From Jonquetella anthropi DSM 22815 (GTDB lineage: Bacteria; Synergistota; Synergistia; Synergistales; Dethiosulfovibrionaceae): a stretch of 64,000 bases of DNA. The stretch spans positions 481,010-545,009 of the forward strand of contig NZ_CM001376.1 in NCBI RefSeq assembly GCF_000237805.1, in the 5' to 3' direction. Positions 1 through 64,000 of this stretch are shown here, in pieces. The stretch's first letter is position 1, and each line of letters begins with the position of its first letter. Under the pieces are notes generated by a model, which was not told the origin of the DNA, did no database searches, and saw only the letters and a program-made list of their open reading frames with translations. Made by a program: the position numbers and the translations under genes.

Positions 1-374
1 CGAACATCTGCTCGAACCAGAACCTGTGCACCGTGGCCGCTTCCGTTTACCTGAGTCTCATGGGACCCAAGGGGCTCGCTGAGGTGGGCCATCAGATTCT
101 CGCCAAGACCGCGTACGCGGTTGACCGGTTGGTCGCCACCGGCAAGTTCAAGGTGGCGTTCCCCAAGGCCGGCTGCTTCCGCGAGGTCGTCCTGATCTCT
201 GACGAGCCGGTGGAAAAACTGAACGCCCGCCTGCTGAAGGCAGGGATTCTGGGCGGTTACGACCTGAAGGCCGAGTATCCTGATCTGGGCAACGGCTGGC
301 TGTTGGCGGTGACCGAACAGCGGACGAAGGAAGAAATCGACCGTATGGTCGCCGTGGCTGGAGGTGAGTGCTGA
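1..374 (+). CDS. gcvPA: Glycine dehydrogenase (decarboxylating) subunit 1, C-terminal fragment
   Basis: This is the 3' end of a gene that begins before the window; whole codons are read from position 3. The fragment opens with a stretch reading NICSNQNLCTVAA, typical of the region before the C-terminal helices of the alpha subunit of the split glycine decarboxylase. With subunit 2 it forms the PLP-dependent P-protein that decarboxylates glycine and loads the aminomethyl group onto the lipoyl H-protein. Its TGA overlaps the ATG of gcvPB, so the two subunits are translationally coupled. The N-terminal part cannot be judged. Confidence 0.93.
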   Translation, partial: NICSNQNLCTVAASVYLSLMGPKGLAEVGHQILAKTAYAVDRLVATGKFKVAFPKAGCFREVVLISDEPVEKLNARLLKAGILGGYDLKAEYPDLGNGWLLAVTEQRTKEEIDRMVAVAGGEC

Positions 375-1840
375 TGAAACACGGGCCGATGGAGACTCTG
401 TTTGAGCTTAGCAACCCTGGTCTGATGGGCGTGGCGCTTCCCCCGCTTGACGTTCCGGACGTGGACTGCTGCGCCGTTCTGGGCGGAAACTGCCGCGCTG
501 AGGCGCCGCGTCTTCCCGAAGTGGCGGAAGTCGACGTGATTCGTCACTTCACGGGCCTGTCGCAGATGAACTTCAGCGTCGATGAGGGTTTTTATCCTCT
601 CGGCTCCTGCACCATGAAGTACAACCCCAAGATCAACGAAGCGGCGGCCCGTATGCCTGGGTTTGCCCGGCTTCACCCGCTTCAGCCTGAGGAGACAATT
701 CAGGGCGCCCTGAAGCTGATGTATGACTTGGAGACCTATCTGGCCGAGATCACCGGTATGGCGTCTGTCACCCTTCAGCCGGCGGCCGGCGCCCACGGCG
801 AGCAGACCGGGCTGATGATCATCAAGGCGTACCACGAGTCGCGGGGCGACAAGAACCGCGATGAGGTCATCGTCCCTGACTCGGCTCACGGAACCAACCC
901 GGCTTCCGCGGCCATCACGGGCTTCAAGGTCATCGAGGTTCCGTCTGACCCAGAAGGCATGGTCGACCTGAACGCCCTGAAAGGGCTGGTCAGCGAGCGG
1001 ACTGCCGGTCTGATGCTCACCAACCCGAACACGCTGGGTATTTTCGAGAAGCATATCGTCGAGATCAACGACATCATCCACAAGGCCGGCGGGCTGGTTT
1101 ACTACGACGGAGCCAACGCCAACGCCATCGTGGGCAAGGTCCGCCCCGGCGATATGGGATTCGACGTGCTGCACCTGAACCTGCACAAGACGTTCAGCAC
1201 GCCTCACGGCGGCGGCGGCCCCGGCGCCGGTGCTGTCGGCATGTCCAAGGATTTGGCGAAGTTCTCGCCGGTCCCCGTCATCGTGAAGGACGGCGAGACC
1301 TACCGACTGGAGTGCAGCTGCCAGCGGCCCGAGTCTCTGGGACAGGTTCGCAGCTTCTTCGGCAACTTCGGCGTGTTGGTCCGCGCCTACACGTTCATCC
1401 GCACGCTTGGCGCTGCCGGGCTGAAGGAAATGTCGGAGACGGCCGTTTTGAACGCCAACTACCTCGCGTCTCAGCTCAAGGACACCTACCCGGTCGCCCA
1501 CAAGGGATTCTGCAAGCATGAGTTCGTCCTTGACGGCGAGCCGCTGAAGCACCAGACCGGCGTGACGACTCTCGACGTCGCCAAGGCCCTGATTGACGCA
1601 GGGTACCACCCGCCGACGACGTACTTCCCGCTGATCGTTCACGAGGCGCTGATGATCGAACCGACCGAAAGCGAGTCGAAGAGGACGCTGGACGGCTTTG
1701 CCGCTTCGCTGAAGGCCATCGTCGCTAAGGCAAAGGCTGAAGGCCCTGAGCCGTTCCACAGCATGCCCGTGTCGACCCCGATCGCCAGACCTGACGAGAC
1801 GAAGGCCGCCCGTACGCCGGTGCTTCGCTGGCAGTTCTAA
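374..1840 (+). CDS. gcvPB: Glycine dehydrogenase (decarboxylating) subunit 2
   Basis: This is the beta subunit of the two-subunit P-protein of the glycine cleavage system, a cytosolic PLP enzyme. The protein is 488 residues, the usual length. The motif NLHKTFSTPHGGGGPG carries the PLP-binding lysine at about residue 272, and the early segment around SCTMKYNPK is family-typical. I chose ATG 374 over GTG 368 because it overlaps the preceding stop as TGATG and has a GGAGG about 9 bases upstream. It sits between gcvPA and a folate cyclodeaminase-family gene, and lpd follows, so the operon supplies glycine-derived C1 units. The gcvT and gcvH genes are not in view. Confidence 0.96.
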   Translation: MKHGPMETLFELSNPGLMGVALPPLDVPDVDCCAVLGGNCRAEAPRLPEVAEVDVIRHFTGLSQMNFSVDEGFYPLGSCTMKYNPKINEAAARMPGFARLHPLQPEETIQGALKLMYDLETYLAEITGMASVTLQPAAGAHGEQTGLMIIKAYHESRGDKNRDEVIVPDSAHGTNPASAAITGFKVIEVPSDPEGMVDLNALKGLVSERTAGLMLTNPNTLGIFEKHIVEINDIIHKAGGLVYYDGANANAIVGKVRPGDMGFDVLHLNLHKTFSTPHGGGGPGAGAVGMSKDLAKFSPVPVIVKDGETYRLECSCQRPESLGQVRSFFGNFGVLVRAYTFIRTLGAAGLKEMSETAVLNANYLASQLKDTYPVAHKGFCKHEFVLDGEPLKHQTGVTTLDVAKALIDAGYHPPTTYFPLIVHEALMIEPTESESKRTLDGFAASLKAIVAKAKAEGPEPFHSMPVSTPIARPDETKAARTPVLRWQF

Positions 1841-1857
1841 CAACCGTTTCCATTGCG

Positions 1858-1902
1858 GCGACAGCGGCTCGACCCCGTCGGGGCCGGCCACTGTCGCTTT
1901 TT
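1858..1902 (+). terminator. Possible intercistronic terminator or attenuator after gcvPB
   Basis: GCGACAG (1858-1864) pairs with CTGTCGC (1891-1897), an inner CCCC/GGGG stem lies in the loop, and five T residues follow. There is no obvious promoter between it and the next gene, so it probably reduces rather than stops transcription into the cyclodeaminase and lpd genes. Confidence 0.6.
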
Positions 1903-1937
1903 GTCATCATTGCAGCTGAATTTGGGGGAATGAGCAA

Positions 1938-2567
1938 ATGAAACTGTTTGAGATGCGGATGGAAGAGTTCCTGCGCGATTTAGCCAGCAGCAAGCCGGCG
2001 CCGGGCGGCGGTGCGGTCGCAGGTCTGACCGGCGCGCTTGGGGCGGCTTTGGCGTCCATGGTGGCAAACCTTGCGCTGGAGAACAAAAAGTACGAGGCCA
2101 ACTGGCCGGAGATGAAAGACGTCGCCGCCCAAGCGTCGGAGCTGATCGGCAAATGCCTTGCCCTGATGGACGACGACGCGCGGGTTTTCGACGGGTTCAT
2201 GGCGGCCCTGCACCTGCCCAAGGACACAGAGGCGGAGAAGGCGGCCCGTCGGGAAGCCATACAGGATGCCACGAAGAAGGCGATTTCCGTTCCCATGGAG
2301 ACCCTTTCGGTCTGTGCCGCTATCGGCGAGCTGGCCCTGAAAGCGGCCCTTCGGGGCAACAAGGGCGCCATCACCGACGCGGCTATCGCGGCGGACTTGG
2401 CCTGTCTGACGGCCAACGCCGCCAGCTGGAACGTGAAAATCAACCTGAAAGGCCTGAAGGACGAGGCATACGCGGCCCAGTGCCGGCAGGCCATGGAAGA
2501 GACGCTGGCAAAGACCGCCCTGCTGAGAGATCAGGCGAAAGCCGCGACTGACGAAGCTCTGGCGTAG
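1938..2567 (+). CDS. Cyclodeaminase/cyclohydrolase family protein (FTCD C-terminal type)
   Basis: This 209-residue protein belongs to the formiminotetrahydrofolate cyclodeaminase/methenyltetrahydrofolate cyclohydrolase family. The hallmark PAPGGGAVAGLTGALGAAL lies at residues 21-39, followed by the long helices typical of this all-alpha fold. Members without the formiminotransferase domain often act as methenyl-THF cyclohydrolase (FchA). Its place between gcvPB and lpd suggests that it processes the methylene/methenyl-THF arising from glycine cleavage toward 10-formyl-THF; that is inference. ATG 1938 has a GGGGGA Shine-Dalgarno about 10 bases upstream. A formiminoglutamate (histidine pathway) role is the alternative. 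Confidence 0.85.
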   Translation: MKLFEMRMEEFLRDLASSKPAPGGGAVAGLTGALGAALASMVANLALENKKYEANWPEMKDVAAQASELIGKCLALMDDDARVFDGFMAALHLPKDTEAEKAARREAIQDATKKAISVPMETLSVCAAIGELALKAALRGNKGAITDAAIAADLACLTANAASWNVKINLKGLKDEAYAAQCRQAMEETLAKTALLRDQAKAATDEALA

Positions 2568-2590
2568 TTGGCGGAGAAGGAGGCTGACAC

Positions 2591-3943
2591 ATGTACGATC
2601 TTATCGTTTTAGGCGGCGGCCCCGGCGGCATGAAAGCCGCCGAAGTGGCAGGGAGCCGCGGCTTGAAAGTCGCGCTGGTCGAGAAGGAACACTTGGGCGG
2701 CACGTGCCTGAACCGAGGCTGTATTCCCACGAAGGCCCTGTATTCTCACGTCATCGGCGGCAAGGGAGCCCGGGAAGGGCTCTGGAGCCGGCTGGAAGGC
2801 GTGGTCGAAAAGCTGAGAACCGGCGCCGCCCAGACATTGAAACTGTCCAAAGTGAACGTCATCAAGGGCGTTGGAACTGTAACGAGCTGGGGCGAGACGA
2901 AAAAGCTGTCGGTCGTCAAGCCGGACGGCTCAACCGAGGTTCTGGAAGCGCCCAAACTGCTGATTGCTACCGGCGCTCGGTCTGTGGTGCCCGACTTTGC
3001 GGGCAACGACCTGCCGCAGGTTCTTACCGGCGACTGGGCGATTATTGACCCTCAACTCTGGGATCCGGACCGCAACGGCCAAGTGAAGACGGTTGCCGTT
3101 CTTGGCGCTGGCGTCATCGCCCTTGAAATGGCGATGATCCTTCAGGGGCTGGGCAAGGACGTGATTTTGCTCAAGCACTCGGACCAGATCCTGCGGCGAA
3201 TCGACGGCGACCTGAAGAAGAAGGTCGTTCAAACCGTCAAGAAGCGCAAGACGACCGTGTACGACTACGTGCACCTGACGTCGGCCCGCCAAGAGGGCGA
3301 CGGTCTCGTCCTGTCCGGCACGGCCGGCGAGGAGCCGCTTGAAGTCGCCTGCGACCGGCTGATTCTCGCGTCCAGCATGGTCCCGATTCTGGACGGCTTC
3401 AGCTTGGAAGACAGCGGCGTGGAAATTAAAAAAGGCTGCATCGCCGTTGACAGTCATATGCGCACCAGCCTGCCCGGCGTGTGGGCCATCGGCGACTGCA
3501 CCGGCGGCGCCATGCTGGCTCATCTGGCCGAGTATCAGGCCGTCAGCGCGGCGTTCGACATGTTGGGCGACGACTACAGCGTCGACCTCGATGCCCTGCC
3601 GGCCTGCGTGTTTATCGACCCCGAAGTGGCCTATGTCGGCCTGACGGAAGAGCAGGCGAAGGAGCGGGGAGAGGAAATCGTAACCTCCAAGGCGTACTTC
3701 GCCGCCAACGGCATGGCTCTGGCCATGGGCGAGGGCGACGGATTCATCAAGGTCGTTGCCCGGGCGTCGGACAAGCGGCTGCTTGGCGTCCACATCATCG
3801 GGCCGGAAGCCGCGTCGCTGTTGGGCGAAGCGTCTTTGGCCGTGTCAAAGGGCCTGACGGCTCACGACGTGGCTTTTTCCGTTCACTCTCACCCCACGCT
3901 GTGCGAGTGCTTTAAAGACGCCTGCATGAGGCTGGCGGAGTAG
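2591..3943 (+). CDS. lpdA: Dihydrolipoamide dehydrogenase (glycine cleavage L-protein)
   Basis: This FAD- and NAD-dependent flavoenzyme reoxidises the lipoyl group of the glycine cleavage H-protein. The FAD-binding GGGPGG motif starts at residue 8, and the redox-active disulfide is Cys39/Cys44 in GGTCLNRGCIPTKA. An NAD-binding GAGVIALEMA lies near residue 171, a second FAD motif reads WAIGDCTGG, and the catalytic HSHPTL is near the C-terminus. At 450 residues it has no lipoyl domain. It is the last gene of the operon and has a good AAGGAGG before ATG 2591. Confidence 0.95.
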   Translation: MYDLIVLGGGPGGMKAAEVAGSRGLKVALVEKEHLGGTCLNRGCIPTKALYSHVIGGKGAREGLWSRLEGVVEKLRTGAAQTLKLSKVNVIKGVGTVTSWGETKKLSVVKPDGSTEVLEAPKLLIATGARSVVPDFAGNDLPQVLTGDWAIIDPQLWDPDRNGQVKTVAVLGAGVIALEMAMILQGLGKDVILLKHSDQILRRIDGDLKKKVVQTVKKRKTTVYDYVHLTSARQEGDGLVLSGTAGEEPLEVACDRLILASSMVPILDGFSLEDSGVEIKKGCIAVDSHMRTSLPGVWAIGDCTGGAMLAHLAEYQAVSAAFDMLGDDYSVDLDALPACVFIDPEVAYVGLTEEQAKERGEEIVTSKAYFAANGMALAMGEGDGFIKVVARASDKRLLGVHIIGPEAASLLGEASLAVSKGLTAHDVAFSVHSHPTLCECFKDACMRLAE

Positions 3944-3963
3944 CTAGGCTTGTCAAGAAACGC

Positions 3964-4005
3964 AACGTTCCCGAAGACGGCTGTTTTCGGGAACGTTTTG
4001 TCTTC
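3964..4005 (+). terminator. Intrinsic terminator of the glycine cleavage operon
   Basis: A perfect 12-bp stem, AACGTTCCCGAA (3964-3975) with TTCGGGAACGTT (3986-3997), is followed by a T-rich tail. It lies about 20 bases after the lpd stop. Confidence 0.92.
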
Positions 4006-4054
4006 TCCTGCTGAGCGGCAAGGTTCGGGAGATCTGAGACGGGAGGGCTGAACC

Positions 4055-4825
4055 GTGCGTCGGAGAAAAATATTCCTGTCCGAAAGGCTTCGCCTCAGCG
4101 ACGGGGTCGTCGTCGCCTGGTCGGCCCCCAGCGCCGGACGGCGCGTGCTGATGATCCCCGGGCTTGGCGGCGACAGCGGGTGCTGGGGGCGCCTGCCCCG
4201 CGTGATGGAAGCGGCGGGCTTGGCCCCCGTGCTGTTTGACCCGCGGGGTCTCGGCGGGTCGTCCCGGGGAAGCTCGCCGCTGACGATTGAGCTTTTAGCG
4301 TCCGACGCCTGCGAGATATTTCAGCAGGTCGGCCCCTGCGCCGTCCTTGGTTGGTCCATGGGTGCCAGCGTCGCTTTTGAACTGGCCTGTCGGGTGCAGG
4401 AAAAAGTTCCCCTCGTTTTTCTGGCGTCATCGCTGAGCCAAGCCCCCAAGCCCGGGACGTCCCTGGACCGGCTGCTTCACTGTTCCAGCGGAGAGTGGGG
4501 GACGTTTTTGATGAAAGCTCTGGCCTTTGACGGCGCTTCCGGTTCGGCCGAGCTCGGCGGAACCGGCGCGGTCCTTGAGGAGTACCGTCAGGCGCTTTTG
4601 CGTTGGACTTTTCGCCCCCAACGGGCGTCGGCCCTCCGAGGCCCCGCGCTGTTTCTTGCCGGGCGGGACGACGGACTAGTCAGCCCGTCAGAAGTAGAGC
4701 GCACGGCCAAGATGATACCGGGCAGCCGGTACCTCTGCGTGAAGGGCGGGCACGGATTTTTTTACCGCCATCCTGAAGAGACGGCCCGCGCGATGTCCGA
4801 CTTCCTCGCGGAATCTGACGGTTAA
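4055..4825 (+). CDS. Alpha/beta-fold hydrolase
   Basis: This is a 256-residue cytosolic alpha/beta hydrolase. The nucleophile elbow reads GWSMG at about residues 99-103, the acid is likely the Asp in GRDDGLVSP, and the catalytic His is in KGGHGFF near the C-terminus. An oxyanion-hole-like segment IPGLGGDSG lies near residue 33. The start is GTG 4055, with GGGAGG 7-8 bases upstream. It stands alone between two terminators, so the substrate cannot be inferred; esterases, lactonases and BioH-like enzymes share this layout. Confidence 0.85.
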   Translation: MRRRKIFLSERLRLSDGVVVAWSAPSAGRRVLMIPGLGGDSGCWGRLPRVMEAAGLAPVLFDPRGLGGSSRGSSPLTIELLASDACEIFQQVGPCAVLGWSMGASVAFELACRVQEKVPLVFLASSLSQAPKPGTSLDRLLHCSSGEWGTFLMKALAFDGASGSAELGGTGAVLEEYRQALLRWTFRPQRASALRGPALFLAGRDDGLVSPSEVERTAKMIPGSRYLCVKGGHGFFYRHPEETARAMSDFLAESDG

Positions 4826-4842
4826 ACGAGCTTCCGCTCCGT

Positions 4843-4880
4843 AAAAAAAGAGCCGCTCCGTACGGAGCGGCTCTTTTGCT
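4843..4880. terminator. Bidirectional terminator between convergent genes
   Basis: A 12-bp perfect stem, AGAGCCGCTCCG (4850-4861 region) with CGGAGCGGCTCT, is flanked by seven A residues on the left and TTTT on the right. It can therefore end the hydrolase transcript and the minus-strand ABC importer transcript. Confidence 0.9.
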
Positions 4881-4885
4881 GTGAA

Positions 4886-5890
4886 CTAGTTTTCCTCAAG
4901 AACCGGGTGCCAGACGCGCTTCAGCATTTCGTCGGGGTCGCCGGCGGGCAGAATGTTGAACTTCTGATAGTCGGCGATGGTGCGGCGGAGGGTCGACTCG
5001 GTCTCGGCGTCGGTCAGGTCGTAGTGGAAGGTCTTGAAGATCTTCTTGACCAGCTCGATGTCGCCGCTGGCCCAGCCGTTGGCCTTGAGGATCTCGACCG
5101 CCTCGTCGGGGTGCTCGCAGATGAACTTCTTGGCCGCCTCGTGAGCTCGGGTGAGCTTCTTGACGGTGATCGGGTTTGCCTTGTAGAAGTCAAGGTTGAC
5201 GGCGTGAATGCAGCAGCAGTCGCGCTCAAAGTCCGGGTCAGTGGTGATCGAACGAATGGCCTTGATCTTGCCCTGGTCGACGAACTGGCGGGCGAACTGA
5301 TCGCTCAGCAGGATGGCCTGAATCTCTCCGCTTTCAAGGGCCAGGACGGCGGCGCCGCTCTCGACGACCTTGTACTTTACGTCCTTCAACGGGTCGATGC
5401 CGTCTGCCGCCAGCAGGCGCATGGTGATGTTCTGATCGGAAGCGCCGATTCCGTCAGGAACGGCGATCGTCTTGCCCTTCAGGTCGGCGGTGGACTTGTA
5501 CTCGTCGGTGTTCAGCACGTAAAGGGTCTTGCAGCCCGTGTGGATTCCGGCGGTGAAGACCATGCGGACGCCCCGGAGAGCCGGGACGAGCAGAGTGGCG
5601 ATATGGTCGCCGGCCAAGTCGATCTTGCCGGTGCCGATCGCGTCGCCCTGGGCGCTGCTGCCGCCCTGATACTTCGTGATAGCCGTCTTCAGGCCTTCGG
5701 CCTCGTAGAAGCCCTTCGCCTGGGCGATACCGAACGTGCCAAGGCAGAGCCCGCCGTTGTAGCCGACGCGGATCGTCTGGTTGTACGCCGGTTCCTTCTT
5801 CCAAGCTTCGTTCTCCTCTTCGGCAGTCATGGCGAATGCCGAGCTGGCCGCGAGGGCCATCATTGCTGCGATGGTGCAGATGCGCTTCAT
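4886..5890 (-). CDS. ABC transporter substrate-binding protein (NitT/TauT, NMT1-like family)
   Basis: This is the periplasmic binding protein of the importer encoded by the next two genes upstream. An N-terminal signal peptide (MKRICTIAAMMALAASSAFA) is cleaved near residue 20. The mature part has the NMT1/SsuA-like opening with IRVGYNGG and a GKTIAVPDG segment near residue 140. It is the third gene of the operon, 48 bases after the ATPase gene; that gap contains a palindromic CCCCGTACGGGG that could stabilise this distal message. The ligand is unknown: sulfonates, nitrate, pyrimidine-like thiamine precursors and others are all possible. AAAGGAGG precedes the ATG. Confidence 0.88.
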   Translation of the reverse strand: MKRICTIAAMMALAASSAFAMTAEEENEAWKKEPAYNQTIRVGYNGGLCLGTFGIAQAKGFYEAEGLKTAITKYQGGSSAQGDAIGTGKIDLAGDHIATLLVPALRGVRMVFTAGIHTGCKTLYVLNTDEYKSTADLKGKTIAVPDGIGASDQNITMRLLAADGIDPLKDVKYKVVESGAAVLALESGEIQAILLSDQFARQFVDQGKIKAIRSITTDPDFERDCCCIHAVNLDFYKANPITVKKLTRAHEAAKKFICEHPDEAVEILKANGWASGDIELVKKIFKTFHYDLTDAETESTLRRTIADYQKFNILPAGDPDEMLKRVWHPVLEEN

Positions 5891-5938
5891 TACGAACTCC
5901 TCCTTTGTGATTCCCCGTACGGGGGCTGTCGCTTCGGT

Positions 5939-6697
5939 TCAGTCGATACGTCCAAAGTCGAGCATCTCGAGAACCTTGGCGTGATACCCTAAAAATTCGT
6001 TGCCGGCGCGGTTCCGCGGGTACGGCAGGTCAACTTTGATGTCCTCGCGGATTCGGCCGGGGCGCGGGGCCATGACGATAACCCGCGTGCCCATGTAGAG
6101 AGCCTCGTCGATGTCGTGGGTCACCATCAGGGTCATGTGTCCCGAAGTCCGCCACAGGGCCAAAATCTCGTCCTGCATTCTCATGCGGGTGAACGCGTCC
6201 AGCGCGCCAAGCGGCTCGTCCAGCAGGAAAACGTTCGGGTGGTTGATCATGGTCCGAATCAGCGCCAATCGCTGGGCCATGCCGCCCGACAGCTGGTGCG
6301 GAAAGTCGTTTCGGAAGTCCGAAAGGCCCGCTATTTCCAGCAGCTTGTTCACGTCGTCTTCCCGGCCCGCCAGCGTTCCGGCCATTCTCAGGCTGAACGT
6401 CAGGTTCTGTTCCACCGTCATCCAGGGGAAGAGCGTCGGCTTCTGGAATACCATGCCCCGCTCAGGCGACGGCCCCTGAACCGGCTGGCCGTTCAGCTGG
6501 ACGGTTCCGCTGGTGGGGACGATGAGGCCGGCCACAAGCCGAAGGATCGTCGACTTGCCGCAGCCCGACGGCCCGACGATGGAGATGAACTCCCCGTCCG
6601 TCACGGTCATGTTGATGTTGCTCAGCGCGTTGGTTACGTCGTCCGTTTCCGTCCGGGCGAAGCTCTTGTAAACGCCGTCCAGCTTCAGCACGTTCAT
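5939..6697 (-). CDS. ABC transporter ATPase (NitT/TauT family)
   Basis: This 252-residue nucleotide-binding subunit has Walker A GPSGCGKST, signature LSGGMAQR, Walker B VFLLDEPLGALD and the switch histidine in MVTHDIDEA. It is of the SsuB/TauB type, which energises uptake through the permease next door. Its ATG overlaps the permease stop (ATGA), so the two are translationally coupled. Confidence 0.94.
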   Translation of the reverse strand: MNVLKLDGVYKSFARTETDDVTNALSNINMTVTDGEFISIVGPSGCGKSTILRLVAGLIVPTSGTVQLNGQPVQGPSPERGMVFQKPTLFPWMTVEQNLTFSLRMAGTLAGREDDVNKLLEIAGLSDFRNDFPHQLSGGMAQRLALIRTMINHPNVFLLDEPLGALDAFTRMRMQDEILALWRTSGHMTLMVTHDIDEALYMGTRVIVMAPRPGRIREDIKVDLPYPRNRAGNEFLGYHAKVLEMLDFGRID

Positions 6698-7749
6698 GAC
6701 TGAACAGCCCCTTCCTGCCAGCGAAGCAGCCGCCGTTTGATCTTATTCAGCAGCCAGTTCACCGCCACGAACACGACGCACAGCACGACGATCGCGGCGT
6801 ACATCTTACCGTACTGGGCCCAGCTCTTCTGCCAAGTCACGTACCAGCCCAGCCCGGACTCGACGCCGATCATCTCGGCGACCATCAGGGCCATGCAGGC
6901 GCTGCTCATGCCCTGAGTGAGCCCTTGAAGGATATTTGGCAGGGCGAACGGCAGGGCCACCCGGAACACCAAATGCCGCGTCTTGGCGCCGAGGGTCCGC
7001 GCGGCCTCGTAGAACGACTTGTCGATGTTCCGTATCCCCGTTATGGTCGCGATCGTGAGGGAGTACCACACGCCCAGCGCGATGATGAAGACGCTCCCCT
7101 TGAACAGCGACGACGCCAAAACCATGACAACCGGAATCCACGTGGTGGAGGGGATCGCGCCCAAAAGCCGCATGAACGGGGCGATCCAGTAATCTACCCG
7201 CTTGTTGTAGCCGCAGGCGACGCCGGTGAGCAGTCCGAGCAGCGCGCCGGTGAAGTACCCGGTGAAAAGGAGCATCAGCGAATGCCACGTGCAGTCCAGC
7301 AACTGGAGCCGGTCTTCGATCGCCGCGTTGAGGATCTGGTCGACCCAAGGGAAATAGGGCAGGACGAACTTCCCGGTTTTTAAGGTCACCCAGTCGTACC
7401 CCAGCAGCAGGAGGAACACCAGCGAGTAGAACGGCGCCCCGTGGCGCAGCCGGTCGTAGACCCGTCGGGAGAAAAACGACCCGATGAACGCGGCTGCGGC
7501 GGCGGCGATAAGCGCGCCGAGGAAATAGGCGTAAGTCATCGTGTGGGAGTTGCCTTCAAGGTCGGGCAGGCACAGGTATTCAGCCATGGCGAGAAGTCCG
7601 GCGAATATCGGCATGGCCCGAATCAAAAGGTCAAGAGCTGCCCTCTTTTTTGTCAGGGGAGCGCTTTCAAGTTCTCGGAGTTGGTCTTTCGTCAAAGTCC
7701 CGTGGTCCAGCGACGAGAGAACCCCTGTGGGGTTTGTGCGACAGTTCAA
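6694..7749 (-). CDS. ABC transporter permease (NitT/TauT family)
   Basis: This inner-membrane subunit is 351 residues. It has an N-terminal cytoplasmic stretch of about 45 residues and extra membrane segments before a standard BPD_transp_1 domain, whose EAA-type loop reads FYEAARTLGAKTRHLVFRVALP. It is longer than typical SsuC (about 260). The start is TTG 7749, with GAGGTGG about 7 bases upstream. It is the first gene of a permease-ATPase-binding protein operon driven by the promoter at 7787-7814. Confidence 0.9.
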   Translation of the reverse strand: MNCRTNPTGVLSSLDHGTLTKDQLRELESAPLTKKRAALDLLIRAMPIFAGLLAMAEYLCLPDLEGNSHTMTYAYFLGALIAAAAAAFIGSFFSRRVYDRLRHGAPFYSLVFLLLLGYDWVTLKTGKFVLPYFPWVDQILNAAIEDRLQLLDCTWHSLMLLFTGYFTGALLGLLTGVACGYNKRVDYWIAPFMRLLGAIPSTTWIPVVMVLASSLFKGSVFIIALGVWYSLTIATITGIRNIDKSFYEAARTLGAKTRHLVFRVALPFALPNILQGLTQGMSSACMALMVAEMIGVESGLGWYVTWQKSWAQYGKMYAAIVVLCVVFVAVNWLLNKIKRRLLRWQEGAVQS

Positions 7750-7786
7750 GGAGTTTCCACCTCTTTGTGAAATTTACAGCATAATC

Positions 7787-7814
7787 ATTATAGCTTACTG
7801 GGTAGCTAAGTCAA
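7787..7814 (-). promoter_or_regulatory. Sigma-70-type promoter of the NitT/TauT-type operon
   Basis: On the minus strand TTGACT (7814-7809), a 16-base spacer and a perfect TATAAT (7792-7787) are present. Transcription would start near 7780, about 30 bases before the TTG start. Confidence 0.82.
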
Positions 7815-8065
7815 CCGAAATGGCAGAAGAGTATTGCGTGGAAAAATCCATTGGGAAACCACGTATTATCTGCGTTTTTAAAGATCTTAAAATGATAAAT
7901 TTCTGTTGAAAGCATAAATATTAAGGGAGATAGCCTCAAATTTTCAGGCGCTTGACGAAAAGAGCTTGCCGAATGGAAGTCCTTCTGTCAGTCGTTCTGC
8001 TGGGGAACGGCGCCTTGAAAGAAAAGGTATTTTTACCGTTCAGATGGCCATTCAGTCAGGCTCAT
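7815..8065. other. A+T-rich intergenic stretch between divergent units
   Basis: This stretch is clearly richer in A+T than its surroundings. I see no gene, tRNA or recognised riboswitch core in it. Short hairpins are possible around 7990-8040 but carry no family signature. Confidence 0.5.
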
Positions 8066-8094
8066 TTGTGCAAACTGGTAAAATGGTATATACT
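8066..8094 (+). promoter_or_regulatory. Probable promoter of the aminotransferase gene
   Basis: TTGTGC (8066-8071) lies 17 bases before TATACT (8089-8094), giving a leader of about 65 bases. Confidence 0.6.
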
Positions 8095-8164
8095 TTTTAT
8101 GACGCAGAAACTATATTGTCGCAATTTTTTGTCTTGGCGATACGAAGAAGAGGAGGAGATTTCA

Positions 8165-9361
8165 ATGGAACTGTCCCGTCGCATTCAGCAGCTCACAGCG
8201 TCGCCGATTCGCAAGCTGGCTCCCTACGCGGAGGCGGCCAAGAGCAGAGGGGTGAAGGTGTACCATCTGAACATCGGCCAGCCCGACATCGCCACGTCGG
8301 ACGTCTACTTCAAGGCGATCCGCGAGGCGAAGCTGACGACCGTGGCGTACACGAACTCGCAGGGCGAAAAGCCGCTGCGGGAAGCCATCTCCAAGTACTA
8401 TGCCAAGTGGAACATTCCGTACTCGCCTGAAGAGATCATCGTCACGCACGGCGGCACCGAGGCCCTCATTATCGCTATGTTGTCCGTCTGCGACCCGGGC
8501 GACGAAATCCTCGTGTTTGAGCCGTACTACGCCAACTACTCGTCGCTGGCCAAGGCGTTCAACGTGACGCCGAGAGCCGTCGCCACCGACCCGGAGACGG
8601 GATATCACCTGCCGGACGATAAGACCATCCTCGCCAGCCTGACCGACAAGACGAAGCTGGTGATCCTGACGAACCCGGGCAACCCGACCGGCTCGGTCTA
8701 CACGGCCGATGAGCTGAAGCGGCTGGCCAAAATCGTCAAGGATCGGGGCCTGTTTGTGCTGGCCGACGAGGTGTACCGCGAGTTCGTGTACGAGGGCTCC
8801 TACACCAGTATGGCGTCGTTCGACGATATTCGGGATCAGGTGCTCATCGTCGACTCGGTGTCCAAACGTTACAGCGCCTGCGGCGCCCGTATCGGAGCGC
8901 TGCTCTCCCACAACAAAGAGCTGATTGCCCAAAGCATGAAGTACTGTCAGGCTCGGCTTTGCGTGCCGTCGCTGGAGCAGATCGGCGCTGAGGCAATGTA
9001 CCTGCACACGGCCGACACGTACTTAAAGTCGGTCAACGACGAGTACCGCCATCGCCGCGACACGCTGCACAAGGCTCTGATGGCTATCCCGGGCGTTAAG
9101 TGTCCAATGCCCAGCGGCGCGTTCTACATGATGGTTACCCTGCCGGTTGACGACAGCGAGAAGTTCGCCAAGTGGCTTCTGGAGGAGTTCCAAGACGCCG
9201 GCGAGACGGTGATGCTGGCTCCCGGCGCCGGCTTCTACGGCACGCCGGGCAAGGGCGTTCACGAGGCCCGAGTCGCCTACGTCCTGAAGGAGGCGGATCT
9301 CCTTCGGGCCGCCGAACTGCTCAAAAAAGCTCTGGCCGTCTATCCCGGCAGGACCTGCTAG
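8165..9361 (+). CDS. Class I pyridoxal-phosphate aminotransferase (aspartate aminotransferase-like)
   Basis: This is a 398-residue fold-type I aminotransferase of the cytosol. The substrate/PLP regions are LNIGQPDI near the N-terminus, TNPGNPTG (PLP-contacting Asn) and LADEVYREF (PLP pyridine-binding Asp). The Schiff-base lysine lies in SVSKRYSACGARIG. ATG 8165 was chosen over a reading frame opening further upstream because it has an AGGAGGAG about 7 bases ahead and matches the family N-terminus. It is monocistronic, between its own promoter and a strong terminator. Aspartate, aromatic or alanine specificity cannot be separated by eye. Confidence 0.9.
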   Translation: MELSRRIQQLTASPIRKLAPYAEAAKSRGVKVYHLNIGQPDIATSDVYFKAIREAKLTTVAYTNSQGEKPLREAISKYYAKWNIPYSPEEIIVTHGGTEALIIAMLSVCDPGDEILVFEPYYANYSSLAKAFNVTPRAVATDPETGYHLPDDKTILASLTDKTKLVILTNPGNPTGSVYTADELKRLAKIVKDRGLFVLADEVYREFVYEGSYTSMASFDDIRDQVLIVDSVSKRYSACGARIGALLSHNKELIAQSMKYCQARLCVPSLEQIGAEAMYLHTADTYLKSVNDEYRHRRDTLHKALMAIPGVKCPMPSGAFYMMVTLPVDDSEKFAKWLLEEFQDAGETVMLAPGAGFYGTPGKGVHEARVAYVLKEADLLRAAELLKKALAVYPGRTC

Positions 9362-9392
9362 GTTTCGGAGTACAGGACAGATCATCGAAAAT

Positions 9393-9437
9393 AAAAAGGT
9401 CCGGAACATCCAAACGGATGTTTCGGACCTTTTTTGC
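9393..9437. terminator. Bidirectional terminator
   Basis: A stem of about 16 bp built on AAGGTCCGGAACATCC and its near-perfect complement (9396-9432) is flanked by an A run and a T run. It separates the aminotransferase gene from the convergent ABC exporter operon. Confidence 0.9.
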
Positions 9438-9458
9438 GTTTCCAGCGGGGCAGAGGAC

Positions 9459-11210
9459 TTATTTTCGGCCGATGGACCAGCCGCTTTGGGATGTCTGACG
9501 GCCGGCCATGGCAGCGAAGGTGCCGCCGGCTTTCAGAAGTTCGTCCGGCGTCCCCTGCTCGGCAATCTGCCCGTCTGAGAGGACGACGATCTTATCGGCG
9601 CCGGCCACGGTCCTCAGCCGGTGAGCGATGACCAGAGCGGTCTTGTTTCTGATCAGCCGGCCAATGGCCTCCTGAACGGCCGTCTCGCTTTCGGGGTCAA
9701 GGGACGCGGTCGCCTCGTCCAAGATGATGATCGGGGCGTCCTTGAGGAGTGCCCGGGCGATAGAAATTCGCTGCCGCTGGCCGCCAGAGAGGCGGGAACC
9801 GTTTTCGCCCAGAACGGTTTGATAGCCGTTGGGCATTTTGGCCACAAACTCGTCGCACTGGGCGGCCTTCGCCGCGGCTAAGACTTCCTCGTCTGAGGCG
9901 TCTCGGCGGCCCAGTCGAATGTTTTCCAGCACCGTGTCGTCGAACAGGACGACGTCCTGAAAGACGATGGCGAAGTGGGCCAGCAGCGTTTCAGGCGATA
10001 TCTCACGCACGTCGGTTCCGCCGAGGCAGACCCGGCCCGAGGAGACGTCCCAGAAGCGAGCCGCCAGACGGGCAGTCGTGCTCTTGCCGCCGCCCGACGG
10101 GCCGACCAGCGCGGTCACTTGGCCTTGCTTGGCCGTGAAGGTGACGTGACGCAGCACCGGCGCGGAGCCGTAGCTGAACGACACGTCGTCAAACGACAGG
10201 TCGAACCGGTCGGGCCGGAACGATTCTCGGCCGGTCATGGCCGGCTCGTCGTCAATCTGTTTCGTCCGGGCGATCGGCTCGGAGACGAACAGCAGGTGGG
10301 CGATGAAAACCATCTCGGAGGCTAGCGGGTCATAGATGCGGCTGGCGACGGTGAGGAAGACGACGAACTCCCACAGGCCGAGAGTTCCCTCTGACAGCAG
10401 CCAGACGCCCGTCAGCAGGGTGGACACGAGCCCGAGCCGCAGGACCGCTTCAGCAGTCTTGACCATCGTCCCGCCGAGCCATTCGGCCGACATCTGGAGA
10501 GTTTCGGCCACATCGAGCTTCTCTTTCAGTCCGCTCAGGTATCGGTCCTCAAAGCCGCAGGACTTGATCGTGGCGAAGGTCTCAATGCCCTCTTGGAACG
10601 CCTCGTTCCTGCTCAGCGTCGCCTCCTTGAACTGGCGGTTTTTCTTTCCCAGCTTGCTTCGTCCGGCCAGCAGAATCCAAACCGCCGCCGGCAGAGGCCA
10701 CAGGACGGCCAGTCCCATGCGCCAGTCAAACGACAATAGGCCGACCACGATGATCAGCGTGGAGAGGGCCGAACCCAGCAGCTGGGGCACGCAGTGGCTG
10801 TAAAGCTGCTCCAGCTCGGCGCAGTCGTTCATGATCGTGGTCGTCAGGTCGCTCAGGTTTCGCTGGCTGAAAAACGACAGCGGGAGCTGGCGCAGCTTCT
10901 CGGCCAAAGAGATTCGTCGGCTGGCGCTTTCTTTATAGGTCGTGATGAACGTCGACTGGTACAGGCCGAACTGAATCAGGCAGATGACGGCGACGGCGAC
11001 GGCCGAGTAGAGCGCGTACTGGGCCCAGGCGAAGGCTGGGACGGGAGAAGCACCGTAAAGGAAGTTCAGCAGAGCGATGAAGGCCAGAGCCACGAGGCCC
11101 GGAGCGATCATGAACGACAGGTTAGCTAAGGCTGCCCACAGCGACGCGCGGAGCATGCCCCAAACTCCCGTGCGGGAGAGGGCGAACAGACGCTGCATAT
11201 GCCGGATCAT
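9459..11210 (-). CDS. ABC exporter half-transporter (membrane + ATPase), second subunit
   Basis: This 583-residue fused exporter half has an N-terminal six-helix ABC_membrane domain (about residues 20-300) and a C-terminal ATPase domain. The ATPase has Walker A GPSGGGKST, signature LSGGQRQR, Walker B IIILDEATASLD and an H-loop VIAHRLRT. It overlaps the preceding exporter gene by four bases, so the pair probably forms a heterodimer. The substrate is unknown; lipids, peptides and drugs are typical for the MdlB/MsbA group. The upstream TetR gene suggests induction by a small molecule. Confidence 0.9.
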   Translation of the reverse strand: MIRHMQRLFALSRTGVWGMLRASLWAALANLSFMIAPGLVALAFIALLNFLYGASPVPAFAWAQYALYSAVAVAVICLIQFGLYQSTFITTYKESASRRISLAEKLRQLPLSFFSQRNLSDLTTTIMNDCAELEQLYSHCVPQLLGSALSTLIIVVGLLSFDWRMGLAVLWPLPAAVWILLAGRSKLGKKNRQFKEATLSRNEAFQEGIETFATIKSCGFEDRYLSGLKEKLDVAETLQMSAEWLGGTMVKTAEAVLRLGLVSTLLTGVWLLSEGTLGLWEFVVFLTVASRIYDPLASEMVFIAHLLFVSEPIARTKQIDDEPAMTGRESFRPDRFDLSFDDVSFSYGSAPVLRHVTFTAKQGQVTALVGPSGGGKSTTARLAARFWDVSSGRVCLGGTDVREISPETLLAHFAIVFQDVVLFDDTVLENIRLGRRDASDEEVLAAAKAAQCDEFVAKMPNGYQTVLGENGSRLSGGQRQRISIARALLKDAPIIILDEATASLDPESETAVQEAIGRLIRNKTALVIAHRLRTVAGADKIVVLSDGQIAEQGTPDELLKAGGTFAAMAGRQTSQSGWSIGRK

Positions 11211-13012
11211 CTTGAGGCCTCCTCGCTAGCCACTTTCCACTGGGCCGCTTTCTGGTACTCGGCCCACATCTTGGCGTACAGCCCGCCGGAAGCGAGCAGT
11301 TCGTCGTGGGTTCCCGACTCGGCGATCTGTCCGTCGTCGATCACTAGAATCCTGTCGGCGTTTCGGACCGACGAGAGCCGGTGAGCGATCATCAGCGTCG
11401 TCTTATCCCGCGCGAGTTCCGTGAGGGCTTTCTGTATCTGTGCCTCATTTTCTGGGTCGGCGAACGCGGTCGCCTCGTCCAGAATCACGACCGGCGCGTC
11501 CTTGGCGATCATTCGCGCCAGAGCGATACGCTGAGTCTCGCCGCCGGACAAGTAGACTCCTCCGGCGCCGATGACCGTATCGAGGCCCTGGGGCAGTTTC
11601 TCCAAGATGTCGCCGCACTGGGCGCTGCTCGCCGCCTTCAATGCTTCCGCCTCGCCAGCGTCCGGCCGGGCGGCAAGGATATTGTTTCGAATCGACGTCT
11701 TGAACAGCCGGTCGTTCTGGAAGACTAGGCCGATATGGCTCATCAGCTCTTTCGGGTCCATCTCCCGTTCGGGTTCTCCGCCTAAAAGCACGTCGCCCTT
11801 GTCTGGATCCCAGAATCGGGCCGCCAGACTCGCGATTGTGCTTTTTCCGCCGCCCGACGGTCCCACCAGCGCCCAGACCTGCCCCTGCGGCAGGTGGAAG
11901 CTCACGCCCCGCAGGGCTGGCCGAGTTGTTCCCGGGTAGGTGAACCAGACGTCGCGGAACTCCAAGTCAAATCCCGACGGCCGGCGGGGGGCCGAGGGAA
12001 CCGACAGGGGAGAAGCGTTCAGAGCCTGGTCGATACGGTTGACCGCCTCGATGGCCAAGGAGACGTTCTCGGAGGCGTACATGATCTTTGATATCGAAAC
12101 TGACAGGGCTGGCGTCAAGAGGCAGTAAAAAATTACCGACGCGACCAGCTGCTTGGGGTCGGAACTCCGGCCGGCTAAAAACAGCGCGGCAGGGATCAGC
12201 AGCAGCACCGGCGAGTTGATAGCCGTCACGAAGTACGAGTAGGGGCGTCGAAAGTCCAGAGCGTACTGATTGACGAAGTGATAATAGGCCTCGACTGACG
12301 CTTTGAACTTCCGAAACGAGTGGACGGTCTGCTGGAACGTCTTGATGACCGGAATGCCTCGGATGTATTCGACTGCCGCGCCGTTCATCGACTGAAGCGC
12401 GTCCATGTACTTGCTCATCGACTGATCCTTCATGTAGTCGTTCATGTGGGCGAGGAACCAGAACCCGACGGCCAGCGGAATGAAGCAGATCAGGCCAAGC
12501 CGGAAGTCGAAGTAGACCAAGAAGATCAGCCCTGTGAGAAGGGACGCTAAGGTCCCCGCCACGTCCGGCAGCAGGTGGGCGAGCAGCGAGTGGGTCAGCG
12601 ACGCGTTCTCGTTGATCACCTTCTGCAGGTTTCCGCTCGTCGTGGCCTGAACGAACCCTAAGGGAAGGGACATCAGCCGGGACATGGCGTCGAACCGAAG
12701 CTGTTTTTCCACGCGGAACGCTGTCAGGTGGGAACAGTACGCTGACAGAAACGACAGGACCACCCCGCCGGCTGCCCCGGCAAACGCCAGAACGACCCAA
12801 GGGCCGATGCCGAACGGCTGGCCGGTTCCCCAGCGGCTCAGCACCAGATTGAGCACGTACCACACGGACGCTAGCGGCAGAAGGGACGAGACGGCAGCCG
12901 CGGCAGACAGGATTAGCGACAGGGGCAAGAACCACCGAAGCGATCCGGCAATGCGGAACAGGCGTGCCAACGTCTTTCCGGCAGAAGGTTTTTGAGCGGC
13001 ATTTTGTTCCAT
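11207..13012 (-). CDS. ABC exporter half-transporter (membrane + ATPase), first subunit
   Basis: This 601-residue exporter half has six membrane helices followed by an ATPase with Walker A GPSGGGKST, an altered signature LSGGETQR, Walker B VVILDEATAFAD and an H-loop MIAHRLSS. Both subunits keep the Walker B glutamate, so neither site is obviously dead. It begins 18 bases after the TetR gene and overlaps the second subunit by four bases. The altered signature hints at asymmetric ATP sites, as in many heterodimeric exporters. Confidence 0.9.
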   Translation of the reverse strand: MEQNAAQKPSAGKTLARLFRIAGSLRWFLPLSLILSAAAAVSSLLPLASVWYVLNLVLSRWGTGQPFGIGPWVVLAFAGAAGGVVLSFLSAYCSHLTAFRVEKQLRFDAMSRLMSLPLGFVQATTSGNLQKVINENASLTHSLLAHLLPDVAGTLASLLTGLIFLVYFDFRLGLICFIPLAVGFWFLAHMNDYMKDQSMSKYMDALQSMNGAAVEYIRGIPVIKTFQQTVHSFRKFKASVEAYYHFVNQYALDFRRPYSYFVTAINSPVLLLIPAALFLAGRSSDPKQLVASVIFYCLLTPALSVSISKIMYASENVSLAIEAVNRIDQALNASPLSVPSAPRRPSGFDLEFRDVWFTYPGTTRPALRGVSFHLPQGQVWALVGPSGGGKSTIASLAARFWDPDKGDVLLGGEPEREMDPKELMSHIGLVFQNDRLFKTSIRNNILAARPDAGEAEALKAASSAQCGDILEKLPQGLDTVIGAGGVYLSGGETQRIALARMIAKDAPVVILDEATAFADPENEAQIQKALTELARDKTTLMIAHRLSSVRNADRILVIDDGQIAESGTHDELLASGGLYAKMWAEYQKAAQWKVASEEASR

Positions 13013-13030
13013 GTTACCAACCTCGATTCT

Positions 13031-13642
13031 TTACGACTTTTTCGGCGTCGCCTCCGGCGCCGGATTTTTCATCAGCGTGAGCCAGCCGCTGACAAAAAAG
13101 TTCTGCACGGCTCGGGCGTAGGCGAACGCCTCTTCTCGGTTCATCTCCCGGATGGCGATCTCGAACATGCAGGCGAACATCGCCCGCGAAATGGAGTAGC
13201 TGAACAGCTCGTCAACCGGTGTGATCTTCATCCCTGCGGACGTCATTCGGAAAAAATAGCGGCGCGTCGCCGAGTTCTCAATGCTCGTCAGGTTGTCCAG
13301 ATACCGCTCCCACCGCGTTCCGCCGCCAGCCGTGAGGATCAGCCGAAACTCCGCCTTGTGGCTCACGATGTAGTCGACCATCTCGCTGAACGTCTCTGGG
13401 TCTGACTGGCCCATGGTCTCGTGCTGAGTCCGCTCGTCCAACGCCTCAAAGGCGGCGATGTACTTGCGGAGTGATACCTCAAACTCCGCGCCAGCTACGG
13501 CGACCAGCGCGTCGAACAATTCGTCCTTGCTCCGGTAGTACCCGTACAAGGCGCCGGTCGTCACGCCAGCCCGAGCGGCAATCCGACGAAGCGACGCGTT
13601 CCGAAACCCCTTCTGACTGAATTCCGCCCGCGCTGCGGACAA
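13031..13642 (-). CDS. TetR-family transcriptional regulator
   Basis: The N-terminal helix-turn-helix reads SLRRIAARAGVTTGALYGYYRSKDEL in conserved pieces, followed by a ligand-binding all-helical domain; the total is 203 residues. The start is TTG 13642, preceded by AGGAGG at 5-6 bases. The codons just upstream still read like a TetR N-terminus (QSTQEAI) but offer no ATG, GTG or TTG. It is the first gene of the operon with the ABC exporter pair and probably represses it from the palindrome at 13691-13707. Confidence 0.92.
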   Translation of the reverse strand: MSAARAEFSQKGFRNASLRRIAARAGVTTGALYGYYRSKDELFDALVAVAGAEFEVSLRKYIAAFEALDERTQHETMGQSDPETFSEMVDYIVSHKAEFRLILTAGGGTRWERYLDNLTSIENSATRRYFFRMTSAGMKITPVDELFSYSISRAMFACMFEIAIREMNREEAFAYARAVQNFFVSGWLTLMKNPAPEATPKKS

Positions 13643-13690
13643 AATCGCCTCCTGCGTTGACTGAACGATGATTCCTCGCCCCTCTCAGTG

Positions 13691-13732
13691 ATATAACGCT
13701 GTTATATTAGTTTTAGCTAACATAATTGTCAA
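13691..13732 (-). promoter_or_regulatory. Promoter with overlapping palindromic operator (TetR autoregulation)
   Basis: On the minus strand TTGACA (13732-13727), 17 bases and TAATAT (13709-13704) form a strong promoter. A perfect inverted repeat ATATAAC-GCT-GTTATAT (13691-13707) covers the -10 element and the start point. A second short palindrome, TTAGCTAA, lies in the spacer. This placement is what an autorepressing TetR would use. Confidence 0.82.
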
Positions 13733-13771
13733 GAGACCATCTGACCGGGCGGCGGCTCCGCCGGGGTATTC

Positions 13772-13799
13772 TTGACCGGCGGCGGCGGTCTGATATACT
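13772..13799 (+). promoter_or_regulatory. Promoter of the fapR-fab operon
   Basis: TTGACC (13772-13777), a 16-base spacer and an extended -10 TGATATACT (13791-13799) are present. The start point would be near 13806, leaving a leader of about 43 bases. I do not see the Bacillus-type FapR operator sequence here. Confidence 0.78.
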
Positions 13800-13848
13800 A
13801 TTTCACATCTGATATTGAGAGTTGATTGTAATTTTGGGGGGGCACTGG

Positions 13849-14442
13849 ATGACCAGAGTATCGTCTCGGGCAGAGCGGCATCAGAAGCTGCTGGATTTGC
13901 TGCGCCGCAGTCCGCTTTTCACAGACGAGGATCTGTCGGAGCTCCTGAACGTGAGCCTGAGCACCGTTCGGCTGGATAGGATCCTGCTCGGCGTGCCTGA
14001 AGTTCGGGAGCGGGCTCGTTCCATGGCGGAACAGGCGGTGAGCAGGCTTCGGTCACTGCGGGAGAACGAGTTTATCGGCCGGCTGCTGGAGCTGGAGCCG
14101 AACAGATTCGCCGTGTCAGAGCTCATTGCCGGGGCTGAAATGGCGTTTCGGCACACGGACCTGATTTGGGATCATTACATTTACGCTCAGGCAAGCGCTC
14201 TGGCAATTGCGGTTGTCGAAGCTGACTGGGTCATCGTCGGATCGGCCCGGGTGAGGTACCGGCTTCCGGCGAAAATCGGCGATCGGCTGATTGCCACGGC
14301 CAGAGTCGGCGTCCATAAAATGGGAAAGTACATTATCAGCGTCAGAACGGCTGTCGAGGGAAAAGAAATTTTCGTCGGCCGGTTCATAGCTGTGGCTCAC
14401 GACCCTCAAGGTTTACACCATGATGGAGGAGAAACGTTATGA
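13849..14442 (+). CDS. fapR: Fatty-acid and phospholipid biosynthesis regulator FapR
   Basis: This 197-residue repressor has an N-terminal DeoR-like helix-turn-helix (residues 1-65, with LSELLNVSLSTVRLDR) joined to a hot-dog acyl-CoA-thioesterase-like domain that senses malonyl-CoA in characterised relatives. ATG 13849 has a GGGGGG tract 8-10 bases upstream. It is the first gene of the lipid operon, and its stop overlaps the plsX start (ATGA), matching the fapR-plsX-fabD-fabG order of Firmicutes. It probably controls this operon. Confidence 0.93.
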   Translation: MTRVSSRAERHQKLLDLLRRSPLFTDEDLSELLNVSLSTVRLDRILLGVPEVRERARSMAEQAVSRLRSLRENEFIGRLLELEPNRFAVSELIAGAEMAFRHTDLIWDHYIYAQASALAIAVVEADWVIVGSARVRYRLPAKIGDRLIATARVGVHKMGKYIISVRTAVEGKEIFVGRFIAVAHDPQGLHHDGGETL

Positions 14443-15473
14443 TAATTGCCGTTGACGCGATGGGAGGGGACTACGGCCCGTCGGTTGTCTGTCCCGGCGT
14501 CCTGACCGCCTGCGAGCGTCATCAGGACTTGACCGTCGTTTTTGTGGGCGATCAGGAAAAAATCAAGCCGTATGTGGACGCTTCGGGCGCGGCCGGCAGA
14601 GTTTCGGTCGTCCATACGCTTGAAGCGGTAGGAATGGACGAGCACCCGTCTCAGGCGATACGGACAAAGCGCCGCTCCAGCCTTCGGCTGGCTATGGAGA
14701 TGGTTCGTTCCGGCGAGGCGGACGGGTGTCTGTCGGCCGGGAATACCGGGGCCATTGTGGCAGGCGGCGTGCTGGTGGTGGGTCGGATTCGGGGCATCGC
14801 GCGCCCGGGGTTGGGAGTTTTGCTGCCGACCCTCAAACCGACGCTGCTCATCGACGGCGGCGCGACGGTTCGGTGCAAGCCCGAGACGCTGTGTCAGTTC
14901 GCCCGAATGGGCTCGGCCTATATGACTTCTCAGATGGAGCTGAACGCGCCGCGGGTCTGCCTGCTGTCCAACGGCTCGGAGGAGATTAAAGGCGACGACG
15001 TCATCGCTTTGGCTCGCGAAGCCCTGTCGGCCGACAAGACGGTAAACTTCGGCGGGTACATCGAGCCCAACGAGGTCACGTTCGGCAAAGCCGACGTGGT
15101 GGTGGCCGACGGGTTCACCGGCAACATCATGCTGAAGTCCTTTGAAGGGCTGGTGTCTTACGGCATGCAGCTGATCAAGGACGAGGTGCTCTCAGGTCTC
15201 TTGGGGAAAATTGGGCTCGGACTGTGTTATTTTGGGGCCCGCCGCCTGAAGGCGAAGCTCGACTATCAGCGCTACGGCGGTTCGCCGCTGTTGGGCGTGG
15301 ACGGGGTCGTGGTGAAAGCCCACGGCCGGTCAAAGGCCCCGGCGATCACCAGCGCGATGGACGCGGCGGTTCGGGCTGTTCAGGGGGATATTGTGGGCGT
15401 CATTCGGCGCAGGGCCGGATCGGACGCTTCGGACGAAGCAGATAGGACGAAAGAGAGGCTGGAGGCCGAATGA
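14439..15473 (+). CDS. plsX: Phosphate acyltransferase PlsX
   Basis: This is a 344-residue peripheral membrane enzyme that makes acyl-phosphate from acyl-ACP for PlsY-type glycerol-3-phosphate acylation. The N-terminus MIIAVDAMGGDYGP is diagnostic, and SAGNTGA and DGFTGNI are conserved pieces. It overlaps fapR by four bases and the next gene by four. The partner PlsY is encoded at 51359-51967 in this window. Confidence 0.96.
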   Translation: MIIAVDAMGGDYGPSVVCPGVLTACERHQDLTVVFVGDQEKIKPYVDASGAAGRVSVVHTLEAVGMDEHPSQAIRTKRRSSLRLAMEMVRSGEADGCLSAGNTGAIVAGGVLVVGRIRGIARPGLGVLLPTLKPTLLIDGGATVRCKPETLCQFARMGSAYMTSQMELNAPRVCLLSNGSEEIKGDDVIALAREALSADKTVNFGGYIEPNEVTFGKADVVVADGFTGNIMLKSFEGLVSYGMQLIKDEVLSGLLGKIGLGLCYFGARRLKAKLDYQRYGGSPLLGVDGVVVKAHGRSKAPAITSAMDAAVRAVQGDIVGVIRRRAGSDASDEADRTKERLEAE

Positions 15474-16423
15474 TCGGAGAGAGACTGACGAAGCTTTTGG
15501 GAATTAAATATCCTGTTATCCAAGGCGCCATGGCCTGGGTGGCCAACGCGGAGCTGGCAGCCGGCGTGAGCAACGGCGGCGGGTTGGGAATTATCGCTGC
15601 CGGCGCGACGCCGCCGGAAATTCTGGAACAGGAACTCATCAAGGTGAGAAAGCTCACCGACAAGCCGTTTGGGCTGAACATCATGCTGATGTCCCCGACG
15701 GCCGACGACGCGCTGGAACTGGCGGCTCTTCACCGCGTGCCGATCGTCACCACCGGCGCCGGATCGCCCGGCAAGGTGCTCGAGCGCCTCAAGCCGCTGG
15801 GAACGATCGTCATGCCGGTCGTTCCGACTGGGACTCTGGCCCGGCGGGTGGAGAAGCAGGGCGCCGACGCGGTGATCGCCGAGGGTATGGAAGCCGGCGG
15901 CCACATCGGCGAGCTGACGTCCATGGTGCTGACCCCGATGGTCGTCCGCGCCGTCTCCATTCCTGTCGTCTGCGCCGGCGGAATTGCCGACGGGGCCGGA
16001 ATGGCCGCGGCGTTCGCCTTGGGCGCGTCAGGCGTCCAGCTTGGAACGCGTTTTGTCTGCTGCGACGAGTGCACCGCTCACCCGGCGTTTAAAGAGGCGT
16101 TCGTCAAGTCCCGGGAGCGGGCCACCGAGGTGACTGGGCAGAGCACAGGGCATCCCGTTCGGTGCATTAAGAACAAACTGACCCAGGCGTTTCAGAAAAT
16201 GGAGTTTGACCACGCGCCGGTTGAGGACCTTGAGAAGTTCGGTACCGGCCGGCTTCGGGCGGCCGTTGTGGACGGCGACGTGGTGATGGGGTCGGTAATG
16301 GCCGGCCAGTCCGCCGCCCTCGTGAACGATATCCTTCCCGCGGCTCAGATCATCTCCCAGATGACGCGGGAGGCCCAGCAGATCTTGTCGTCCCTTGGGA
16401 CGGCAGTTTCGGAGGTGGAATAG
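15470..16423 (+). CDS. fabK: FMN-dependent enoyl-ACP reductase II
   Basis: This 317-residue flavoprotein is of the FabK/nitronate monooxygenase fold. It opens with LLGIKYPVIQGAMAWVA and carries the FMN-phosphate-binding region around CAGGIADGAGMAAAFALGASGVQLGTRF. In relatives it catalyses the last, NADH-dependent step of each elongation cycle. Its place directly before fabD and fabG supports FabK rather than a nitronate monooxygenase. No FabI is seen in this operon, so FabK may be the main reductase. Confidence 0.93.
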   Translation: MIGERLTKLLGIKYPVIQGAMAWVANAELAAGVSNGGGLGIIAAGATPPEILEQELIKVRKLTDKPFGLNIMLMSPTADDALELAALHRVPIVTTGAGSPGKVLERLKPLGTIVMPVVPTGTLARRVEKQGADAVIAEGMEAGGHIGELTSMVLTPMVVRAVSIPVVCAGGIADGAGMAAAFALGASGVQLGTRFVCCDECTAHPAFKEAFVKSRERATEVTGQSTGHPVRCIKNKLTQAFQKMEFDHAPVEDLEKFGTGRLRAAVVDGDVVMGSVMAGQSAALVNDILPAAQIISQMTREAQQILSSLGTAVSEVE

Positions 16424-17377
16424 ATGAAATACGCGCTGATATTCCCGGGGCAGGGTTCGCAGAACGTCGGCATGGGCTCCGACCTGTGCGGGACGTATCC
16501 GGCAGCAAAGGCGGCGTTCAGCGAGGCCGATAACGCGCTGGGCTTTAAGCTCAGCGACATCATCTTCAACGGTCCGGAGGAGCGTCTGACCCTGACGGCT
16601 TACACCCAGCCGGCTATTCTCGTCACGAGCATCGCCCTTTACCGGGCTCTGACCGTCGACTGCGGCGTCAAACTGTCGCCCGAGTGCGTCGCCGGCCACA
16701 GTCTGGGCGAGTACACGGCCCTTGTGGCGAGCGGCGTCCTGTCGCTGGCCGACGGGGTACGGCTGGTTCACAGCCGCGGCTCGTTCATGCAGGAAGCGGC
16801 TCCCGAAGGGCAGGGAGCCATGGCCGCCATTATGGGCATGGACCCGGATCAGGTGGAGATCATCTGCTCAGAGGTCGGGAAAGCGTCGGTCTGCGAGCCG
16901 GCGAACTACAACACGCCTGTTCAGTTGGTCATTTCCGGCGAAACGGAAGCCGTCAAGCGGGCCGCCGATCTGGCGACGCAGCGGGGCGCCCGTCGGGCCG
17001 TCATGCTCAACGTCAGCGCGCCGTTCCACTGCTCTCTGATGCGGCCTGTGGCCGATCGGCTAGCCGAGTCCATGAAGGCCTGCACGTGGAATCAGGGGGC
17101 GTTTCCTCTGGTGGCCAACGTGTCCGGTCAGCTGGTCAGCTCTGTTTCGGATATCCGGGACGGGCTGTACGAGCAGACCTACAGCCCGGTTCAGTGGGTT
17201 AAGTCGGTCCGAACCATGTGCGGCTTAGGCGTCAGCCGGTTTGTCGAGATCGGCCCCGGCAAGGTCCTTTCTGGGATGATCAAGAAAATTCAGAAGGACG
17301 CTTCCTGCCTGTCAGTCGAAACCGCCGGAGACCTGAGCCGGGTCGCTGAGTTCGTCGCGTCGGAGGATCAGGAGTGA
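16424..17377 (+). CDS. fabD: Malonyl-CoA:ACP transacylase
   Basis: This 317-residue enzyme transfers malonyl from CoA to ACP. The N-terminal FPGQGSQNVGMG and the catalytic serine in GHSLGEYTAL (about residue 90) are clear, and the catalytic His lies in SAPFHCSLM. It starts one base after the fabK stop and overlaps fabG by four bases. Confidence 0.97.
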   Translation: MKYALIFPGQGSQNVGMGSDLCGTYPAAKAAFSEADNALGFKLSDIIFNGPEERLTLTAYTQPAILVTSIALYRALTVDCGVKLSPECVAGHSLGEYTALVASGVLSLADGVRLVHSRGSFMQEAAPEGQGAMAAIMGMDPDQVEIICSEVGKASVCEPANYNTPVQLVISGETEAVKRAADLATQRGARRAVMLNVSAPFHCSLMRPVADRLAESMKACTWNQGAFPLVANVSGQLVSSVSDIRDGLYEQTYSPVQWVKSVRTMCGLGVSRFVEIGPGKVLSGMIKKIQKDASCLSVETAGDLSRVAEFVASEDQE

Positions 17378-18111
17378 GCCGTCTGGCTCTGGTCACAGGA
17401 GCCGGACGCGGCATAGGCAGGGCCATCGCTTTGCGTTTGGCCCAGGACGGCTGCCGGATCGCCCTTCATTATCGGTCGTCTGCAGCCGGCGCCGAAGAAA
17501 CGGCTCAGCAGATTCGCACATCCGGCGGCGAAGCGGAGATTTTCGGCGCCGACCTGACCGATTCGTCTCAGGTTGCCGAGATGTTCGGCCTGATCAAGTC
17601 GCGGATGGGCAGCCCTGAAATTCTGGTCAACAACGCCGGCGCGACGAAGGACGGATTAGTGATGCGCATGAGGGACGAGGACTGGAAAACGGTCCTTGAC
17701 GCGGACCTGACGTCGGTGTTTTACTGTACGAGAGAAGCCCTCAAGGGCATGACGAAGGCGCGGTGGGGTCGGGTCGTGACGATTACGTCCGTCGTCGGGC
17801 TGGCCGGCAACGCCGGGCAGGCCAACTACGCGGCGGCCAAGGCTGGGGCCATCGGGCTCACCCGTTCCGCGGCGCGGGAGTACGGCGGCCGGAACGTGAC
17901 GTTCAACTGCGTGGCGCCCGGGTTTATCGAGACGGACATGACCGCCGGCCTGTCGCAGGAACTCAAGGATCAAATGCTGGCGAGCACGCCGCTTGGCCGG
18001 GCAGGTCAGCCGGAGGACGTCGCGTCTGCTGTGGCGTTTCTCGTCTCAGACGCGGCGGCGTTTATCACAGGGCAAGTCTTAGCCGTTAACGGCGGCATGA
18101 CGATGCAATAA
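17374..18111 (+). CDS. fabG: 3-oxoacyl-ACP reductase
   Basis: This 245-residue short-chain dehydrogenase has the NADP-binding TGAGRGIG at residues 8-15, NNAG near residue 88, a catalytic serine in ITSVVG and the active-site pair in YAAAKAG. The GTG start overlaps the fabD stop. It performs the first reduction of each fatty-acid elongation cycle on ACP-bound substrates made by FabD and FabF. Confidence 0.96.
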
Positions 18112-18148
18112 ACAAGTTCATCACCCTTCCTTGAAAGGAGGTGGAACC

Positions 18149-18400
18149 ATGACTCGAGAAGAAGTATTCGCAAAACTGAAGGAGATCATCATCGACCGTC
18201 TTGACGTCGACGAGGAGCAGATCAAGCCCGAGGCCTCGTTCGTAGAGGATCTGGGGGCTGACTCCCTTGACATTGTCGAGCTCATCATGGGCATCGAAGA
18301 GGAATTCGACATCGAGATCCCGGACGAAGACGCTGAGAAGCTCACGTCCGTCGGCGAGGCTATCAACTACGCCTGTGAAAAGCTGGGAATCGAAGGCTAG
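18149..18400 (+). CDS. acpP: Acyl carrier protein
   Basis: This is an 83-residue acidic carrier protein. The phosphopantetheine-attachment serine is in the motif [10 protein letters not shown] at about residue 37. ATG 18149 is preceded by a very strong AAAGGAGGTGG, fitting high expression. A hairpin follows the gene at 18421-18445. Confidence 0.97.
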
Positions 18401-18420
18401 CCTTGCTCCAGCCGCATTTC

Positions 18421-18445
18421 AGGGGAGGCCCTGAGGGCCTCCCCT
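18421..18445 (+). other. Perfect intercistronic hairpin between acpP and fabF
   Basis: AGGGGAGGCCC (18421-18431), a TGA loop and GGGCCTCCCCT (18435-18445) form an 11-bp perfect stem. There is no T tract behind it, so it is more likely a 3' stabiliser or processing element for the abundant acpP message than a full terminator. Confidence 0.65.
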
Positions 18446-18535
18446 GTATTCGACGGCAAACTGTGTCCTTTTTCCCCGCAGGGGAGAACCCGGCGGGCTA
18501 GGTTTACATTTGACTCCGCGAGAGGAGTGAATTCA

Positions 18536-19777
18536 GTGACCATCACTGAACGGAAGGTAGCTATTACCGGACTGGGCGTCGTGAGCCCAATCGGCAGTGG
18601 CAAAAACAATTACTGGCGGGCTCTTGAAGCGGGGACGAACGGCGTCGGGCCGATTACCGCCTTCGACGCGTCCGAGTTCCCCGTACGAATTGCCGCTGAA
18701 GTGAAAGACTTTAATCCTGAAGACTATATGCCCCGAAAGGAAGCCAAACGGGCCGATCGGGCCATTCAGTTCGCCGTCGCGGCCAGTCAGATGGCCATGG
18801 ACGATGCGGGGCTTGCCGCTGGATCGGTGGATCCCTATCGTTTCGGCGTGTACATCGGTTCCGGGCAGGGCGGAATTTCCACCTGCTTCGAGAACTTCCA
18901 GACTCTCATCACCGCCGGACACCGGCGGGTCAGCCCGTTCTTCATCCCCATGATGATCACCAACATGGCGGCGGCGTACGTGGCAATTCAGCAGAAAGCG
19001 AAGGGCCCGTGCTTCTGCGTCGTTACGGCCTGCGCGACCGGCGTGAACAACATCGGCGAGGCGGCTCGGGCTATCAGCCGGGGCGACGCTGACGTCATGC
19101 TGGCGGGCGGCACCGAAGCGGCGGTGTGCAGTATTTGTGTGGCCGGTTTTGCGGCCATGAAGGCCCTTTCCACCCGCAACGACGAGCCGGGCCGGGCTTC
19201 CCGTCCTTTTGACCGGGATCGGGACGGTTTCGTCGTCGGCGAGGGCGCCGGCGTGCTCGTCTTGGAGGATATGGAGCGGGCGCGGGCGCGGGGCGCTCAC
19301 ATTTACGGCGAAATCAGAGGGTACGGCAGTTCCTGTGACGCCAGTCATATTACCGCACCCGACCCGAACGGCGAAGGCGCAGCCCGGGCCATGCAGATGG
19401 CGGTGGAAGAAGCCGGCTGGGATCGAGTCGACCTGATCAACGCTCACGGCACGTCGACCGGTCTCAACGACGTGATGGAGTCTCAAGCGATCAACCGGGT
19501 ATTCGGCGCCGCGGCGCCCGATATCCTCGTGAACTCCACCAAGTCGATGATCGGCCACGGCTTGGGCGCGGCCGGCGGCATGGAGACCGTCGCCGCCATT
19601 CAGTCTTTGGAGGAAGGAATCATTCACCGAACGCTGAACTTGGAAAATCAGGACCCGGAGTGTAACGTCACCGTGGTCAAGGAGACGCTTCGCCGGCCGG
19701 TTGACCGTGTTCTCGTCAACAGCTTCGGCTTTGGCGGACACAACGCCGTCATCGCGATCGAAAAATGCAGGAGCTAA
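18536..19777 (+). CDS. fabF: 3-oxoacyl-ACP synthase II
   Basis: This 413-residue condensing enzyme has its catalytic Cys in VVTACATGVNNIG, His in NAHGTSTGLND and His/Lys in STKSMIGHGLGAAGG. GTG 18536 was preferred over GTG 18527 because AGAGGAG lies 8 bases upstream of it. Its 3' end overlaps the start of rnc by 13 bases. It elongates acyl-ACP with malonyl-ACP in the cytosol. Confidence 0.96.
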   Translation: MTITERKVAITGLGVVSPIGSGKNNYWRALEAGTNGVGPITAFDASEFPVRIAAEVKDFNPEDYMPRKEAKRADRAIQFAVAASQMAMDDAGLAAGSVDPYRFGVYIGSGQGGISTCFENFQTLITAGHRRVSPFFIPMMITNMAAAYVAIQQKAKGPCFCVVTACATGVNNIGEAARAISRGDADVMLAGGTEAAVCSICVAGFAAMKALSTRNDEPGRASRPFDRDRDGFVVGEGAGVLVLEDMERARARGAHIYGEIRGYGSSCDASHITAPDPNGEGAARAMQMAVEEAGWDRVDLINAHGTSTGLNDVMESQAINRVFGAAAPDILVNSTKSMIGHGLGAAGGMETVAAIQSLEEGIIHRTLNLENQDPECNVTVVKETLRRPVDRVLVNSFGFGGHNAVIAIEKCRS

Positions 19778-20484
19778 TAGCCGGCAGGACAAGCCGAGCT
19801 CAAGACCTGAGCGCTTTTCAAAAGCGCTCAGGTCTTGTTTTTCGTGACCCCGCACTGCTGGACTTAGCTCTGACTCACCGGTCGTTTGCCGCCGAGCGGG
19901 GCGGGGGAGACAACCAGCGTCTGGAATTTCTCGGCGACGCGCTGATCGAAGGGGCCGTCAGCGCCGAGTTGTTTTGCTCCCGCACGAACGACGACGAGGG
20001 GAAACTGACGAGGCGGCGCGCCCGGCTCGTCTGCCAAAAGTCTTTGGCCCGCTGCGCCGATAAGCTGGGCTTAGGGGAACTGCTGCGGCGTGGGCGGGGA
20101 CAGACGGAGGCGACCGAGGCCATGAAGGCGGACGCCTTTGAGGCCTTGGCTGCGGCGCTCTACTTGGACGGCGGCGCCGAAGCGATGCGCGGCTTGGTGG
20201 ACTTGATCCTGTCCGAGCCGCTCGCGCCTCTGGACGCGAAGACCCTGCTGTGCCAGTGGGGCGCCTCCTGCAGGGTAACGGTGACTTTCGAGGAGACGGG
20301 ACGAACCGGCCCGGATCACGAGCCTCACTTCTTCGTCCGCGTTCAGGCCGGCAGCGAGACGGCCTGCGGCGAAGGGCCGAGCCGGCTGGCGGCTGAGCAG
20401 GACGCTGCGGGGAAGGTCATCCGGTCTCTTGAAGAGCGGGGAGAGTGCGCAATCGGTTGTCCAACTGAGGCGGAGTTGTTATAA
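19765..20484 (+). CDS. rnc: Ribonuclease III
   Basis: This 239-residue dsRNA endonuclease has an N-terminal RNase III domain with the signature NQRLEFLGDAL (about residues 49-59) and the second acidic cluster in KADAFEALAAALYLDGG. A C-terminal dsRNA-binding domain follows (about residues 165-230). ATG 19765 lies inside the end of fabF. Alignment by eye of AFQKRSGLVFRDPALLDLALTHRSF to the usual N-terminus means residues 13-25 belong to the protein, yet their codons form a perfect terminator-like hairpin (19801-19842). The last codons contain the promoter of the pyr operon. Confidence 0.93.
   Translation: MQELIAGRTSRAQDLSAFQKRSGLVFRDPALLDLALTHRSFAAERGGGDNQRLEFLGDALIEGAVSAELFCSRTNDDEGKLTRRRARLVCQKSLARCADKLGLGELLRRGRGQTEATEAMKADAFEALAAALYLDGGAEAMRGLVDLILSEPLAPLDAKTLLCQWGASCRVTVTFEETGRTGPDHEPHFFVRVQAGSETACGEGPSRLAAEQDAAGKVIRSLEERGECAIGCPTEAELL
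19801..19842 (+). terminator. Perfect intrinsic terminator embedded in the 5' coding region of rnc
   Basis: CAAGACCTGAGCGCTTTT (19801-19818) and its exact complement (19820-19837) surround a single C, and TTTTT follows at 19838-19842. This looks like a textbook terminator of the lipid operon, and it is also an 18-bp RNase III-like duplex, lying within codons 13-26 of rnc. Confidence 0.85.
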
Positions 20485-20485
20485 T
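20457..20485 (+). promoter_or_regulatory. Promoter of the pyrimidine operon
   Basis: TTGTCC (20457-20462), a 17-base spacer and a perfect TATAAT (20480-20485) overlap the end of rnc. Transcription would begin near 20492, leaving only about 30 bases of leader before pyrC. That is too short for the classical PyrR attenuator. Confidence 0.82.
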
Positions 20486-20521
20486 CGGCCGAAAGCGTTT
20501 GAGTCTGAAAGGCGGTGCGTC

Positions 20522-21835
20522 ATGAAGACGTTATTCTGCAACTGCCGTTTGGTCGATCCGTCCCAAGGTTTGGACGGGCCGGGCGCCCTGCTGGCCGAAG
20601 ACGGCGTTATTCTTTGGAGCGGTTCTCAGATCCCGGAAGGAACAGAAGCCCACAGGACAATTGACTGCGGCGGCTGTGTCCTCGCGCCGGGGCTGATAGA
20701 CCTGCACGTCCATTTCAGGGAGCCGGGACAGACTCATAAGGAGACTTTGGCGACAGGCTGTCAGGCCGCCGCTGCCGGCGGGTACACGGCGGTCGTCACC
20801 ATGGCCAACACGACGCCGCCGATCGACAGCTCGGAGATGGTTCGCTGGACGCTCCGAAACGCCCAGCCGCTGGACTGCCGAATCTTTCCCGCGGCCGCAG
20901 TGACCCGGGGCATGAAGGGGCAGGAGCTGACCGACTTTCGCGCTCTGGCTGAAGCTGGAGCCAGCTGCCTGACCGACGACGGGCTGATGGTGGCCCGAAA
21001 CGACGTGGCGTTTGCCGCTTTCAAGGAGGCGGCTGCTCTGGGCCTCGCCGTGAGCATTCACCCGGAGACGCCCGGCCTTGGCGGCGACCGGTCGGTCAAT
21101 CAGGGGGACGTGTCGCGCCGATTCGGGCTGGAAGGCGTCCCGCCGGCAGGGGAAGAGACCGGCATCGCCCGGGACATCGTGCTGGCCGAAGCGGCCGGCG
21201 CTCACCTGCACGTTCAGCACGTGTCGACCGCCCGGGGCGTGGCGCTGATCGCCTGGGCGAAGTCCCGGGGGGCCCATGTCACGGCCGAGGCGACGCCACA
21301 CCACATCAGCCTGACGGAAGAGCGGGTCCTGCGATGCGGCGCGAACGCGAAAATGAGCCCGCCCCTTCGGACGGAGGCGGACAGACTGGCTGTCGAGACG
21401 GGACTTCTGGACGGCACGCTGGACGTGATCGCCACGGACCACGCGCCCCACTCGCCGGAGGAAAAAGCGCAGGGACTAGCGAAAGCGCCGAACGGCGTCG
21501 TCGGCTTGGAGACGGCTCTGGCCGTCTGCTTGACCGAACTGTCGGCTAGCCCGCGGTTTTCTCTCCCGCTTTTGATCGACCGAATGAGCTGTCGTCCCGC
21601 TGCTGTTCTCGGCCTTCCGGGCGGCACGCTGAAAAGCGGCTCGCCGGCCGACCTCGTCGTCTTTGACCCGAAAGAGCGGTGGACCGTCGATGCAAGCCGT
21701 TTTCGCTCAAAGGGGCGCAACACGCCGTGGGACGGAGAAACTCTGATTGGACGGGTCAAGCTGACCGTTCTTGGCGGTCGGTTCACGTGGCGCGACATGG
21801 ACGACGCCCGGTTCGCCGGACTGCAGGAGGCGTGA
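20522..21835 (+). CDS. pyrC: Dihydroorotase
   Basis: This is a 437-residue amidohydrolase of the type I/III class. The zinc-binding HxH is in DLHVHFREPGQ near residue 62, further His ligands lie in SIHPE and LHVQHVSTA, and the catalytic Asp is in IATDHAPHS. It cyclises carbamoyl-aspartate to dihydroorotate. ATG 20522 was chosen for its GGCGGTG Shine-Dalgarno and family length; an in-frame upstream extension would run back into rnc. It is the first gene of pyrC-R-K-D-F-E. Confidence 0.95.
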   Translation: MKTLFCNCRLVDPSQGLDGPGALLAEDGVILWSGSQIPEGTEAHRTIDCGGCVLAPGLIDLHVHFREPGQTHKETLATGCQAAAAGGYTAVVTMANTTPPIDSSEMVRWTLRNAQPLDCRIFPAAAVTRGMKGQELTDFRALAEAGASCLTDDGLMVARNDVAFAAFKEAAALGLAVSIHPETPGLGGDRSVNQGDVSRRFGLEGVPPAGEETGIARDIVLAEAAGAHLHVQHVSTARGVALIAWAKSRGAHVTAEATPHHISLTEERVLRCGANAKMSPPLRTEADRLAVETGLLDGTLDVIATDHAPHSPEEKAQGLAKAPNGVVGLETALAVCLTELSASPRFSLPLLIDRMSCRPAAVLGLPGGTLKSGSPADLVVFDPKERWTVDASRFRSKGRNTPWDGETLIGRVKLTVLGGRFTWRDMDDARFAGLQEA

Positions 21836-21838
21836 GCT

Positions 21839-22450
21839 TTGCGGGAAAAACGGACGATCATGGACGGCGCTCACATCGAGCGGGCCCTGCGCCGGGTTGC
21901 CGACGAGATACTAGAACACAACGGCGGAGCCGCCGGGCTGATGCTTTTGGGCATTCAGCGCCGAGGCGTTTACTTGGCTAACCGGCTGGCAGACCTGCTT
22001 CAGAACGCCGAAAAGGTGAAGGTCCCTAAAGGGCAGCTGGACATCACGCTGTACCGGGACGATCTGACGCTGCTGAGCGACGAGCCGATAGTTCACAGCA
22101 CGTCCCTGCCCGGCGACGTGACGGGGCAGAAGATCATTCTGGTTGACGACGTGCTCTATACCGGCCGGACGATTCGGGCAGCGCTTGACGCCCTGACCGA
22201 TCTGGGGCGTCCCGCGTCGGTACAGCTGGTCGTGCTGGTGGACCGGGGACATAGGGAGCTGCCGATTCAGCCGGATTTTCTGGGCCGACGGGTGCCTACG
22301 GCTTTAAGCGAGACCGTGGAAGTGAGGCTCAGCGAGTTGGACGGCGAGGATCGGGTGGTCATTTGCCAAGCGGGGGAGCTCAGGAGGGGAACAGGGGATG
22401 ACGAAGGACTGGATAGGCACGCTGAGGGCTCAGGAGCAGATAGGCCCTGA
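21839..22450 (+). CDS. pyrR: PyrR bifunctional pyrimidine regulator / uracil phosphoribosyltransferase-like
   Basis: This 203-residue type I PRTase has the PRPP-binding loop ILVDDVLYTGRTIRAALD near residue 100. In characterised relatives it binds pyr mRNA in response to UMP and has weak uracil phosphoribosyltransferase activity. The start is TTG 21839, with AGGAGG about 9 bases upstream. The C-terminus is about 20 residues longer than usual and overlaps pyrK by 53 bases; the extra tail (rich in Gly, Asp and Arg) may be incidental. Confidence 0.93.
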   Translation: MREKRTIMDGAHIERALRRVADEILEHNGGAAGLMLLGIQRRGVYLANRLADLLQNAEKVKVPKGQLDITLYRDDLTLLSDEPIVHSTSLPGDVTGQKIILVDDVLYTGRTIRAALDALTDLGRPASVQLVVLVDRGHRELPIQPDFLGRRVPTALSETVEVRLSELDGEDRVVICQAGELRRGTGDDEGLDRHAEGSGADRP

Positions 22451-23156
22451 CCTTTACGCTGCAGTTGTAGAGTGCGCTCCCGTGGCGCGGCAGGCCCAGC
22501 CCGGGCAGTTCGTGCTGGTCTCGCCGGGGGACCGCAGCCTGCGTCTGCTGAGGCCGCTTGGAATCAGCGGCACGAGCGGCGACATGTTTGAGATGATCTA
22601 TCGAAAAGTCGGGCGGGGAACCGAGCTGATGACCCGTTGGCAGCCCGGAACGGAATTCCTGTTCCGAGGGCCGGCAGGCGGGGCGTTCAGTCGGCCGACT
22701 GGCCCGGCGATAGCGGTTGCCGGGACGCTGGGCGTGGCGCCGCTCCTTTTTGCCCGGCAGGTCTTCGGTCCGTTTGAGAAAATGTTTCTCGGCGTGCCGA
22801 ACGGCTCTTGGGAGCCGTTCGCCCGCTGGGTCGCGGGCAGGGCGGGCGAGACGGAGCTTTACTGCGACACCGGGGAAATCGGCTTGAAAGGGTTCTGCAC
22901 TCAAGGGCTCGACGGCTTAGACCTGAGTGGCCGGTCAGTACTGGCCTGCGGGCCGAACCCGATGCTTGCGGCGCTGTACCGCCGCTGGGGCGGGACTGTG
23001 AGCGACATGCAGGTCAGCTTGGAAAAACGGATGGGCTGCGGCATGGGCGGGTGCTTCGGCTGCGTCGTCAGCCTTAAAACCGGGCGTCGGCGTCTCTGCA
23101 TCGACGGGCCGGTCTTTCAGGCGAAGGAGGTGGACTGGGATGAGCTCCATCTCTAA
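22398..23156 (+). CDS. pyrK: Dihydroorotate dehydrogenase electron-transfer subunit
   Basis: This 252-residue FAD and [2Fe-2S] subunit connects PyrDB to NAD. An N-terminal ferredoxin-reductase-like FAD domain contains RPLGIS. The C-terminal iron-sulfur ligands lie in the cluster CGMGGCFGC plus a later Cys in RRLCIDGP. The ATG lies inside the tail of pyrR with AGGAGGGGA upstream. It overlaps pyrD by 17 bases. Confidence 0.95.
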   Translation: MTKDWIGTLRAQEQIGPDLYAAVVECAPVARQAQPGQFVLVSPGDRSLRLLRPLGISGTSGDMFEMIYRKVGRGTELMTRWQPGTEFLFRGPAGGAFSRPTGPAIAVAGTLGVAPLLFARQVFGPFEKMFLGVPNGSWEPFARWVAGRAGETELYCDTGEIGLKGFCTQGLDGLDLSGRSVLACGPNPMLAALYRRWGGTVSDMQVSLEKRMGCGMGGCFGCVVSLKTGRRRLCIDGPVFQAKEVDWDELHL

Positions 23157-24093
23157 GTTGACGTGTCACGTCGGCGGGCTGGATCTGACCTCGCCGCTCG
23201 TCATCGCCTCGGGCATATGGCCGTACGAAAAAGAGTACTGGGCCGGCGAGTACCTCGACTTTGCCGGGGCCGTGTGCTCCAAGGCCATCACGGCCGATCC
23301 GCGGCCGGGCAACCCCGGAACGCGGGTATGGGAAACGCCCTGCGGCATGCTGAACAGCATCGGTCTTCAAAACGAGGGCGCCGGGTCGTTTTTCGGCGGC
23401 ACGCTGGGCCGGCTCAGAAGCTACGGGAAGCCCCTTCTGCTGAACGTCTCGATGGAAAGCTCTTCCGACTTGGAACGGATATTGGACGCCATGGAGCCAG
23501 TCGCGCCGTCGGTTGACTGCGTGGAGCTGAACGTGTCCTGTCCTAACGTCGATCAAGGCTGCATGAGCTGGGGCGTGGATCCTGCCCTGACGGCCCAAGC
23601 GGTTCAGCAGGTCCGCCGCCGGTGGAGCGGCCCGCTGTGGGTTAAGCTGACCCCGCAGGCGCCCGATCCGTGCGCCGTGGCCAAGGCCGCCCAGGACGCG
23701 GGGGCCAGCGCTCTTGTCGTCGCCAACACGTGGTTGGGAGCTGCAATCGACACGGTCAAAGCCCGTCCGGCTTTTGACCGGGTTGTGGCGGGACTTTCCG
23801 GCCCGGCGATTTTCCCCTTGGCCCTTCGGATGGTTTGGCAAGTCTGCGGCGCCGTGGATATTCCCGTCGTGGGCTGCGGCGGCGTCGCCTCGGCTGACTC
23901 GGCCGTTGCCATGCTGATGGCCGGCGCGGCGGCGGTCGAAGTGGGGATGGCGCTTTTTTCCGATTTCAGCGTCTTAGAGCGCATCGCCCGAGGGCTTGAA
24001 GAGGAAGTATCCCGCCGAGGTTTTCAATCAGTCGGCGAGTTGGTCGGTCTGGCGAGGCCTGACCGGGATTTACAGGAGAGGATGAGACGATGA
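23140..24093 (+). CDS. pyrD: Dihydroorotate dehydrogenase (NAD-dependent class 1B), catalytic subunit
   Basis: This 317-residue FMN TIM-barrel enzyme has substrate contacts in NSIGLQNEG and the active-site Cys in ELNVSCPNVDQG; the FMN phosphate site is near VGCGGVASADSAVAMLMAGA. Pairing with pyrK identifies it as class 1B, which uses NAD and suits an anaerobe. It overlaps pyrF by four bases. Confidence 0.95.
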   Translation: MSSISKLTCHVGGLDLTSPLVIASGIWPYEKEYWAGEYLDFAGAVCSKAITADPRPGNPGTRVWETPCGMLNSIGLQNEGAGSFFGGTLGRLRSYGKPLLLNVSMESSSDLERILDAMEPVAPSVDCVELNVSCPNVDQGCMSWGVDPALTAQAVQQVRRRWSGPLWVKLTPQAPDPCAVAKAAQDAGASALVVANTWLGAAIDTVKARPAFDRVVAGLSGPAIFPLALRMVWQVCGAVDIPVVGCGGVASADSAVAMLMAGAAAVEVGMALFSDFSVLERIARGLEEEVSRRGFQSVGELVGLARPDRDLQERMRR

Positions 24094-24806
24094 CAGAGAA
24101 AGACCTGCCGCTTTTTGCCGCTCTGGACCTTGACACCCTCAAGGAGGCCCGACAGACTGTTGACCGTTTGGCCGGGCTGGTCCGGGGAATCAAGATCGGG
24201 CCGAGACTGTACTCTCTGGGAGGACGCCCTTTCATCGACGAGATCGTTGACCGGGGCTTTGACCTGTTTCTCGACCTGAAGCTTCACGACATTCCCAACA
24301 CCGTTCGGCTGGCGATCGAGGCCTTGGCCGACGCCGGGCTGTGGTGCGTGACGGTTCACGGCGCCGGCGGACGGCGCATGCTGGAAGAAGCTGTGGCCGC
24401 CCGAAACGCCCGAGGCTCGTCGATGAAGATCTTGGCGATCACCGTCCTGACCAGCTTCTCGGAGGAAAGTTGGTCGGAGGTGGCTCCCGGAACGTCCATC
24501 GAAGCGGCGATCCGAGCCAGAGCGAAGCTCTGCGACGATACGGGGCTTGACGGACTCGTCTGCTCGCCGCTCGACCTGCCGATCGTAAAAAGCTGCACGT
24601 CGCCTCGGTTGCTGAAAGTCGTCCCGGGCGTCCGTCTGGCTGCGGCAGGGGACGACCAGACGCGGGTTGCCACGCCGAAAGACGCGATTATCGCCGGGGC
24701 AGATTATCTGGTCATGGGTCGTCCGATCTACAAAGCAAAAGATCTGGAAGGCGCGATGGATGCAATCAAACAGTCCATACAGGAGGGATTATCATGTCGG
24801 GTCTGA
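24090..24806 (+). CDS. pyrF: Orotidine 5'-phosphate decarboxylase
   Basis: This 238-residue TIM-barrel enzyme carries the catalytic Asp/Lys/Asp tetrad region in FLDLKLHDIPNT (about residues 58-69). The phosphate-binding end is around VVPGVRL and YLVMGRPI. It makes UMP from OMP. It overlaps both pyrD (4 bases) and pyrE (13 bases). Confidence 0.96.
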   Translation: MTEKDLPLFAALDLDTLKEARQTVDRLAGLVRGIKIGPRLYSLGGRPFIDEIVDRGFDLFLDLKLHDIPNTVRLAIEALADAGLWCVTVHGAGGRRMLEEAVAARNARGSSMKILAITVLTSFSEESWSEVAPGTSIEAAIRARAKLCDDTGLDGLVCSPLDLPIVKSCTSPRLLKVVPGVRLAAAGDDQTRVATPKDAIIAGADYLVMGRPIYKAKDLEGAMDAIKQSIQEGLSCRV

Positions 24807-25384
24807 CCGTAGAAGAGCAGATTAAATCAATGATGATCGAGAGCGGCGCGTGGCTTCAAGGGCATTTCCGGCTCACGTCGGGCCGCCACAGCGGCAACTA
24901 CATGCAGTGCGCCATGATGCTCCGCTACCCCAAAAAGGCCGCGTTCGCCGGCGCGGAGCTGGCCAAGCTGCTTCGGCCTTTGGAGCCGGATTTCATCGTC
25001 TCTCCTGCTCTTGGCGGGTTGATCATCGGTCACGAAGTGGCTCGGGCGCTTGACGTTCCGTTTTTGTTCTGCGAGCGCGAGGCGGGAGCCATGCGGCTGC
25101 GGAGGTTCCCGGCGCCGGAGGGTAAAAAGTTCGTGGTCGTCGAGGACGTCATCACGACCGGCGGCTCGCTTAAGGAAACGGCCGTTCACGTGGCATCGCT
25201 CGGGTGCCGCTGGGTCGGCTCGGCCTGCATCGTCGACCGCAGCGGCGGCGACAACGTCATCGGCCCGTCGCTCATCTCGCTGATGAAAATTTCGTTCCCG
25301 ACCTACGAGGAAAGCGAGTGCCCTCTTTGCGCTTCACTGGGAACGCCGCCTGTGAAACCGGGGAGCAGAGACCTGTCCAAATGA
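24794..25384 (+). CDS. pyrE: Orotate phosphoribosyltransferase
   Basis: This 196-residue PRTase has the substrate loop SGRHSGNYMQC and the PRPP motif VVVEDVITTGGS. It makes OMP from orotate. The C-terminal part contains a CPLC pair not needed for catalysis. Its stop overlaps the ATG of the next gene. Confidence 0.95.
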   Translation: MSGLTVEEQIKSMMIESGAWLQGHFRLTSGRHSGNYMQCAMMLRYPKKAAFAGAELAKLLRPLEPDFIVSPALGGLIIGHEVARALDVPFLFCEREAGAMRLRRFPAPEGKKFVVVEDVITTGGSLKETAVHVASLGCRWVGSACIVDRSGGDNVIGPSLISLMKISFPTYEESECPLCASLGTPPVKPGSRDLSK

Positions 25385-26205
25385 GGCGCGGCGCCGCCCG
25401 GAGCGCCGCGGTTCTAGCGCTGGGCCTGTGCCTTGCGGTCAGCTCTGCCGCTTGCGCCGCCTCGTTTGACCTGATGACAACTGACCCGTGGCTTGGAAGC
25501 ATCGGCGCGTTTTTGGGCGGGACGTACCTGCCGGTGGCGCCGATCACGCCGTGGCAGGTCGACGGCAAAACCGAAAAGCACCGCTGGGACGGCAAAACGC
25601 CCCTGTTGGCTCTCGACGTGGCGCAGGCGAAGCGGTTCCGTCTGGTTGGACGGGACGGGAGACTCCTGCCTCACGTGTCGGTTCTGTACGACGAGCGCCC
25701 TCAGACCGACGGTCAGCCTGACGAAGTCTTTTACCTCGATCCGGCTCGGCTGCCGTACGTGGCCCAGAAGGTCATGACCGTCGCCGCGTCGCTCCAGCCG
25801 AAGCACTATTCGTTTTTTCAGCGCCGGCTCGCCGAGTTCGAGTCCCGGCTCAACAGCACGATCCTGTCGGGCCGGCAGCAGCTGAGCGGCCGAAGGTTCT
25901 GGGAACTTGGCGGGTGTCTGTCCGTGTTCTGGCAGGCGTTGGGCTGTCAGGTAGAAAAAAGCGGCGCGGAAGCCAAGGCGGAGGTGCAGCACTGGCTGTC
26001 CCTGCCCGATTCGCTTCGCCGCAAAACCTCGCCGCCATGGAAAGGCGCCACGCTCATCGTCGACTGGACCGTGTCGGACTCGTTGGCCCGGTCGCTTCGC
26101 GGCGCGCCCGGCGTCGCGTTCATCGATCCGCCGGTGGGGCCCCAGCCGCTGTTTGCCCTGCACGACACGTTTCTCAAGCTGGGACAGGAGCGCCCGTGCC
26201 CGTAA
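25381..26205 (+). CDS. Secreted metal-binding (ZnuA/TroA-like) protein, divergent
   Basis: The protein is 274 residues. ATG 25381 overlaps the pyrE stop (ATGA), which decides the start. A signal sequence with a hydrophobic core (residues 8-22) and Cys residues near its end (SAACAAS) suggests export, possibly as a lipoprotein. The middle segment YLDPARLPYVAQKVMTVAAS resembles the linker-helix region of zinc/manganese ABC binding proteins (a DP followed by a long helix). The His ligands usual in that family are not evident, and no permease or ATPase is adjacent. The function is unknown; co-transcription with pyr genes is its only context. Confidence 0.55.
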   Translation: MRRGAARSAAVLALGLCLAVSSAACAASFDLMTTDPWLGSIGAFLGGTYLPVAPITPWQVDGKTEKHRWDGKTPLLALDVAQAKRFRLVGRDGRLLPHVSVLYDERPQTDGQPDEVFYLDPARLPYVAQKVMTVAASLQPKHYSFFQRRLAEFESRLNSTILSGRQQLSGRRFWELGGCLSVFWQALGCQVEKSGAEAKAEVQHWLSLPDSLRRKTSPPWKGATLIVDWTVSDSLARSLRGAPGVAFIDPPVGPQPLFALHDTFLKLGQERPCP

Positions 26206-26221
26206 CGTTTTAACGGCATAC

Positions 26222-26262
26222 AAAAAGCGCCCGCTAGGCTTTTTGCCTAGCGGGCGCTTTTT
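26222..26262. terminator. Bidirectional terminator after the pyr operon
   Basis: An 18-bp perfect stem begins AAAAAGCGCCCGCTAGGC (26222-26239), followed by a TTTTT loop and the exact complement ending in TTTTT. It separates the pyr operon from convergent arcA. Confidence 0.95.
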
Positions 26263-26269
26263 AAGTCGT

Positions 26270-27523
26270 CTATAAGTCGTCCCGAATCAGCGGCATGGTG
26301 GAGCATCTCGGACCGCCGCCGCCTTTGACCAGCTCGTCGGCCTTGACGGCCACGACGTTGATGCCGCCTTTTTGAAGTGCCTCGATGGTCACCTCGTTGC
26401 GGTCCCAAATGCAAACCCGGCCGGGCTCCAGATTTACCGTGTTGCCGCCCGAGCCGGCGCGCTGTTCGGCGAACGCCACGTCGTGCGCCTCTTCGCCGCC
26501 CACCTTGATGATGCGGACGGCGCTCAGCCCTAAAAGCCGCTTGATGGCGCCGAAGAGCGAATCTTCACGGTGAACCTTCAGTGTGTTCTTCGCGCCCCGG
26601 GTGATGTGGAGGGCCGTGATTTTCTCCTCCACGTACGGGTAGAACAGGAACGCGTCATGGTCAATCATGTTCAGGAACATGTCCACGTGAAGGTACATTC
26701 CCATCGGGTCGGCGGCGTTCATTCGCGGGTTGTCGAACATCAGGGCCAGAACGTCGGTTATCGGCCCGTTGTCCATCGTCCGTCGGGCCAGCTGCTCGAT
26801 CGCCTGTGGGCGCGTCCGGTCGTTGACTCCCACGACGAACAGCTGGCTGCTGTAGCAGTGGACGTTGCCGCCCTCAATCGGAGCCGTATCGCCGGGCGCC
26901 TTCCCGTACCACGCCTGTTTGTTCCAGTCGGCGAAGTGAGGATGGTAGGTGAAAATGGCCTTGTAGCAGAGGGGCTCCTTGTGCCGGTCCGGGTTGTTCA
27001 TCACGCCGAAGATCGGCAGGTCGCCCATAATGATGGCCGGGTCTCGGCTGTAGAGGACGTTTGTCATCGGGTAGAGGCACCAGTGGGTCGTGCTATCCGC
27101 CAGAGTTCTGAGGGATACGCCGTCGGTGGCCTCGCTTAGTTCCAGCTTGGTCATCCCGTAGAACAGCCTGTCGACGAGCTGCTGCGGGGAAAGCGACGAG
27201 AGAAAGTCCGCGACGGTCTCGCAGGTCTGCTCGTCCAAAAAGGGACGCTCGATGTCGATCACGCCGCATACAACTTGAGCGCGGGCAATCGGGTTCTCCA
27301 GCGTCTCGCGCAGCAGGTCTTCAAAGAGGAAGACCTTCGTGCCGAACGACTCGACCGCGCGGACGAACTCCTTGTGTTCCTCCAGCGCTTTCTTGGGACT
27401 CGGCACGGCGTCCCATGCCAGAGATGAGACGTTTGTCGGCGTGCAGCGTTCGATCCCGCACCCGGGCGGCTGCATGATAACTTCTCGGAGACGACCGATT
27501 TCGGAACTGACATGAAAGGCCAC
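26270..27523 (-). CDS. arcA: Arginine deiminase
   Basis: This 417-residue enzyme hydrolyses arginine to citrulline and ammonia. The catalytic Cys is in GGGGPRCSTMP close to the C-terminus. Other conserved pieces are the N-terminal IGRLREVIMQPPG, ...DLPIFGVMNN and MYLHVDMFLNMID with its active-site His. GTG 27523 has AAGGAGGAAA about 6 bases upstream. It is monocistronic here, without arcB, arcC or an antiporter nearby, so any ATP-yielding part of the pathway must lie elsewhere. Confidence 0.95.
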   Translation of the reverse strand: MAFHVSSEIGRLREVIMQPPGCGIERCTPTNVSSLAWDAVPSPKKALEEHKEFVRAVESFGTKVFLFEDLLRETLENPIARAQVVCGVIDIERPFLDEQTCETVADFLSSLSPQQLVDRLFYGMTKLELSEATDGVSLRTLADSTTHWCLYPMTNVLYSRDPAIIMGDLPIFGVMNNPDRHKEPLCYKAIFTYHPHFADWNKQAWYGKAPGDTAPIEGGNVHCYSSQLFVVGVNDRTRPQAIEQLARRTMDNGPITDVLALMFDNPRMNAADPMGMYLHVDMFLNMIDHDAFLFYPYVEEKITALHITRGAKNTLKVHREDSLFGAIKRLLGLSAVRIIKVGGEEAHDVAFAEQRAGSGGNTVNLEPGRVCIWDRNEVTIEALQKGGINVVAVKADELVKGGGGPRCSTMPLIRDDL

Positions 27524-27596
27524 GGCGCTTTCCTCCTTCTTCCCGCTGGCTCATTGAGGGCGCGGCGGTGAGTTGTTCTGAAGCTGTCTTCAGCGT

Positions 27597-27623
27597 AAAA
27601 AAATCACCCGCTGTGCGGGTGAT
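27597..27623 (-). terminator. Terminator of the tRNA-Ser(GGA) transcript
   Basis: Read on the minus strand, ATCACCCG, a five-base loop and CGGGTGAT are followed by a run of seven T residues. Confidence 0.9.
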
Positions 27624-27636
27624 CGTTTGTCCTAAG

Positions 27637-27725
27637 TGGCGGAGAGGGAGAGATTTGAACTCTCGGTACCTTGTGGGTACACTTGCCTTCCAAGCAAGCA
27701 CCATCGACCGCTCGGACACCTCTCC
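27637..27725 (-). tRNA. tRNA-Ser, anticodon GGA
   Basis: The acceptor stem GGAGAGG/CCTCTCC, the long class II variable arm, a TTCAAAT T-loop and an encoded CCA (27639-27637) are all present. The anticodon loop TTGGAAG gives GGA, reading UCC/UCU. Confidence 0.95.
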
Positions 27726-27736
27726 GCAACGCGGCA

Positions 27737-27765
27737 ATTGTAACACGTACCAAAGAGAGCCGCAA
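27737..27765 (-). promoter_or_regulatory. Promoter of tRNA-Ser(GGA)
   Basis: On the minus strand TTGCGG (27765-27760), 17 bases and an extended -10 TGTTACAAT are found. The start point would fall about 5-7 bases before the tRNA 5' end. Confidence 0.7.
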
Positions 27766-27826
27766 GGCTGAAGAGGGAACCGATTCAACGAAAAACTTTA
27801 ATTCGTCTCTCCCGCAGCCGTCCCCC

Positions 27827-27855
27827 TTGATATTTCCGGCTTCTCACGTTAGTAT
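27827..27855 (+). promoter_or_regulatory. Promoter of the 4.5S RNA gene
   Basis: TTGATA (27827-27832), a 17-base spacer and TAGTAT (27850-27855) lie about 20 bases before the predicted RNA. Confidence 0.7.
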
Positions 27856-27876
27856 GACTCTTGTCGCTCGGCGTTT

Positions 27877-27988
27877 CGGCTGAGCGGTCAGCCTTGTGCG
27901 GCAGAACGCTCCCCAACCCCGTCAGGTCCGGAAGGAAGCAGCGGTAAGGAGATGGTCTGGGTGCCACAAGACTCTGGCCGCTCAGCCG
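27877..27988 (+). ncRNA. ffs: Signal recognition particle RNA, small bacterial (4.5S) type
   Basis: The conserved apical domain GTCAGGTCCGGAAGGAAGCAGC with the GGTAAGGAGA asymmetric-loop side is unmistakable. The outer helix pairs CGGCTGAGCGG (27877-27887) with CCGCTCAGCCG (27978-27988), giving an RNA of about 112 bases without an Alu domain. It binds Ffh for co-translational membrane targeting. A T run at 28001-28005 probably marks termination. Confidence 0.95.
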
Positions 27989-28003
27989 TGATGCCGGGTG
28001 TTT

Positions 28004-28576
28004 TTATGAGCGGCCGACGGACGGCTTTGACCGGACGCGCTTTGACGGCCTGCCTGCTGCCTCGCCGGCGTCCTTGCCGGTCAGACGGAGAAACTCGTCA
28101 GCGACGGCCCGGGCCGCGTCCAATCGGGCTCGGCACGCCTGAGCCGCCGCCGGCGGAATTTTCGCCAGCATGGCTCGTTCCCGCTCGTCGATGGTGCAGA
28201 GCGAATGGTCGCTGGTCATCTTGTCGGCCAGATAGAGCAGCTTCGCCTCGACTGACGGCGAGCGCCCCAGCTCAAAATGTCTTGCGACCAGCTTGGCCGG
28301 CGCGGGGAACCCCGCTTCCCGGAGGGCGCGGGCTCCTGTTTGGTCGTGCCCCATGCCGTCGGTTCGCCGCAGGTCGTGAGTCAGGGCCGCAGTGACGAGC
28401 AGCGACAGGTCGACGGCCCGTCCATTTCGGACGAGCGCCCGGCCGAGGCGAAGGGCCGTCAAGGCGACAGCCCGTTCATGACGTCTCACCCGCTGTGGCG
28501 TCCCGTGAAGCTGATGAAGCTGGCGTATCTGGGCGAACGACGGCAACTCCCGCCGGCTGGAAGAATTTAGGCTCAT
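28004..28576 (-). CDS. HD-domain protein (predicted phosphohydrolase)
   Basis: This 190-residue protein has a putative metal-binding HD motif in LVTAALTHDLRR, preceded by a His in RRHERAVALTA and followed by HFEL and ADKMTSD, consistent with an HD superfamily fold. ATG 28576 was chosen for AGGAAG upstream, in preference to the open frame that continues to 28660. The Arg/Lys-rich C-terminus is probably disordered. Nucleotides or cyclic nucleotides are typical substrates, but nothing here fixes one. Confidence 0.75.
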   Translation of the reverse strand: MSLNSSSRRELPSFAQIRQLHQLHGTPQRVRRHERAVALTALRLGRALVRNGRAVDLSLLVTAALTHDLRRTDGMGHDQTGARALREAGFPAPAKLVARHFELGRSPSVEAKLLYLADKMTSDHSLCTIDERERAMLAKIPPAAAQACRARLDAARAVADEFLRLTGKDAGEAAGRPSKRVRSKPSVGRS

Positions 28577-28760
28577 ATTTCTCGCTTCCTTACTGCTTTT
28601 GATGGGAAAAGTGAGGTTATTATACTCAAAAGGCCGCCGGTTCGCGAGGCTGACCGGCAAAGCGCCACCGAAGCTTCAAGGCTTGCCAGTTTCGTGAACG
28701 TATTCTTTAGGGTATACTTTAATATCAGCTTAGTTCGGGTTCGCCCGGCAAAACGGAGGA

Positions 28761-30587
28761 ATGACTCACGTGACCGCCGAGATCTCTAAAATACGCAACT
28801 TTTCTATCGTGGCTCACATTGACCACGGCAAGTCGACCTTGGCCGACCGGCTGCTGGAATTTACCGGAGCCATTGATCCCAGAAATATGAAAGATCAGGT
28901 CCTCGACACCTTGGAGCTGGAACGGGAGCGGGGCATCACCATCAAGTCGGTGCCGGTCCGAATGGCCTATCGGGCCCAAGACGGCGAGGACTACGTGCTC
29001 AACCTGATCGACACGCCCGGTCACGTCGACTTTGGCTATGAGGTTTCCCGATCGCTGGCGGCGTGCGAGGGCGCTCTGCTCGTCGTGGACTCGACCCAAG
29101 GTGTTCAGGCCCAGACGCTGGCCAACGCGTACAAGGCGTTCGACCAAGGGTTGGAAATTCTGCCGGTGCTGAACAAGATCGACCTGCCGTCCGCCCGTCC
29201 GGAGGAAATCCGCAAGGAAGTAGAGGACGTGGTGGGCATCGACGCGTCCAAGGCGGTTCCCTGCAGCGCCAAAGAGGGGATCGGCATTAAAGAAATTTTG
29301 GAACAGATCGTCGCGCTGGTGCCTCCGCCGTCGGGAGACCCACAAGCGCCGCTGCAGGCGCTCATCTTTGACGCGGTGTACGACAACTATCGGGGCGTGG
29401 TCTGCTACATCCGAATGGTCAACGGCACGCTGAAGGCCGGCCGAAAAATCAGGCTGATGGCGACAGGCGCCACCTACGAAGTTGAAGAGGTTGGCGTCTT
29501 TTCCCCGCTCTGGAACCCGATCGGCGAACTGGGGCCCGGAGAAGTGGGATATTTTACCGCCAGCATCAAGACCCTGCACGAGGCGAGGGTCGGCGACACG
29601 GTCACGTCAGACGACGTCCCGGCGTCGAGCCCCCTGCCGGGGTACAAGTCGGTCAAGCCGGTGGTGTACTGCGGCATTTACCCGGTGGACCGGGACTCGT
29701 ACCCGCAGGTTCGGGACGCGCTGGAAAAACTGGCGCTGAACGACGCGTCGCTGAGCTTTGACCCGGAAACGTCGGCAGCGCTGGGCTTCGGTTTCCGCTG
29801 CGGATTTTTGGGGCTGCTCCACATGGACATTACCCGAGAGCGGCTGGAACGGGAGTTCGGCGTGTCGCTGGTGGCAACGTTCCCCAACGTGGTCTATCAG
29901 TTGTTGCTGAAAAACGGCTCTATACTGGAAGCCCACCGGCCGACCGACTTCCCTGACGCCGGCGAGATTGACCAGGTTCGGGAGCCGATGATCCGCCTGA
30001 CCGTTTACACGCCGTCGGACTACGTCGGCAAAGTCATGCAGCTCTGTCAGGACAAGCGGGGCACGTTCGAGACGATGGAGTACATCACGCCGGATCGGGT
30101 GCGGGCCATTTACAAGCTGCCGTTGGCCGAGTTCATCGTCGACTTTTACGACCGGCTTCAGGCGGTCACCCGGGGTTATGCGTCGCTGGACTACGATCAC
30201 ATCGGCTTTGAGCCGTCGGACTTGGTCAAGGTCGACGTGCTGATGAACGGCGAGAGCGTGGACGCCTTCTCGTTTATCTGTCACGGCGACGACGCGTACC
30301 ACCGGGGACAGAAGGTCGTTTCCAAGCTGAAGGAGCTGATTCCCCGCCAACTGTTCGAGGTGCCCATTCAGGCGTCTATCGGCAAGCGGGTGATCGTCCG
30401 AGCCAACGTGAAAGCGCTCCGCAAGGACGTGCTGGCCAAGTGCTACGGCGGCGACATCACGCGGAAGAACAAGCTGCTGGAGAAACAGAAAAAAGGAAAA
30501 GAACGGATGAAGCTCATCGGACGGGTGTCCATTCCGCCGGAGGCGTTCCTGCGCTTTCTGGACGTGGACGATGCGGACAGCCGCTGA
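28761..30587 (+). CDS. lepA: Elongation factor 4 (LepA), ribosome-associated GTPase
   Basis: This 608-residue translational GTPase has the G1 loop AHIDHGKST, the effector region [10 protein letters not shown]3 DTPGHVDF and G4 NKIDLP. A C-terminal LepA-specific domain contains the stretch [22 protein letters not shown] 28761 follows CGGAGGA. A TATACT element (28713-28718) lies upstream without a convincing -35. It overlaps hemW by 17 bases. Confidence 0.97.
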
Positions 30588-31716
30588 CCTGTTCAGAGGA
30601 ACTGGCTCCGGTCCCTGCGGGCTGTACCTGCACGTGCCATTCTGTCGGGGCAAGTGCCCGTACTGTTCATTTTACAGCCGGCCTCTCACGGCGCGGGCGC
30701 TGGACGAGTACCTGACCGGCGTCGAGCGGGAGCTTGGAATACTCGCGAGCCGCTACAGCGGGAAGCTTCAAACAGTTTATATCGGAGGCGGCACGCCGTC
30801 GGCCCTGCCGATTGACGCGTGGCGGAGATTGTTTGCCGGGCTGGAATGGCTGAAGCGGGAAAGCAGCGCGGAGTTTACCGCCGAGGCGAACCCGGAAAGC
30901 CTGACAGACGAGCTGATCGGGCTGTGGCAGGACCATGGCGTCAACCGGGTGAGCTTGGGCGTCCAGTCTCTTGACGACCGAATCTTGAGCGGCCTGTCCC
31001 GGCATCACAGTGCCGTTCAGGCGCTGGAGCGGACAGCCCAGTGCGTCCGGCTCGGCTTTCGGGTGTCCTGCGACGTCATGTTCGGCCTGCCGGGGCAGAC
31101 GCTGAGGAATTTCGCCGAGACGGTGAAAAGGCTGGTCAGCACGGGAGTTAGACACCTGTCCTTGTATCAGCTGTCCATCGAGCCGGGCAGCTACTGGTGG
31201 GCTCATAGGCCAAAGGAACTGGGCGGCGGCTACGCCCCGTACCGATGGGCCCAGTGGTACCTGCCGCGTCAGGGGTTTCGACAGTACGAGATCGCGTCGT
31301 TCGCCGGGCCGGGCGAGGAAAGCCGGCACAACCAGCTGTACTGGACCCGCGCCAACGTTCTGCCTGCCGGGCCGTCGGCTTGGGGGTACTGGGAAGGGTG
31401 CCGGACGTGCGGCGAGCCGACCGTCGGCCGATGGGCCGCTGACTTGGCGGCCGGGCGGCTTCCTCTTGCCGGCTGGGAGGAACTTAAAGGCGGCCGGGCC
31501 GCCAGCGAGGCGGTTATCTTGGGCACTCGTATGGCCCAGGGAATCGACTTGGCGTCCTGGGAGAGCCAATTTGGCCGCCGGGCCCGGGGCGAGCTGGAAC
31601 GCCGTCTGTCCCTTCTGCCGCCGGATTGTTTTGCCGTTCGGGCCGGTCGGCTGAGCCTAACGCCGAAGGGCATGAGGCTGGGCAACGCGCTTTGGAGTGA
31701 ACTGCTTGAATTATGA
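30571..31716 (+). CDS. hemW: HemW-like radical SAM protein (heme chaperone family)
   Basis: This 381-residue radical SAM protein has its 4Fe-4S motif in [16 protein letters not shown] and the SAM-binding [15 protein letters not shown]-type ([10 protein letters not shown]) and LSLYQL motifs are also present, as in HemW rather than HemN. Members were long annotated as coproporphyrinogen oxidase. It follows lepA as in many bacteria. The start ATG overlaps the lepA end. Confidence 0.92.
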
Positions 31717-31758
31717 ACGCCGCGAAACGGCGGCTTGAAGGAAAAGGGGAGTCGATTT

Positions 31759-32712
31759 TTGGACGAGCAGATCATCCGGGAAATCGAGCGGATTGTCCCG
31801 TCAGTTCGAGATGAGGATTTGAGCCGGCACTGCAGCTGGCGAATCGGCGGACGGGCCGATCTGTTTGCCGTCCCCGGCGAGGCCGGGCAAGTCGAAGCGG
31901 TTCGGGACTTCTGCTGTCGGGAAGGCGTTCCGCTCGTCGTCATCGGCCAAGGGTCAAACCTGTTGTTTGACGACGAGGGCGTGCGCGGCGTGGTGATGAA
32001 AATAGGATCCCGCTGCGGCGCCTGCGTCATTGACGGCGAAACCGTTCGCGTGCAGGCGGGAGCTTGGGGGCCGGGGGTCGTCCGTCAGACCGGCTCGCGG
32101 GGGCTGTCCGGGCTGGAACACCTGATCGGCGTACCGGGCTGTTTGGGTGGGTTGGTGTTCATGAATGCCGGAAGCCTGCGGCGCTGTATCGGCGAGTCGG
32201 TCGTCTCGGTGAAAGCCCTCGACCCGACAGGCCAAATTCAGGAAGTTTCGCAGAAGGACTGCGGCTTCTCGTACCGGTCGTCGGTCTTTCAGTCCGGCGG
32301 TTGGATCATCCTTTCAGCGGTCCTGCGTCTTGTCCAGTCCGATCGGCTGGGCGTCTTGGCCGAAATGGCCGCGGTTTTGGCCGACCGGAAGCGGAAGTTC
32401 CCCCTTCGATGGCCAACCTGCGGGTCGGTGTTCAGCAACGACACCGGGCTGTTCGAGCGGTTTGGCCCTCCCGGCAAGGTCATCGACCGGATGGGGCTCA
32501 AAGGGACGGCGGTCGGCTCAATGGCCGTGAGCGCCGAACACGGCAACTTCATCATCAACCGAGGCGGCGGTACCTGCGCTCAAGCCGTGGCCCTGATAGG
32601 GCTTCTGCGCCGTCGGGTCTTTGCCCGTACCGGCATTTGGATGAACACGGAAGTCCGCTACGTGAGCCCTGCCGGCTTGGTTTTTCCGGCCAGCCGGCTC
32701 TGCGGGGAATAA
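31759..32712 (+). CDS. murB: UDP-N-acetylenolpyruvoylglucosamine reductase
   Basis: This 317-residue FAD enzyme performs the second step of UDP-MurNAc synthesis. The FAD-binding pieces are SWRIGGRADLF and VIGQGSNLLF, and the catalytic serine lies in TCGSVFSN. The type II pattern YRSSVFQ is present. TTG 31759 was preferred over TTG 31735 because AGGGGAG lies 8 bases upstream of it. It is followed by a hairpin shared with the convergent yedF gene. Confidence 0.94.
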   Translation: MDEQIIREIERIVPSVRDEDLSRHCSWRIGGRADLFAVPGEAGQVEAVRDFCCREGVPLVVIGQGSNLLFDDEGVRGVVMKIGSRCGACVIDGETVRVQAGAWGPGVVRQTGSRGLSGLEHLIGVPGCLGGLVFMNAGSLRRCIGESVVSVKALDPTGQIQEVSQKDCGFSYRSSVFQSGGWIILSAVLRLVQSDRLGVLAEMAAVLADRKRKFPLRWPTCGSVFSNDTGLFERFGPPGKVIDRMGLKGTAVGSMAVSAEHGNFIINRGGGTCAQAVALIGLLRRRVFARTGIWMNTEVRYVSPAGLVFPASRLCGE

Positions 32713-32738
32713 AAATGCCCTCCCGAGCGGGAGGGCAT
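32711..32738 (-). terminator. Terminator of yedF, opposite the end of murB
   Basis: A perfect 11-bp stem ATGCCCTCCCG/CGGGAGGGCAT lies at 32715-32738. On the minus strand it is followed by TTTTTA. On the plus strand the tail is not T-rich, so it works best for yedF. Confidence 0.85.
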
Positions 32739-32749
32739 AGAAGAGCGGA

Positions 32750-33340
32750 TTACAGGCAGACGGCGTTGGACGCCAGCATCGTCGAGACGATTTCAAACAT
32801 GTTGGACACAACGCCGACGCCAATGCTGTCGGTCAGGCCGAAGTGCTTGAGGCAGGTGCCGCAGACCAACACGGAGCCGCCGGCCTTTTCGTAGGCGTTC
32901 AGTGCCTCGCAGGTCGGAGTTCCCCTCACGGCCAGCTTGACTCCTTCGTTCATCAGGGCCACGACCGCAGGGCGCAGGTCGTCCAGCTGGGACAGGGTTC
33001 CCAGCAGACCTTTGATCAGCACTTCGCCGAGCTCGGCGTCGTTGCCGCCCAGCGTCTGATGGGTGATCAGCATGGCGGGCTTGAGCGCCCGGGCTGGCTG
33101 GCACTCGGCTTTCGCCGGGGCCGGAGACGAAACGGCCTTGGTGCCTTCGATGATGATGTCGTCGTTCTCGGCTGACAGCTTCACCGCGTAGCCCTGGCTG
33201 GTCAAGAAGCGGGATACGTTCTGTCCGGCAATGGCGTTGTCCACAGTTACCTGAATAGCTTCGGGCGCGCTGGCTAGGGCTTCGCGGGTCATCATTACCG
33301 GTTGGGGGCATTGCTGGCCCCGTGCGTCTACTTTTTTCAT
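32750..33340 (-). CDS. yedF: YedF-like selenium-metabolism sulfurtransferase-family protein
   Basis: This 196-residue protein has an N-terminal TusA/SirA domain (residues 1-70) with the CPxP motif at QCPQPV and a C-terminal DsrE-like domain carrying LVCGTCLKHFGL. This two-domain architecture is the one associated with selenium metabolism genes. It is divergent from selA-selB, which supports a role in handling or delivering selenium; the precise reaction is not established. GAGGTGA precedes the ATG. A TATAAT-like element at 33416-33411 on the minus strand may serve it. Confidence 0.9.
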   Translation of the reverse strand: MKKVDARGQQCPQPVMMTREALASAPEAIQVTVDNAIAGQNVSRFLTSQGYAVKLSAENDDIIIEGTKAVSSPAPAKAECQPARALKPAMLITHQTLGGNDAELGEVLIKGLLGTLSQLDDLRPAVVALMNEGVKLAVRGTPTCEALNAYEKAGGSVLVCGTCLKHFGLTDSIGVGVVSNMFEIVSTMLASNAVCL

Positions 33341-33372
33341 GACAGGTCACCTCGTCGATCTTCAGGGTGCCG

Positions 33373-33401
33373 TTGGACAGCATCCTCAAAATTGGTATAG
33401 T
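33373..33401 (+). promoter_or_regulatory. Promoter of selA-selB
   Basis: TTGGAC (33373-33378), 17 bases and an extended -10 TGGTATAGT (33393-33401) are present. The start point near 33408 gives a leader of about 50 bases. A minus-strand TATAAT at 33416-33411 lies back to back with it. Confidence 0.78.
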
Positions 33402-33456
33402 ACTTATAAAATTATATCCCAGGGAGACAACGATTACCACAGGGCAGGTGTTGGAC

Positions 33457-34863
33457 GTGAGCAACGAGAATAAGAGGCAGGCTCTTTTGCGGTCTTTGCC
33501 GGCCATGGAAAAAGTGCTGAGCGATTCGAGGCTGTCAGGGTACGATGACCTTGTCGACCGAGGCACGATGAAAAAAATCTGCCGGAGCACATTGGACCGC
33601 TGGCGGGCCGATATTTTGGCCGACCAAAGAGAAACGTACAGCGACGAGTCCTTTTTCGCCGAAATCGTCGAAGAACTGAAACGGCGTCAGAAGCCCAGCC
33701 TTCGCCCGGTGATCAACGCCACAGGCGTGGTGATCCACACCAACTTAGGCCGCTCTCCGCTGGCAGAACAGGCTGTTCAAGCCGTCGCGGAAGTGGCCCG
33801 AGGCTACAGCACGTTGGAATACAACTTGGAGAGCGGTCACCGCGGCCAGAGAAACAGCCACGTGGAATGGCTCCTGTGCCAGCTCACCGGGGCGGAAGCG
33901 GCCGTCGTCGTGAACAACAACGCCGGCGCGGTTCTGCTCGCTCTGGCGGCTCTGGCCGGCGGAAAACAGGCCGTCGTCTCCCGGGGCGAGTTGGTCGAGA
34001 TCGGCGGCTCCTTTCGGATTCCCGATATCATGGGCTTCGCTGGAACCGAGCTCGTCGAGGTGGGCTGCACCAACCGAACTCACGTCTCCGACTACGAGAA
34101 GGCCATCACCGACGACACGGCCATGCTTCTCAAAGTGCACCCGTCCAACTTCCGAATTACCGGATTCCACTCCCAGGTTCCCCGCGAGGAACTGGCCGAA
34201 CTGGCTCACCGCCGGGGCGTCCTGCTGATGGAGGACCTGGGCAGCGGCATCTTGGCCGATCCGAGAGCGCTGGGAATTGAGGACGAACCGACCGTTTGCC
34301 AGTGCCTCGACTCGGGCGTCGACGTCGTGACGTTCTCTGGGGACAAACTGCTCGGCGGGCCGCAGTTCGGCGGGATCGTCGGCCGCCGAAACGTCATCGA
34401 TCGCCTGCGTCACCACCAGCTGCTGCGGGCTCTCCGGTGCGACAAACTGTCGCTGGCCGCAGCCGAGGCGACCCTTCGGCTTTACCTGAGCGGCCAGTGG
34501 AGGCAGGTTCCGACGTTGGCCATGGTCTCGGCTCCGGCCACCGTTTTGTACGAGCGCGCCGAAGCGCTGAAGAGGAAAATCGACGCTGAGCTGGCGGACC
34601 TGTGCCTGCTAACCGCCGTCGTTCAGACCCAAGACGCCGTTGGCGGCGGCTCCTACCCGGAACGCCCTCTGGCCGGGTGGGGGGTCTCCGTGAGGTCTTC
34701 CGAGTCCCTCAGCTCCGGGGCGATTCAAGAGCGGCTCCGTCACGCCGACTTTCCCGTTGTGGCCGGCGCCGGCGACGGGGCCCTCGTCCTGCACCTGCGG
34801 ACGCTTGCCCCCGACTGCGAATCGGCCCTGCTGAAGTCGTTGCGCCAAGCGCTGGAGGCGTGA
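33457..34863 (+). CDS. selA: L-seryl-tRNA(Sec) selenium transferase
   Basis: This 468-residue PLP enzyme converts seryl-tRNA(Sec) to selenocysteinyl-tRNA(Sec) using selenophosphate. The PLP lysine is in [31 protein letters not shown] and the N-terminal tRNA-binding segment SLPAMEKVL are conserved. GTG 33457 was chosen as it gives the usual length and has AGGTG six bases upstream; TTG 33451 is possible. It ends one base before the GTG of selB. Confidence 0.96.
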
Positions 34864-34864
34864 C

Positions 34865-36793
34865 GTGGCCGGCCGGGAAATATCGCTGGTCATCGGCACG
34901 GCCGGACACATTGACCATGGCAAGACGACGCTGGTCAAGGCCCTGACCGGAACTGATCTGGACCGGCTGGAAGAGGAACGCCGGCGGGGCATTACCATCG
35001 AACTGGGCTTCACTCCATTGGAACTGCCCAGCGGCCGGGTTGTCAGTCTGGTCGACGTCCCCGGGCACGAGAAGCTCATCCGCCAGATGGTGGCCGGCGC
35101 CTCGGGCCTCGACGCGGTGATACTTGTCGTCGCGGCTGACGAGGGAGTCATGCCTCAGACGAGAGAGCACTTGGATATCCTCCAGCTTTTGGGGGTGTCC
35201 AAAGGCCTCGTCGTGCTCACCAAGTGCGACGTCGTCGAGGCGGACATCTACCGCATGGCCCGAGAGGACGTGACGGAGCTCGTCCGAGGAACGTTCCTTG
35301 AAGGAGCGCCGATTCTGCCGGTCTCTTCCGTCACAGGACAAGGCATTCCGGAGCTTAAAGCTGAGCTGGACCGATTCGTCGACAGCACGGCCCCGCGAGA
35401 CAGGAGCGGCGCGCTCTTTCTGCCGGTCGACCGGGTCTTTCACGTGGCCGGGTTCGGCACGGTCATCACCGGCACGTCGTGCCGCGGCTCGGTGACCCGC
35501 GGTGACGAGGTAGAGGTTTTGCCCGCCGGGCGGCCGTCTAAAGTGCGGTCCGTTCAGGTTCACGGGACGTCGGTCGTCCGGGCCGAGGCCGGCCAGAGAA
35601 CGGCTCTGTGCTTGGCCGGCATCGAGACGGATCAGGTGAAGCGCGGGGACGTCGTCTGCTCTGCCGGAGTTTTCAAGGCGACCGACTGTTTGGACGTGGG
35701 GCTGACCCTGCTGAAAACGGCTCCTGAGCCGCTGGCTCACTGGCAGCGGGTACGTCTCCATCTGGGAACGTCCGATGTGCTCGCCCGCGTGTCCCTGCTG
35801 TCCTCCCGGGAGCTGAACCCGGGAGAGGACGCGCCCGTTCAGCTGGTGCTTGAAGAACCTGCCGCCGCTTCCATCGGCCAGAGGTTCGTCATCCGCTTTT
35901 ACAGTCCCCTGCGGACCATCGGCGGAGGCGTCGTCATCAACCCTTACGGCCGTAAGCCGGGCAACCGGCGCGTCCGCGAGCGCATGAGCGGCGAGCTGCT
36001 GAACCTTGAAGGCTCTCTTGACCGAGACGACCGGGTCTGCCGGCTCGTCAGCGCGAGAGGCAAAATCGAGCTGAACGACCTGATGATCGCCTGTCAGGAG
36101 ATGAAAGAAGACCTGCTTCCCCAGCTGGAAGAGCTTCAGAAGTCCCAGCGTTTGGCGGTCGTGGCGGCCGGTTCAACGGTCGTCTTCTCCAACGAAGAGT
36201 TCAGCCGAAACGTCGAAAAGATCTGTTCTGCCTTGGCTGACTACCACGCCAAGTACTCGCACCAGCCCGGCGAAAAGCCCGACGAGCTGATCAACGGCCT
36301 GTTCGCCGAGCCGGACCGGAGGGTTGGGCGGGCGATTCTCGACCGGCTGGTTGCCGCCGGGAAAATATCCTCTGAAGGCGGGCTCATTCGTCTGCCGTCG
36401 TTCGTCCCTCTGGGGGACGAGGCCTTCGAGAAGAGTCGGACCGCCGTCCTTGACGCGTGCCGAGCCGCCGGGTATCAGTTCCTCACCATCGAAGAGCTCG
36501 GCGGCGCCGTCTCGATGAAGGCAAAGGGCTTGGCCGACCTGTTGGCTCAGCTGAAAAAGGGCGGCGACGCGGTCGTCTTGGACGGGACGTTCGTCACCTC
36601 TCGGGAGATGGTCGATCAGCTGGTCGAAAAGCTGTCGGCTGTTCAGGGCGGCGTCTCTCTGGCTGACGTGCGGGAGTTGACCGGCAGCAGCCGAAAGTTC
36701 ACCGTCCCGGTGATGGAGTACTTGGACGGACAGGGGATCACCCGTCGGGTCGGGGATAAGCGGATCGTCCTCCGTCGGAGCGGGGCTCGGTGA
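34865..36793 (+). CDS. selB: Selenocysteine-specific translation elongation factor
   Basis: This 642-residue GTPase has G1 [13 protein letters not shown], effector [13 protein letters not shown]3 DVPGHEKL and G4 TKCD. The C-terminal half (about residues 380-640) is made of winged-helix repeats that bind SECIS RNA. It delivers Sec-tRNA to in-frame UGA codons. The GTG start lies one base after the selA stop. No selD or tRNA-Sec gene is visible in the window. Confidence 0.96.
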
Positions 36794-37620
36794 TGGCCGC
36801 CGCCGTCAGCCCTCTGACCGTTCCCAGCTATGCCAAAATCAACCTGACGCTTCGCATCGGCCCTCGCCGGCCTGACGGGTATCACGAACTGACCTCTCTG
36901 GTCTGGCGGACGCCGCCGGTCGAGAGCCTGACGATCGCGCCGGCGGCGCGTGACGCTCTGTCGGTGACCGGCTGTCAGATCGAAGGCGAAAATGTCCTCG
37001 TCAAGGCGCTGAGAATGATCCGCGCCGAAGGGGAAAACGTCCCTCCGCTGGCAACCGCGCTGGACAAGCGCGTGCCGCCCGGATCTGGGCTTGGCGCCGG
37101 AAGCGGCAACGGCGCGGCGTTTCTTCAAGCCATCGAAACTCTGGGCTTTCAAATTGCGGTCGCGCGGGACGCCGCCGGTGCAGACGGATATTTTTTCCTG
37201 TCCGGAGCGCAGACTGCCCTGATGAGGGGAATCGGAAACGACGTGACGCCCTGCAGAGCGGCGGAGCTTTCCTGTATCGCCGTCTGTCCCAACTGGCCGA
37301 CCAACACCGCTCGCGCGTACGCTCGGCTCGACGGGCTACGGGCCAAGCCGCAGGACATGGAAGAGGCGCAACGCGAAGCCATGCGAGTGTTGGACGCGCT
37401 ATGTGCTGGAGAAAAAGTCGGCCTTCTGCCCAACGACTTTTTAGCCCTTGCCGCCGAGCGGGCGGAGTACGGGGAACTTTTTGCCGCGTTTTCCGACGCA
37501 GGCGCTCTGGCGTGGGGGCTCACCGGGAGCGGCAGCGCCGCGTTCGGCGTTTGGCCCTTCGGGAAGGCTCCGGAACTTGAGCTGAACGAACCTTGGATCA
37601 GGACGATTCTGCGCCTGTGA
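36793..37620 (+). CDS. ispE: 4-diphosphocytidyl-2-C-methyl-D-erythritol kinase
   Basis: This 275-residue GHMP kinase acts in the non-mevalonate isoprenoid pathway. SYAKINLTLRIGPRRPDGYHEL is the diagnostic N-terminus in pieces, and the ATP loop reads PPGSGLGAGSGNGAA. A late TGSGSAAFG completes the family pattern. ATG 36793 overlaps the selB stop; GTG 36790 is the alternative. It is followed by purR with a short gap. Confidence 0.94.
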   Translation: MAAAVSPLTVPSYAKINLTLRIGPRRPDGYHELTSLVWRTPPVESLTIAPAARDALSVTGCQIEGENVLVKALRMIRAEGENVPPLATALDKRVPPGSGLGAGSGNGAAFLQAIETLGFQIAVARDAAGADGYFFLSGAQTALMRGIGNDVTPCRAAELSCIAVCPNWPTNTARAYARLDGLRAKPQDMEEAQREAMRVLDALCAGEKVGLLPNDFLALAAERAEYGELFAAFSDAGALAWGLTGSGSAAFGVWPFGKAPELELNEPWIRTILRL

Positions 37621-37649
37621 CGTGCGCAGCAGATGAAAGGAGACCTGTC

Positions 37650-38489
37650 GTGCGTGGTCAAAGAATTGAACGGCTGATTCGCATTACTTCGAGATTTCTT
37701 TCCTCCCCGTCCAGTCCCATCTCGCTGACTGGACTGGCGGACGATTTTTCGGTCTCAAAAACCGTCATCAGCGACGACGTGGCGGTCATCGACGAGACGC
37801 TTCAGCTGGAAGGCTTCGGACGGATCGTCGTCGACCGGGGGCGAGCCGGCGGAGCGGCCTACGTTCCCAGTCTGTCGCCTCTTCGCCGGAAAACGTTCCT
37901 TGACGAGATGGTCGCGCGGCTGGGCCAGAGTTCCCGCCGCCTGCCCGCCGGGTTCATCTACTACGCCGACGTCCTGTTTCACCCGGCTACTGTCGAGTTG
38001 CTCGGGCTCGCTCTGGCGTCCGACTTCCTCGCCTCAAAGCCGACCATCGTCATGACGTCGGAAGTCAAGGGAATCCCGCTGGGACTCTCCACCGCCCGCG
38101 CCTTAGGGCTGCCTCTCGCTCTCTGCCGGTTCCGCAACAGGGCGAGCGACGGGCCGGCCGTGTGCGTCCACTATCCGACGCCGGCGGGAGAAGCTCGGGC
38201 TGTTTACATGGGAACAAAACAGCTCGGTTCGGACGATCGGGTGCTCATCGTGGACGACTTCGTCCGGGGCGGCAGTACCGTGGCGGGAATGTGTCAGGTG
38301 TCCAGGGAGTTCGGCGCTCAAATCGTCGGGGTCGGCGCGTTCATTCTCGCCGACGAGCCGGCGAAGAAGGCCGTTTCCGGCTGTCAGAGCCTGCTTCGTC
38401 TGTCGCCGGGCCGTCGGCTGTATATCTCCGGTGAGGAGGCCCCGACCGAACCGTACGACGATGACGCGGAAGGCTTGACCGTGTTATAA
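37650..38489 (+). CDS. purR: PurR-type purine operon regulator (PRTase fold)
   Basis: This 279-residue protein has an N-terminal winged helix (residues 1-72, LTGLADDFSVSKTVISDDVAVI) and a type I PRTase domain with the PRPP loop VLIVDDFVRGGSTVAGM. In Bacillus the homologue represses purine genes unless PRPP is high. GTG 37650 has AAAGGAG seven bases upstream. Its proximity to ispE matches the Firmicute gene neighbourhood. Its targets are not in this window as far as I can see. Confidence 0.92.
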   Translation: MRGQRIERLIRITSRFLSSPSSPISLTGLADDFSVSKTVISDDVAVIDETLQLEGFGRIVVDRGRAGGAAYVPSLSPLRRKTFLDEMVARLGQSSRRLPAGFIYYADVLFHPATVELLGLALASDFLASKPTIVMTSEVKGIPLGLSTARALGLPLALCRFRNRASDGPAVCVHYPTPAGEARAVYMGTKQLGSDDRVLIVDDFVRGGSTVAGMCQVSREFGAQIVGVGAFILADEPAKKAVSGCQSLLRLSPGRRLYISGEEAPTEPYDDDAEGLTVL

Positions 38490-38490
38490 T
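38482..38490 (+). promoter_or_regulatory. Extended -10 element before the ferredoxin gene
   Basis: A TGTTATAAT element gives a perfect extended -10. No convincing -35 is seen 16-18 bases upstream. It overlaps the end of purR. Confidence 0.6.
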
Positions 38491-38513
38491 CCCACACATG
38501 GGAGGTGCCGTTC

Positions 38514-38696
38514 ATGAAGGTCTCGATTAACGAAGAACGGTGCATCGGCTGCGGCGTCTGCATCCAGATAGATCCGGACGTGTTTTCTCTCGCCAGCTCA
38601 CGTGGTGTGGCAAAAGTCATCCGCCCTGAAGGCAACAGCTTGGTGTCTCAGGCGATGACCAGCTGTCCTGTTGACGCTATCATCGTCGAGGAATAA
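38514..38696 (+). CDS. [4Fe-4S] ferredoxin, single cluster
   Basis: This 60-residue electron carrier has three ligands in CIGCGVC (residues 12-18) and the fourth in SCPVDAI. It is the single-cluster ferredoxin type found in thermophiles and anaerobes. ATG 38514 has GGGAGGTG about 8 bases upstream. The partner enzyme is not obvious. The following tRNA may be on the same transcript. Confidence 0.93.
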   Translation: MKVSINEERCIGCGVCIQIDPDVFSLASSRGVAKVIRPEGNSLVSQAMTSCPVDAIIVEE

Positions 38697-38709
38697 ACTT
38701 CCCGTACTC

Positions 38710-38785
38710 GGGCCCATAGCTCAAGGGTTAGAGCTGCCGGCTCATAACCGGGAGGTTCCAGGTTCAAATCCTGGTGGGCCCACCA
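38710..38785 (+). tRNA. tRNA with CAU anticodon (Met elongator or Ile2)
   Basis: The cloverleaf has a GGGCCCA/TGGGCCC acceptor stem, a GCTC/GAGC D-stem, anticodon loop CTCATAA, T-arm CCAGGTTCAAATCCTGG and an encoded CCA. The CAU anticodon alone cannot tell elongator Met from lysidine-modified Ile2; the D-loop and GGCTCATAACC context resemble Ile2 of Bacillus. Initiator tRNA is unlikely because the three-G/three-C anticodon-stem signature is absent. Confidence 0.93.
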
Positions 38786-38792
38786 GAAGGTT

Positions 38793-38833
38793 ACAGTCCC
38801 CGCGGAAATTTTTCCGCGGGGACTGTTTTTTTT
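38793..38833 (+). terminator. Strong terminator after the CAU tRNA
   Basis: A stem of about 15 bp, from ACAGTCCCCGCGGAA with its complement ending GGGGACTGT, is followed by eight T residues. Confidence 0.95.
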
Positions 38834-39020
38834 GATGACTTCGAGTTGTTCTGTTCGTTGTTTAGCCAAGAAAGAAATGCCGTCACGCTTCTTTAGCCGC
38901 TTTCCATTGAGGTTTGTGCTGCTCCCGTGCCCTTGAGATCGACTGGCAAACGGTGGGTGATGAGGTCTTAACTCATGACCGCACGATTACACAGACTGGC
39001 CTCGTTTGACGGAAAAGGCC
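38834..39020. other. Non-coding stretch before the heptad array
   Basis: I see no supported gene, tRNA or known RNA core here. Open frames that cross it are short and lack Shine-Dalgarno sequences. It is the left part of a gene-poor kilobase (38834-39860). Confidence 0.5.
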
Positions 39021-39181
39021 AAGTCCCAAGCCCAAAGCCCCAAGCCCCAAGCCCCAAGCCCCAAGCCCGAAGCCCCAAGCCCGAAGCCCCAAGCCCGAAG
39101 CCCCAAGCCCGAAGCCCCAAGCCCGAAGCCCCAAGCCCGAAGCCCCAAGCCCGAAGCCCCAAGCCCGAAGCCCCAAGCCCG
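39021..39181. repeat. Heptanucleotide tandem array, 23 units of AAGCCCN
   Basis: Twenty-three contiguous 7-base units run from 39021 to 39181. The first five are AAGTCCC, AAGCCCA and three AAGCCCC. The rest are nine exact copies of the 14-base unit AAGCCCCAAGCCCG. On the minus strand this reads as repeated GGGGCTT/GGGCTTC, able in principle to form G-quadruplexes. The near-perfect regularity suggests recent slippage expansion. All six frames through it give low-complexity Pro/Lys- or Gly-rich peptides, so coding is unlikely. Confidence 0.95.
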
Positions 39182-39193
39182 GCCTAGGCCGGG
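39178..39193. repeat. 16-bp perfect palindrome closing the heptad array
   Basis: CCCGGCCTAGGCCGGG is its own reverse complement, and its first bases are the last repeat unit. It could extrude as a short hairpin at the array edge. Confidence 0.85.
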
Positions 39194-39277
39194 CCTTTCG
39201 GCGGTCGTCCCTCATTCGTCATCTGTAAGGAAAGGACGTAGCTTCCCAACTTCGAGAGCTGAGGCAACGTCTTTTTT

Positions 39278-39311
39278 AAATGCCGCGCCTCTCTCGCGGC
39301 GCGGCATTTTT
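39278..39311 (+). terminator. Orphan intrinsic terminator
   Basis: TGCCGCGCC (39281-39289), an eight-base loop and GGCGCGGCA (39298-39306) are followed by TTTTT. No recognised gene precedes it since the terminator at 38793-38833, so it may end an unannotated transcript that includes the heptad array. Confidence 0.8.
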
Positions 39312-39860
39312 CGTGTGCGCTGGTCGGTGTGCTCTGCCTTGAGAGGCTGTCTTGCGTCCATCCGCGTGCGGCGGGCGGTTTGGCAAAAGAGTTGGTCTGT
39401 TGGCTACCAGACGTCTGATCGGTCCGGGACGTGGTTGTCCCTAGTATTTTTAGTTTGAAACAGTTTCTGTCCCTCTTTTTTCTGCCAGACTGCAAGCGTT
39501 TTTTCGCGGCTGAAGGTGATTTTGGGGGCTTACAGCGTCAATTTTTGCCTTCTGACCACGATAAAGCGAGAGGGGACAGCGCTGTCCTTGTGACGGGGGC
39601 ATAAGTAAAATTTAGTGCATAATTGATTGATCATCAGTCGTTCATCGTGTCATCCTATAGCGTTTTTCCTGTAATCTGCACGAGCTGGCTTTTGGGGCGA
39701 TTCTATAAGGCGTTGATATCACTGGTGTTTAATTAATGCTGATAATAAAGCAATGAATAATGCAATTGATTTATCGTAAACTTTTGTTTCGTTAAATACG
39801 GTTTGTCGGAAACGTGGCATGAGTATACTGGGGCCATCTTCTTTGAAAGGGGAGAGTTTC
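39312..39860. other. Non-coding stretch upstream of the first ZinT-like gene
   Basis: About 550 bases, increasingly A+T-rich toward the right, hold no supported gene. A perfect 14-bp palindrome GGACAGCGCTGTCC lies at 39574-39587. A TATACT (39824-39829) with TTTGTC 16 bases upstream is the likely promoter of the following gene. Confidence 0.55.
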
Positions 39861-40457
39861 ATGAAGTTGAGTTCTTTGTTTGGTTCCATCGCGTTAGTGG
39901 CGGCTCTGGGGGGCATGGCGTTGGCCCAAGATAAGAGCGGTTTGAAGGATTGGGCCGGCGAGTACGTGAGCGCCGACGCGTTCTTGTCCGCACCGCAGGC
40001 AGACGAGTTCTGCCAGAAGGTTGTTGACGAAGCGAAGAAGGCCGGCAAGGACGTGACGGCTGATCAGGTAAAAGAAAACGTCGGCGGGCAGTTTGAGTCC
40101 CAGTTCAAGAGCGCCCTGATTGACGAGAGCGGCATAACGTTTGAGATCAAGGAAGACGGTCAGAGCATTCACGTTGATTACGAGTTCAAGGGCGCCGTCA
40201 GCGCCGCCGACGGGACGAAATGGTACGCCTTCGACGCGAAGGAAGCTCCGGCTGACAGCAAGCTGTCTCATGTGATTTTGAGCGATCTGAGCGGTGACCC
40301 TGAGCAGCTTCAGATTCGGTGCGGAGAGGGAAGCGCAGCCGAGCTGGCTGACAACCCGGGCGCCGCGTGGTGCAGCGTTCTGTTCCACAAGGATCTCGCA
40401 CCTGCTGATTTCCTGTCCAAACTTGACCCGGCCGCGGTCGCCGAGAAGATGGAGTAA
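39861..40457 (+). CDS. ZinT-like secreted protein with degenerate metal site
   Basis: This is a 198-residue protein with a signal peptide (MKLSSLFGSIALVAALGGMALA). The mature domain resembles the zinc-binding lipocalin-like ZinT/YodA family: LKDWAGEYVSADAF near the start, then SGITFEI and VDYEFKG strands. In the zinc-binding segment it reads LSHVILSDLSGDPEQLQIRCG (residues about 135-155): the first His is kept, but the HxH pair of the family is QLQ. The neighbour at 40756 keeps all three. It probably arose by tandem duplication and has lost or changed metal binding. ATG 39861 follows GGGGAGAG. Confidence 0.8.
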   Translation: MKLSSLFGSIALVAALGGMALAQDKSGLKDWAGEYVSADAFLSAPQADEFCQKVVDEAKKAGKDVTADQVKENVGGQFESQFKSALIDESGITFEIKEDGQSIHVDYEFKGAVSAADGTKWYAFDAKEAPADSKLSHVILSDLSGDPEQLQIRCGEGSAAELADNPGAAWCSVLFHKDLAPADFLSKLDPAAVAEKME

Positions 40458-40478
40458 TTTTCCGGCTAAGATTTTCTC

Positions 40479-40506
40479 AACCCGCGCGGAAACGCGCGGG
40501 TTTTTT
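40479..40506 (+). terminator. Terminator after the first ZinT-like gene
   Basis: A 10-bp stem AACCCGCGCG/CGCGCGGGTT with a GAAA tetraloop is followed by TTTT. It separates the two paralogues into independent transcripts. Confidence 0.92.
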
Positions 40507-40755
40507 ATCCTTTCATTTTTTGCAGTGTCTTGTCTGAAGGGAGTAAGCAAGAAGACGCCGATATGGCTGTGCGATCGAGCGGCTGAAGGCGCGCTCCGTC
40601 AGGACGACGGACAGCCGCTCGTCCGGCAGGCTCAGAAATTTTCGAGAGAAATTCTTTCAGCGGTCCTACTGATATTATTCCCAAGGTTAGATACTGTTTT
40701 ATCAAAACGTGTCACGTGTAAGATATAACTATCTTTTGTGAAGGGAAGGATGTCA

Positions 40756-41364
40756 ATGAAGTTTCGTTCGTTGCTTTGTTCCGTAGCTCTGGGGCTTTTT
40801 GCCTTTGGCGGGATCGCCGCTGCTCAGGATAAGGCTGAGATCACTGGGCTGAAAGATTGGGCCGGCGAGTACGTGAGCGCTCAGACGTTCTGGACTGATG
40901 CTCGGACTGAGGACTTCTTCAAGGCAGTCGTCGAAGAGGGCGAGAAGCAGGGCAAGCCGGCTACCGTTGATCAGGTGAAGCAGAAGATGTCCGACATGTA
41001 TCATTCGGGCTATCAGGCTGCTGTGGTTGACGAGAACGGCATCACCTTTGAGTCAAAAGACGGCAAGAGCGTTCGCGTTGACTACGAGTTCAAGGGCGCT
41101 GTGAAGGATGCGGACGGCGAAGATTGGTATTCTTTCGAGGCCAAGGGCACGCCTGAGGACAGCCAGCTGACTCACCTGGTGTTGATTCCTCTGCACGGCG
41201 ATCCCCAGCACTTCCACTTCCGTTACGGCGAGGTAAGCGCTGAAGATCTGCTCACCAAGCCCGAGTATCACGGCTGGTGGGGCACGTTCGTTCACAAGGG
41301 CTTGACCTATGAGAAGTACATGGAGAAGATGAAGCCCGCGACGTTCGTCAAGTACGTCCTGTAA
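40756..41364 (+). CDS. zinT: ZinT-like periplasmic zinc-binding protein
   Basis: This 202-residue secreted protein has signal peptide MKFRSLLCSVALGLFAFGGIAAA. LKDWAGEYVSAQTF and YHSGYQ match the ZinT/YodA family start. The zinc ligands appear intact as LTH at about residue 140 and HFHF at about 153-156 in QHFHFRYG. In Enterobacteria ZinT binds periplasmic zinc or cadmium and assists ZnuABC under zinc limitation. ATG 40756 was preferred over 40750 for Shine-Dalgarno spacing. About 300 bases, with a terminator, separate it from its paralogue, so it has its own promoter. Confidence 0.88.
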   Translation: MKFRSLLCSVALGLFAFGGIAAAQDKAEITGLKDWAGEYVSAQTFWTDARTEDFFKAVVEEGEKQGKPATVDQVKQKMSDMYHSGYQAAVVDENGITFESKDGKSVRVDYEFKGAVKDADGEDWYSFEAKGTPEDSQLTHLVLIPLHGDPQHFHFRYGEVSAEDLLTKPEYHGWWGTFVHKGLTYEKYMEKMKPATFVKYVL

Positions 41365-41386
41365 CTTTTCACAACAAAGAACTTTA

Positions 41387-41427
41387 ACGAGAGGCCCCGC
41401 ACGCTCTGTGCGGGGCCTCTCGTTTTA
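41387..41427 (+). terminator. Terminator after zinT
   Basis: A 17-bp perfect stem, AACGAGAGGCCCCGCAC with its complement, is followed by TTTTAGG. The reverse orientation also ends in a T-containing tail. Confidence 0.92.
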
Positions 41428-41469
41428 GGACGCGTCATTTTTGACAAAGGTTGGCAGATCTGGGGCAAA

Positions 41470-41503
41470 GAAAAAGCCCCGGCTCGGATTGCTGGGGCGG
41501 GGC
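41470..41503 (-). terminator. Probable terminator of tRNA-Ser(TGA)
   Basis: On the minus strand AGCCCCG and CGGGGCT, separated by a larger loop, are followed by TTTTTCTTT. Confidence 0.7.
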
Positions 41504-41509
41504 TGCAGG

Positions 41510-41595
41510 TGGCGGAGGGAAAGAGATTCGAACTCTTGAGGCTGACGCCTAACGGTTTTCAAGACCGTCGCCTTCGACCGCTCGGCCATCCCTCC
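41510..41595 (-). tRNA. tRNA-Ser, anticodon TGA
   Basis: The acceptor stem GGAGGGA/TCCCTCC, the class II long variable arm, T-loop TTCGAAT and an encoded CCA (41512-41510) are clear. The anticodon loop CTTGAAA gives TGA, reading UCA/UCG. Confidence 0.95.
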
Positions 41596-41604
41596 GTGCG
41601 ATGT

Positions 41605-41613
41605 ATTATATCA
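41605..41613 (-). promoter_or_regulatory. Extended -10 of the tRNA-Ser(TGA) promoter
   Basis: TGATATAAT on the minus strand lies 9-10 bases before the tRNA 5' end. The -35 region is weak (GACAAA at 18 bases). Confidence 0.65.
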
Positions 41614-41672
41614 CGGAGGTGTGATATGTTTGTCATGAAAGTCTTTGTCGGTTTTCAGGAGGAGGGAACAGT

Positions 41673-42110
41673 TTGATTTGTCGATCTTGTGACGTGACGT
41701 TTCGGGTGAGATATGCCGAGACGGATCAGATGGGCATTGCCCACCACAGCAATTATTTTGTCTGGTTTGAGATGGGACGTTCCGAGCTGTGCCTCCTGTG
41801 GGGCGTGCCGTATGAGCAATGGGAGAAGGCCGGAGTCATTCTGCCGCTGGCCGAAGTGTCGTGTCGGTACCGTCGGCCGGCCCTGTACGACGAACAGCTG
41901 CGGCTGGTCACGACCCTGGATTCGGTGAGTCGGGTCAGCGTTTCATTTTCTTATCGACTTTTGGGGGCCGAAGGGGAGCTTCGCGCCCAAGGGTGGACGA
42001 AGCACGCTTTCGCGTCGCCGGATGGAAAGCTGATTAAAGGGGGCCACGAGTTCCTTTCGCCGCTGATCGAGACGATGAAAAGGGTCTTGGAGACGCCGGA
42101 GAACGCCTGA
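41673..42110 (+). CDS. Acyl-CoA thioesterase, YbgC/4HBT hot-dog family
   Basis: This 145-residue single hot-dog-domain protein has the catalytic Asp in the family motif RYAETDQMGIAHHSNYFVWFE (in pieces: YAETDQMG then HHSNY). TTG 41673 is preceded by AGGAGGAGGG at 7-8 bases. YbgC-type enzymes hydrolyse short- or long-chain acyl-CoA or acyl-ACP. It stands alone between a tRNA and the iron-type ABC operon. Confidence 0.9.
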   Translation: MICRSCDVTFRVRYAETDQMGIAHHSNYFVWFEMGRSELCLLWGVPYEQWEKAGVILPLAEVSCRYRRPALYDEQLRLVTTLDSVSRVSVSFSYRLLGAEGELRAQGWTKHAFASPDGKLIKGGHEFLSPLIETMKRVLETPENA

Positions 42111-42197
42111 CCATCTGTGCGGCAGGTCACGGACGCGCTATAATCAACATACTTTCAGCTGGGCGCTGGCCCGGCGATTCGTGAGGAGATGATTCAG

Positions 42198-43196
42198 GTG
42201 AGAAGGAGACATGCTGTATTGGCGGGGCTTTTTGCTGGTGCCCTGTGCGCGTCCTGCGCTATGGCGGCTCAGGAGATTAACGCGTACTCCATTATGCCGG
42301 AGATGTACGCGGCTCCTGTGACGGCAGAATTCACCCGGTTGACTGGTATTAAGGTCAACTTCATGCGGTTCTCTGCCGGCGAGGCTCTGGCTCGGCTGGT
42401 GGCGGAGAAGGACAACCCGCAGGTTGATGTGCTGATCGGCGGCCCGGCGGACACCTACGAGGCCGGTATGGAGAAGGGCGTGTTCGCGTCCTACGTTTCC
42501 CCGTCGGCCGAGACGATCCCGGCGGATCTGAAGGATCCGAAGGGATTCTGGACTGGGATCGGGATTATCCCGCTCTGCTTCCTGACGAACACCGATTTTC
42601 TGGCTTCCCACAACCTGAAGGCTCCTGCGTCTTGGGCTGACCTGCTGAACCCGGCCTACGAGAAGGGGCTCCAGATGGCAGACGCCCGCACGTCCGGCAC
42701 GGCGACGGAGCGGATTTACTCGCTGGTGAAGGTGATGGGCGAGGACGAGGCGTTCGCCTATCAGAAGAAGCTGAACGACAACGTGCAGATGTACACGAAG
42801 AGTGGTGCCGGCGGCGCGATGCCCGTTGCGACTGGACAGGCTGCAGCTGGTATTTTCTACATCTGCGACGCGCTGCAGATTCAGCAGCAGGGGTATCCTG
42901 TAGAGATCACCTACCCGTCCGACGGCGTGACCTACGGCATCGAGGCGGTTGGCATTGTGGCGAACTGCGCTCATCCGGATCTGGCCAAAAAGTTTGTCGA
43001 CTGGATGACCAGCGTGAACTACGCCCAGTTCATCGTCGAGAACAAGATCAACTACGTGCCGACCCAGCCGAGCGTCAAGACGGAGAACCCGCTGCTTGAC
43101 CTGTCAAAGATCAATCTTCAGAAGGTGCCGACCGAATGGAAGGGCGCCAACCGCGACCGGCTTGTGGAGCGGTGGGTGAACGAGGTCATCAAGTAG
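42198..43196 (+). CDS. ABC transporter substrate-binding protein, ferric-iron (FutA/AfuA-like) type
   Basis: This 332-residue secreted binding protein has a signal peptide ending near SCAMAA. The fold-typical pieces are INAYSIMPE, FTRLTGIKVNF and a late INYVPTQPSV. GTG 42198 was chosen over ATG 42189 because GAGGAG abuts the latter but is 9-10 bases from the former. The two-domain permease and Fbp/Pot-type ATPase that follow fit ferric iron, but polyamine-like or phosphonate ligands are not excluded. Tyr ligands for iron cannot be assigned confidently. A TATAAT is at 42139-42144. Confidence 0.87.
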   Translation: MRRRHAVLAGLFAGALCASCAMAAQEINAYSIMPEMYAAPVTAEFTRLTGIKVNFMRFSAGEALARLVAEKDNPQVDVLIGGPADTYEAGMEKGVFASYVSPSAETIPADLKDPKGFWTGIGIIPLCFLTNTDFLASHNLKAPASWADLLNPAYEKGLQMADARTSGTATERIYSLVKVMGEDEAFAYQKKLNDNVQMYTKSGAGGAMPVATGQAAAGIFYICDALQIQQQGYPVEITYPSDGVTYGIEAVGIVANCAHPDLAKKFVDWMTSVNYAQFIVENKINYVPTQPSVKTENPLLDLSKINLQKVPTEWKGANRDRLVERWVNEVIK

Positions 43197-43232
43197 AGCC
43201 GGCACCTGCTGCGCTCTAAAAATGCAGATCAC

Positions 43233-43259
43233 GCGCTGCCGGGGTATCCCCGGCAGCGC
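43233..43259 (+). other. Intercistronic stem-loop between binding-protein and permease genes
   Basis: GCGCTGCCGGGG (43233-43244), a TAT loop and CCCCGGCAGCGC (43248-43259) form a 12-bp perfect hairpin without a T tail. Such hairpins commonly protect the upstream binding-protein mRNA and set a high binding-protein to permease ratio. Confidence 0.75.
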
Positions 43260-43280
43260 CATTGAGGATGGTGTGACCTC

Positions 43281-44936
43281 TTGAAGGGAAGTCCGGTCAA
43301 GCTCGATTCTGCCGCTAAGGCGGTCGTCACTGCTCTGTGGCTGTCGCTGGGCGTTTTTGTGGTGTTCCCGTTCGTCCGCCTTCTGTGGATAACGTTCACC
43401 GTCGATGGCGCTCCCAGTCTGGGGACGCTGATTCCCGTCGCGACGAACTGGTACAACCAACTGGCGTTCCGCAACAGTCTTCTGCTCGGCTTGGCCGTGG
43501 CAACCTGCGGAACTGCGCTCGGGTTCCTCTTCGCCTATGGGGTGACCCGCCTGCACCTGTCAAAGCCCTTTATCTGGATTATTAACGCGGTAGTCATGCT
43601 ACCGCTCATCTCGCCTCCCTTTACTAGCAGCATCGCCCTGACCCTGTCGCTTGGGCCGAACGGGACGCTGCTCAAGCTGTTCGGTCTGAAGTCCATCGGG
43701 TTCTACGGGTTCAGCGGGACGTTCATTTCCGAGACGCTGACGTATTTCCCGATAGCCTATATGACATTGGCGACGGTTCTTTCCCGTCTGGATCCCAACT
43801 TGGAGGACGCGGCCTATTCCATGGGGGCGTCCCCTTGGAGGACGTTTCGGACCGTCACGTTGCCTCTGTCGCTTCCGGGGGTAGCGAACTCGTTTTTGTT
43901 GCTGTTTGCCGCGTCGCTGGCCGACTTTGCGACGCCGCTCGTCTTGGCTGGCCACTCGTTCCCGGTTCTACCGACTCAGGCGTACCTTCAGATCACCGGG
44001 CTGTACGACTTAAAGGGCGGAGCGGCCCTGTCGTTCATGCTGTTGGCTCCGGCTCTGGCCGTGTACGCTCTCCAGCACTTGTGGCTGGAGAAGAAGAGCT
44101 TTGTGACGATCAGCGGCAAATCCGGCGGCCGGTCGAGCGTCAAGGGGCCTGGGCCTGCTGCCCGGACTGCCATGATGGGCGTGATGGACCTCGTTCTGGC
44201 GTTTGTGCTGTACCTGTACGGGCTGATTCTCTGGGGCTCGGTGGTGAAGGTCTGGGGCGTTAACCCGACGCCGACGCTTCAAAACTACGCGTACGTGTTC
44301 TCGTTCGGCCGGAAGGCGATTATGGACACGCTGCTCGTGGCGCTGATCGCGACGCCTTTGGGCGGCCTGCTGGCCGTGTTTGTGGGCACCGCGTCGGCCC
44401 GGTGGAAAATCCGGGGCCGCAAGACGCTGGAAACTGTCTCGCTGCTCAACTACGCCCTGCCGGGGACGGTCGTGGGCATCGCCTACGTGGTGGCGTTCAA
44501 CTCCAAGCCGCTCGTTCTCACCGGGACCATAAGTGTCTTGGTCGCTGCGTACGTGTTTCGGTACGCGTCCGCTGGAATCCGTCAGGTCATCGCGACGATG
44601 CAGCAGATCGACCCGTCAATTGAGGAGGCCTCGGCGAGCCTCGGCGCGGGCAGCGGCCGGACGTTCCGGCTGGTTACCCTTCCGTTGGTCCTGCCGGCCG
44701 TGCTGTCAGGGATGAAGTACCTGTTCATCCACTCCATGACGGCTATCAGCGCGACGATTTTCCTCGTTTCTGTCCGATGGAGCCTGCTGACGACGCGAAT
44801 CCTTGAGTGCATGACCGAACTGCAGTTCGCGCACGCCTGCGCGTTTTCAATCGTCCTGATTCTTATCGTTTTTGTGGCGGGCGGGGTTTTGAATCTCCTG
44901 GCCCGAGCTCTGTACCGCGGGAGAGGAGTGGCATAA
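43281..44936 (+). CDS. ABC transporter permease, fused two-domain (FbpB-like)
   Basis: This 551-residue membrane protein consists of two tandem BPD_transp_1 domains. The two EAA loops read EDAAYSMGASPWRTFRTVTLPL (first half, in pieces) and EEASASLGAGSGRTFRLVTLPL (second half). About 12 membrane segments are expected. This fused layout is typical of ferric iron importers. The start is TTG 43281; the Shine-Dalgarno is poor, suggesting low expression relative to the binding protein. Its stop overlaps the ATPase start (TAATG). Confidence 0.9.
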   Translation: MKGSPVKLDSAAKAVVTALWLSLGVFVVFPFVRLLWITFTVDGAPSLGTLIPVATNWYNQLAFRNSLLLGLAVATCGTALGFLFAYGVTRLHLSKPFIWIINAVVMLPLISPPFTSSIALTLSLGPNGTLLKLFGLKSIGFYGFSGTFISETLTYFPIAYMTLATVLSRLDPNLEDAAYSMGASPWRTFRTVTLPLSLPGVANSFLLLFAASLADFATPLVLAGHSFPVLPTQAYLQITGLYDLKGGAALSFMLLAPALAVYALQHLWLEKKSFVTISGKSGGRSSVKGPGPAARTAMMGVMDLVLAFVLYLYGLILWGSVVKVWGVNPTPTLQNYAYVFSFGRKAIMDTLLVALIATPLGGLLAVFVGTASARWKIRGRKTLETVSLLNYALPGTVVGIAYVVAFNSKPLVLTGTISVLVAAYVFRYASAGIRQVIATMQQIDPSIEEASASLGAGSGRTFRLVTLPLVLPAVLSGMKYLFIHSMTAISATIFLVSVRWSLLTTRILECMTELQFAHACAFSIVLILIVFVAGGVLNLLARALYRGRGVA

Positions 44937-46033
44937 TGGCGCTGTCGCTGAAATTGTCCGAGCTGAGCAAAACTTACACCAAGGACGGCCAAAAGTTTGC
45001 CGCCGTTGACGGCGTGAACTTGGAAGTGGGGCAGGGCGAGTTCCTCACGTTTCTTGGTCCGTCCGGCTGCGGGAAAACGACGACCCTGCGGATGATCGCC
45101 GGTTTCGAGACGCCCAGCTCGGGAAAGATCGTCATCGGTGGCAGCGACGTGACCGATTTGCCGCCCAACCAGAGAAACGTGGGGTTCGTGTTCCAGAACT
45201 ACGCGCTGTTTCCCCACATGACGGTTTTTGACAACGTGGCCTACGGGCTGAGGGTGCGGGGACAAAACGCCGGAACGATCGCTCAGGCAGTTACCGGCGC
45301 TTTGGAGCTTGTCGGACTGCCGGCGGCGGCCAAGCGGTACCCGTCTCAGCTGTCAGGCGGCGAGCAGCAGCGGGTCGCGCTGGCCCGCGTTTTGGTGCTC
45401 AAACCGCAAGTCCTGCTGATGGACGAGCCGCTCTCCAACTTGGACGCCAAACTTCGGCTCCACATGAGGACGGAAATCCGCCGGATTCAGCAGGAACTGT
45501 CGCTGACGTGCCTGTACGTCACTCACGATCAGAAAGAAGCTCTCACCATGTCCGACCGGATCATGGTGATGAACCGGGGGCACGTCGAACAGCTCGGCTC
45601 GCCGATGGATCTGTACGCCGATCCGGCCAGCCTGTTTGTGGCCGATTTTATCGGTCAGGCGAACCTGCTGAAGGGCCGGTTGGCCCAGATCAACGGCGAG
45701 TTCGGAACAGTCGATCTGGGAAATTCCGTTGGCCGCGCGGTCGCCCGTTTAGTTCGAGGGCGTCAGATGCAGGAGGGACAGTCGGTCGTGCTGGTGGTTC
45801 GGCCGGAAAATATTTCCCTTGAAGGGGACGAATCGGACGGCTCTCTCTCGTTTCGGGTTGACCGCCGCCTGTTTGAAGGGGATCGGATCAACTATTCCGG
45901 CTGTCTGGGGGACGGCCGGCCGGTTGACTCCTCCGTTCCCTTTCTCGTTGGCACTCGCCTCATAGAACCTGGCGAGATGGTACGCGCGTCGTTTGACCGC
46001 CGGGGGGCGGTCGTCGTTCCAGACGAAAAGTAA
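44936..46033 (+). CDS. ABC transporter ATPase (Fbp/Pot type)
   Basis: This 365-residue ATPase has Walker A GPSGCGKTT, signature LSGGEQQR, Walker B LLMDEPLSNLD and H-loop VTHDQKEA. A C-terminal TOBE regulatory domain (about residues 240-360) contains VVRPENISL. ATG 44936 has GAGAGGAG 7-9 bases upstream. It energises the fused permease. Confidence 0.94.
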   Translation: MALSLKLSELSKTYTKDGQKFAAVDGVNLEVGQGEFLTFLGPSGCGKTTTLRMIAGFETPSSGKIVIGGSDVTDLPPNQRNVGFVFQNYALFPHMTVFDNVAYGLRVRGQNAGTIAQAVTGALELVGLPAAAKRYPSQLSGGEQQRVALARVLVLKPQVLLMDEPLSNLDAKLRLHMRTEIRRIQQELSLTCLYVTHDQKEALTMSDRIMVMNRGHVEQLGSPMDLYADPASLFVADFIGQANLLKGRLAQINGEFGTVDLGNSVGRAVARLVRGRQMQEGQSVVLVVRPENISLEGDESDGSLSFRVDRRLFEGDRINYSGCLGDGRPVDSSVPFLVGTRLIEPGEMVRASFDRRGAVVVPDEK

Positions 46034-46074
46034 ATGACGGCATGAGGGGCGCTATTTGGAGGGGAAGAGAGAAG

Positions 46075-46272
46075 ATGCAGGAGCGATACATCACCATATC
46101 AGTTCGTCTTGAAGAATCACTGGTCGCTCACCTTGATCAGCTGGCGAGAAATTCGGGAAGCACCAGATCCGCGTTCATGCGGCGAATTTTGGCCGAGCAC
46201 GTGGACTCTCTGGACGAAAGCGCGTTCAAACCCCGGGCAAGCCGCTACCTGCTCGGCGAAAACGGCCAGTAA
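46075..46272 (+). CDS. Small ribbon-helix-helix (CopG/Arc-like) protein
   Basis: This 65-residue protein has an N-terminal beta strand YITISVRLEESL followed by two helices, with the turn containing SGSTRSAFMRR, as in ribbon-helix-helix DNA-binding proteins. ATG 46075 has GGAGGGG about 10 bases upstream. It closes the iron-type ABC operon, 41 bases after the ATPase, and could be a local regulator. It has no toxin partner next to it. Confidence 0.75.
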   Translation: MQERYITISVRLEESLVAHLDQLARNSGSTRSAFMRRILAEHVDSLDESAFKPRASRYLLGENGQ

Positions 46273-46276
46273 AATA

Positions 46277-46307
46277 AAGCGCCCTGCAGTTTTCTGCAGG
46301 GCGCTTA
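46277..46307. terminator. Bidirectional terminator between convergent transcripts
   Basis: A 13-bp perfect stem AAGCGCCCTGCAG/CTGCAGGGCGCTT has a TTTT loop. The minus-strand tail TTTATTTTA is the stronger one and would end thiT. Confidence 0.85.
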
Positions 46308-46317
46308 CTTTGTAGGA

Positions 46318-46839
46318 TCAGAAGCGTTTGAGTCTGGGCAGAAGAATGGCAGTGATGACTATGCCGATGATCGCGTTCGGAACCATATACGTGGCGTTGT
46401 AGATCAGCGAGTAGACCCACGGATTCTGTCCGGCCGGCGCGTATTGGCCGAAGAACACCGCGCCGCTGATGACGCTGCAGAGCAGCCGTCCGGCACTGCC
46501 CAGAACGACGCCGGCAGCTCCAGCCGGTCCAACGTCTTTCAGAAGCCCGGCCAGCCCGATGGCGCCGTAGGCGATCGGGTAATCGAGAGCGGCCTGTACC
46601 GGCGTGAGGACGTAGCCACCAAGAAGGAGCCGGAGCAGTCCGGCGACCAGCCCGGTGCCGATGCCGTACTTGGCGCCGTGGCGCAGGGCGAAGATGAGCA
46701 GAGGCACGTCGCCAAGGGTAATCGAGCCTCCCTGCGGCATCTTCCAGATCTTCCACTCCGACAGAAGGACCGTCAGCGCGACGACCAGCGCCCCTTCGAC
46801 CAACACGCGGGTCTTTCCCATTGAGCGATTCTGTTCCAT
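46318..46839 (-). CDS. thiT: Thiamine-specific ECF transporter S component
   Basis: This 173-residue protein has about six membrane segments and the ThiT-type motif MPQGGSITLGDVPLL. S components bind vitamin and dock to the shared EcfAAT module, which is not in this window. The TPP riboswitch directly upstream identifies the ligand as thiamine with good confidence. AGGGAGGG lies about 8-10 bases upstream of ATG 46839. Confidence 0.93.
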   Translation of the reverse strand: MEQNRSMGKTRVLVEGALVVALTVLLSEWKIWKMPQGGSITLGDVPLLIFALRHGAKYGIGTGLVAGLLRLLLGGYVLTPVQAALDYPIAYGAIGLAGLLKDVGPAGAAGVVLGSAGRLLCSVISGAVFFGQYAPAGQNPWVYSLIYNATYMVPNAIIGIVITAILLPRLKRF

Positions 46840-46929
46840 TAAAAAAGCCCTCCCTGTTTCGCTCTGACTTGAGCGAGATGACCGGGCGGGCGCGGGCGGT
46901 GCGTATGACCGACGACGAGTCGTCGGGAG

Positions 46930-47020
46930 GCCCTTCCCTGCGCCGGCATGATCCGGATCAGGTTCCGGGGTCGAGCTCTTCCGAGCTCCTCTCAGCCGGC
47001 GGCTGCCGACTCCCCCAGTT
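46930..47020 (-). promoter_or_regulatory. TPP riboswitch controlling thiT
   Basis: On the minus strand the Thi-box cores are present: CTGAGAGGA, then GAACCTGATCCGGATCATGCC, then a closing GCGCAGGGA. The P1 helix uses GGGAGTCGGC-type sequence near 47017. Downstream, GCCCGCCC can pair with GGGAGGGC, which carries the thiT Shine-Dalgarno and is followed by TTTTTT, so ligand binding could close transcription, translation or both. Confidence 0.95.
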
Positions 47021-47030
47021 CCACGGATCT

Positions 47031-47059
47031 TTTGTACCCCTAAGTAGGGAACTTGTCAA
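47031..47059 (-). promoter_or_regulatory. Promoter of the TPP riboswitch-thiT transcript
   Basis: TTGACA (47059-47054), a 17-base spacer and TACAAA (47036-47031) on the minus strand place the start point just before the aptamer. Confidence 0.75.
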
Positions 47060-47191
47060 TGCCACAGTTCTGCGAGACCAGTTATAATATCTCTGCATTC
47101 TGCTCTGGTCGGAATTCTTGCAAATGCCGCACTGACGGCTGCAGAGCGGATGAAGATGGGACGAGAAATGACCTGCGGGAGGTGAGACGGG

Positions 47192-48208
47192 ATGAAACGA
47201 TTGCCGTTCGCCGCTGCAATCCTGTGCGTTCTGCTGTGCTTCGTTAACGTCCGGACGCTGCGCGCCGACCCGCTCGAAGAAGCTGTAGAGTCGTATCGAA
47301 ACAACTCGGGGCTGCTGTGCGACCGACAGGCTGGAGAGATGTTTACGAGGACGCTCGCGCTGGACATGATCTATCAGGCCCAGTGCGGCCGCCGGGAGGC
47401 CTACGAGAAGCTTGAAAAGTTTTTGCTGGGAGCCTTTCGGTCCCCACTTGGGCTGGTCTATCACAGTCTGGATAAGGCCTTCCAGCCCATGGGCCAGGAA
47501 AGCTGGCTGGCCGACAATATGACGGCCTGCCGGGCCTTGGCCGAAGGCTACGGCCGGTGGGGCGGCCAGGAGCGAAAAGCGGCTACGCTGTCGATTGGGC
47601 GTTCCGTGCTCAAGTACCTGAGGCACCGGGGAAAGTTTGCCCAGTCGGTGTCGTGGCGCGACCCAATATGGGGCGTTCACCTGATCGACCGGGGCGCGGA
47701 GGCGCCGCTGTTCCTGCTGGACGTGGCGGTGATGGATCGGCTGTCCCGGTGGGACGAGGCGTGGAAACAGCAGGCCCAGAAATCGCTGGGCGAGCTTGCG
47801 GCCGGCTGTGTCGTCCCGTGGCAGGACGAAAAAACCCCACAGAACGGCAGGGAATACCTGCTCCCGTTGGTCTACCTGACGGAGATGGGGTTCCTTCCCC
47901 TTCGGGGACTGGAAGAATTTCGGCTTCGGCTGAGGGAGTGGCCGTATGCCCTCGTCGAAGGGGCAGAACCGTCGGTCGGGATCGGGGCGCTGTGTGCGGT
48001 GCTGTACTGTATGGCCGGTAGCGAACAGCAGGCCGGCGCGTTGCTCGACGCGATGACGAGACGTTTCTCGTCCGGCCGGGTCACCTCGGGGCTTCTGGCC
48101 GGAGCAGGGCAGAAGCCGTCGCTGGACGACAACCTGCTGTTTTTGATCGCCCGGGCACAGGTGCAGACAAGGAGCCGCCGAGGGGGAAACGCCGCGTCGG
48201 GCCAGTGA
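47192..48208 (+). CDS. Secreted protein of unknown function
   Basis: This 338-residue protein has a signal peptide (KRLPFAAAILCVLLCFVNVRTLRA). The mature part is predicted mostly helical, with repeated aromatic and Leu-rich helices (for example EAYEKLEKFLLGAF and NREYLLPLVYLTEMGFLPLRG-like stretches). This recalls all-alpha toroid folds, but I cannot name a family. GGGAGGTGAG precedes ATG 47192. It has a TATAAT at 47083-47088 without a clear -35. The genes on either side give no hint of function. Confidence 0.7.
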   Translation: MKRLPFAAAILCVLLCFVNVRTLRADPLEEAVESYRNNSGLLCDRQAGEMFTRTLALDMIYQAQCGRREAYEKLEKFLLGAFRSPLGLVYHSLDKAFQPMGQESWLADNMTACRALAEGYGRWGGQERKAATLSIGRSVLKYLRHRGKFAQSVSWRDPIWGVHLIDRGAEAPLFLLDVAVMDRLSRWDEAWKQQAQKSLGELAAGCVVPWQDEKTPQNGREYLLPLVYLTEMGFLPLRGLEEFRLRLREWPYALVEGAEPSVGIGALCAVLYCMAGSEQQAGALLDAMTRRFSSGRVTSGLLAGAGQKPSLDDNLLFLIARAQVQTRSRRGGNAASGQ

Positions 48209-48290
48209 TACAGAAAAATTTTGGGGCAAATGCCGGAGAGCCAGTGCAGCGCTTTTCGGCAGATGATGAAGAGAACTGGGGGCATAGAAA

Positions 48291-48731
48291 ATGAAAGTAT
48301 CGACACGCGCACACTACGGCCTGCGGGCTATGGTGACGATTGCGCAGATGGAAAAGAGCGGGATCGTTCCTGTCTCCGTGATGGATATCGCTCAGCGGGA
48401 GGAGCTGTCGGACACGTACCTTGAACAGCTTGTGTCCAAGCTTCGCCGGGCCGGGCTGCTTCGCAGCTATCGGGGGGCCAACGGAGGGTACGAGCTGGCG
48501 AAAGATCCGTCGGAGATCACCATACTGGAAATAGTCCAAGCGTCGGGGGAAAAACTGGAGTTCCCGGAGTGCGCGTTCAACGAGAAAGGGTGCGAACTGG
48601 CGAGACAGAGAGGAAGCGTCTGCCCGTCAGCGTTTTTCTGGCGAAAGCTCAGCTCGGCCGTCTTGGAGCTGTCCCGGAGCATGACGCTGGAAGACCTGCT
48701 TTCCCAGTCGTCAAAAAGTCTCATGCTGTGA
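48291..48731 (+). CDS. Rrf2-family transcriptional regulator
   Basis: This 146-residue protein has a winged helix starting MKVSTRAHYGLRAMV and the recognition portion YLEQLVSKLRRAGLL, followed by GANGGYEL. Three Cys (in PECAF, KGCEL and GSVCP) are placed as in iron-sulfur or redox-sensing members such as IscR and CymR. No iscS or cysteine gene is adjacent. GGGGGC lies about 8 bases upstream of the ATG. Confidence 0.9.
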   Translation: MKVSTRAHYGLRAMVTIAQMEKSGIVPVSVMDIAQREELSDTYLEQLVSKLRRAGLLRSYRGANGGYELAKDPSEITILEIVQASGEKLEFPECAFNEKGCELARQRGSVCPSAFFWRKLSSAVLELSRSMTLEDLLSQSSKSLML

Positions 48732-48845
48732 CGGGACGGGTGTTTTCAGCGGTTTTGGGAAGGAAAAACTGTCTCTTTAAGCTGTTTTCAGGCGGGTCAT
48801 TCATATTTGATTCACAAAAGCTGATGAATAAAGGGCTGAGGGGTA

Positions 48846-48873
48846 TTGAACTTCCGAAAACCTGTGATATACT
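48846..48873 (+). promoter_or_regulatory. Promoter of the HU gene
   Basis: TTGAAC (48846-48851), 16 bases and an extended -10 TGATATACT (48865-48873) are present. The start point would be near 48880. Confidence 0.8.
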
Positions 48874-48923
48874 CAGCCCATGCAGTACCGCGTATAAAGA
48901 AACTCATTTGGGAGGTGTCAGGT

Positions 48924-49259
48924 GTGACGAAAACAGAACTGGTTGAGTTTGTCAGGGAGAACGCACAGCTGAAGAGGAGCGACGCCGTCGCAGCAGTGAA
49001 CGCAGTCGTCGCAGGGATCTCCGGTGCGCTGAGTCAGGGCAGCAAGGTCCAGTTGGTCGGCTTCGGCACCTTCGAGGTTCGCCAGCGCAGCGCCCGTACT
49101 GGCCGTAACCCGCAGGATCCGACAAAGACCGTTCATATCCCGGCGAAGAAGGTTCCCGTATTCAAGGCCGGCAAGCTCCTTCGCAGCGCTGTCGACACGA
49201 AGCCGAGCGCGAAGAGCAGCGCAAAGAGCAAGAGCGGCGCAAAGGGCGGCAAGAAGTAG
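48924..49259 (+). CDS. hup: HU-family DNA-binding protein with basic C-terminal tail
   Basis: This 111-residue nucleoid protein is about 20 residues longer than standard HU. The HU core has the signature GFGTFEVRQRSARTGRNPQ and ends near residue 90. The extra tail is a Ser/Ala/Lys low-complexity segment (KPSAKSSAKSKSGAKGGKK) like a histone H1 or eukaryote-like HU tail. GTG 48924 has GGGAGGTG 7-8 bases upstream. It is monocistronic between its own promoter and terminator. Confidence 0.94.
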   Translation: MTKTELVEFVRENAQLKRSDAVAAVNAVVAGISGALSQGSKVQLVGFGTFEVRQRSARTGRNPQDPTKTVHIPAKKVPVFKAGKLLRSAVDTKPSAKSSAKSKSGAKGGKK

Positions 49260-49273
49260 CCTTTTGAGAAGTT

Positions 49274-49307
49274 CGCGGCCTCGCCAATGTGCGAGGCCGC
49301 GTTTTTT
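49274..49307 (+). terminator. Terminator of the HU gene
   Basis: An 11-bp stem CGCGGCCTCGC/GCGAGGCCGCG with a CAATGT loop is followed by six T residues. Confidence 0.94.
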
Positions 49308-49340
49308 GTCGGTGTCAGCCGAGAGATGGCGGGTGAGAAG

Positions 49341-51362
49341 ATGAAGCAGGTGCTGCTGGTTACCGGTGATCAGCCGACCCAGGAAGACGTCCGTCCGTTG
49401 GAGTCAATTCATCGAATAGGCTTAGCGTCTTTGACAGTAGCGTCCCAGTCCGAAGTGCTCGCCGCCGGCGAGGCGTTCGGCGGCCGGGACGTCGTGCTGC
49501 TCGCGCCGAGCTGCGACCGGCCCGAGCTTCTCGACTGGTGCGAGCGTTGGAAGCCCCAGCGCCTTGTCGTTGGTTCAGACGGTGACTTTGGCGCTTCCAG
49601 TGGCCAGCTCGCCCGAATCCGCCGGGGCGGGACGTTTGTCCTCGGCCCCGGATCCCGCGGCGTCCTCGATCCTCTTCAGGATCTTTTCGTCAGCTGGACG
49701 CCGGCCGTCCAGCCGTCAGCGGCTCTGGACGGCAACGTGGCTCTGATCGGGCAGGGCGGCGCGGTCGTCTTCTCGCTTTTCGACATGGCCCTTGAGGCGG
49801 GCGTTAAGTTCCGTCAGGTCGTCTCCTTAGGAGTGTGTCAGGACGACGGCGCCCTGCTCGAGTGTTTGGACCAGTGCGCTGAAGACGGGCAGACCCGGTT
49901 GGTGGTCCTCTGCGCCGAGTCGTTTGTGCAGGGCCGCCGGGTCATGGAACGGGCTGCCCGGCTGGTTCGCCAGGGCGTTCCGGTCGTCCTGCTGCGGTGC
50001 GGTGTCTTCCCAGGCATCGATCGAAGGGCCCGCCTTCGCCACCCAGACGGAAACTGGGCCGACGACGCAACTTGGCGGGCTGTCGCGGAACGCTACGGCG
50101 TTACGCTCCTGTCGGACGTGGGAGAGCTGTTGGCGTTTGCCAAGCTCTACGGGTGTTCTCGGCCGGCGCAGGGGCTCTCAATAGCCGGGCTGGCCTCGTC
50201 TGTGGGGCTGGCGCTGCTTTTGCGCGACAGCTGTTTCCGCGCCGGCGTCGCGCTGCCGGCTTTTTCTCCCGAACTCACGGAAAAATTGGAGAAAGTCCTG
50301 CCGCCGAGGGCGAAGGCGGTCAACCCGATCAGCGGCACCGAGTCGCTTGTTCAGTCAGACGGGGTTCTGTCTGAGGCTTTGCGGCGCATTCATTCCGGCG
50401 GGCGTTGCCTGCCGTTCGTCGTCCTCGGAGCTCTTGGCGGCGACGAAGTGGCCCGGGTGGTCTCCGAATTGGCCGAAGCCGGGCGAGACATCGCCAGCCC
50501 GATCGTCCTGTGCTGTCTCGGAGACTGGCGTCGCTTTGCCGGCTATGGGGACCTGTTGGCCCGATCCGGCGTCGTGGTGTACCGGGACCCGGCCGAAGCG
50601 GCTCGGGCGATCGCGCTGGCAGAAAAAATCTCCGCATCGTCCGTTCGCGCCCTGCCGTCCCAGCCGGTCCCTCCTGCGCCCAAACTGCCGGAGCTGCCGG
50701 AACGGCCTGACGAGGCGCAGGTCATGGACCTGATGAAATCTTATCAGCTGAGCTTGGTTCCCTCCCGGTTCTGCTCTTCGTTGGCAGAGGTCATGAGTGC
50801 GGCTGACGAGCTGGGGTTCCCGCTGGTCCTCAAGGCCGTCTCGCCGTCGCTGCTGAACAAGCAGCAGGCGCGCGGCGTCGCTCTGAACCTTCGCACGCCG
50901 GAAGAACTGCGCAACGCCTACGGCCGGGTGCTCGAACGGGTGAGCCGAGGCCATCCGGAGGCGAAACTTCGCGGCGTGCTCGTCCAGACCATGGTGACCG
51001 ACGGGCTGGAGTGTATGATCGGCCTGAAGAGGGACCCGCTTTTTGGCCCGGTGGTCGCCGTCGCGCTCGGCGGGGCCTACTATGCGATGACGCGGGACAT
51101 CGCCCTGCGCCCGGCGCCTGTGACGTTTGAAGAGGCTCAGGAAATGATCAGCTCTCTGAAAGGCGCTTCGCTCATTACCGGATCGTGGAGCGGCGTCCCG
51201 CTGGCCAGCGACGAGCTGGCCAGGACAATCGCCCAGATGTCCGTCATGGGGGACTGCGAGCCGGATCTGGAACTTCTTGATATCAATCCTATTTTCGTCC
51301 GACCAAACGCCGCCGAGATTGCCGACGCGTTTATCCGGCGGACGGAAAGGAGCCGACAGTGA
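49341..51362 (+). CDS. Divergent ADP-forming acyl-CoA synthetase-like protein (CoA ligase + ATP-grasp)
   Basis: This 673-residue protein has the layout of NDP-forming acyl-CoA synthetases: two CoA-ligase-like Rossmann/flavodoxin domains (about 1-430) and a C-terminal ATP-grasp domain (about 455-665) with FPLVLKAVSPSLLNKQ and LLDINPIFV. The N-terminal CoA-binding GxSxxP pattern is missing. Where relatives have the phospho-accepting His in SHTGALAG, it reads RHPDGNWAD, so the His may be kept but its surroundings are not. ATG 49341 lies beyond the HU terminator; earlier starts would cross it. It may act in acid fermentation, or in protein acylation as Pat-like fusions do, but lacks a GNAT domain. 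It overlaps plsY by four bases. Confidence 0.78.
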   Translation: MKQVLLVTGDQPTQEDVRPLESIHRIGLASLTVASQSEVLAAGEAFGGRDVVLLAPSCDRPELLDWCERWKPQRLVVGSDGDFGASSGQLARIRRGGTFVLGPGSRGVLDPLQDLFVSWTPAVQPSAALDGNVALIGQGGAVVFSLFDMALEAGVKFRQVVSLGVCQDDGALLECLDQCAEDGQTRLVVLCAESFVQGRRVMERAARLVRQGVPVVLLRCGVFPGIDRRARLRHPDGNWADDATWRAVAERYGVTLLSDVGELLAFAKLYGCSRPAQGLSIAGLASSVGLALLLRDSCFRAGVALPAFSPELTEKLEKVLPPRAKAVNPISGTESLVQSDGVLSEALRRIHSGGRCLPFVVLGALGGDEVARVVSELAEAGRDIASPIVLCCLGDWRRFAGYGDLLARSGVVVYRDPAEAARAIALAEKISASSVRALPSQPVPPAPKLPELPERPDEAQVMDLMKSYQLSLVPSRFCSSLAEVMSAADELGFPLVLKAVSPSLLNKQQARGVALNLRTPEELRNAYGRVLERVSRGHPEAKLRGVLVQTMVTDGLECMIGLKRDPLFGPVVAVALGGAYYAMTRDIALRPAPVTFEEAQEMISSLKGASLITGSWSGVPLASDELARTIAQMSVMGDCEPDLELLDINPIFVRPNAAEIADAFIRRTERSRQ

Positions 51363-51967
51363 ATTTTTCCCTCTCGTTTTTATGGCTGGCCTTGGCGTAC
51401 CTGATCGGTTCGATTCCGACCGGATACTTGTCGGTCCGTTTAGTCCGCGGCATTGACATTCGGACCTTTGGAAGCGGCAACACCGGCGGCACAAACGTCG
51501 GCCGGCTGATGGGCCGGAAGTGGGGCGTGGGAGTCATCGTCTTCGACATGCTCAAGGGTGCCCTCGTCATCGGGCTGTTCCGCCTTGCCGGACTTCCCAA
51601 TTGGCTGGTCATGTGCGGCGCCTTGGCCGCCGTTTTAGGGCACAATTACCCGATATGGCTGGGGTTTCGGGGCGGCAAGGGCGTGGCTACGACCTTTGGA
51701 ACGCTCTTTTTCTGCGCCCTACCGTGGTCGGCCGCGGCGATCGCTCTGGCCGGCGTCGTGTGGGGCCTTTGTCTCTACCTGTGGCGGATGGTCTCGCTGG
51801 CCTCTCTTATCGCCCTGACTGCCGCGCCGGTCCTGCTGGCCCTGGCTAAAGTTCCCGCTGAGAGCGTTTGGCTCGGCGTCTGCCTGGCCCTGTTGGCATT
51901 TTGGCGCCACAGGTCGAACGTCGGGCGGATTATGCGCGGAACGGAGAACAGGATTGGTCAAAAATAA
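51359..51967 (+). CDS. plsY: Acyl-phosphate:glycerol-3-phosphate acyltransferase
   Basis: This 202-residue membrane enzyme has the PlsY motifs GSIPTGYL, SGNTGGTNVGR and GHNYPIWLGFRGGKGVATT, and about five membrane segments. It uses acyl-phosphate from PlsX to make lysophosphatidate. GTG 51359 overlaps the previous stop. A second, GSGNT-type loop variation (usually GSGNIGATN) is minor. Confidence 0.95.
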   Translation: MNFSLSFLWLALAYLIGSIPTGYLSVRLVRGIDIRTFGSGNTGGTNVGRLMGRKWGVGVIVFDMLKGALVIGLFRLAGLPNWLVMCGALAAVLGHNYPIWLGFRGGKGVATTFGTLFFCALPWSAAAIALAGVVWGLCLYLWRMVSLASLIALTAAPVLLALAKVPAESVWLGVCLALLAFWRHRSNVGRIMRGTENRIGQK

Positions 51968-52031
51968 CGATTGATATTCACTGACCATAAGGTACTATAA
52001 GCTCATGAATGACCGAGAGGTTGGTGATGAC

Positions 52032-52529
52032 ATGTCGATGAGCCTGACCGAAGTGATTGAGCAGTACATTCAAAGCCTGTTCGCCGACTCGGAAAGGGAG
52101 CAGGACCAGGATCGGGTGTCGCTGCGCCGCAAGGACGTGGCCGAACGGTTCGGCTGCGTGCCAAGCCAGATAAACTACGTGATTCGAAGCCGTTTCACCC
52201 CGGAAAGGGGCTTCCTCGTCGAAAGCCAGCGGGGCGGAAACGGGTACATCCGTATTCTCAAGATCAGCTACGAGCAGCCCGAAGAAAAACAGCGGTACGT
52301 GGAAGATATCGTTGGCGACAGCCTGACCGAGCAGGACGCGAAGCGCCTTCTGACCCTTTTTCAGCAACGTGGGCTGATCACGCCTAGGGAACGCCTTATC
52401 GTGGAGATATCCCTTCGCCACCTGTCCGATCTGGCAGACGGCGCGTTTGACATTTCCCCGTTCCGGCGCGACGCGATGAGGGCCGAGCTGGCCAAGCGGG
52501 TGTTCCGCGGCCTGATTTACGCTTCTTGA
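52032..52529 (+). CDS. ctsR: Class III stress-gene repressor CtsR
   Basis: This 165-residue repressor has the winged-helix motif AERFGCVPSQINYVIRSRFTPERGFLVESQRGGNGYIRI, given here as pieces: CVPSQINYVI and GGNGYIRI. The C-terminal domain binds ClpC/McsB-type partners in Firmicutes. ATG 52032 is preferred; ATG 52005 adds nine residues but has a poor Shine-Dalgarno. It lies directly before clpC. I see no tandem AGGTCAAA-type operator upstream. The mcsA and mcsB genes that normally sit between ctsR and clpC are absent. Confidence 0.93.
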   Translation: MSMSLTEVIEQYIQSLFADSEREQDQDRVSLRRKDVAERFGCVPSQINYVIRSRFTPERGFLVESQRGGNGYIRILKISYEQPEEKQRYVEDIVGDSLTEQDAKRLLTLFQQRGLITPRERLIVEISLRHLSDLADGAFDISPFRRDAMRAELAKRVFRGLIYAS

Positions 52530-52547
52530 TGGGAGGTGAGTCGTTTT

Positions 52548-55028
52548 ATGATGTGGCAGTTCTTCAGCGATTCCTGTAAGCGTGCTCTGCAAATAGCTCA
52601 CCGGGAAGCGCTGAAAATGCGCAGCAAAGAAATTGGCACGGCTCACCTGCTTCTGGGAATTGCCGCCGAGGGGACGTCCAGCGCGGCAGGTCTGCTCGAG
52701 GCAAACGGCGTGACGGCGGAGGGCCTTCGACGGACGCTGAAGATCGACGAGACGATCCCTGAGCCGGACGAGCAGACCGATCTGCCGTTCAGCGACGGAG
52801 CCCGAGGGTGTCTCGACGCGGCGTTGAACAGCGCCCGGTCTCTGGACGCCGAGCTGGTAGACCCGTCGTGCCTGTTGGCGGCCGTGCTGAAAGTCAATGA
52901 CAACGGCGCGTGCCGTTTGCTGGCCACGCTGGGAGTTTCCCCAGAAACATTGAGGGAGCGAGCAGCGGAGCTTCTCGCGTCCTCTAAGCGGGAGGAAAGC
53001 CCCGTTCACAGCCCGAAGGCCGGAAACGGCGAGGGGGATGAAGCGGAGCTCGCGATCATAGGTCAGTTTTGCGTCGATCTCACGGCGCGGGCTGCTGCCG
53101 GCGAGCTGGATCCGATCGTTGGGCGCCAGAAAGAGACCCGTCGGCTCATGCAGGTGCTCTGCCGCCGGACGAAGAACAACCCGGTGCTGGTAGGCGATCC
53201 CGGAGTCGGGAAGACCGCCGTCGTGGAAGGGCTGGCCCAGCTGATTCAGTCCGAAATGGTGCCGGACCCGCTGAAGGGAAAGAAAATCCTTCAGCTAAAC
53301 GTGGGCAGCCTCGTGGCCGGCGCAAAATACAGGGGAGACTTTGAGGAGCGTTTCCAAAAGCTCATCGCTCAGGCCTCCAAGTCCAAGGACATCCTGTTTA
53401 TCGACGAGATACACACCCTGATCGGGACCGGCAACGCCGAAGGCTCCCTTGACGCCGCCAACATGCTCAAACCCAGTTTGGCTCGGGGCGAGCTGCGGAT
53501 CATCGGCGCGACAACGGCGGCCGAATACCGGCGCTATATCGAACGCGACGGGGCGCTGGAACGGCGGTTTCAGCCGATCGACATCGCCGAGCCTGACTTT
53601 GACTCGGCCGTGGCCATCGTGTCCGGCCTGCTTCCCCGGTACGAGGAACACCACGGCGTGGTTTACGCGCCGGAAGCCGCCGAGACGGCGGTTCGGCTTT
53701 CGTCTCGCTTTTTGACGGACCGGCGGCTCCCCGACAAGGCCATCGACCTGATTGACGAGGCCGGCGCGAAAGCTCAGCTCGACCGGTCCGACTGGCCGCC
53801 GGAATTGAAAGAGGTTAAGACTCGGCTCGGCCAACTGAGGCGCGACAAAGAAGCGGCTATTCTGGCCGCTGATTTTGAGCTAGCCGGACGGTTCCGCAGC
53901 GACGAGGCCGAGACGGCCCAGCAGCTGGAAGAAAACCTTTCGGTTTGGCGCCGAGGCCGGCGTATGAGCGGCAGCAGGGTCGGGCCGGACGACTTGGCTC
54001 AGGTTCTGTCGTCGTGGTGCGGCGTGCCGGTCGGCCAGATGTCCCAGTCGGAGGCGGAACGGCTTCTGACGTTAGAGAGTCGGGTTGAAAAGCACCTGAT
54101 CGGCCAGAGCGAGGCGGTTTCATGCGTCTGCCGGGCCCTGCGCCGCAACCGAAGCGGCCTGCAGGACGAAAAGCGTCCGATTGGAAGTTTCTTGTTCTTG
54201 GGACCCAGCGGCGTCGGCAAAACCGAACTGGCGCGGGTTGTGGCCAGAGAGCTGTACGGCAGCGACAAGGCGCTGATCGCCTTGGATATGAGCGAATTTC
54301 ACGACCGCTACACGGTTTCAAGGCTCATCGGAACCGGGCCGGGGTACGTGGGCTACGAGGATCGGGGGCAGCTGACCGAGGCGGTCAGACGTCACCCCTA
54401 TTCGGTCGTCCTGTTGGACGAAATAGAGAAGGCGGACCCACAGGTGAACCGGATCCTGCTCCAGATCATGGAGGACGGACGGCTGACTGACGGCCACGGC
54501 GACACGGTCGACTTCCGCAACGCGCTGATCATCATGACCAGCAACCTCGGGTCCCGGGAGGCGGCCAAGAGCCCCTTCGGGTTCAGCGACGCGGGACGGA
54601 GCGACCAGGCCGCGCGGGGCGTCATGTCCGACGAGCTGAAACGGTTCTTCCCGCCCGAACTGCTCGGGCGAATGGACGATGTGGTGTACTTCCGGCAGCT
54701 GAACGCAGAGGACCTGTCGAAGATTTTTGACCTGCTTTTAGCGCCGGCCGTTCAGCGGCTCAAGCGGCGAGGAATTGACTTTTCCGTTTCGCCTCAGCTG
54801 AAGCTCGCGATTCTCGACGAGGCGGCGCGTCAAGGTGCAGGCGCCCGGCCGCTCAGGCGGCTGGTTGAAAAGAGAGTTTCCGACCCGACGGCCGAATGGC
54901 TGATTGCCAACCCGGGAGCGTCCGGGGAACTGGTCTGCTCGCTTGAAGACGGGGAGACGGCCGTCCGCTGCCAAGAGGGCCCGGCGGTCTTAGCGGCGCT
55001 TTCTTCCTTGGAAACGCAGGGACATTAG
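52548..55028 (+). CDS. clpC: ATP-dependent Clp protease ATPase subunit ClpC
   Basis: This is an 826-residue two-ring AAA+ unfoldase. The Clp-N repeats occupy about residues 1-145. The first AAA module has GDPGVGKT and [10 protein letters not shown], a UVR-type middle segment (about 435-480) distinguishes ClpC from ClpA, and the second module has GPSGVGKTE and LLDEIEKA. It feeds substrates to ClpP. ATG 52548 follows GGGAGGTGAG. It is coupled to ctsR (18-base gap). Confidence 0.96.
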
Positions 55029-55044
55029 TTTCTTTAGTTTTTTG

Positions 55045-55079
55045 CGGCAGGTTCCTCAAAGAGGAGCCTGCCTTTTTTT
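55045..55079 (+). terminator. Terminator of ctsR-clpC
   Basis: A 12-bp stem GGCAGGTTCCTC/GAGGAGCCTGCC (one G-T pair) with an AAA loop is followed by seven T residues. Confidence 0.93.
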
Positions 55080-55222
55080 CGCGCCCTCTTGGTCCTCCGT
55101 TATTAAAGAGTTAGTCTCTCAATTAAGTAATAAGAACCTTTCTGATCTATTGAGCTCCAATATAATAAATAAAAATATTTGATGTTTCGGAAGGAACACC
55201 AAAAGGAAGGGGGGAATTTCAG

Positions 55223-55453
55223 GTGACTACACGGATGGGGAACTTCATGTGGTTCTGCTTTGGCGTTGCGGCTGGCGTCGGCGCGTGCGTGCTGGTAAAG
55301 AACGGCACGGCCAAGAAAGCGGCTCTTGCGGTCTACGGCAAGGGAATTGAGCTGAAAGACCGGGTTGCCAGCGTCATTGAGCGGGGCAAGGAAGCGGCTG
55401 AGGACTTCGTTGCCGAGGCTAAGGCCCAGGCCCAGAGCGAAGAAGCTGAATAA
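55223..55453 (+). CDS. Small membrane-anchored protein, PacL/YtxH-like, upstream of a P1B ATPase
   Basis: This 76-residue protein has one N-terminal membrane segment (FMWFCFGVAAGVGACVLV, about residues 8-25), then a basic stretch and a long amphipathic Ala/Glu/Lys helix ending in an acidic tail (QSEEAE). This plan resembles YtxH-type proteins and the mycobacterial PacL proteins, which accompany P-ATPases; the His-rich metal tail of PacL is not present. GTG 55223 has AAGGAAGGGGGGAA upstream. Its 94-base distance to the ATPase gene suggests one operon. Confidence 0.65.
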   Translation: MTTRMGNFMWFCFGVAAGVGACVLVKNGTAKKAALAVYGKGIELKDRVASVIERGKEAAEDFVAEAKAQAQSEEAE

Positions 55454-55546
55454 CGGATTGTGACAGCACAAGGCCTGAGGACGGCGAAACGTCGTTCAAG
55501 GGCCTGTTTTCGTGAAACAGATAGAGAACGAAAGCGAGACATATCT

Positions 55547-57652
55547 ATGGATTATCGTATCGAACACGAGTTGCCCTGCCGCATTCGCCTGCGCTTTGCG
55601 CCTCAAGACCTTCGGGGCAGCCGCGGGCCGGTGCTTGCCGCGGTGCTGGAGACGCAGGACGGCGTCAAAAGAGCCGCCGCGTCGAGCAGAACCGGCAGTC
55701 TGCTGATCTTTCACGACGGCAGCCACCGCGACAGCATCCTGAAAGCCGTCAGCCTGATCGAGCGTTCGGAGCTGGACGAAATGGACATACAGGTTGAACC
55801 TGTCGAGCCGCCGCTCAAAGTTCAGGTTGCCAAGCTGCTGAGCGCCGCCATGACCCGCCGAATGCTGCCCATGCCGATACGGATCGTCGTCACCACTGCG
55901 TTTGCCTGCGCGTATTTTTTTCGAGGCATCAGAGAACTTCTGCACCTTCGTCTGGGTGTTGAGACGCTCGACGCCGCGGCGCTTGGCGTTTCGCTTGCCC
56001 GGCAGGACTACAACACCGCGTCGACGGTGATGACCCTTTTAGCTCTGGGAAACCTGATTGAGGACTGGACTAAGAAGCGGTCCCAAGCCAGCTTGGCAGA
56101 AAGCTTGGCCGTTCGGCTCAACTCCGTATGGGTCCAAAACGACGACGGCTCTCAGCGCGAGATTTCCATGTCCGAACTCGCGGTCGGCGACCGCGTTATC
56201 GTGCGTGCCGGCGGCTTAATCCCTGCCGATGGGGTGGTGACGGCGGGAGAAGCGCTGGTGAATCAGGCGTCCATGACCGGCGAGTCCATGGCTGTGCACC
56301 GCTGGCCCGGAACGTCCGTGTACGCCGGGACGGCGCTAGAAGCCGGGGAGCTGACGGTCCAGGTTCGGGCCCTTGCCGACGAGAGCCGGCTCAGCCAAAT
56401 TGCCAAGCTCATCGAGGAATCGGAAGAGCTCAAGGCATCGGTTCAGTGCCGGGCGGAGCGGATGGCCGACGGCCTCGTCCCGTGGAGCTTTGGCTTGGCC
56501 GGCATGATGTACGCCCTGACCGGCAACGCCACGAGGGCGTCCGCCGCGCTGATGGTCGATTACTCGTGTGCCATTAAGCTGGCAACGCCGCTTTCTATTC
56601 TCTCGGCTATGCGCGAGGGCGTGAGACGCGGCGTCATCATCAAGGGCGGCAAGTTCCTTGAAGCGCTCAGCGAAGCCGATACGGTAGTCTTTGACAAGAC
56701 GGGCACCTTGACGGTCTCCCAGCCTCGGGTCATCGAGGTCGTCCCGTTCGAGGGCTGGCAGCGCAGCGAGATTCTTCGGCTGTCCGCCTGCCTTGAAGAG
56801 CACTTCCCCCACTCGGTAGCGACCGCAGTGGTCCGTCAGGCCGAGCTGGAAGGGCTGACGCACCGGGAAGAACACGCCAAGGTGGAGTACGTGGTCGCTC
56901 ACGGCGTCGTGAGCCGGTACTTGGACAAACGGGTGATTATCGGGAGCCGTCACTTCGTGGCGGAGGACGAGGGCGTCGTCTTCGACGAAGAGCAGAAAAA
57001 GGTCATCGAAGAAAAAGAACAGCTCGGCTCGCTGCTGTACTTGGCCTTTGACAGCCGGCTGATCGGCCTTCTGGTCATCGACGACCCGCTTCGCGAAGAG
57101 GCGGCGGACGTCGTGGCCCAGCTGCGGAGCTTAGGCATTCGGCACGTGGTCATGCTGACCGGGGATCACCCCAAGACCGCCGCTCGGGTGGCTAAGCAGC
57201 TCGGGCTGGACGACTACAGGGCCGAAATGCTTCCGGACGAGAAAACCCGCTTCGTTCAGTCCCTGCGAAAACAGGGGCGAAAAGTCATCATGGTGGGCGA
57301 CGGTATTAACGACGCGCCGTCCTTGGCGGCGGCCAACGTGGGCGTGTCGCTTCGCGGCGCCGCCGACGTGGCCCAGCAGGTCGCTGATGTGGTCCTTGCC
57401 GGAGACCTCTCGTCTTTGCCAGACGCCAGGCGCCTCAGCGAGCTCGTCATGCGGCGTATCGAGCGCAGCTACCTGACCATCGTCGGGCTGAACACGACGT
57501 TCTTGCTTTTGGGGCTTTTGGGCATTATCACGCCGGCCGTGGGCGCGCTGCTGCACAACTCGGTGACCATCGGCACCAGCATGACCAGCGTCAGGCCTCT
57601 GCTTGACAAACTGCCTGCGAGCCTGCAGGCGGTTTCGGAAGAGAGCGAGTGA
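55547..57652 (+). CDS. P1B-type (heavy-metal) ATPase with non-canonical YSCA membrane motif
   Basis: This 701-residue membrane ATPase has an N-terminal HMA-like domain (residues 1-85, RIRLRF). It has the actuator TGES (MTGESMAV), the phosphorylation motif DKTGTLT and the hinge MVGDGINDAPSL. The transmembrane metal motif is DYSCAIKLATP instead of CPC or SPC. This variant occurs in CtpC-like ATPases linked to Mn or Zn export, so the cargo may be such a metal rather than copper; that is inference. ATG 55547 is chosen for the HMA start; its Shine-Dalgarno is weak. Confidence 0.88.
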   Translation: MDYRIEHELPCRIRLRFAPQDLRGSRGPVLAAVLETQDGVKRAAASSRTGSLLIFHDGSHRDSILKAVSLIERSELDEMDIQVEPVEPPLKVQVAKLLSAAMTRRMLPMPIRIVVTTAFACAYFFRGIRELLHLRLGVETLDAAALGVSLARQDYNTASTVMTLLALGNLIEDWTKKRSQASLAESLAVRLNSVWVQNDDGSQREISMSELAVGDRVIVRAGGLIPADGVVTAGEALVNQASMTGESMAVHRWPGTSVYAGTALEAGELTVQVRALADESRLSQIAKLIEESEELKASVQCRAERMADGLVPWSFGLAGMMYALTGNATRASAALMVDYSCAIKLATPLSILSAMREGVRRGVIIKGGKFLEALSEADTVVFDKTGTLTVSQPRVIEVVPFEGWQRSEILRLSACLEEHFPHSVATAVVRQAELEGLTHREEHAKVEYVVAHGVVSRYLDKRVIIGSRHFVAEDEGVVFDEEQKKVIEEKEQLGSLLYLAFDSRLIGLLVIDDPLREEAADVVAQLRSLGIRHVVMLTGDHPKTAARVAKQLGLDDYRAEMLPDEKTRFVQSLRKQGRKVIMVGDGINDAPSLAAANVGVSLRGAADVAQQVADVVLAGDLSSLPDARRLSELVMRRIERSYLTIVGLNTTFLLLGLLGIITPAVGALLHNSVTIGTSMTSVRPLLDKLPASLQAVSEESE

Positions 57653-57656
57653 TACC

Positions 57657-57974
57657 ATGTCCGTCATCGCCAGTTTCATTCCCGGCCGGCTCCGGCTTCG
57701 CTCGTCTCTGATCTCTTCCGCGGGGACTCGGGACGTCATCATCCGAGCTCTCCTGTCCCTGCCGTTCGTCACCAGCCTGACGCCCACGCCGTCGACCGGC
57801 AGCCTGCTGATCCTCTATCGGGCGGCGGCTCTCCCTCTGTCGAGGCTTCTGGAAGTTCGCCCTCTGTTGGAAGAGCTTCAGACCCTCGAAGGCCAGCCGG
57901 CCGGTCCTGAACGCCTGGAAGCCGTCAAGGTTCTTTGCGGCCAGATCGTTCGCGAGCTCGGCTCGGACGCCTGA
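57657..57974 (+). CDS. Small HMA_2-like protein
   Basis: This 105-residue protein begins with MSVIASFIPGRLRLRSSLI, like the HMA_2-type start of the adjacent ATPase (ELPCRIRLRF). It lacks a CxxC metal site. A helix-rich C-terminal half (about 60-105) follows. It starts four bases after the ATPase stop, so it is probably a co-translated accessory or a detached second HMA domain. Its function is unknown. Confidence 0.65.
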   Translation: MSVIASFIPGRLRLRSSLISSAGTRDVIIRALLSLPFVTSLTPTPSTGSLLILYRAAALPLSRLLEVRPLLEELQTLEGQPAGPERLEAVKVLCGQIVRELGSDA

Positions 57975-57978
57975 CGAA

Positions 57979-58027
57979 TAAAAAGCAGCGCCTCATCCCA
58001 GATTTGCTGGGGCGGGGCGCTTTTTTG
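57979..58027. terminator. Terminator between the ATPase operon and the convergent unknown gene
   Basis: A bulged stem pairs AGCGCC...CCCAG with CTGGG...GGGCGCT, followed by TTTTTTG. An AAAAA on the left allows minus-strand use too. Confidence 0.85.
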
Positions 58028-58031
58028 ACGG

Positions 58032-59033
58032 CTACATCTTGCAGCAGCTCAAGGTCGGCGTTCGGCTGATCGGGTGGACGACGAACGGGAGAACCTCCCA
58101 GATCACTTCGTGGTCCGGCTTGGCTGCCCAGAGGGCCTGCAGGGAGACCGTCCATATTTCCATCGGCTTGGCCGGCTCGGCCAAGTCTCCCAAAGCCCGA
58201 AGCCGATCGGCGTTCAGCGCGGCGGTTGTCTCGTCAGCGGTCACGAAGAGCAGCCAGTTCACGCTGTCCTGCTCTTGGGTGTCAAAGTCCAGATACCCCG
58301 GCAGGTCAGCCAGTCGAAGCTGGAGCAGCCAGGATTGATAGAGCCCTAAAAGGTCGAGCTGTTCTTCCAGAGTTTGCGCGAAGGAGAAGAAGAACCGGTC
58401 GGCGTTGGCCAGCCGAAGGCCGTCGCCCGGATAGCCGGGGAAGTCCTCGTAGTACTGGTAATCGTATCGGCACAGGTACAGCAGATCGGCGTTCAGCTCT
58501 TCGGAAGACGGAAACGTTTCTCGCCACGAAAAGCGGCGAAGCGATTGACTTCCCCGCGGGGCCCGCTCGCGGAGCGGCACCGGAGGGAACAGGGACAGCG
58601 CCTTCTTCGCGCCGGCGCTCTGCGGCCAGAGCCATGAGAAAACGCCGTCCTCAAGGCGCCACGCCCGGCCGGTTGAACAGGGGTGGACGGGAATTTGAAG
58701 AGCAAACCGATAATCTTTGATCCCCCAGCGCTGGCGGTGGGCCCGTTGAAGAGCCAGCCATAGCTCGGTCGTCTCGGCCCGCCGCGTCGGATTCCCCGGT
58801 ACTAGGCCCACTTGCTCGTTTAAGAAGCACTCCCGCGCCGCCTCGTCAAACGCCGTTCGTCCCTCCTCCGTGAGCCAGAAAAGGCCGTCTTCCCCGTTCA
58901 AAAGCCCAGCGCCGACAAGTTTTTCGAGCGGCGCAGGATCGACGCCGGCCAGTTCAAGCAGTCGGGGAGACCAAACGGGATGATCTTGGGAAAACTGCAG
59001 AAGAAGCGCCGTATCGTTCTCTTGAAGCGTCAT
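58032..59033 (-). CDS. Conserved-looking protein of unknown function
   Basis: This 333-residue protein is soluble, with no signal or membrane segment. The N-terminal 70 residues look like a winged-helix domain (LLELAGVDPAPLEKLVGAGLLNGEDGLFWLTEEGRTAF). The rest is rich in Trp, Tyr and Asp with no motif that I recognise, and the protein ends in CCKM. TAAGGAGGTC precedes the ATG, so it is clearly translated. It is divergent from the flavoredoxin-like gene. Confidence 0.7.
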   Translation of the reverse strand: MTLQENDTALLLQFSQDHPVWSPRLLELAGVDPAPLEKLVGAGLLNGEDGLFWLTEEGRTAFDEAARECFLNEQVGLVPGNPTRRAETTELWLALQRAHRQRWGIKDYRFALQIPVHPCSTGRAWRLEDGVFSWLWPQSAGAKKALSLFPPVPLRERAPRGSQSLRRFSWRETFPSSEELNADLLYLCRYDYQYYEDFPGYPGDGLRLANADRFFFSFAQTLEEQLDLLGLYQSWLLQLRLADLPGYLDFDTQEQDSVNWLLFVTADETTAALNADRLRALGDLAEPAKPMEIWTVSLQALWAAKPDHEVIWEVLPFVVHPISRTPTLSCCKM

Positions 59034-59224
59034 GTCCTCTGACCTCCTTAAGGCCGCTGGGACGGGCCGTGTTTTCTATTTTACAGGCCAGCGGCGCAGA
59101 AAGAACCGGCGTTTTCTCCGTCGTGATGTTATGCTTAATATGCTCGGGCGGAAACGAGACGGGCAGTCCCGACGGGCGGCTGGCCGCAGGACGGGCGGAG
59201 ATGCCTTTGAAGGGGAGGACCGAC

Positions 59225-59752
59225 ATGAGAGAGATTCCGGTAGAAACGTTGCAAATGAACCCGATGTCGCTGATCAGCGAGGAATGGATGCTCATCACGG
59301 CTGGCGACGAGAAGCGCGGCTACAACACGATGACCGCCGCGTGGGGCCATTTGGGAGCCATCTGGGGCCACGGCAAGGGGCTCCCCACCGCGGTGGTGTA
59401 CATTCGCCCTCAGAGGTACACGAGGGAGTTCGTCGACCGGGAACCGCTGTTTTCGCTCTCGTTTTTCCCAAGGTCGTACAGAAAACAGCTTCAATATTTG
59501 GGCTCCCACTCTGGCCGCGACGAGGACAAAGTCGCCAAAGCAGGGCTGACGCCGGCCTTCGGCGACGGGTTCACCTACTTTGCCGAGTCGTCGCTGGTCA
59601 TGGTCTGTCGAAAGCTGTATCGAGGCGAGATAACCGCCGATGGGTTCGTCGACGCTCAAATCATAGAGGACAACTACCCGCTTCGGGACTTTCACGTCAT
59701 GTACATCGGCGAGATCGTCAAAGTGCTGGAAGCGGAGAGCGGCCAGAAATAA
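59225..59752 (+). CDS. Flavin reductase-like / flavoredoxin-like FMN protein
   Basis: This 175-residue protein has a split-barrel flavin-binding fold. WMLITAGDEKRGYNTMTAAWG is the FMN/flavin-facing N-terminal motif, followed by RPQRYTREF and LSFFPRSYRKQLQYLGSHSGRDEDKVAKAGL, seen here as pieces. Flavoredoxin-type proteins carry FMN and move electrons in anaerobes. ATG 59225 has GGGGAGGA 5-6 bases upstream. The partner is unknown. Confidence 0.85.
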   Translation: MREIPVETLQMNPMSLISEEWMLITAGDEKRGYNTMTAAWGHLGAIWGHGKGLPTAVVYIRPQRYTREFVDREPLFSLSFFPRSYRKQLQYLGSHSGRDEDKVAKAGLTPAFGDGFTYFAESSLVMVCRKLYRGEITADGFVDAQIIEDNYPLRDFHVMYIGEIVKVLEAESGQK

Positions 59753-59792
59753 GTTTAAGCGTTTGGAATAGCCGAAACTTGATGGGATAACG

Positions 59793-59831
59793 AATGAGCC
59801 GGGGCGGATAACCGCCCCGGCTCATTTTATC
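59793..59831. terminator. Bidirectional terminator
   Basis: A 15-bp perfect stem AATGAGCCGGGGCGG/CCGCCCCGGCTCATT with an ATAA loop precedes TTATC. It separates the flavoredoxin-like gene from the convergent muropeptide operon. Confidence 0.93.
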
Positions 59832-59839
59832 TTAACTAG

Positions 59840-60661
59840 TCAACTGGGTTGAAGGGCTTTCCACTCGTCATAAACGAGCCGCCCCAAGGCGCTGCAGAAC
59901 CGTACCCCGTCAAGCCGGTCGGTCAGGCCGGTCGTGAGGACGACTAGCACGGCGGGCCGAGGGCCGAAGGGGAAGAAAATTCCCGCGTCGTGCTCGTGGC
60001 CGGGAAGTTCGCCGGTCTTGTGGGCGAGGACTTTTTCCAAGTCGTCCACGTCGTCGCAGGGAATCGCTCCGGCCAGCTTCGATTGGAGCTTCTGGGCGGA
60101 CAGAATGTCGATGATTCGCCTCTTGCCGGCTTCGGAGAGGCCGGCCGTTTTGCCCGGCGACGTCAGGGCGCTCAAAAAGAGCGCCACGTCGCAGGCCGTC
60201 GTCCAGTTGTCTTTTCCTGCTTTGGCAGCTCCGGAGTCCAGCATGCGGCGCTCCAGCGAGGTGGACTTCATGCCGAGCGAACGAATGCGGTCGTTGATCC
60301 CGTCGAGTCCCAGCCGGTCCATCAGCAGGTTGGCGGCGGTGTTGTCGCTTACCGTGCCGGCCAGAACGGCCAAGTCCTCGAGCCGCAAGGTCGGGCTGGC
60401 GGAGAACTTGTGGAGCAGGCCGCCGTCAACCCGTTTTTCGCTTGGGACGACGATCGTCTCGCTTAGGTTGAGCGAGCCTTCCTCGGCCCGGGCGAACAGG
60501 TCCCAGAGGATCGGCAGCTTGATCAGGCTGGCCGACTTGAGGCGCTGAAGCCCCCGCAGGTCGAACTGCTCGCCCGTCGCAGGATCGGCGAGGACGACCG
60601 ACGCTTGAACGCCCGACTCGTAAACTCTGTTGGCAATTTGAGATGCGACGCGGGAGAACAT
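59840..60661 (-). CDS. Class A beta-lactamase-like serine hydrolase, no signal peptide
   Basis: This 273-residue protein has the full class A motif set: SASLIK (SxxK), VSDN (SDN), a Glu in LERRMLDS at the omega-loop position and HKTGELPG (KTG). There is no signal peptide, so it appears cytosolic, which is unusual for a beta-lactamase. It is the last gene of the epimerase-NlpC/P60-permease operon, 10 bases after the permease stop. That context suggests hydrolysis of cell-wall peptides or another amide rather than antibiotic defence. The Shine-Dalgarno is weak, and translation may be coupled. Confidence 0.85.
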   Translation of the reverse strand: MFSRVASQIANRVYESGVQASVVLADPATGEQFDLRGLQRLKSASLIKLPILWDLFARAEEGSLNLSETIVVPSEKRVDGGLLHKFSASPTLRLEDLAVLAGTVSDNTAANLLMDRLGLDGINDRIRSLGMKSTSLERRMLDSGAAKAGKDNWTTACDVALFLSALTSPGKTAGLSEAGKRRIIDILSAQKLQSKLAGAIPCDDVDDLEKVLAHKTGELPGHEHDAGIFFPFGPRPAVLVVLTTGLTDRLDGVRFCSALGRLVYDEWKALQPS

Positions 60662-60671
60662 GACGTCACAC

Positions 60672-61967
60672 TCAGATGAAGAAAGCCCGAACGACGACGT
60701 AAAGGGTCGTGAAGAGGCAGATCAGCCAGCCGTTGCAGAGAACCGACTTCAAGTCATCCGACCGGGCCAGCCCCATTTGTCCCTGCATGTCCCCTTCGGG
60801 CATAGCGAACGATGTCATCTGAGAGCCGACCAACAGAACTGCGGCCCACAGGACCATCGGAATCCCCTGAGCCTGAGCCAGTTCGAGGAACATCTTATTG
60901 AGCACTTCCGCCTGAGCGACGGCCGCGCCGGGCACGCCGAAGATACCGACTAGGGTAGTGAAGGCGACGAACGCCACATGCCCGCTCTTCTCAACGTAAG
61001 GCGCCAGAACGCCGGCCAGAGCCTGAAACGCGCCGGCATCGGAGATGAAATTGATGAACGGATCGAGCAGGACGAAGAAGAAGAAAAGCCAAACGAGCGG
61101 CCGGGCGCCGTCGCATACCGCGTCGATGATCTCCTTGACCTTGAGCCGTCCGGCGAGGCCGGTCAAGGCGGCCGTGACGAGCATCAGGCCGAGGACGAAC
61201 GTCGAGCCGCCGCCGATGGAAATGCCCCAGACGACCAGCCCGATCAGCACGACGAAGAACGTCGCCGTGGCCAGTTTGGTTCGGCCGTCCGGGCGATAGT
61301 TGGCCAAGTCCAAAGCGGCCTCTTCGGCCTGTTCAGCGTAGCAGGTGACGCCGGCATATTTCTTCTGCACTCTGCCGGCCCAGAAGAACGTGACGATCCA
61401 CATGATGAGGGAAATCGGAATGCCTGCGTTGAGCAGGTACTGGGGATAGCTGACGCCGGTGAACTCCATCAGCGCGACGACCGGTGGGGTGAAGGGGCCG
61501 AGGAACAGCCCTGTGGCGCCGGCGCCGTGGAGCAGAACCGCCATGGCGTTGGGAACGACGCCCACCGACGCGGCGATAGGAATCAGCACCGGGGCCAGAA
61601 TGGCGTTGCCGCCGGCCATGGTGCCCAGAACGCTGACGATGAGCACCGAGCAGATCATGACGAGCAGGAAGGCCTTTCTCTGGGAGTCGACTTTCATTTT
61701 CCCGGTGATCCACGCGACGAGGCAGTTCACCACGCCGGTGCGCTTGAGGACCATGCCGAGCCCGCCGCCGAGCAAAATGATCAGGCCGATGTAGCCCAGA
61801 AACGAGCCCATGCCGGCCCGAATGCCGGCGGCCACGTCCATCAGGCCGTGTCCGCCCATAACCGCCGCGACGATAATTCCGGCGATGACGGCGAAGATCT
61901 GCCCGAACGGACAGAAGCACAGGACGATGTACAGGACCAGCGGAACGAGCGCCCACAGGCCGTTCAT
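60672..61967 (-). CDS. Ion-coupled permease (NhaC/GntP-like superfamily), substrate unknown
   Basis: This 431-residue membrane protein has about 11-12 hydrophobic segments and two-fold similarity between its halves. Each half holds a re-entrant-like Gly/Pro-rich stretch (MAGGNAILAPVLIPIA in the first, GVPGAAVAQAEVL in the second). This is the architecture of sodium- or proton-coupled carboxylate, gluconate and peptide-acid carriers. ATG 61967 lies one base from the NlpC/P60 stop with AAGGAGAC upstream. It may import the dipeptides handled by the neighbours. Confidence 0.82.
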   Translation of the reverse strand: MNGLWALVPLVLYIVLCFCPFGQIFAVIAGIIVAAVMGGHGLMDVAAGIRAGMGSFLGYIGLIILLGGGLGMVLKRTGVVNCLVAWITGKMKVDSQRKAFLLVMICSVLIVSVLGTMAGGNAILAPVLIPIAASVGVVPNAMAVLLHGAGATGLFLGPFTPPVVALMEFTGVSYPQYLLNAGIPISLIMWIVTFFWAGRVQKKYAGVTCYAEQAEEAALDLANYRPDGRTKLATATFFVVLIGLVVWGISIGGGSTFVLGLMLVTAALTGLAGRLKVKEIIDAVCDGARPLVWLFFFFVLLDPFINFISDAGAFQALAGVLAPYVEKSGHVAFVAFTTLVGIFGVPGAAVAQAEVLNKMFLELAQAQGIPMVLWAAVLLVGSQMTSFAMPEGDMQGQMGLARSDDLKSVLCNGWLICLFTTLYVVVRAFFI

Positions 61968-61968
61968 G

Positions 61969-63246
61969 TCAGTTCGTCTCCTTCATCGGCCAAACGAGCG
62001 GTTCGGCCAAGGTGACGACGTCGCTTTCGATCGGCTTGCCTCCGGGCAGCCACCCGGCGTCGTTGATCAGCTTGACCGCTGGGCGGTAGCTGCCTTCCTC
62101 ATCGTAGGTCACGAACGGAAGCGCTTTATGGGTGGAGCCGCGCTTTTCCAAACACATCCGCCGGGGCGCGTCAACGACGATGCAGTCGTCCGGCTTATCG
62201 GCGCCTTTCGGGTAAATTAAAACCTTCGTGGGCGCGTAGCCTTGGGCGCGGACTCGGATGAACCAGCCCTTCTTGCCGTCCCGCTCGCCCGGCTCGGCCC
62301 AGAGCTCTTTGACGAGTAGCTGATCCGGCGCGGACGGGAACGCGGTGCCGAACGAGACCAGAGTTTGGGTCGTCGCCAAGTCGTTCCGGTAGTCCGGGTC
62401 GTCTTTGAGCAGAGAGTTGACGCAGGTGTCGAACGTCCGGCCGTTCGAGTGAATGTACTTGCCGTTCCCGAGGTACATGCCGGTGTGGCCCGGCCAGAAG
62501 AGCAAATCGCCGGGCTTGAGGCCCATTTTGTCCAGATCCTGAAGGGTGAAGGTCCCATCCGGCTCCGCTTCGGGCGCGATACAGGCGATTGGGAAGCCCG
62601 CCTCAGGCCGAGAGTTGCGGTAGATCACCAGACCGTTCAGGTCGTAAACGATCGCCGTCAGGCCGGAGCAGTCAATGCCGTCAGGCGACTTGCCGCCCCA
62701 GCGGTACCCGGTGCCCATGTACGAGACGGCGTCTTTGACTAAGTTCGCCCGGGTCGCCGCTTCGTCAAACTCGCCCCACTGGCGGGGCTGACGCAGGGAC
62801 GCCCACTTCATGAAACCTACTCGGCCGTCGGGCAGGGTGACCTGAGCCCATTCTTTTTCTTTGCTCTGCTCGGCCTTGACCCAAGACGCCCGGGGCAGAG
62901 AAATCAGCGGCGGGTATGACGATGTGTCCGGTTGGGGCAGCACGTCGGCGCGGATGGACGCGACCCGGCGGTTCCGCTCTTTGGCCCACGCCGGTTCGTC
63001 TTCGGTGATCACGAGAGCTTCCGGCGAGAGAAAGGTTTCGTACCGCCCCTCGGTCTTCACATCGACCAGCCCGGCCTTATTCTTCTCGCTCAGGATCTGG
63101 ACGATTTGGCCGCACAGCAGCTCGTCGTCCCGCTCTGTGCCGTCATCGTTGGTGGTGGAAAGCAAGTCGGCTTTTACCACGCCCCAACTCGCGTACGCGG
63201 GCGCCGCCAGAAGCAGGCAGCAGGCCAGTGCTAAAAACTTTTTCAC
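61969..63246 (-). CDS. Secreted NlpC/P60 peptidase with SH3-like domains (YkfC-type)
   Basis: This 425-residue protein has a signal peptide, MKKFLALACCLLLAAPAYA, when read from GTG 63246. That start is chosen because AGGGAGGG touches ATG 63252 directly but lies six bases from the GTG. Two bacterial SH3-like regions (about 20-155) precede an NlpC/P60 domain with catalytic Cys in GIDCSGLTAI and His in GHTGMYLG. Such enzymes cut gamma-D-Glu-diaminopimelate bonds and release L-Ala-D-Glu, the substrate of the epimerase encoded upstream. A C-terminal extension (about 320-425) is unassigned. Confidence 0.88.
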   Translation of the reverse strand: MKKFLALACCLLLAAPAYASWGVVKADLLSTTNDDGTERDDELLCGQIVQILSEKNKAGLVDVKTEGRYETFLSPEALVITEDEPAWAKERNRRVASIRADVLPQPDTSSYPPLISLPRASWVKAEQSKEKEWAQVTLPDGRVGFMKWASLRQPRQWGEFDEAATRANLVKDAVSYMGTGYRWGGKSPDGIDCSGLTAIVYDLNGLVIYRNSRPEAGFPIACIAPEAEPDGTFTLQDLDKMGLKPGDLLFWPGHTGMYLGNGKYIHSNGRTFDTCVNSLLKDDPDYRNDLATTQTLVSFGTAFPSAPDQLLVKELWAEPGERDGKKGWFIRVRAQGYAPTKVLIYPKGADKPDDCIVVDAPRRMCLEKRGSTHKALPFVTYDEEGSYRPAVKLINDAGWLPGGKPIESDVVTLAEPLVWPMKETN

Positions 63247-63248
63247 GG

Positions 63249-64000
63249 TCATCCCTCCCTCACGATGAAGCGGCTGGCGTCAAAGTTCCCGACACCTGAA
63301 CCGCCCAAAAGCTGGAAATTGGTTACGCCGGCCAGCCCCAGGCCGGGGCCTTCCCACGCGCTGATCTTCGGGCCGTTGAACTCCGGCCCTCCGACCACGT
63401 CGTCTTTTACGACCAGAGCCGGGCCGTCCAAGTCGAGCCGGGTCGCCACGCCCCGGCACAGCGCCAGAGCGACGGCGACGGAGACGCTGATTTTCCCTTC
63501 CAGCATGCTCCCGAGCATCACTTCCCGGCCGTAAATTTCGGCCAAGGCGACGATCCGCTTGGCTTCCGCCAGCCCGCCGCACTTCATCAGCTTGATATTG
63601 GGCCACACGGGCGAGTCGTCCATCAGCCGGCGGGCCTGATCGGCCGTCCAGCAGCTTTCATCCGCCACGACAGGGACGGGGGACTGGCGCGCCACTTCGG
63701 CGAGACCTTTCAGGTCCCAAGCCGGGACGGGCTGTTCCACCAGCTCGATATCCAGGTCCTTTTCCTGCATCGCATCGAGCATCCGCAGGGCCTGACGGGC
63801 GTTCCACCCCTGGTTGGCGTCGATTCGCAACGTCACGTCTTTTCCCACCGCCTGACGGATAGCCGTCAGGCGCTGCAGGTCAACTTCGGGGTCAAGTCCG
63901 ACCTTCGTCTTCAGGGTGCGGAAGCCCCGTCCGATCGCGTCGAGGCTGTCTTTAGCCATCACGTCCGGCGCGTTGACGCTGATCGTGACGTTCGTTTCCA
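63249..64000 (-). CDS. L-Ala-D/L-Glu (dipeptide) epimerase, enolase superfamily, N-terminus outside window
   Basis: The visible part is the C-terminal 250 residues; the frame stays open to the window edge. The enolase-superfamily catalytic set is seen: the K-x-K in FRTLKTKVG, metal ligands in RIDANQGW, LVEQPV and VADESCW, and the second lysine in NIKLMKCGG. The muconate-lactonizing subgroup includes dipeptide epimerases. Coupling to an NlpC/P60 gene supports the muropeptide role. Its TGA lies just before the neighbour's start. Confidence 0.9.
   Translation of the reverse strand, partial: ETNVTISVNAPDVMAKDSLDAIGRGFRTLKTKVGLDPEVDLQRLTAIRQAVGKDVTLRIDANQGWNARQALRMLDAMQEKDLDIELVEQPVPAWDLKGLAEVARQSPVPVVADESCWTADQARRLMDDSPVWPNIKLMKCGGLAEAKRIVALAEIYGREVMLGSMLEGKISVSVAVALALCRGVATRLDLDGPALVVKDDVVGGPEFNGPKISAWEGPGLGLAGVTNFQLLGGSGVGNFDASRFIVREG

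Follow-up and report, generated by a model that had tools for sequence, protein, structure and literature searches.

The window analysed here, a 64,000-nt stretch of the Jonquetella anthropi DSM 22815 genome, carries a series of fab genes that ends in fabF and is followed directly by rnc, the gene for RNase III (Table 1). The identities of fabF, rnc and the dihydroorotase gene downstream were tested against protein families, and the names of the remaining fab genes are putative, based on their sequence. The rnc frame scored 161.3 bits against TIGR02191, slightly below the cut-off of 166.25, and exceeded the cut-offs of the Pfam RNase III and dsRNA-binding models. Comparison with 115 homologues (35 loci of the phylum and 80 named loci of other taxa) revealed the acidic positions E54, D58, E78, D123 and E126 to be kept in at least 108, and the glutamine at position 51 to be common (60/115). 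As the gene is of full length, possesses the conserved acidic positions and shares Q51 with many homologues, a broken rnc was rejected.

Table 1 Features of the fabF–rnc junction (positions in the window)
Feature	Position	Strand	Remark
fabF	18527..19777	+	TIGR03150 at 576.8 bits, above cut-off
rnc (RNase III, 239 aa)	19765..20484	+	shares 13 nt with the end of fabF if the start is ATG 19765
AGGAG, Shine-Dalgarno-like	19769..19773	+	3′ of ATG 19765 and 5′ of ATA 19777–19779
Hairpin, left arm	19801..19818	+	codons 13–18 of rnc; inverted-repeat search
Hairpin, right arm	19820..19837	+	codes for S22 and L24, both unusual
T-tract (TTTTT)	19838..19842	+	immediately 3′ of the stem; rnc codons 25–26, GTT TTT
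Promoter-like site	20457..20485	+	at the 3′ end of rnc, ahead of the dihydroorotase gene (which starts at about 20522); consensus scan, 10/12 matches, which is not evidence of function

The translation start of rnc looks weak, because no Shine-Dalgarno sequence was found 5′ of ATG 19765, which lies inside fabF, because the triplet behind the AGGAG element is an ATA, and because fabF ends in two stops (TAA 19775–19777, followed in frame by TAG 19778–19780). The ATA, positioned near the ATG start of the rnc genes of genus g3, is a possible alternative, non-standard start.

Within the first rnc codons, the first-pass annotation had described an 18-bp perfect inverted repeat around one base, followed by TTTTT and covering codons 13–26, and this description proved exact: two 18-nt arms, 100% complementary and separated by 1 nt, begin 23 nt past the fabF stop. 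In RNA form, the hairpin comprises 17 bp (nine of them G-C) and a 3-nt loop, with a predicted energy of –28.9 kcal/mol when folded alone; the 96-nt stretch 19765–19860 reached –45.4 kcal/mol (z –5.17), and none of 200 shuffled versions folded as well. A stem containing G and C, a short loop and a U-tract directly 3′ of the stem are thus all present, as in an intrinsic terminator. A terminator scan of positions 14000–26000 returned 11 sites compared to 11.2 in shuffled sequence, the rnc site being the only one with more than nine pairs. Since the flank on the opposite strand is not T-rich, the signal could serve only transcripts of the plus strand, i.e. those of the fab genes. Rfam, applied at gathering thresholds, gave five matches across the window, all of them away from the hairpin. 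Another perfect hairpin, of 12 bp and without a T-tract, is located at 18420–18446 between an acyl-carrier-like gene and fabF.

That the hairpin codons fit the RNase III N-terminus, as also noted in the first-pass annotation, was borne out by the alignment, in which L15, G23 and F26 correspond to residues of helix 1 in the homologues; for the same reason, an rnc start 3′ of the hairpin was rejected. By comparison, S22 and L24, both encoded by the right arm, were each found in one of the 115 homologues and in none of 143 phylum loci, where position 22 is leucine or isoleucine in 133 and position 24 tyrosine in 134.

To put the repeat into perspective, a simple base-composition estimate predicts about 8.5e-5 stems of this kind for the 385,005 nt of coding sequence. 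With the RNase III protein fixed and codons drawn as they are used in the sampled genes, a perfect 18-bp stem has a probability of 2.9e-8; in 20,000 synonymous draws of the rnc codons, stems reached 13 bp at most. The hairpin is neither a product of chance nor forced by the amino acids. In a sample of 464 kb from the 1,676-kb genome (the window and 20 stretches of 20 kb, with genes called by our own codon-statistics script), 58 perfect stems of at least 12 bp were counted, comprising 53 intergenic, three partly overlapping a gene and two wholly inside one. Of the 48 stems of at least 13 bp, the rnc stem alone lies wholly inside a called gene. The other in-gene stem of at least 12 bp in the sample (L123:1124–1150, minus strand; 12 bp, then TTTT) lies in a gene that, judged by its sequence, is probably murE-like. 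Perfect inverted repeats within coding sequence have also been described for nematomorph mitochondria; those, however, are numerous, belong to animal mitochondria and are not known to have been given the form of terminators (PMC6649704). A mobile or repeated palindrome was rejected: no further copy of a hairpin arm with fewer than three mismatches was found in the genome, the five places with three mismatches equal the five obtained for a reversed control pattern, and the hairpins of other lineages, described below, are confined to rnc, with a single place in each genome apart from two contigs in G115.

Relatives within the family are distant, the nearest rnc genes being 46–48% identical, and the search returned no second genome of the window's genus. 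Among 12 family rnc loci (genera g2 and g3), none possesses a perfect junction stem of at least 8 bp; the stem therefore arose in the window's lineage or was lost in the others. It is also absent from most of the phylum. As the best relative reaches only 48% and a second genome of the genus is missing from the comparison, the family result shows a lineage-specific hairpin rather than a lack of function. In all six g3 genomes (L016–L021), an additional RNase III-like match was obtained, the open frames being 261–674 aa long.

A lineage-specific perfect palindrome might also be a mutational accident: one arm would be a template-switch copy of the other, tolerated by the gene and of no regulatory use. 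Template switches can make perfect stems (PMC8794818), and perfect pairing around one central base would fit such an event. Against the six g3 loci, the right arm matches at fewer bases (8–9 of 18) than the left (9–12 of 18), a weak fit to copying from left to right, but the difference is small, amounting to one base in three of the six loci. The T-tract, moreover, is no copy of the left flank, and unrelated hairpins recur at the same junction, codon-conserved in two other lineages (see below). We regard an accident of this kind as rather improbable.

Recurrence of hairpins at the fabF–rnc junction adds to what had been noted for this locus before. The phylum set consisted of 144 rnc junctions (the window, the 35 loci above and 108 further ones) from 151 genomes with an rnc match, seven of which were not taken. 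No RNase III match to the window query was obtained in 15 of 166 genomes; these include all six g5 genomes (G022–G027), for which divergence and absence are not distinguished. The 108 loci were anchored by a profile and the nearest F or W, with a few anchors (L218, L220) that look shifted. A fabF-like end precedes rnc at 122 of the 144 junctions. Stems of at least 11 bp were detected in 10 of 143 120-nt tiles over the rnc start, the window included, but in none of 801 control tiles (0/324 from the rnc interior and 0/477 from fabF). The contrast shrinks at lower thresholds, with 10/143 junction, 1/324 interior and 0/477 fabF tiles at a minimum of 10 bp and 13/143, 10/324 and 5/477, respectively, at a minimum of 8 bp. 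Outside rnc, the window's genome has four in-gene stems of at least 11 bp (385.0 kb of coding sequence), a second genome (G123) has two (155.9 kb) and a third (G153) has four (177.3 kb), densities from which about 0.2–0.4 such stems would be expected in 143 tiles.

The ten junction stems fall into four non-homologous groups: the window; g33, g35 and g45; g47; and, doubtfully, g19. The stem thresholds were chosen after the window had been seen, and relatedness makes the genomes non-independent, so it is safer to speak of three or four groups among 50 genera. In g19, the stem (L162) probably reflects a coincidence of codons in an LLEEAL stretch, its three siblings differing by one or two bases, and stems of 7–8 bp near TTTT in g51 and g52 are too short to claim. 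Scans that were not restricted to long perfect stems showed no contrast of this kind: best local folding energies were similar for junction tiles and controls, and a terminator scan allowing wobble pairs gave 10/143 junction, 13/324 rnc-interior and 2/477 fabF hits, so that no proportional excess over the rnc interior is claimed. There may be a weak tendency to junction stems outside the phylum, as judged from 80 named loci of other taxa (at least 11 bp, 1/80 junctions vs. 0/348 interior tiles; at least 10 bp, 3/80 vs. 1/348). The sole locus with at least 11 bp among these 80 belongs to a Christensenella MAG (L062), whose perfect stem of 12 bp lies at the start of the rnc coding sequence.

In g33, g35 and g45 (five genomes), the hairpin lies in the first rnc codons, 14–22 nt past the fabF stop; with g1 included, the distance from that stop to the stem is 14–23 nt. 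In the three g47 genomes it likewise occupies the first rnc codons, starts 54–56 nt past the fabF stop and is followed by TTTTAATT. Stems of both lineages measure 11–12 bp and are unrelated in sequence to the window hairpin. Just 3′ of the rnc hairpin in g35 and g45, a run of eight A (CAA AAA AAA) was observed (L141, L154, L171).

In all 13 pairs compared within the g33/g35/g45 and g47 groups, those hairpin codons that keep their amino acid are identical, compared to 47–66% codon identity in the rest of rnc. Examples are L148 and L180 (8/8 hairpin codons; 42/80 in the rest of rnc) and L131 and L141 (8/8; 37/72). Across the three g47 genomes, the two longest runs of identical codons are the hairpin and the T-rich tail, with one loop codon between them. 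Out of 40,000 synonymous draws each, the observed stem was reached in 26 for g47, 3 for g33, 27 for g35 and 62 for g45. In these two lineages the hairpins are thus seen, at the codon level, to be conserved beyond the protein. Comparison with relatives, which had been proposed earlier as a check on function, therefore has two sides: pairing is absent while the protein is kept in 12/12 family loci, the kind of outcome that had been named as refuting, whereas the unrelated hairpins of two other lineages are conserved beyond the protein.

At 19 loci fabF ends at least 85 nt before the anchor. Here, folding revealed strong, mutually different hairpins in the fabF–rnc gap of all four g16 loci, an observation made after the fact; the hairpin of L139 has a T-rich tail, and three of the four lack a T-run directly after the stem. 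No perfect stem of at least 9 bp was found among the 15 long-gap loci outside g16. Common to these lineages is a hairpin at the end of fabF, which occupies the gap in g16 and the first codons of rnc wherever the two genes touch or overlap. As the simplest reading across lineages, it would be a 3′-end signal of the fab mRNA, with rnc left to read-through.

For the window, we favor with moderate confidence a hairpin that acts as the 3′-end signal of the fab mRNA, i.e. an intrinsic terminator serving as an attenuator that lowers rnc expression and is relieved by translation. As fabF and rnc overlap, with no intergenic space to hold it, the signal would be written into the first rnc codons. On its way out of fabF, RNA polymerase would encounter the hairpin and U-tract 23–65 nt beyond the fabF stop. 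Unless a ribosome is on rnc, most transcripts would end near 19842, yielding fab mRNA with a stable 3′ hairpin. From the weak rnc start, probably coupled to termination on fabF, a ribosome that initiates and reaches the left arm in time would permit read-through, and RNase III would be kept at a low level tied to translation. Termination, its efficiency, the relief by ribosomes and the low RNase III level are inferred. The hairpin lies within a translated frame (codons 13–26), and the residues around it align to the homologues.

The form of a terminator is found in the window and in g47. In g33, g35 and g45, the tail after the stem is TTTC or TTC, which is poor for a terminator, so that a hairpin protecting or slowing is as likely there. 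Applied to all lineages, this alternative holds that the hairpin shields processed fab mRNA at its 3′ end, or slows translation early in rnc, with no termination of transcription. It fits every lineage, and both the conserved g33/g35/g45 hairpin without a good U-tract and the three g16 gap hairpins without a T-run right after the stem favor it. Yet it has no need of a T-tract, and TTTTT abuts the window stem as TTTTAATT abuts that of g47, codon-identical in 3/3 genomes. We consider it unlikely for the window.

Of the combined attenuation and autoregulation put forward in the first-pass annotation, attenuation remains the best reading. Autoregulation, in which excess enzyme would cut the duplex in its own message, is weakly supported, and so is the related view of the duplex as an apparent RNase III target. 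The duplex does lie in rnc, but its stem has 17–18 bp here and 11–12 bp in the other lineages, lengths that are short for RNase III, and the T-tract is left unexplained. Self-regulation as such has precedents: in S. aureus and Streptomyces it operates through the coding sequence, in E. coli through the 5′ leader (PMC3386247, PMC8708148, PMC10126417). The enzyme's self-cleavage sites, which lie in the coding region in S. aureus and S. coelicolor and in the 5′ leader (rncO) in E. coli, have in common with the window's hairpin that they are hairpins in the rnc message (PMC3386247). If cleaved, the window's hairpin would differ in that its stem is short and perfect, carries a U-tract and sits at the very beginning of rnc, next to fabF; in S. 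aureus, by contrast, the site is placed in a long irregular helix near +296, not at the start (PMC3386247). Among staphylococci the autoregulatory structure is described as conserved (PMC3386247), whereas the window's is found in 0/12 family loci and the hairpins of other lineages are unrelated. Short stems and a T-tract that cleavage does not need thus rank autoregulation below attenuation, and we deem it improbable.

Embedded as it is in the first codons of rnc, such a terminator/attenuator would be a variant of a kind already known. The rpsU-dnaG-rpoD operon of E. coli contains an intergenic terminator ahead of the gene for a low-abundance protein. The rnc terminator would likewise be internal to an operon, but inside the conserved coding sequence of the downstream gene rather than between genes. 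A further related system is the pyrBI leader (pyrL) of E. coli, where ribosomes can prevent intrinsic termination: the terminator hairpin overlaps a translated frame, and a close ribosome prevents termination (PMC5021804). The frame at rnc, however, encodes the regulated enzyme itself and not a leader peptide, and relief by ribosomes there is putative. No ribosome-pausing signal was found at the rnc hairpin in the comparison with pyrL. The literature searched, mostly without subscription papers, yielded no report of a terminator within rnc.

More tentatively, lineages of the phylum may have independently evolved a coding-embedded control hairpin at the fabF–rnc junction, a dual-coding terminator that would set RNase III abundance, with selection replacing conserved helix-1 residues and RNase III cleavage of the read-through message possibly adding feedback. 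If true, a conserved coding sequence can conceal a terminator, for which the protein pays a price, and operon annotation would call for caution, as terminator searches limited to intergenic space would miss such sites. The same solution for scarce RNase III after fab genes would then have arisen more than once, giving a natural series in which transcription-translation coupling and dual coding could be tested.
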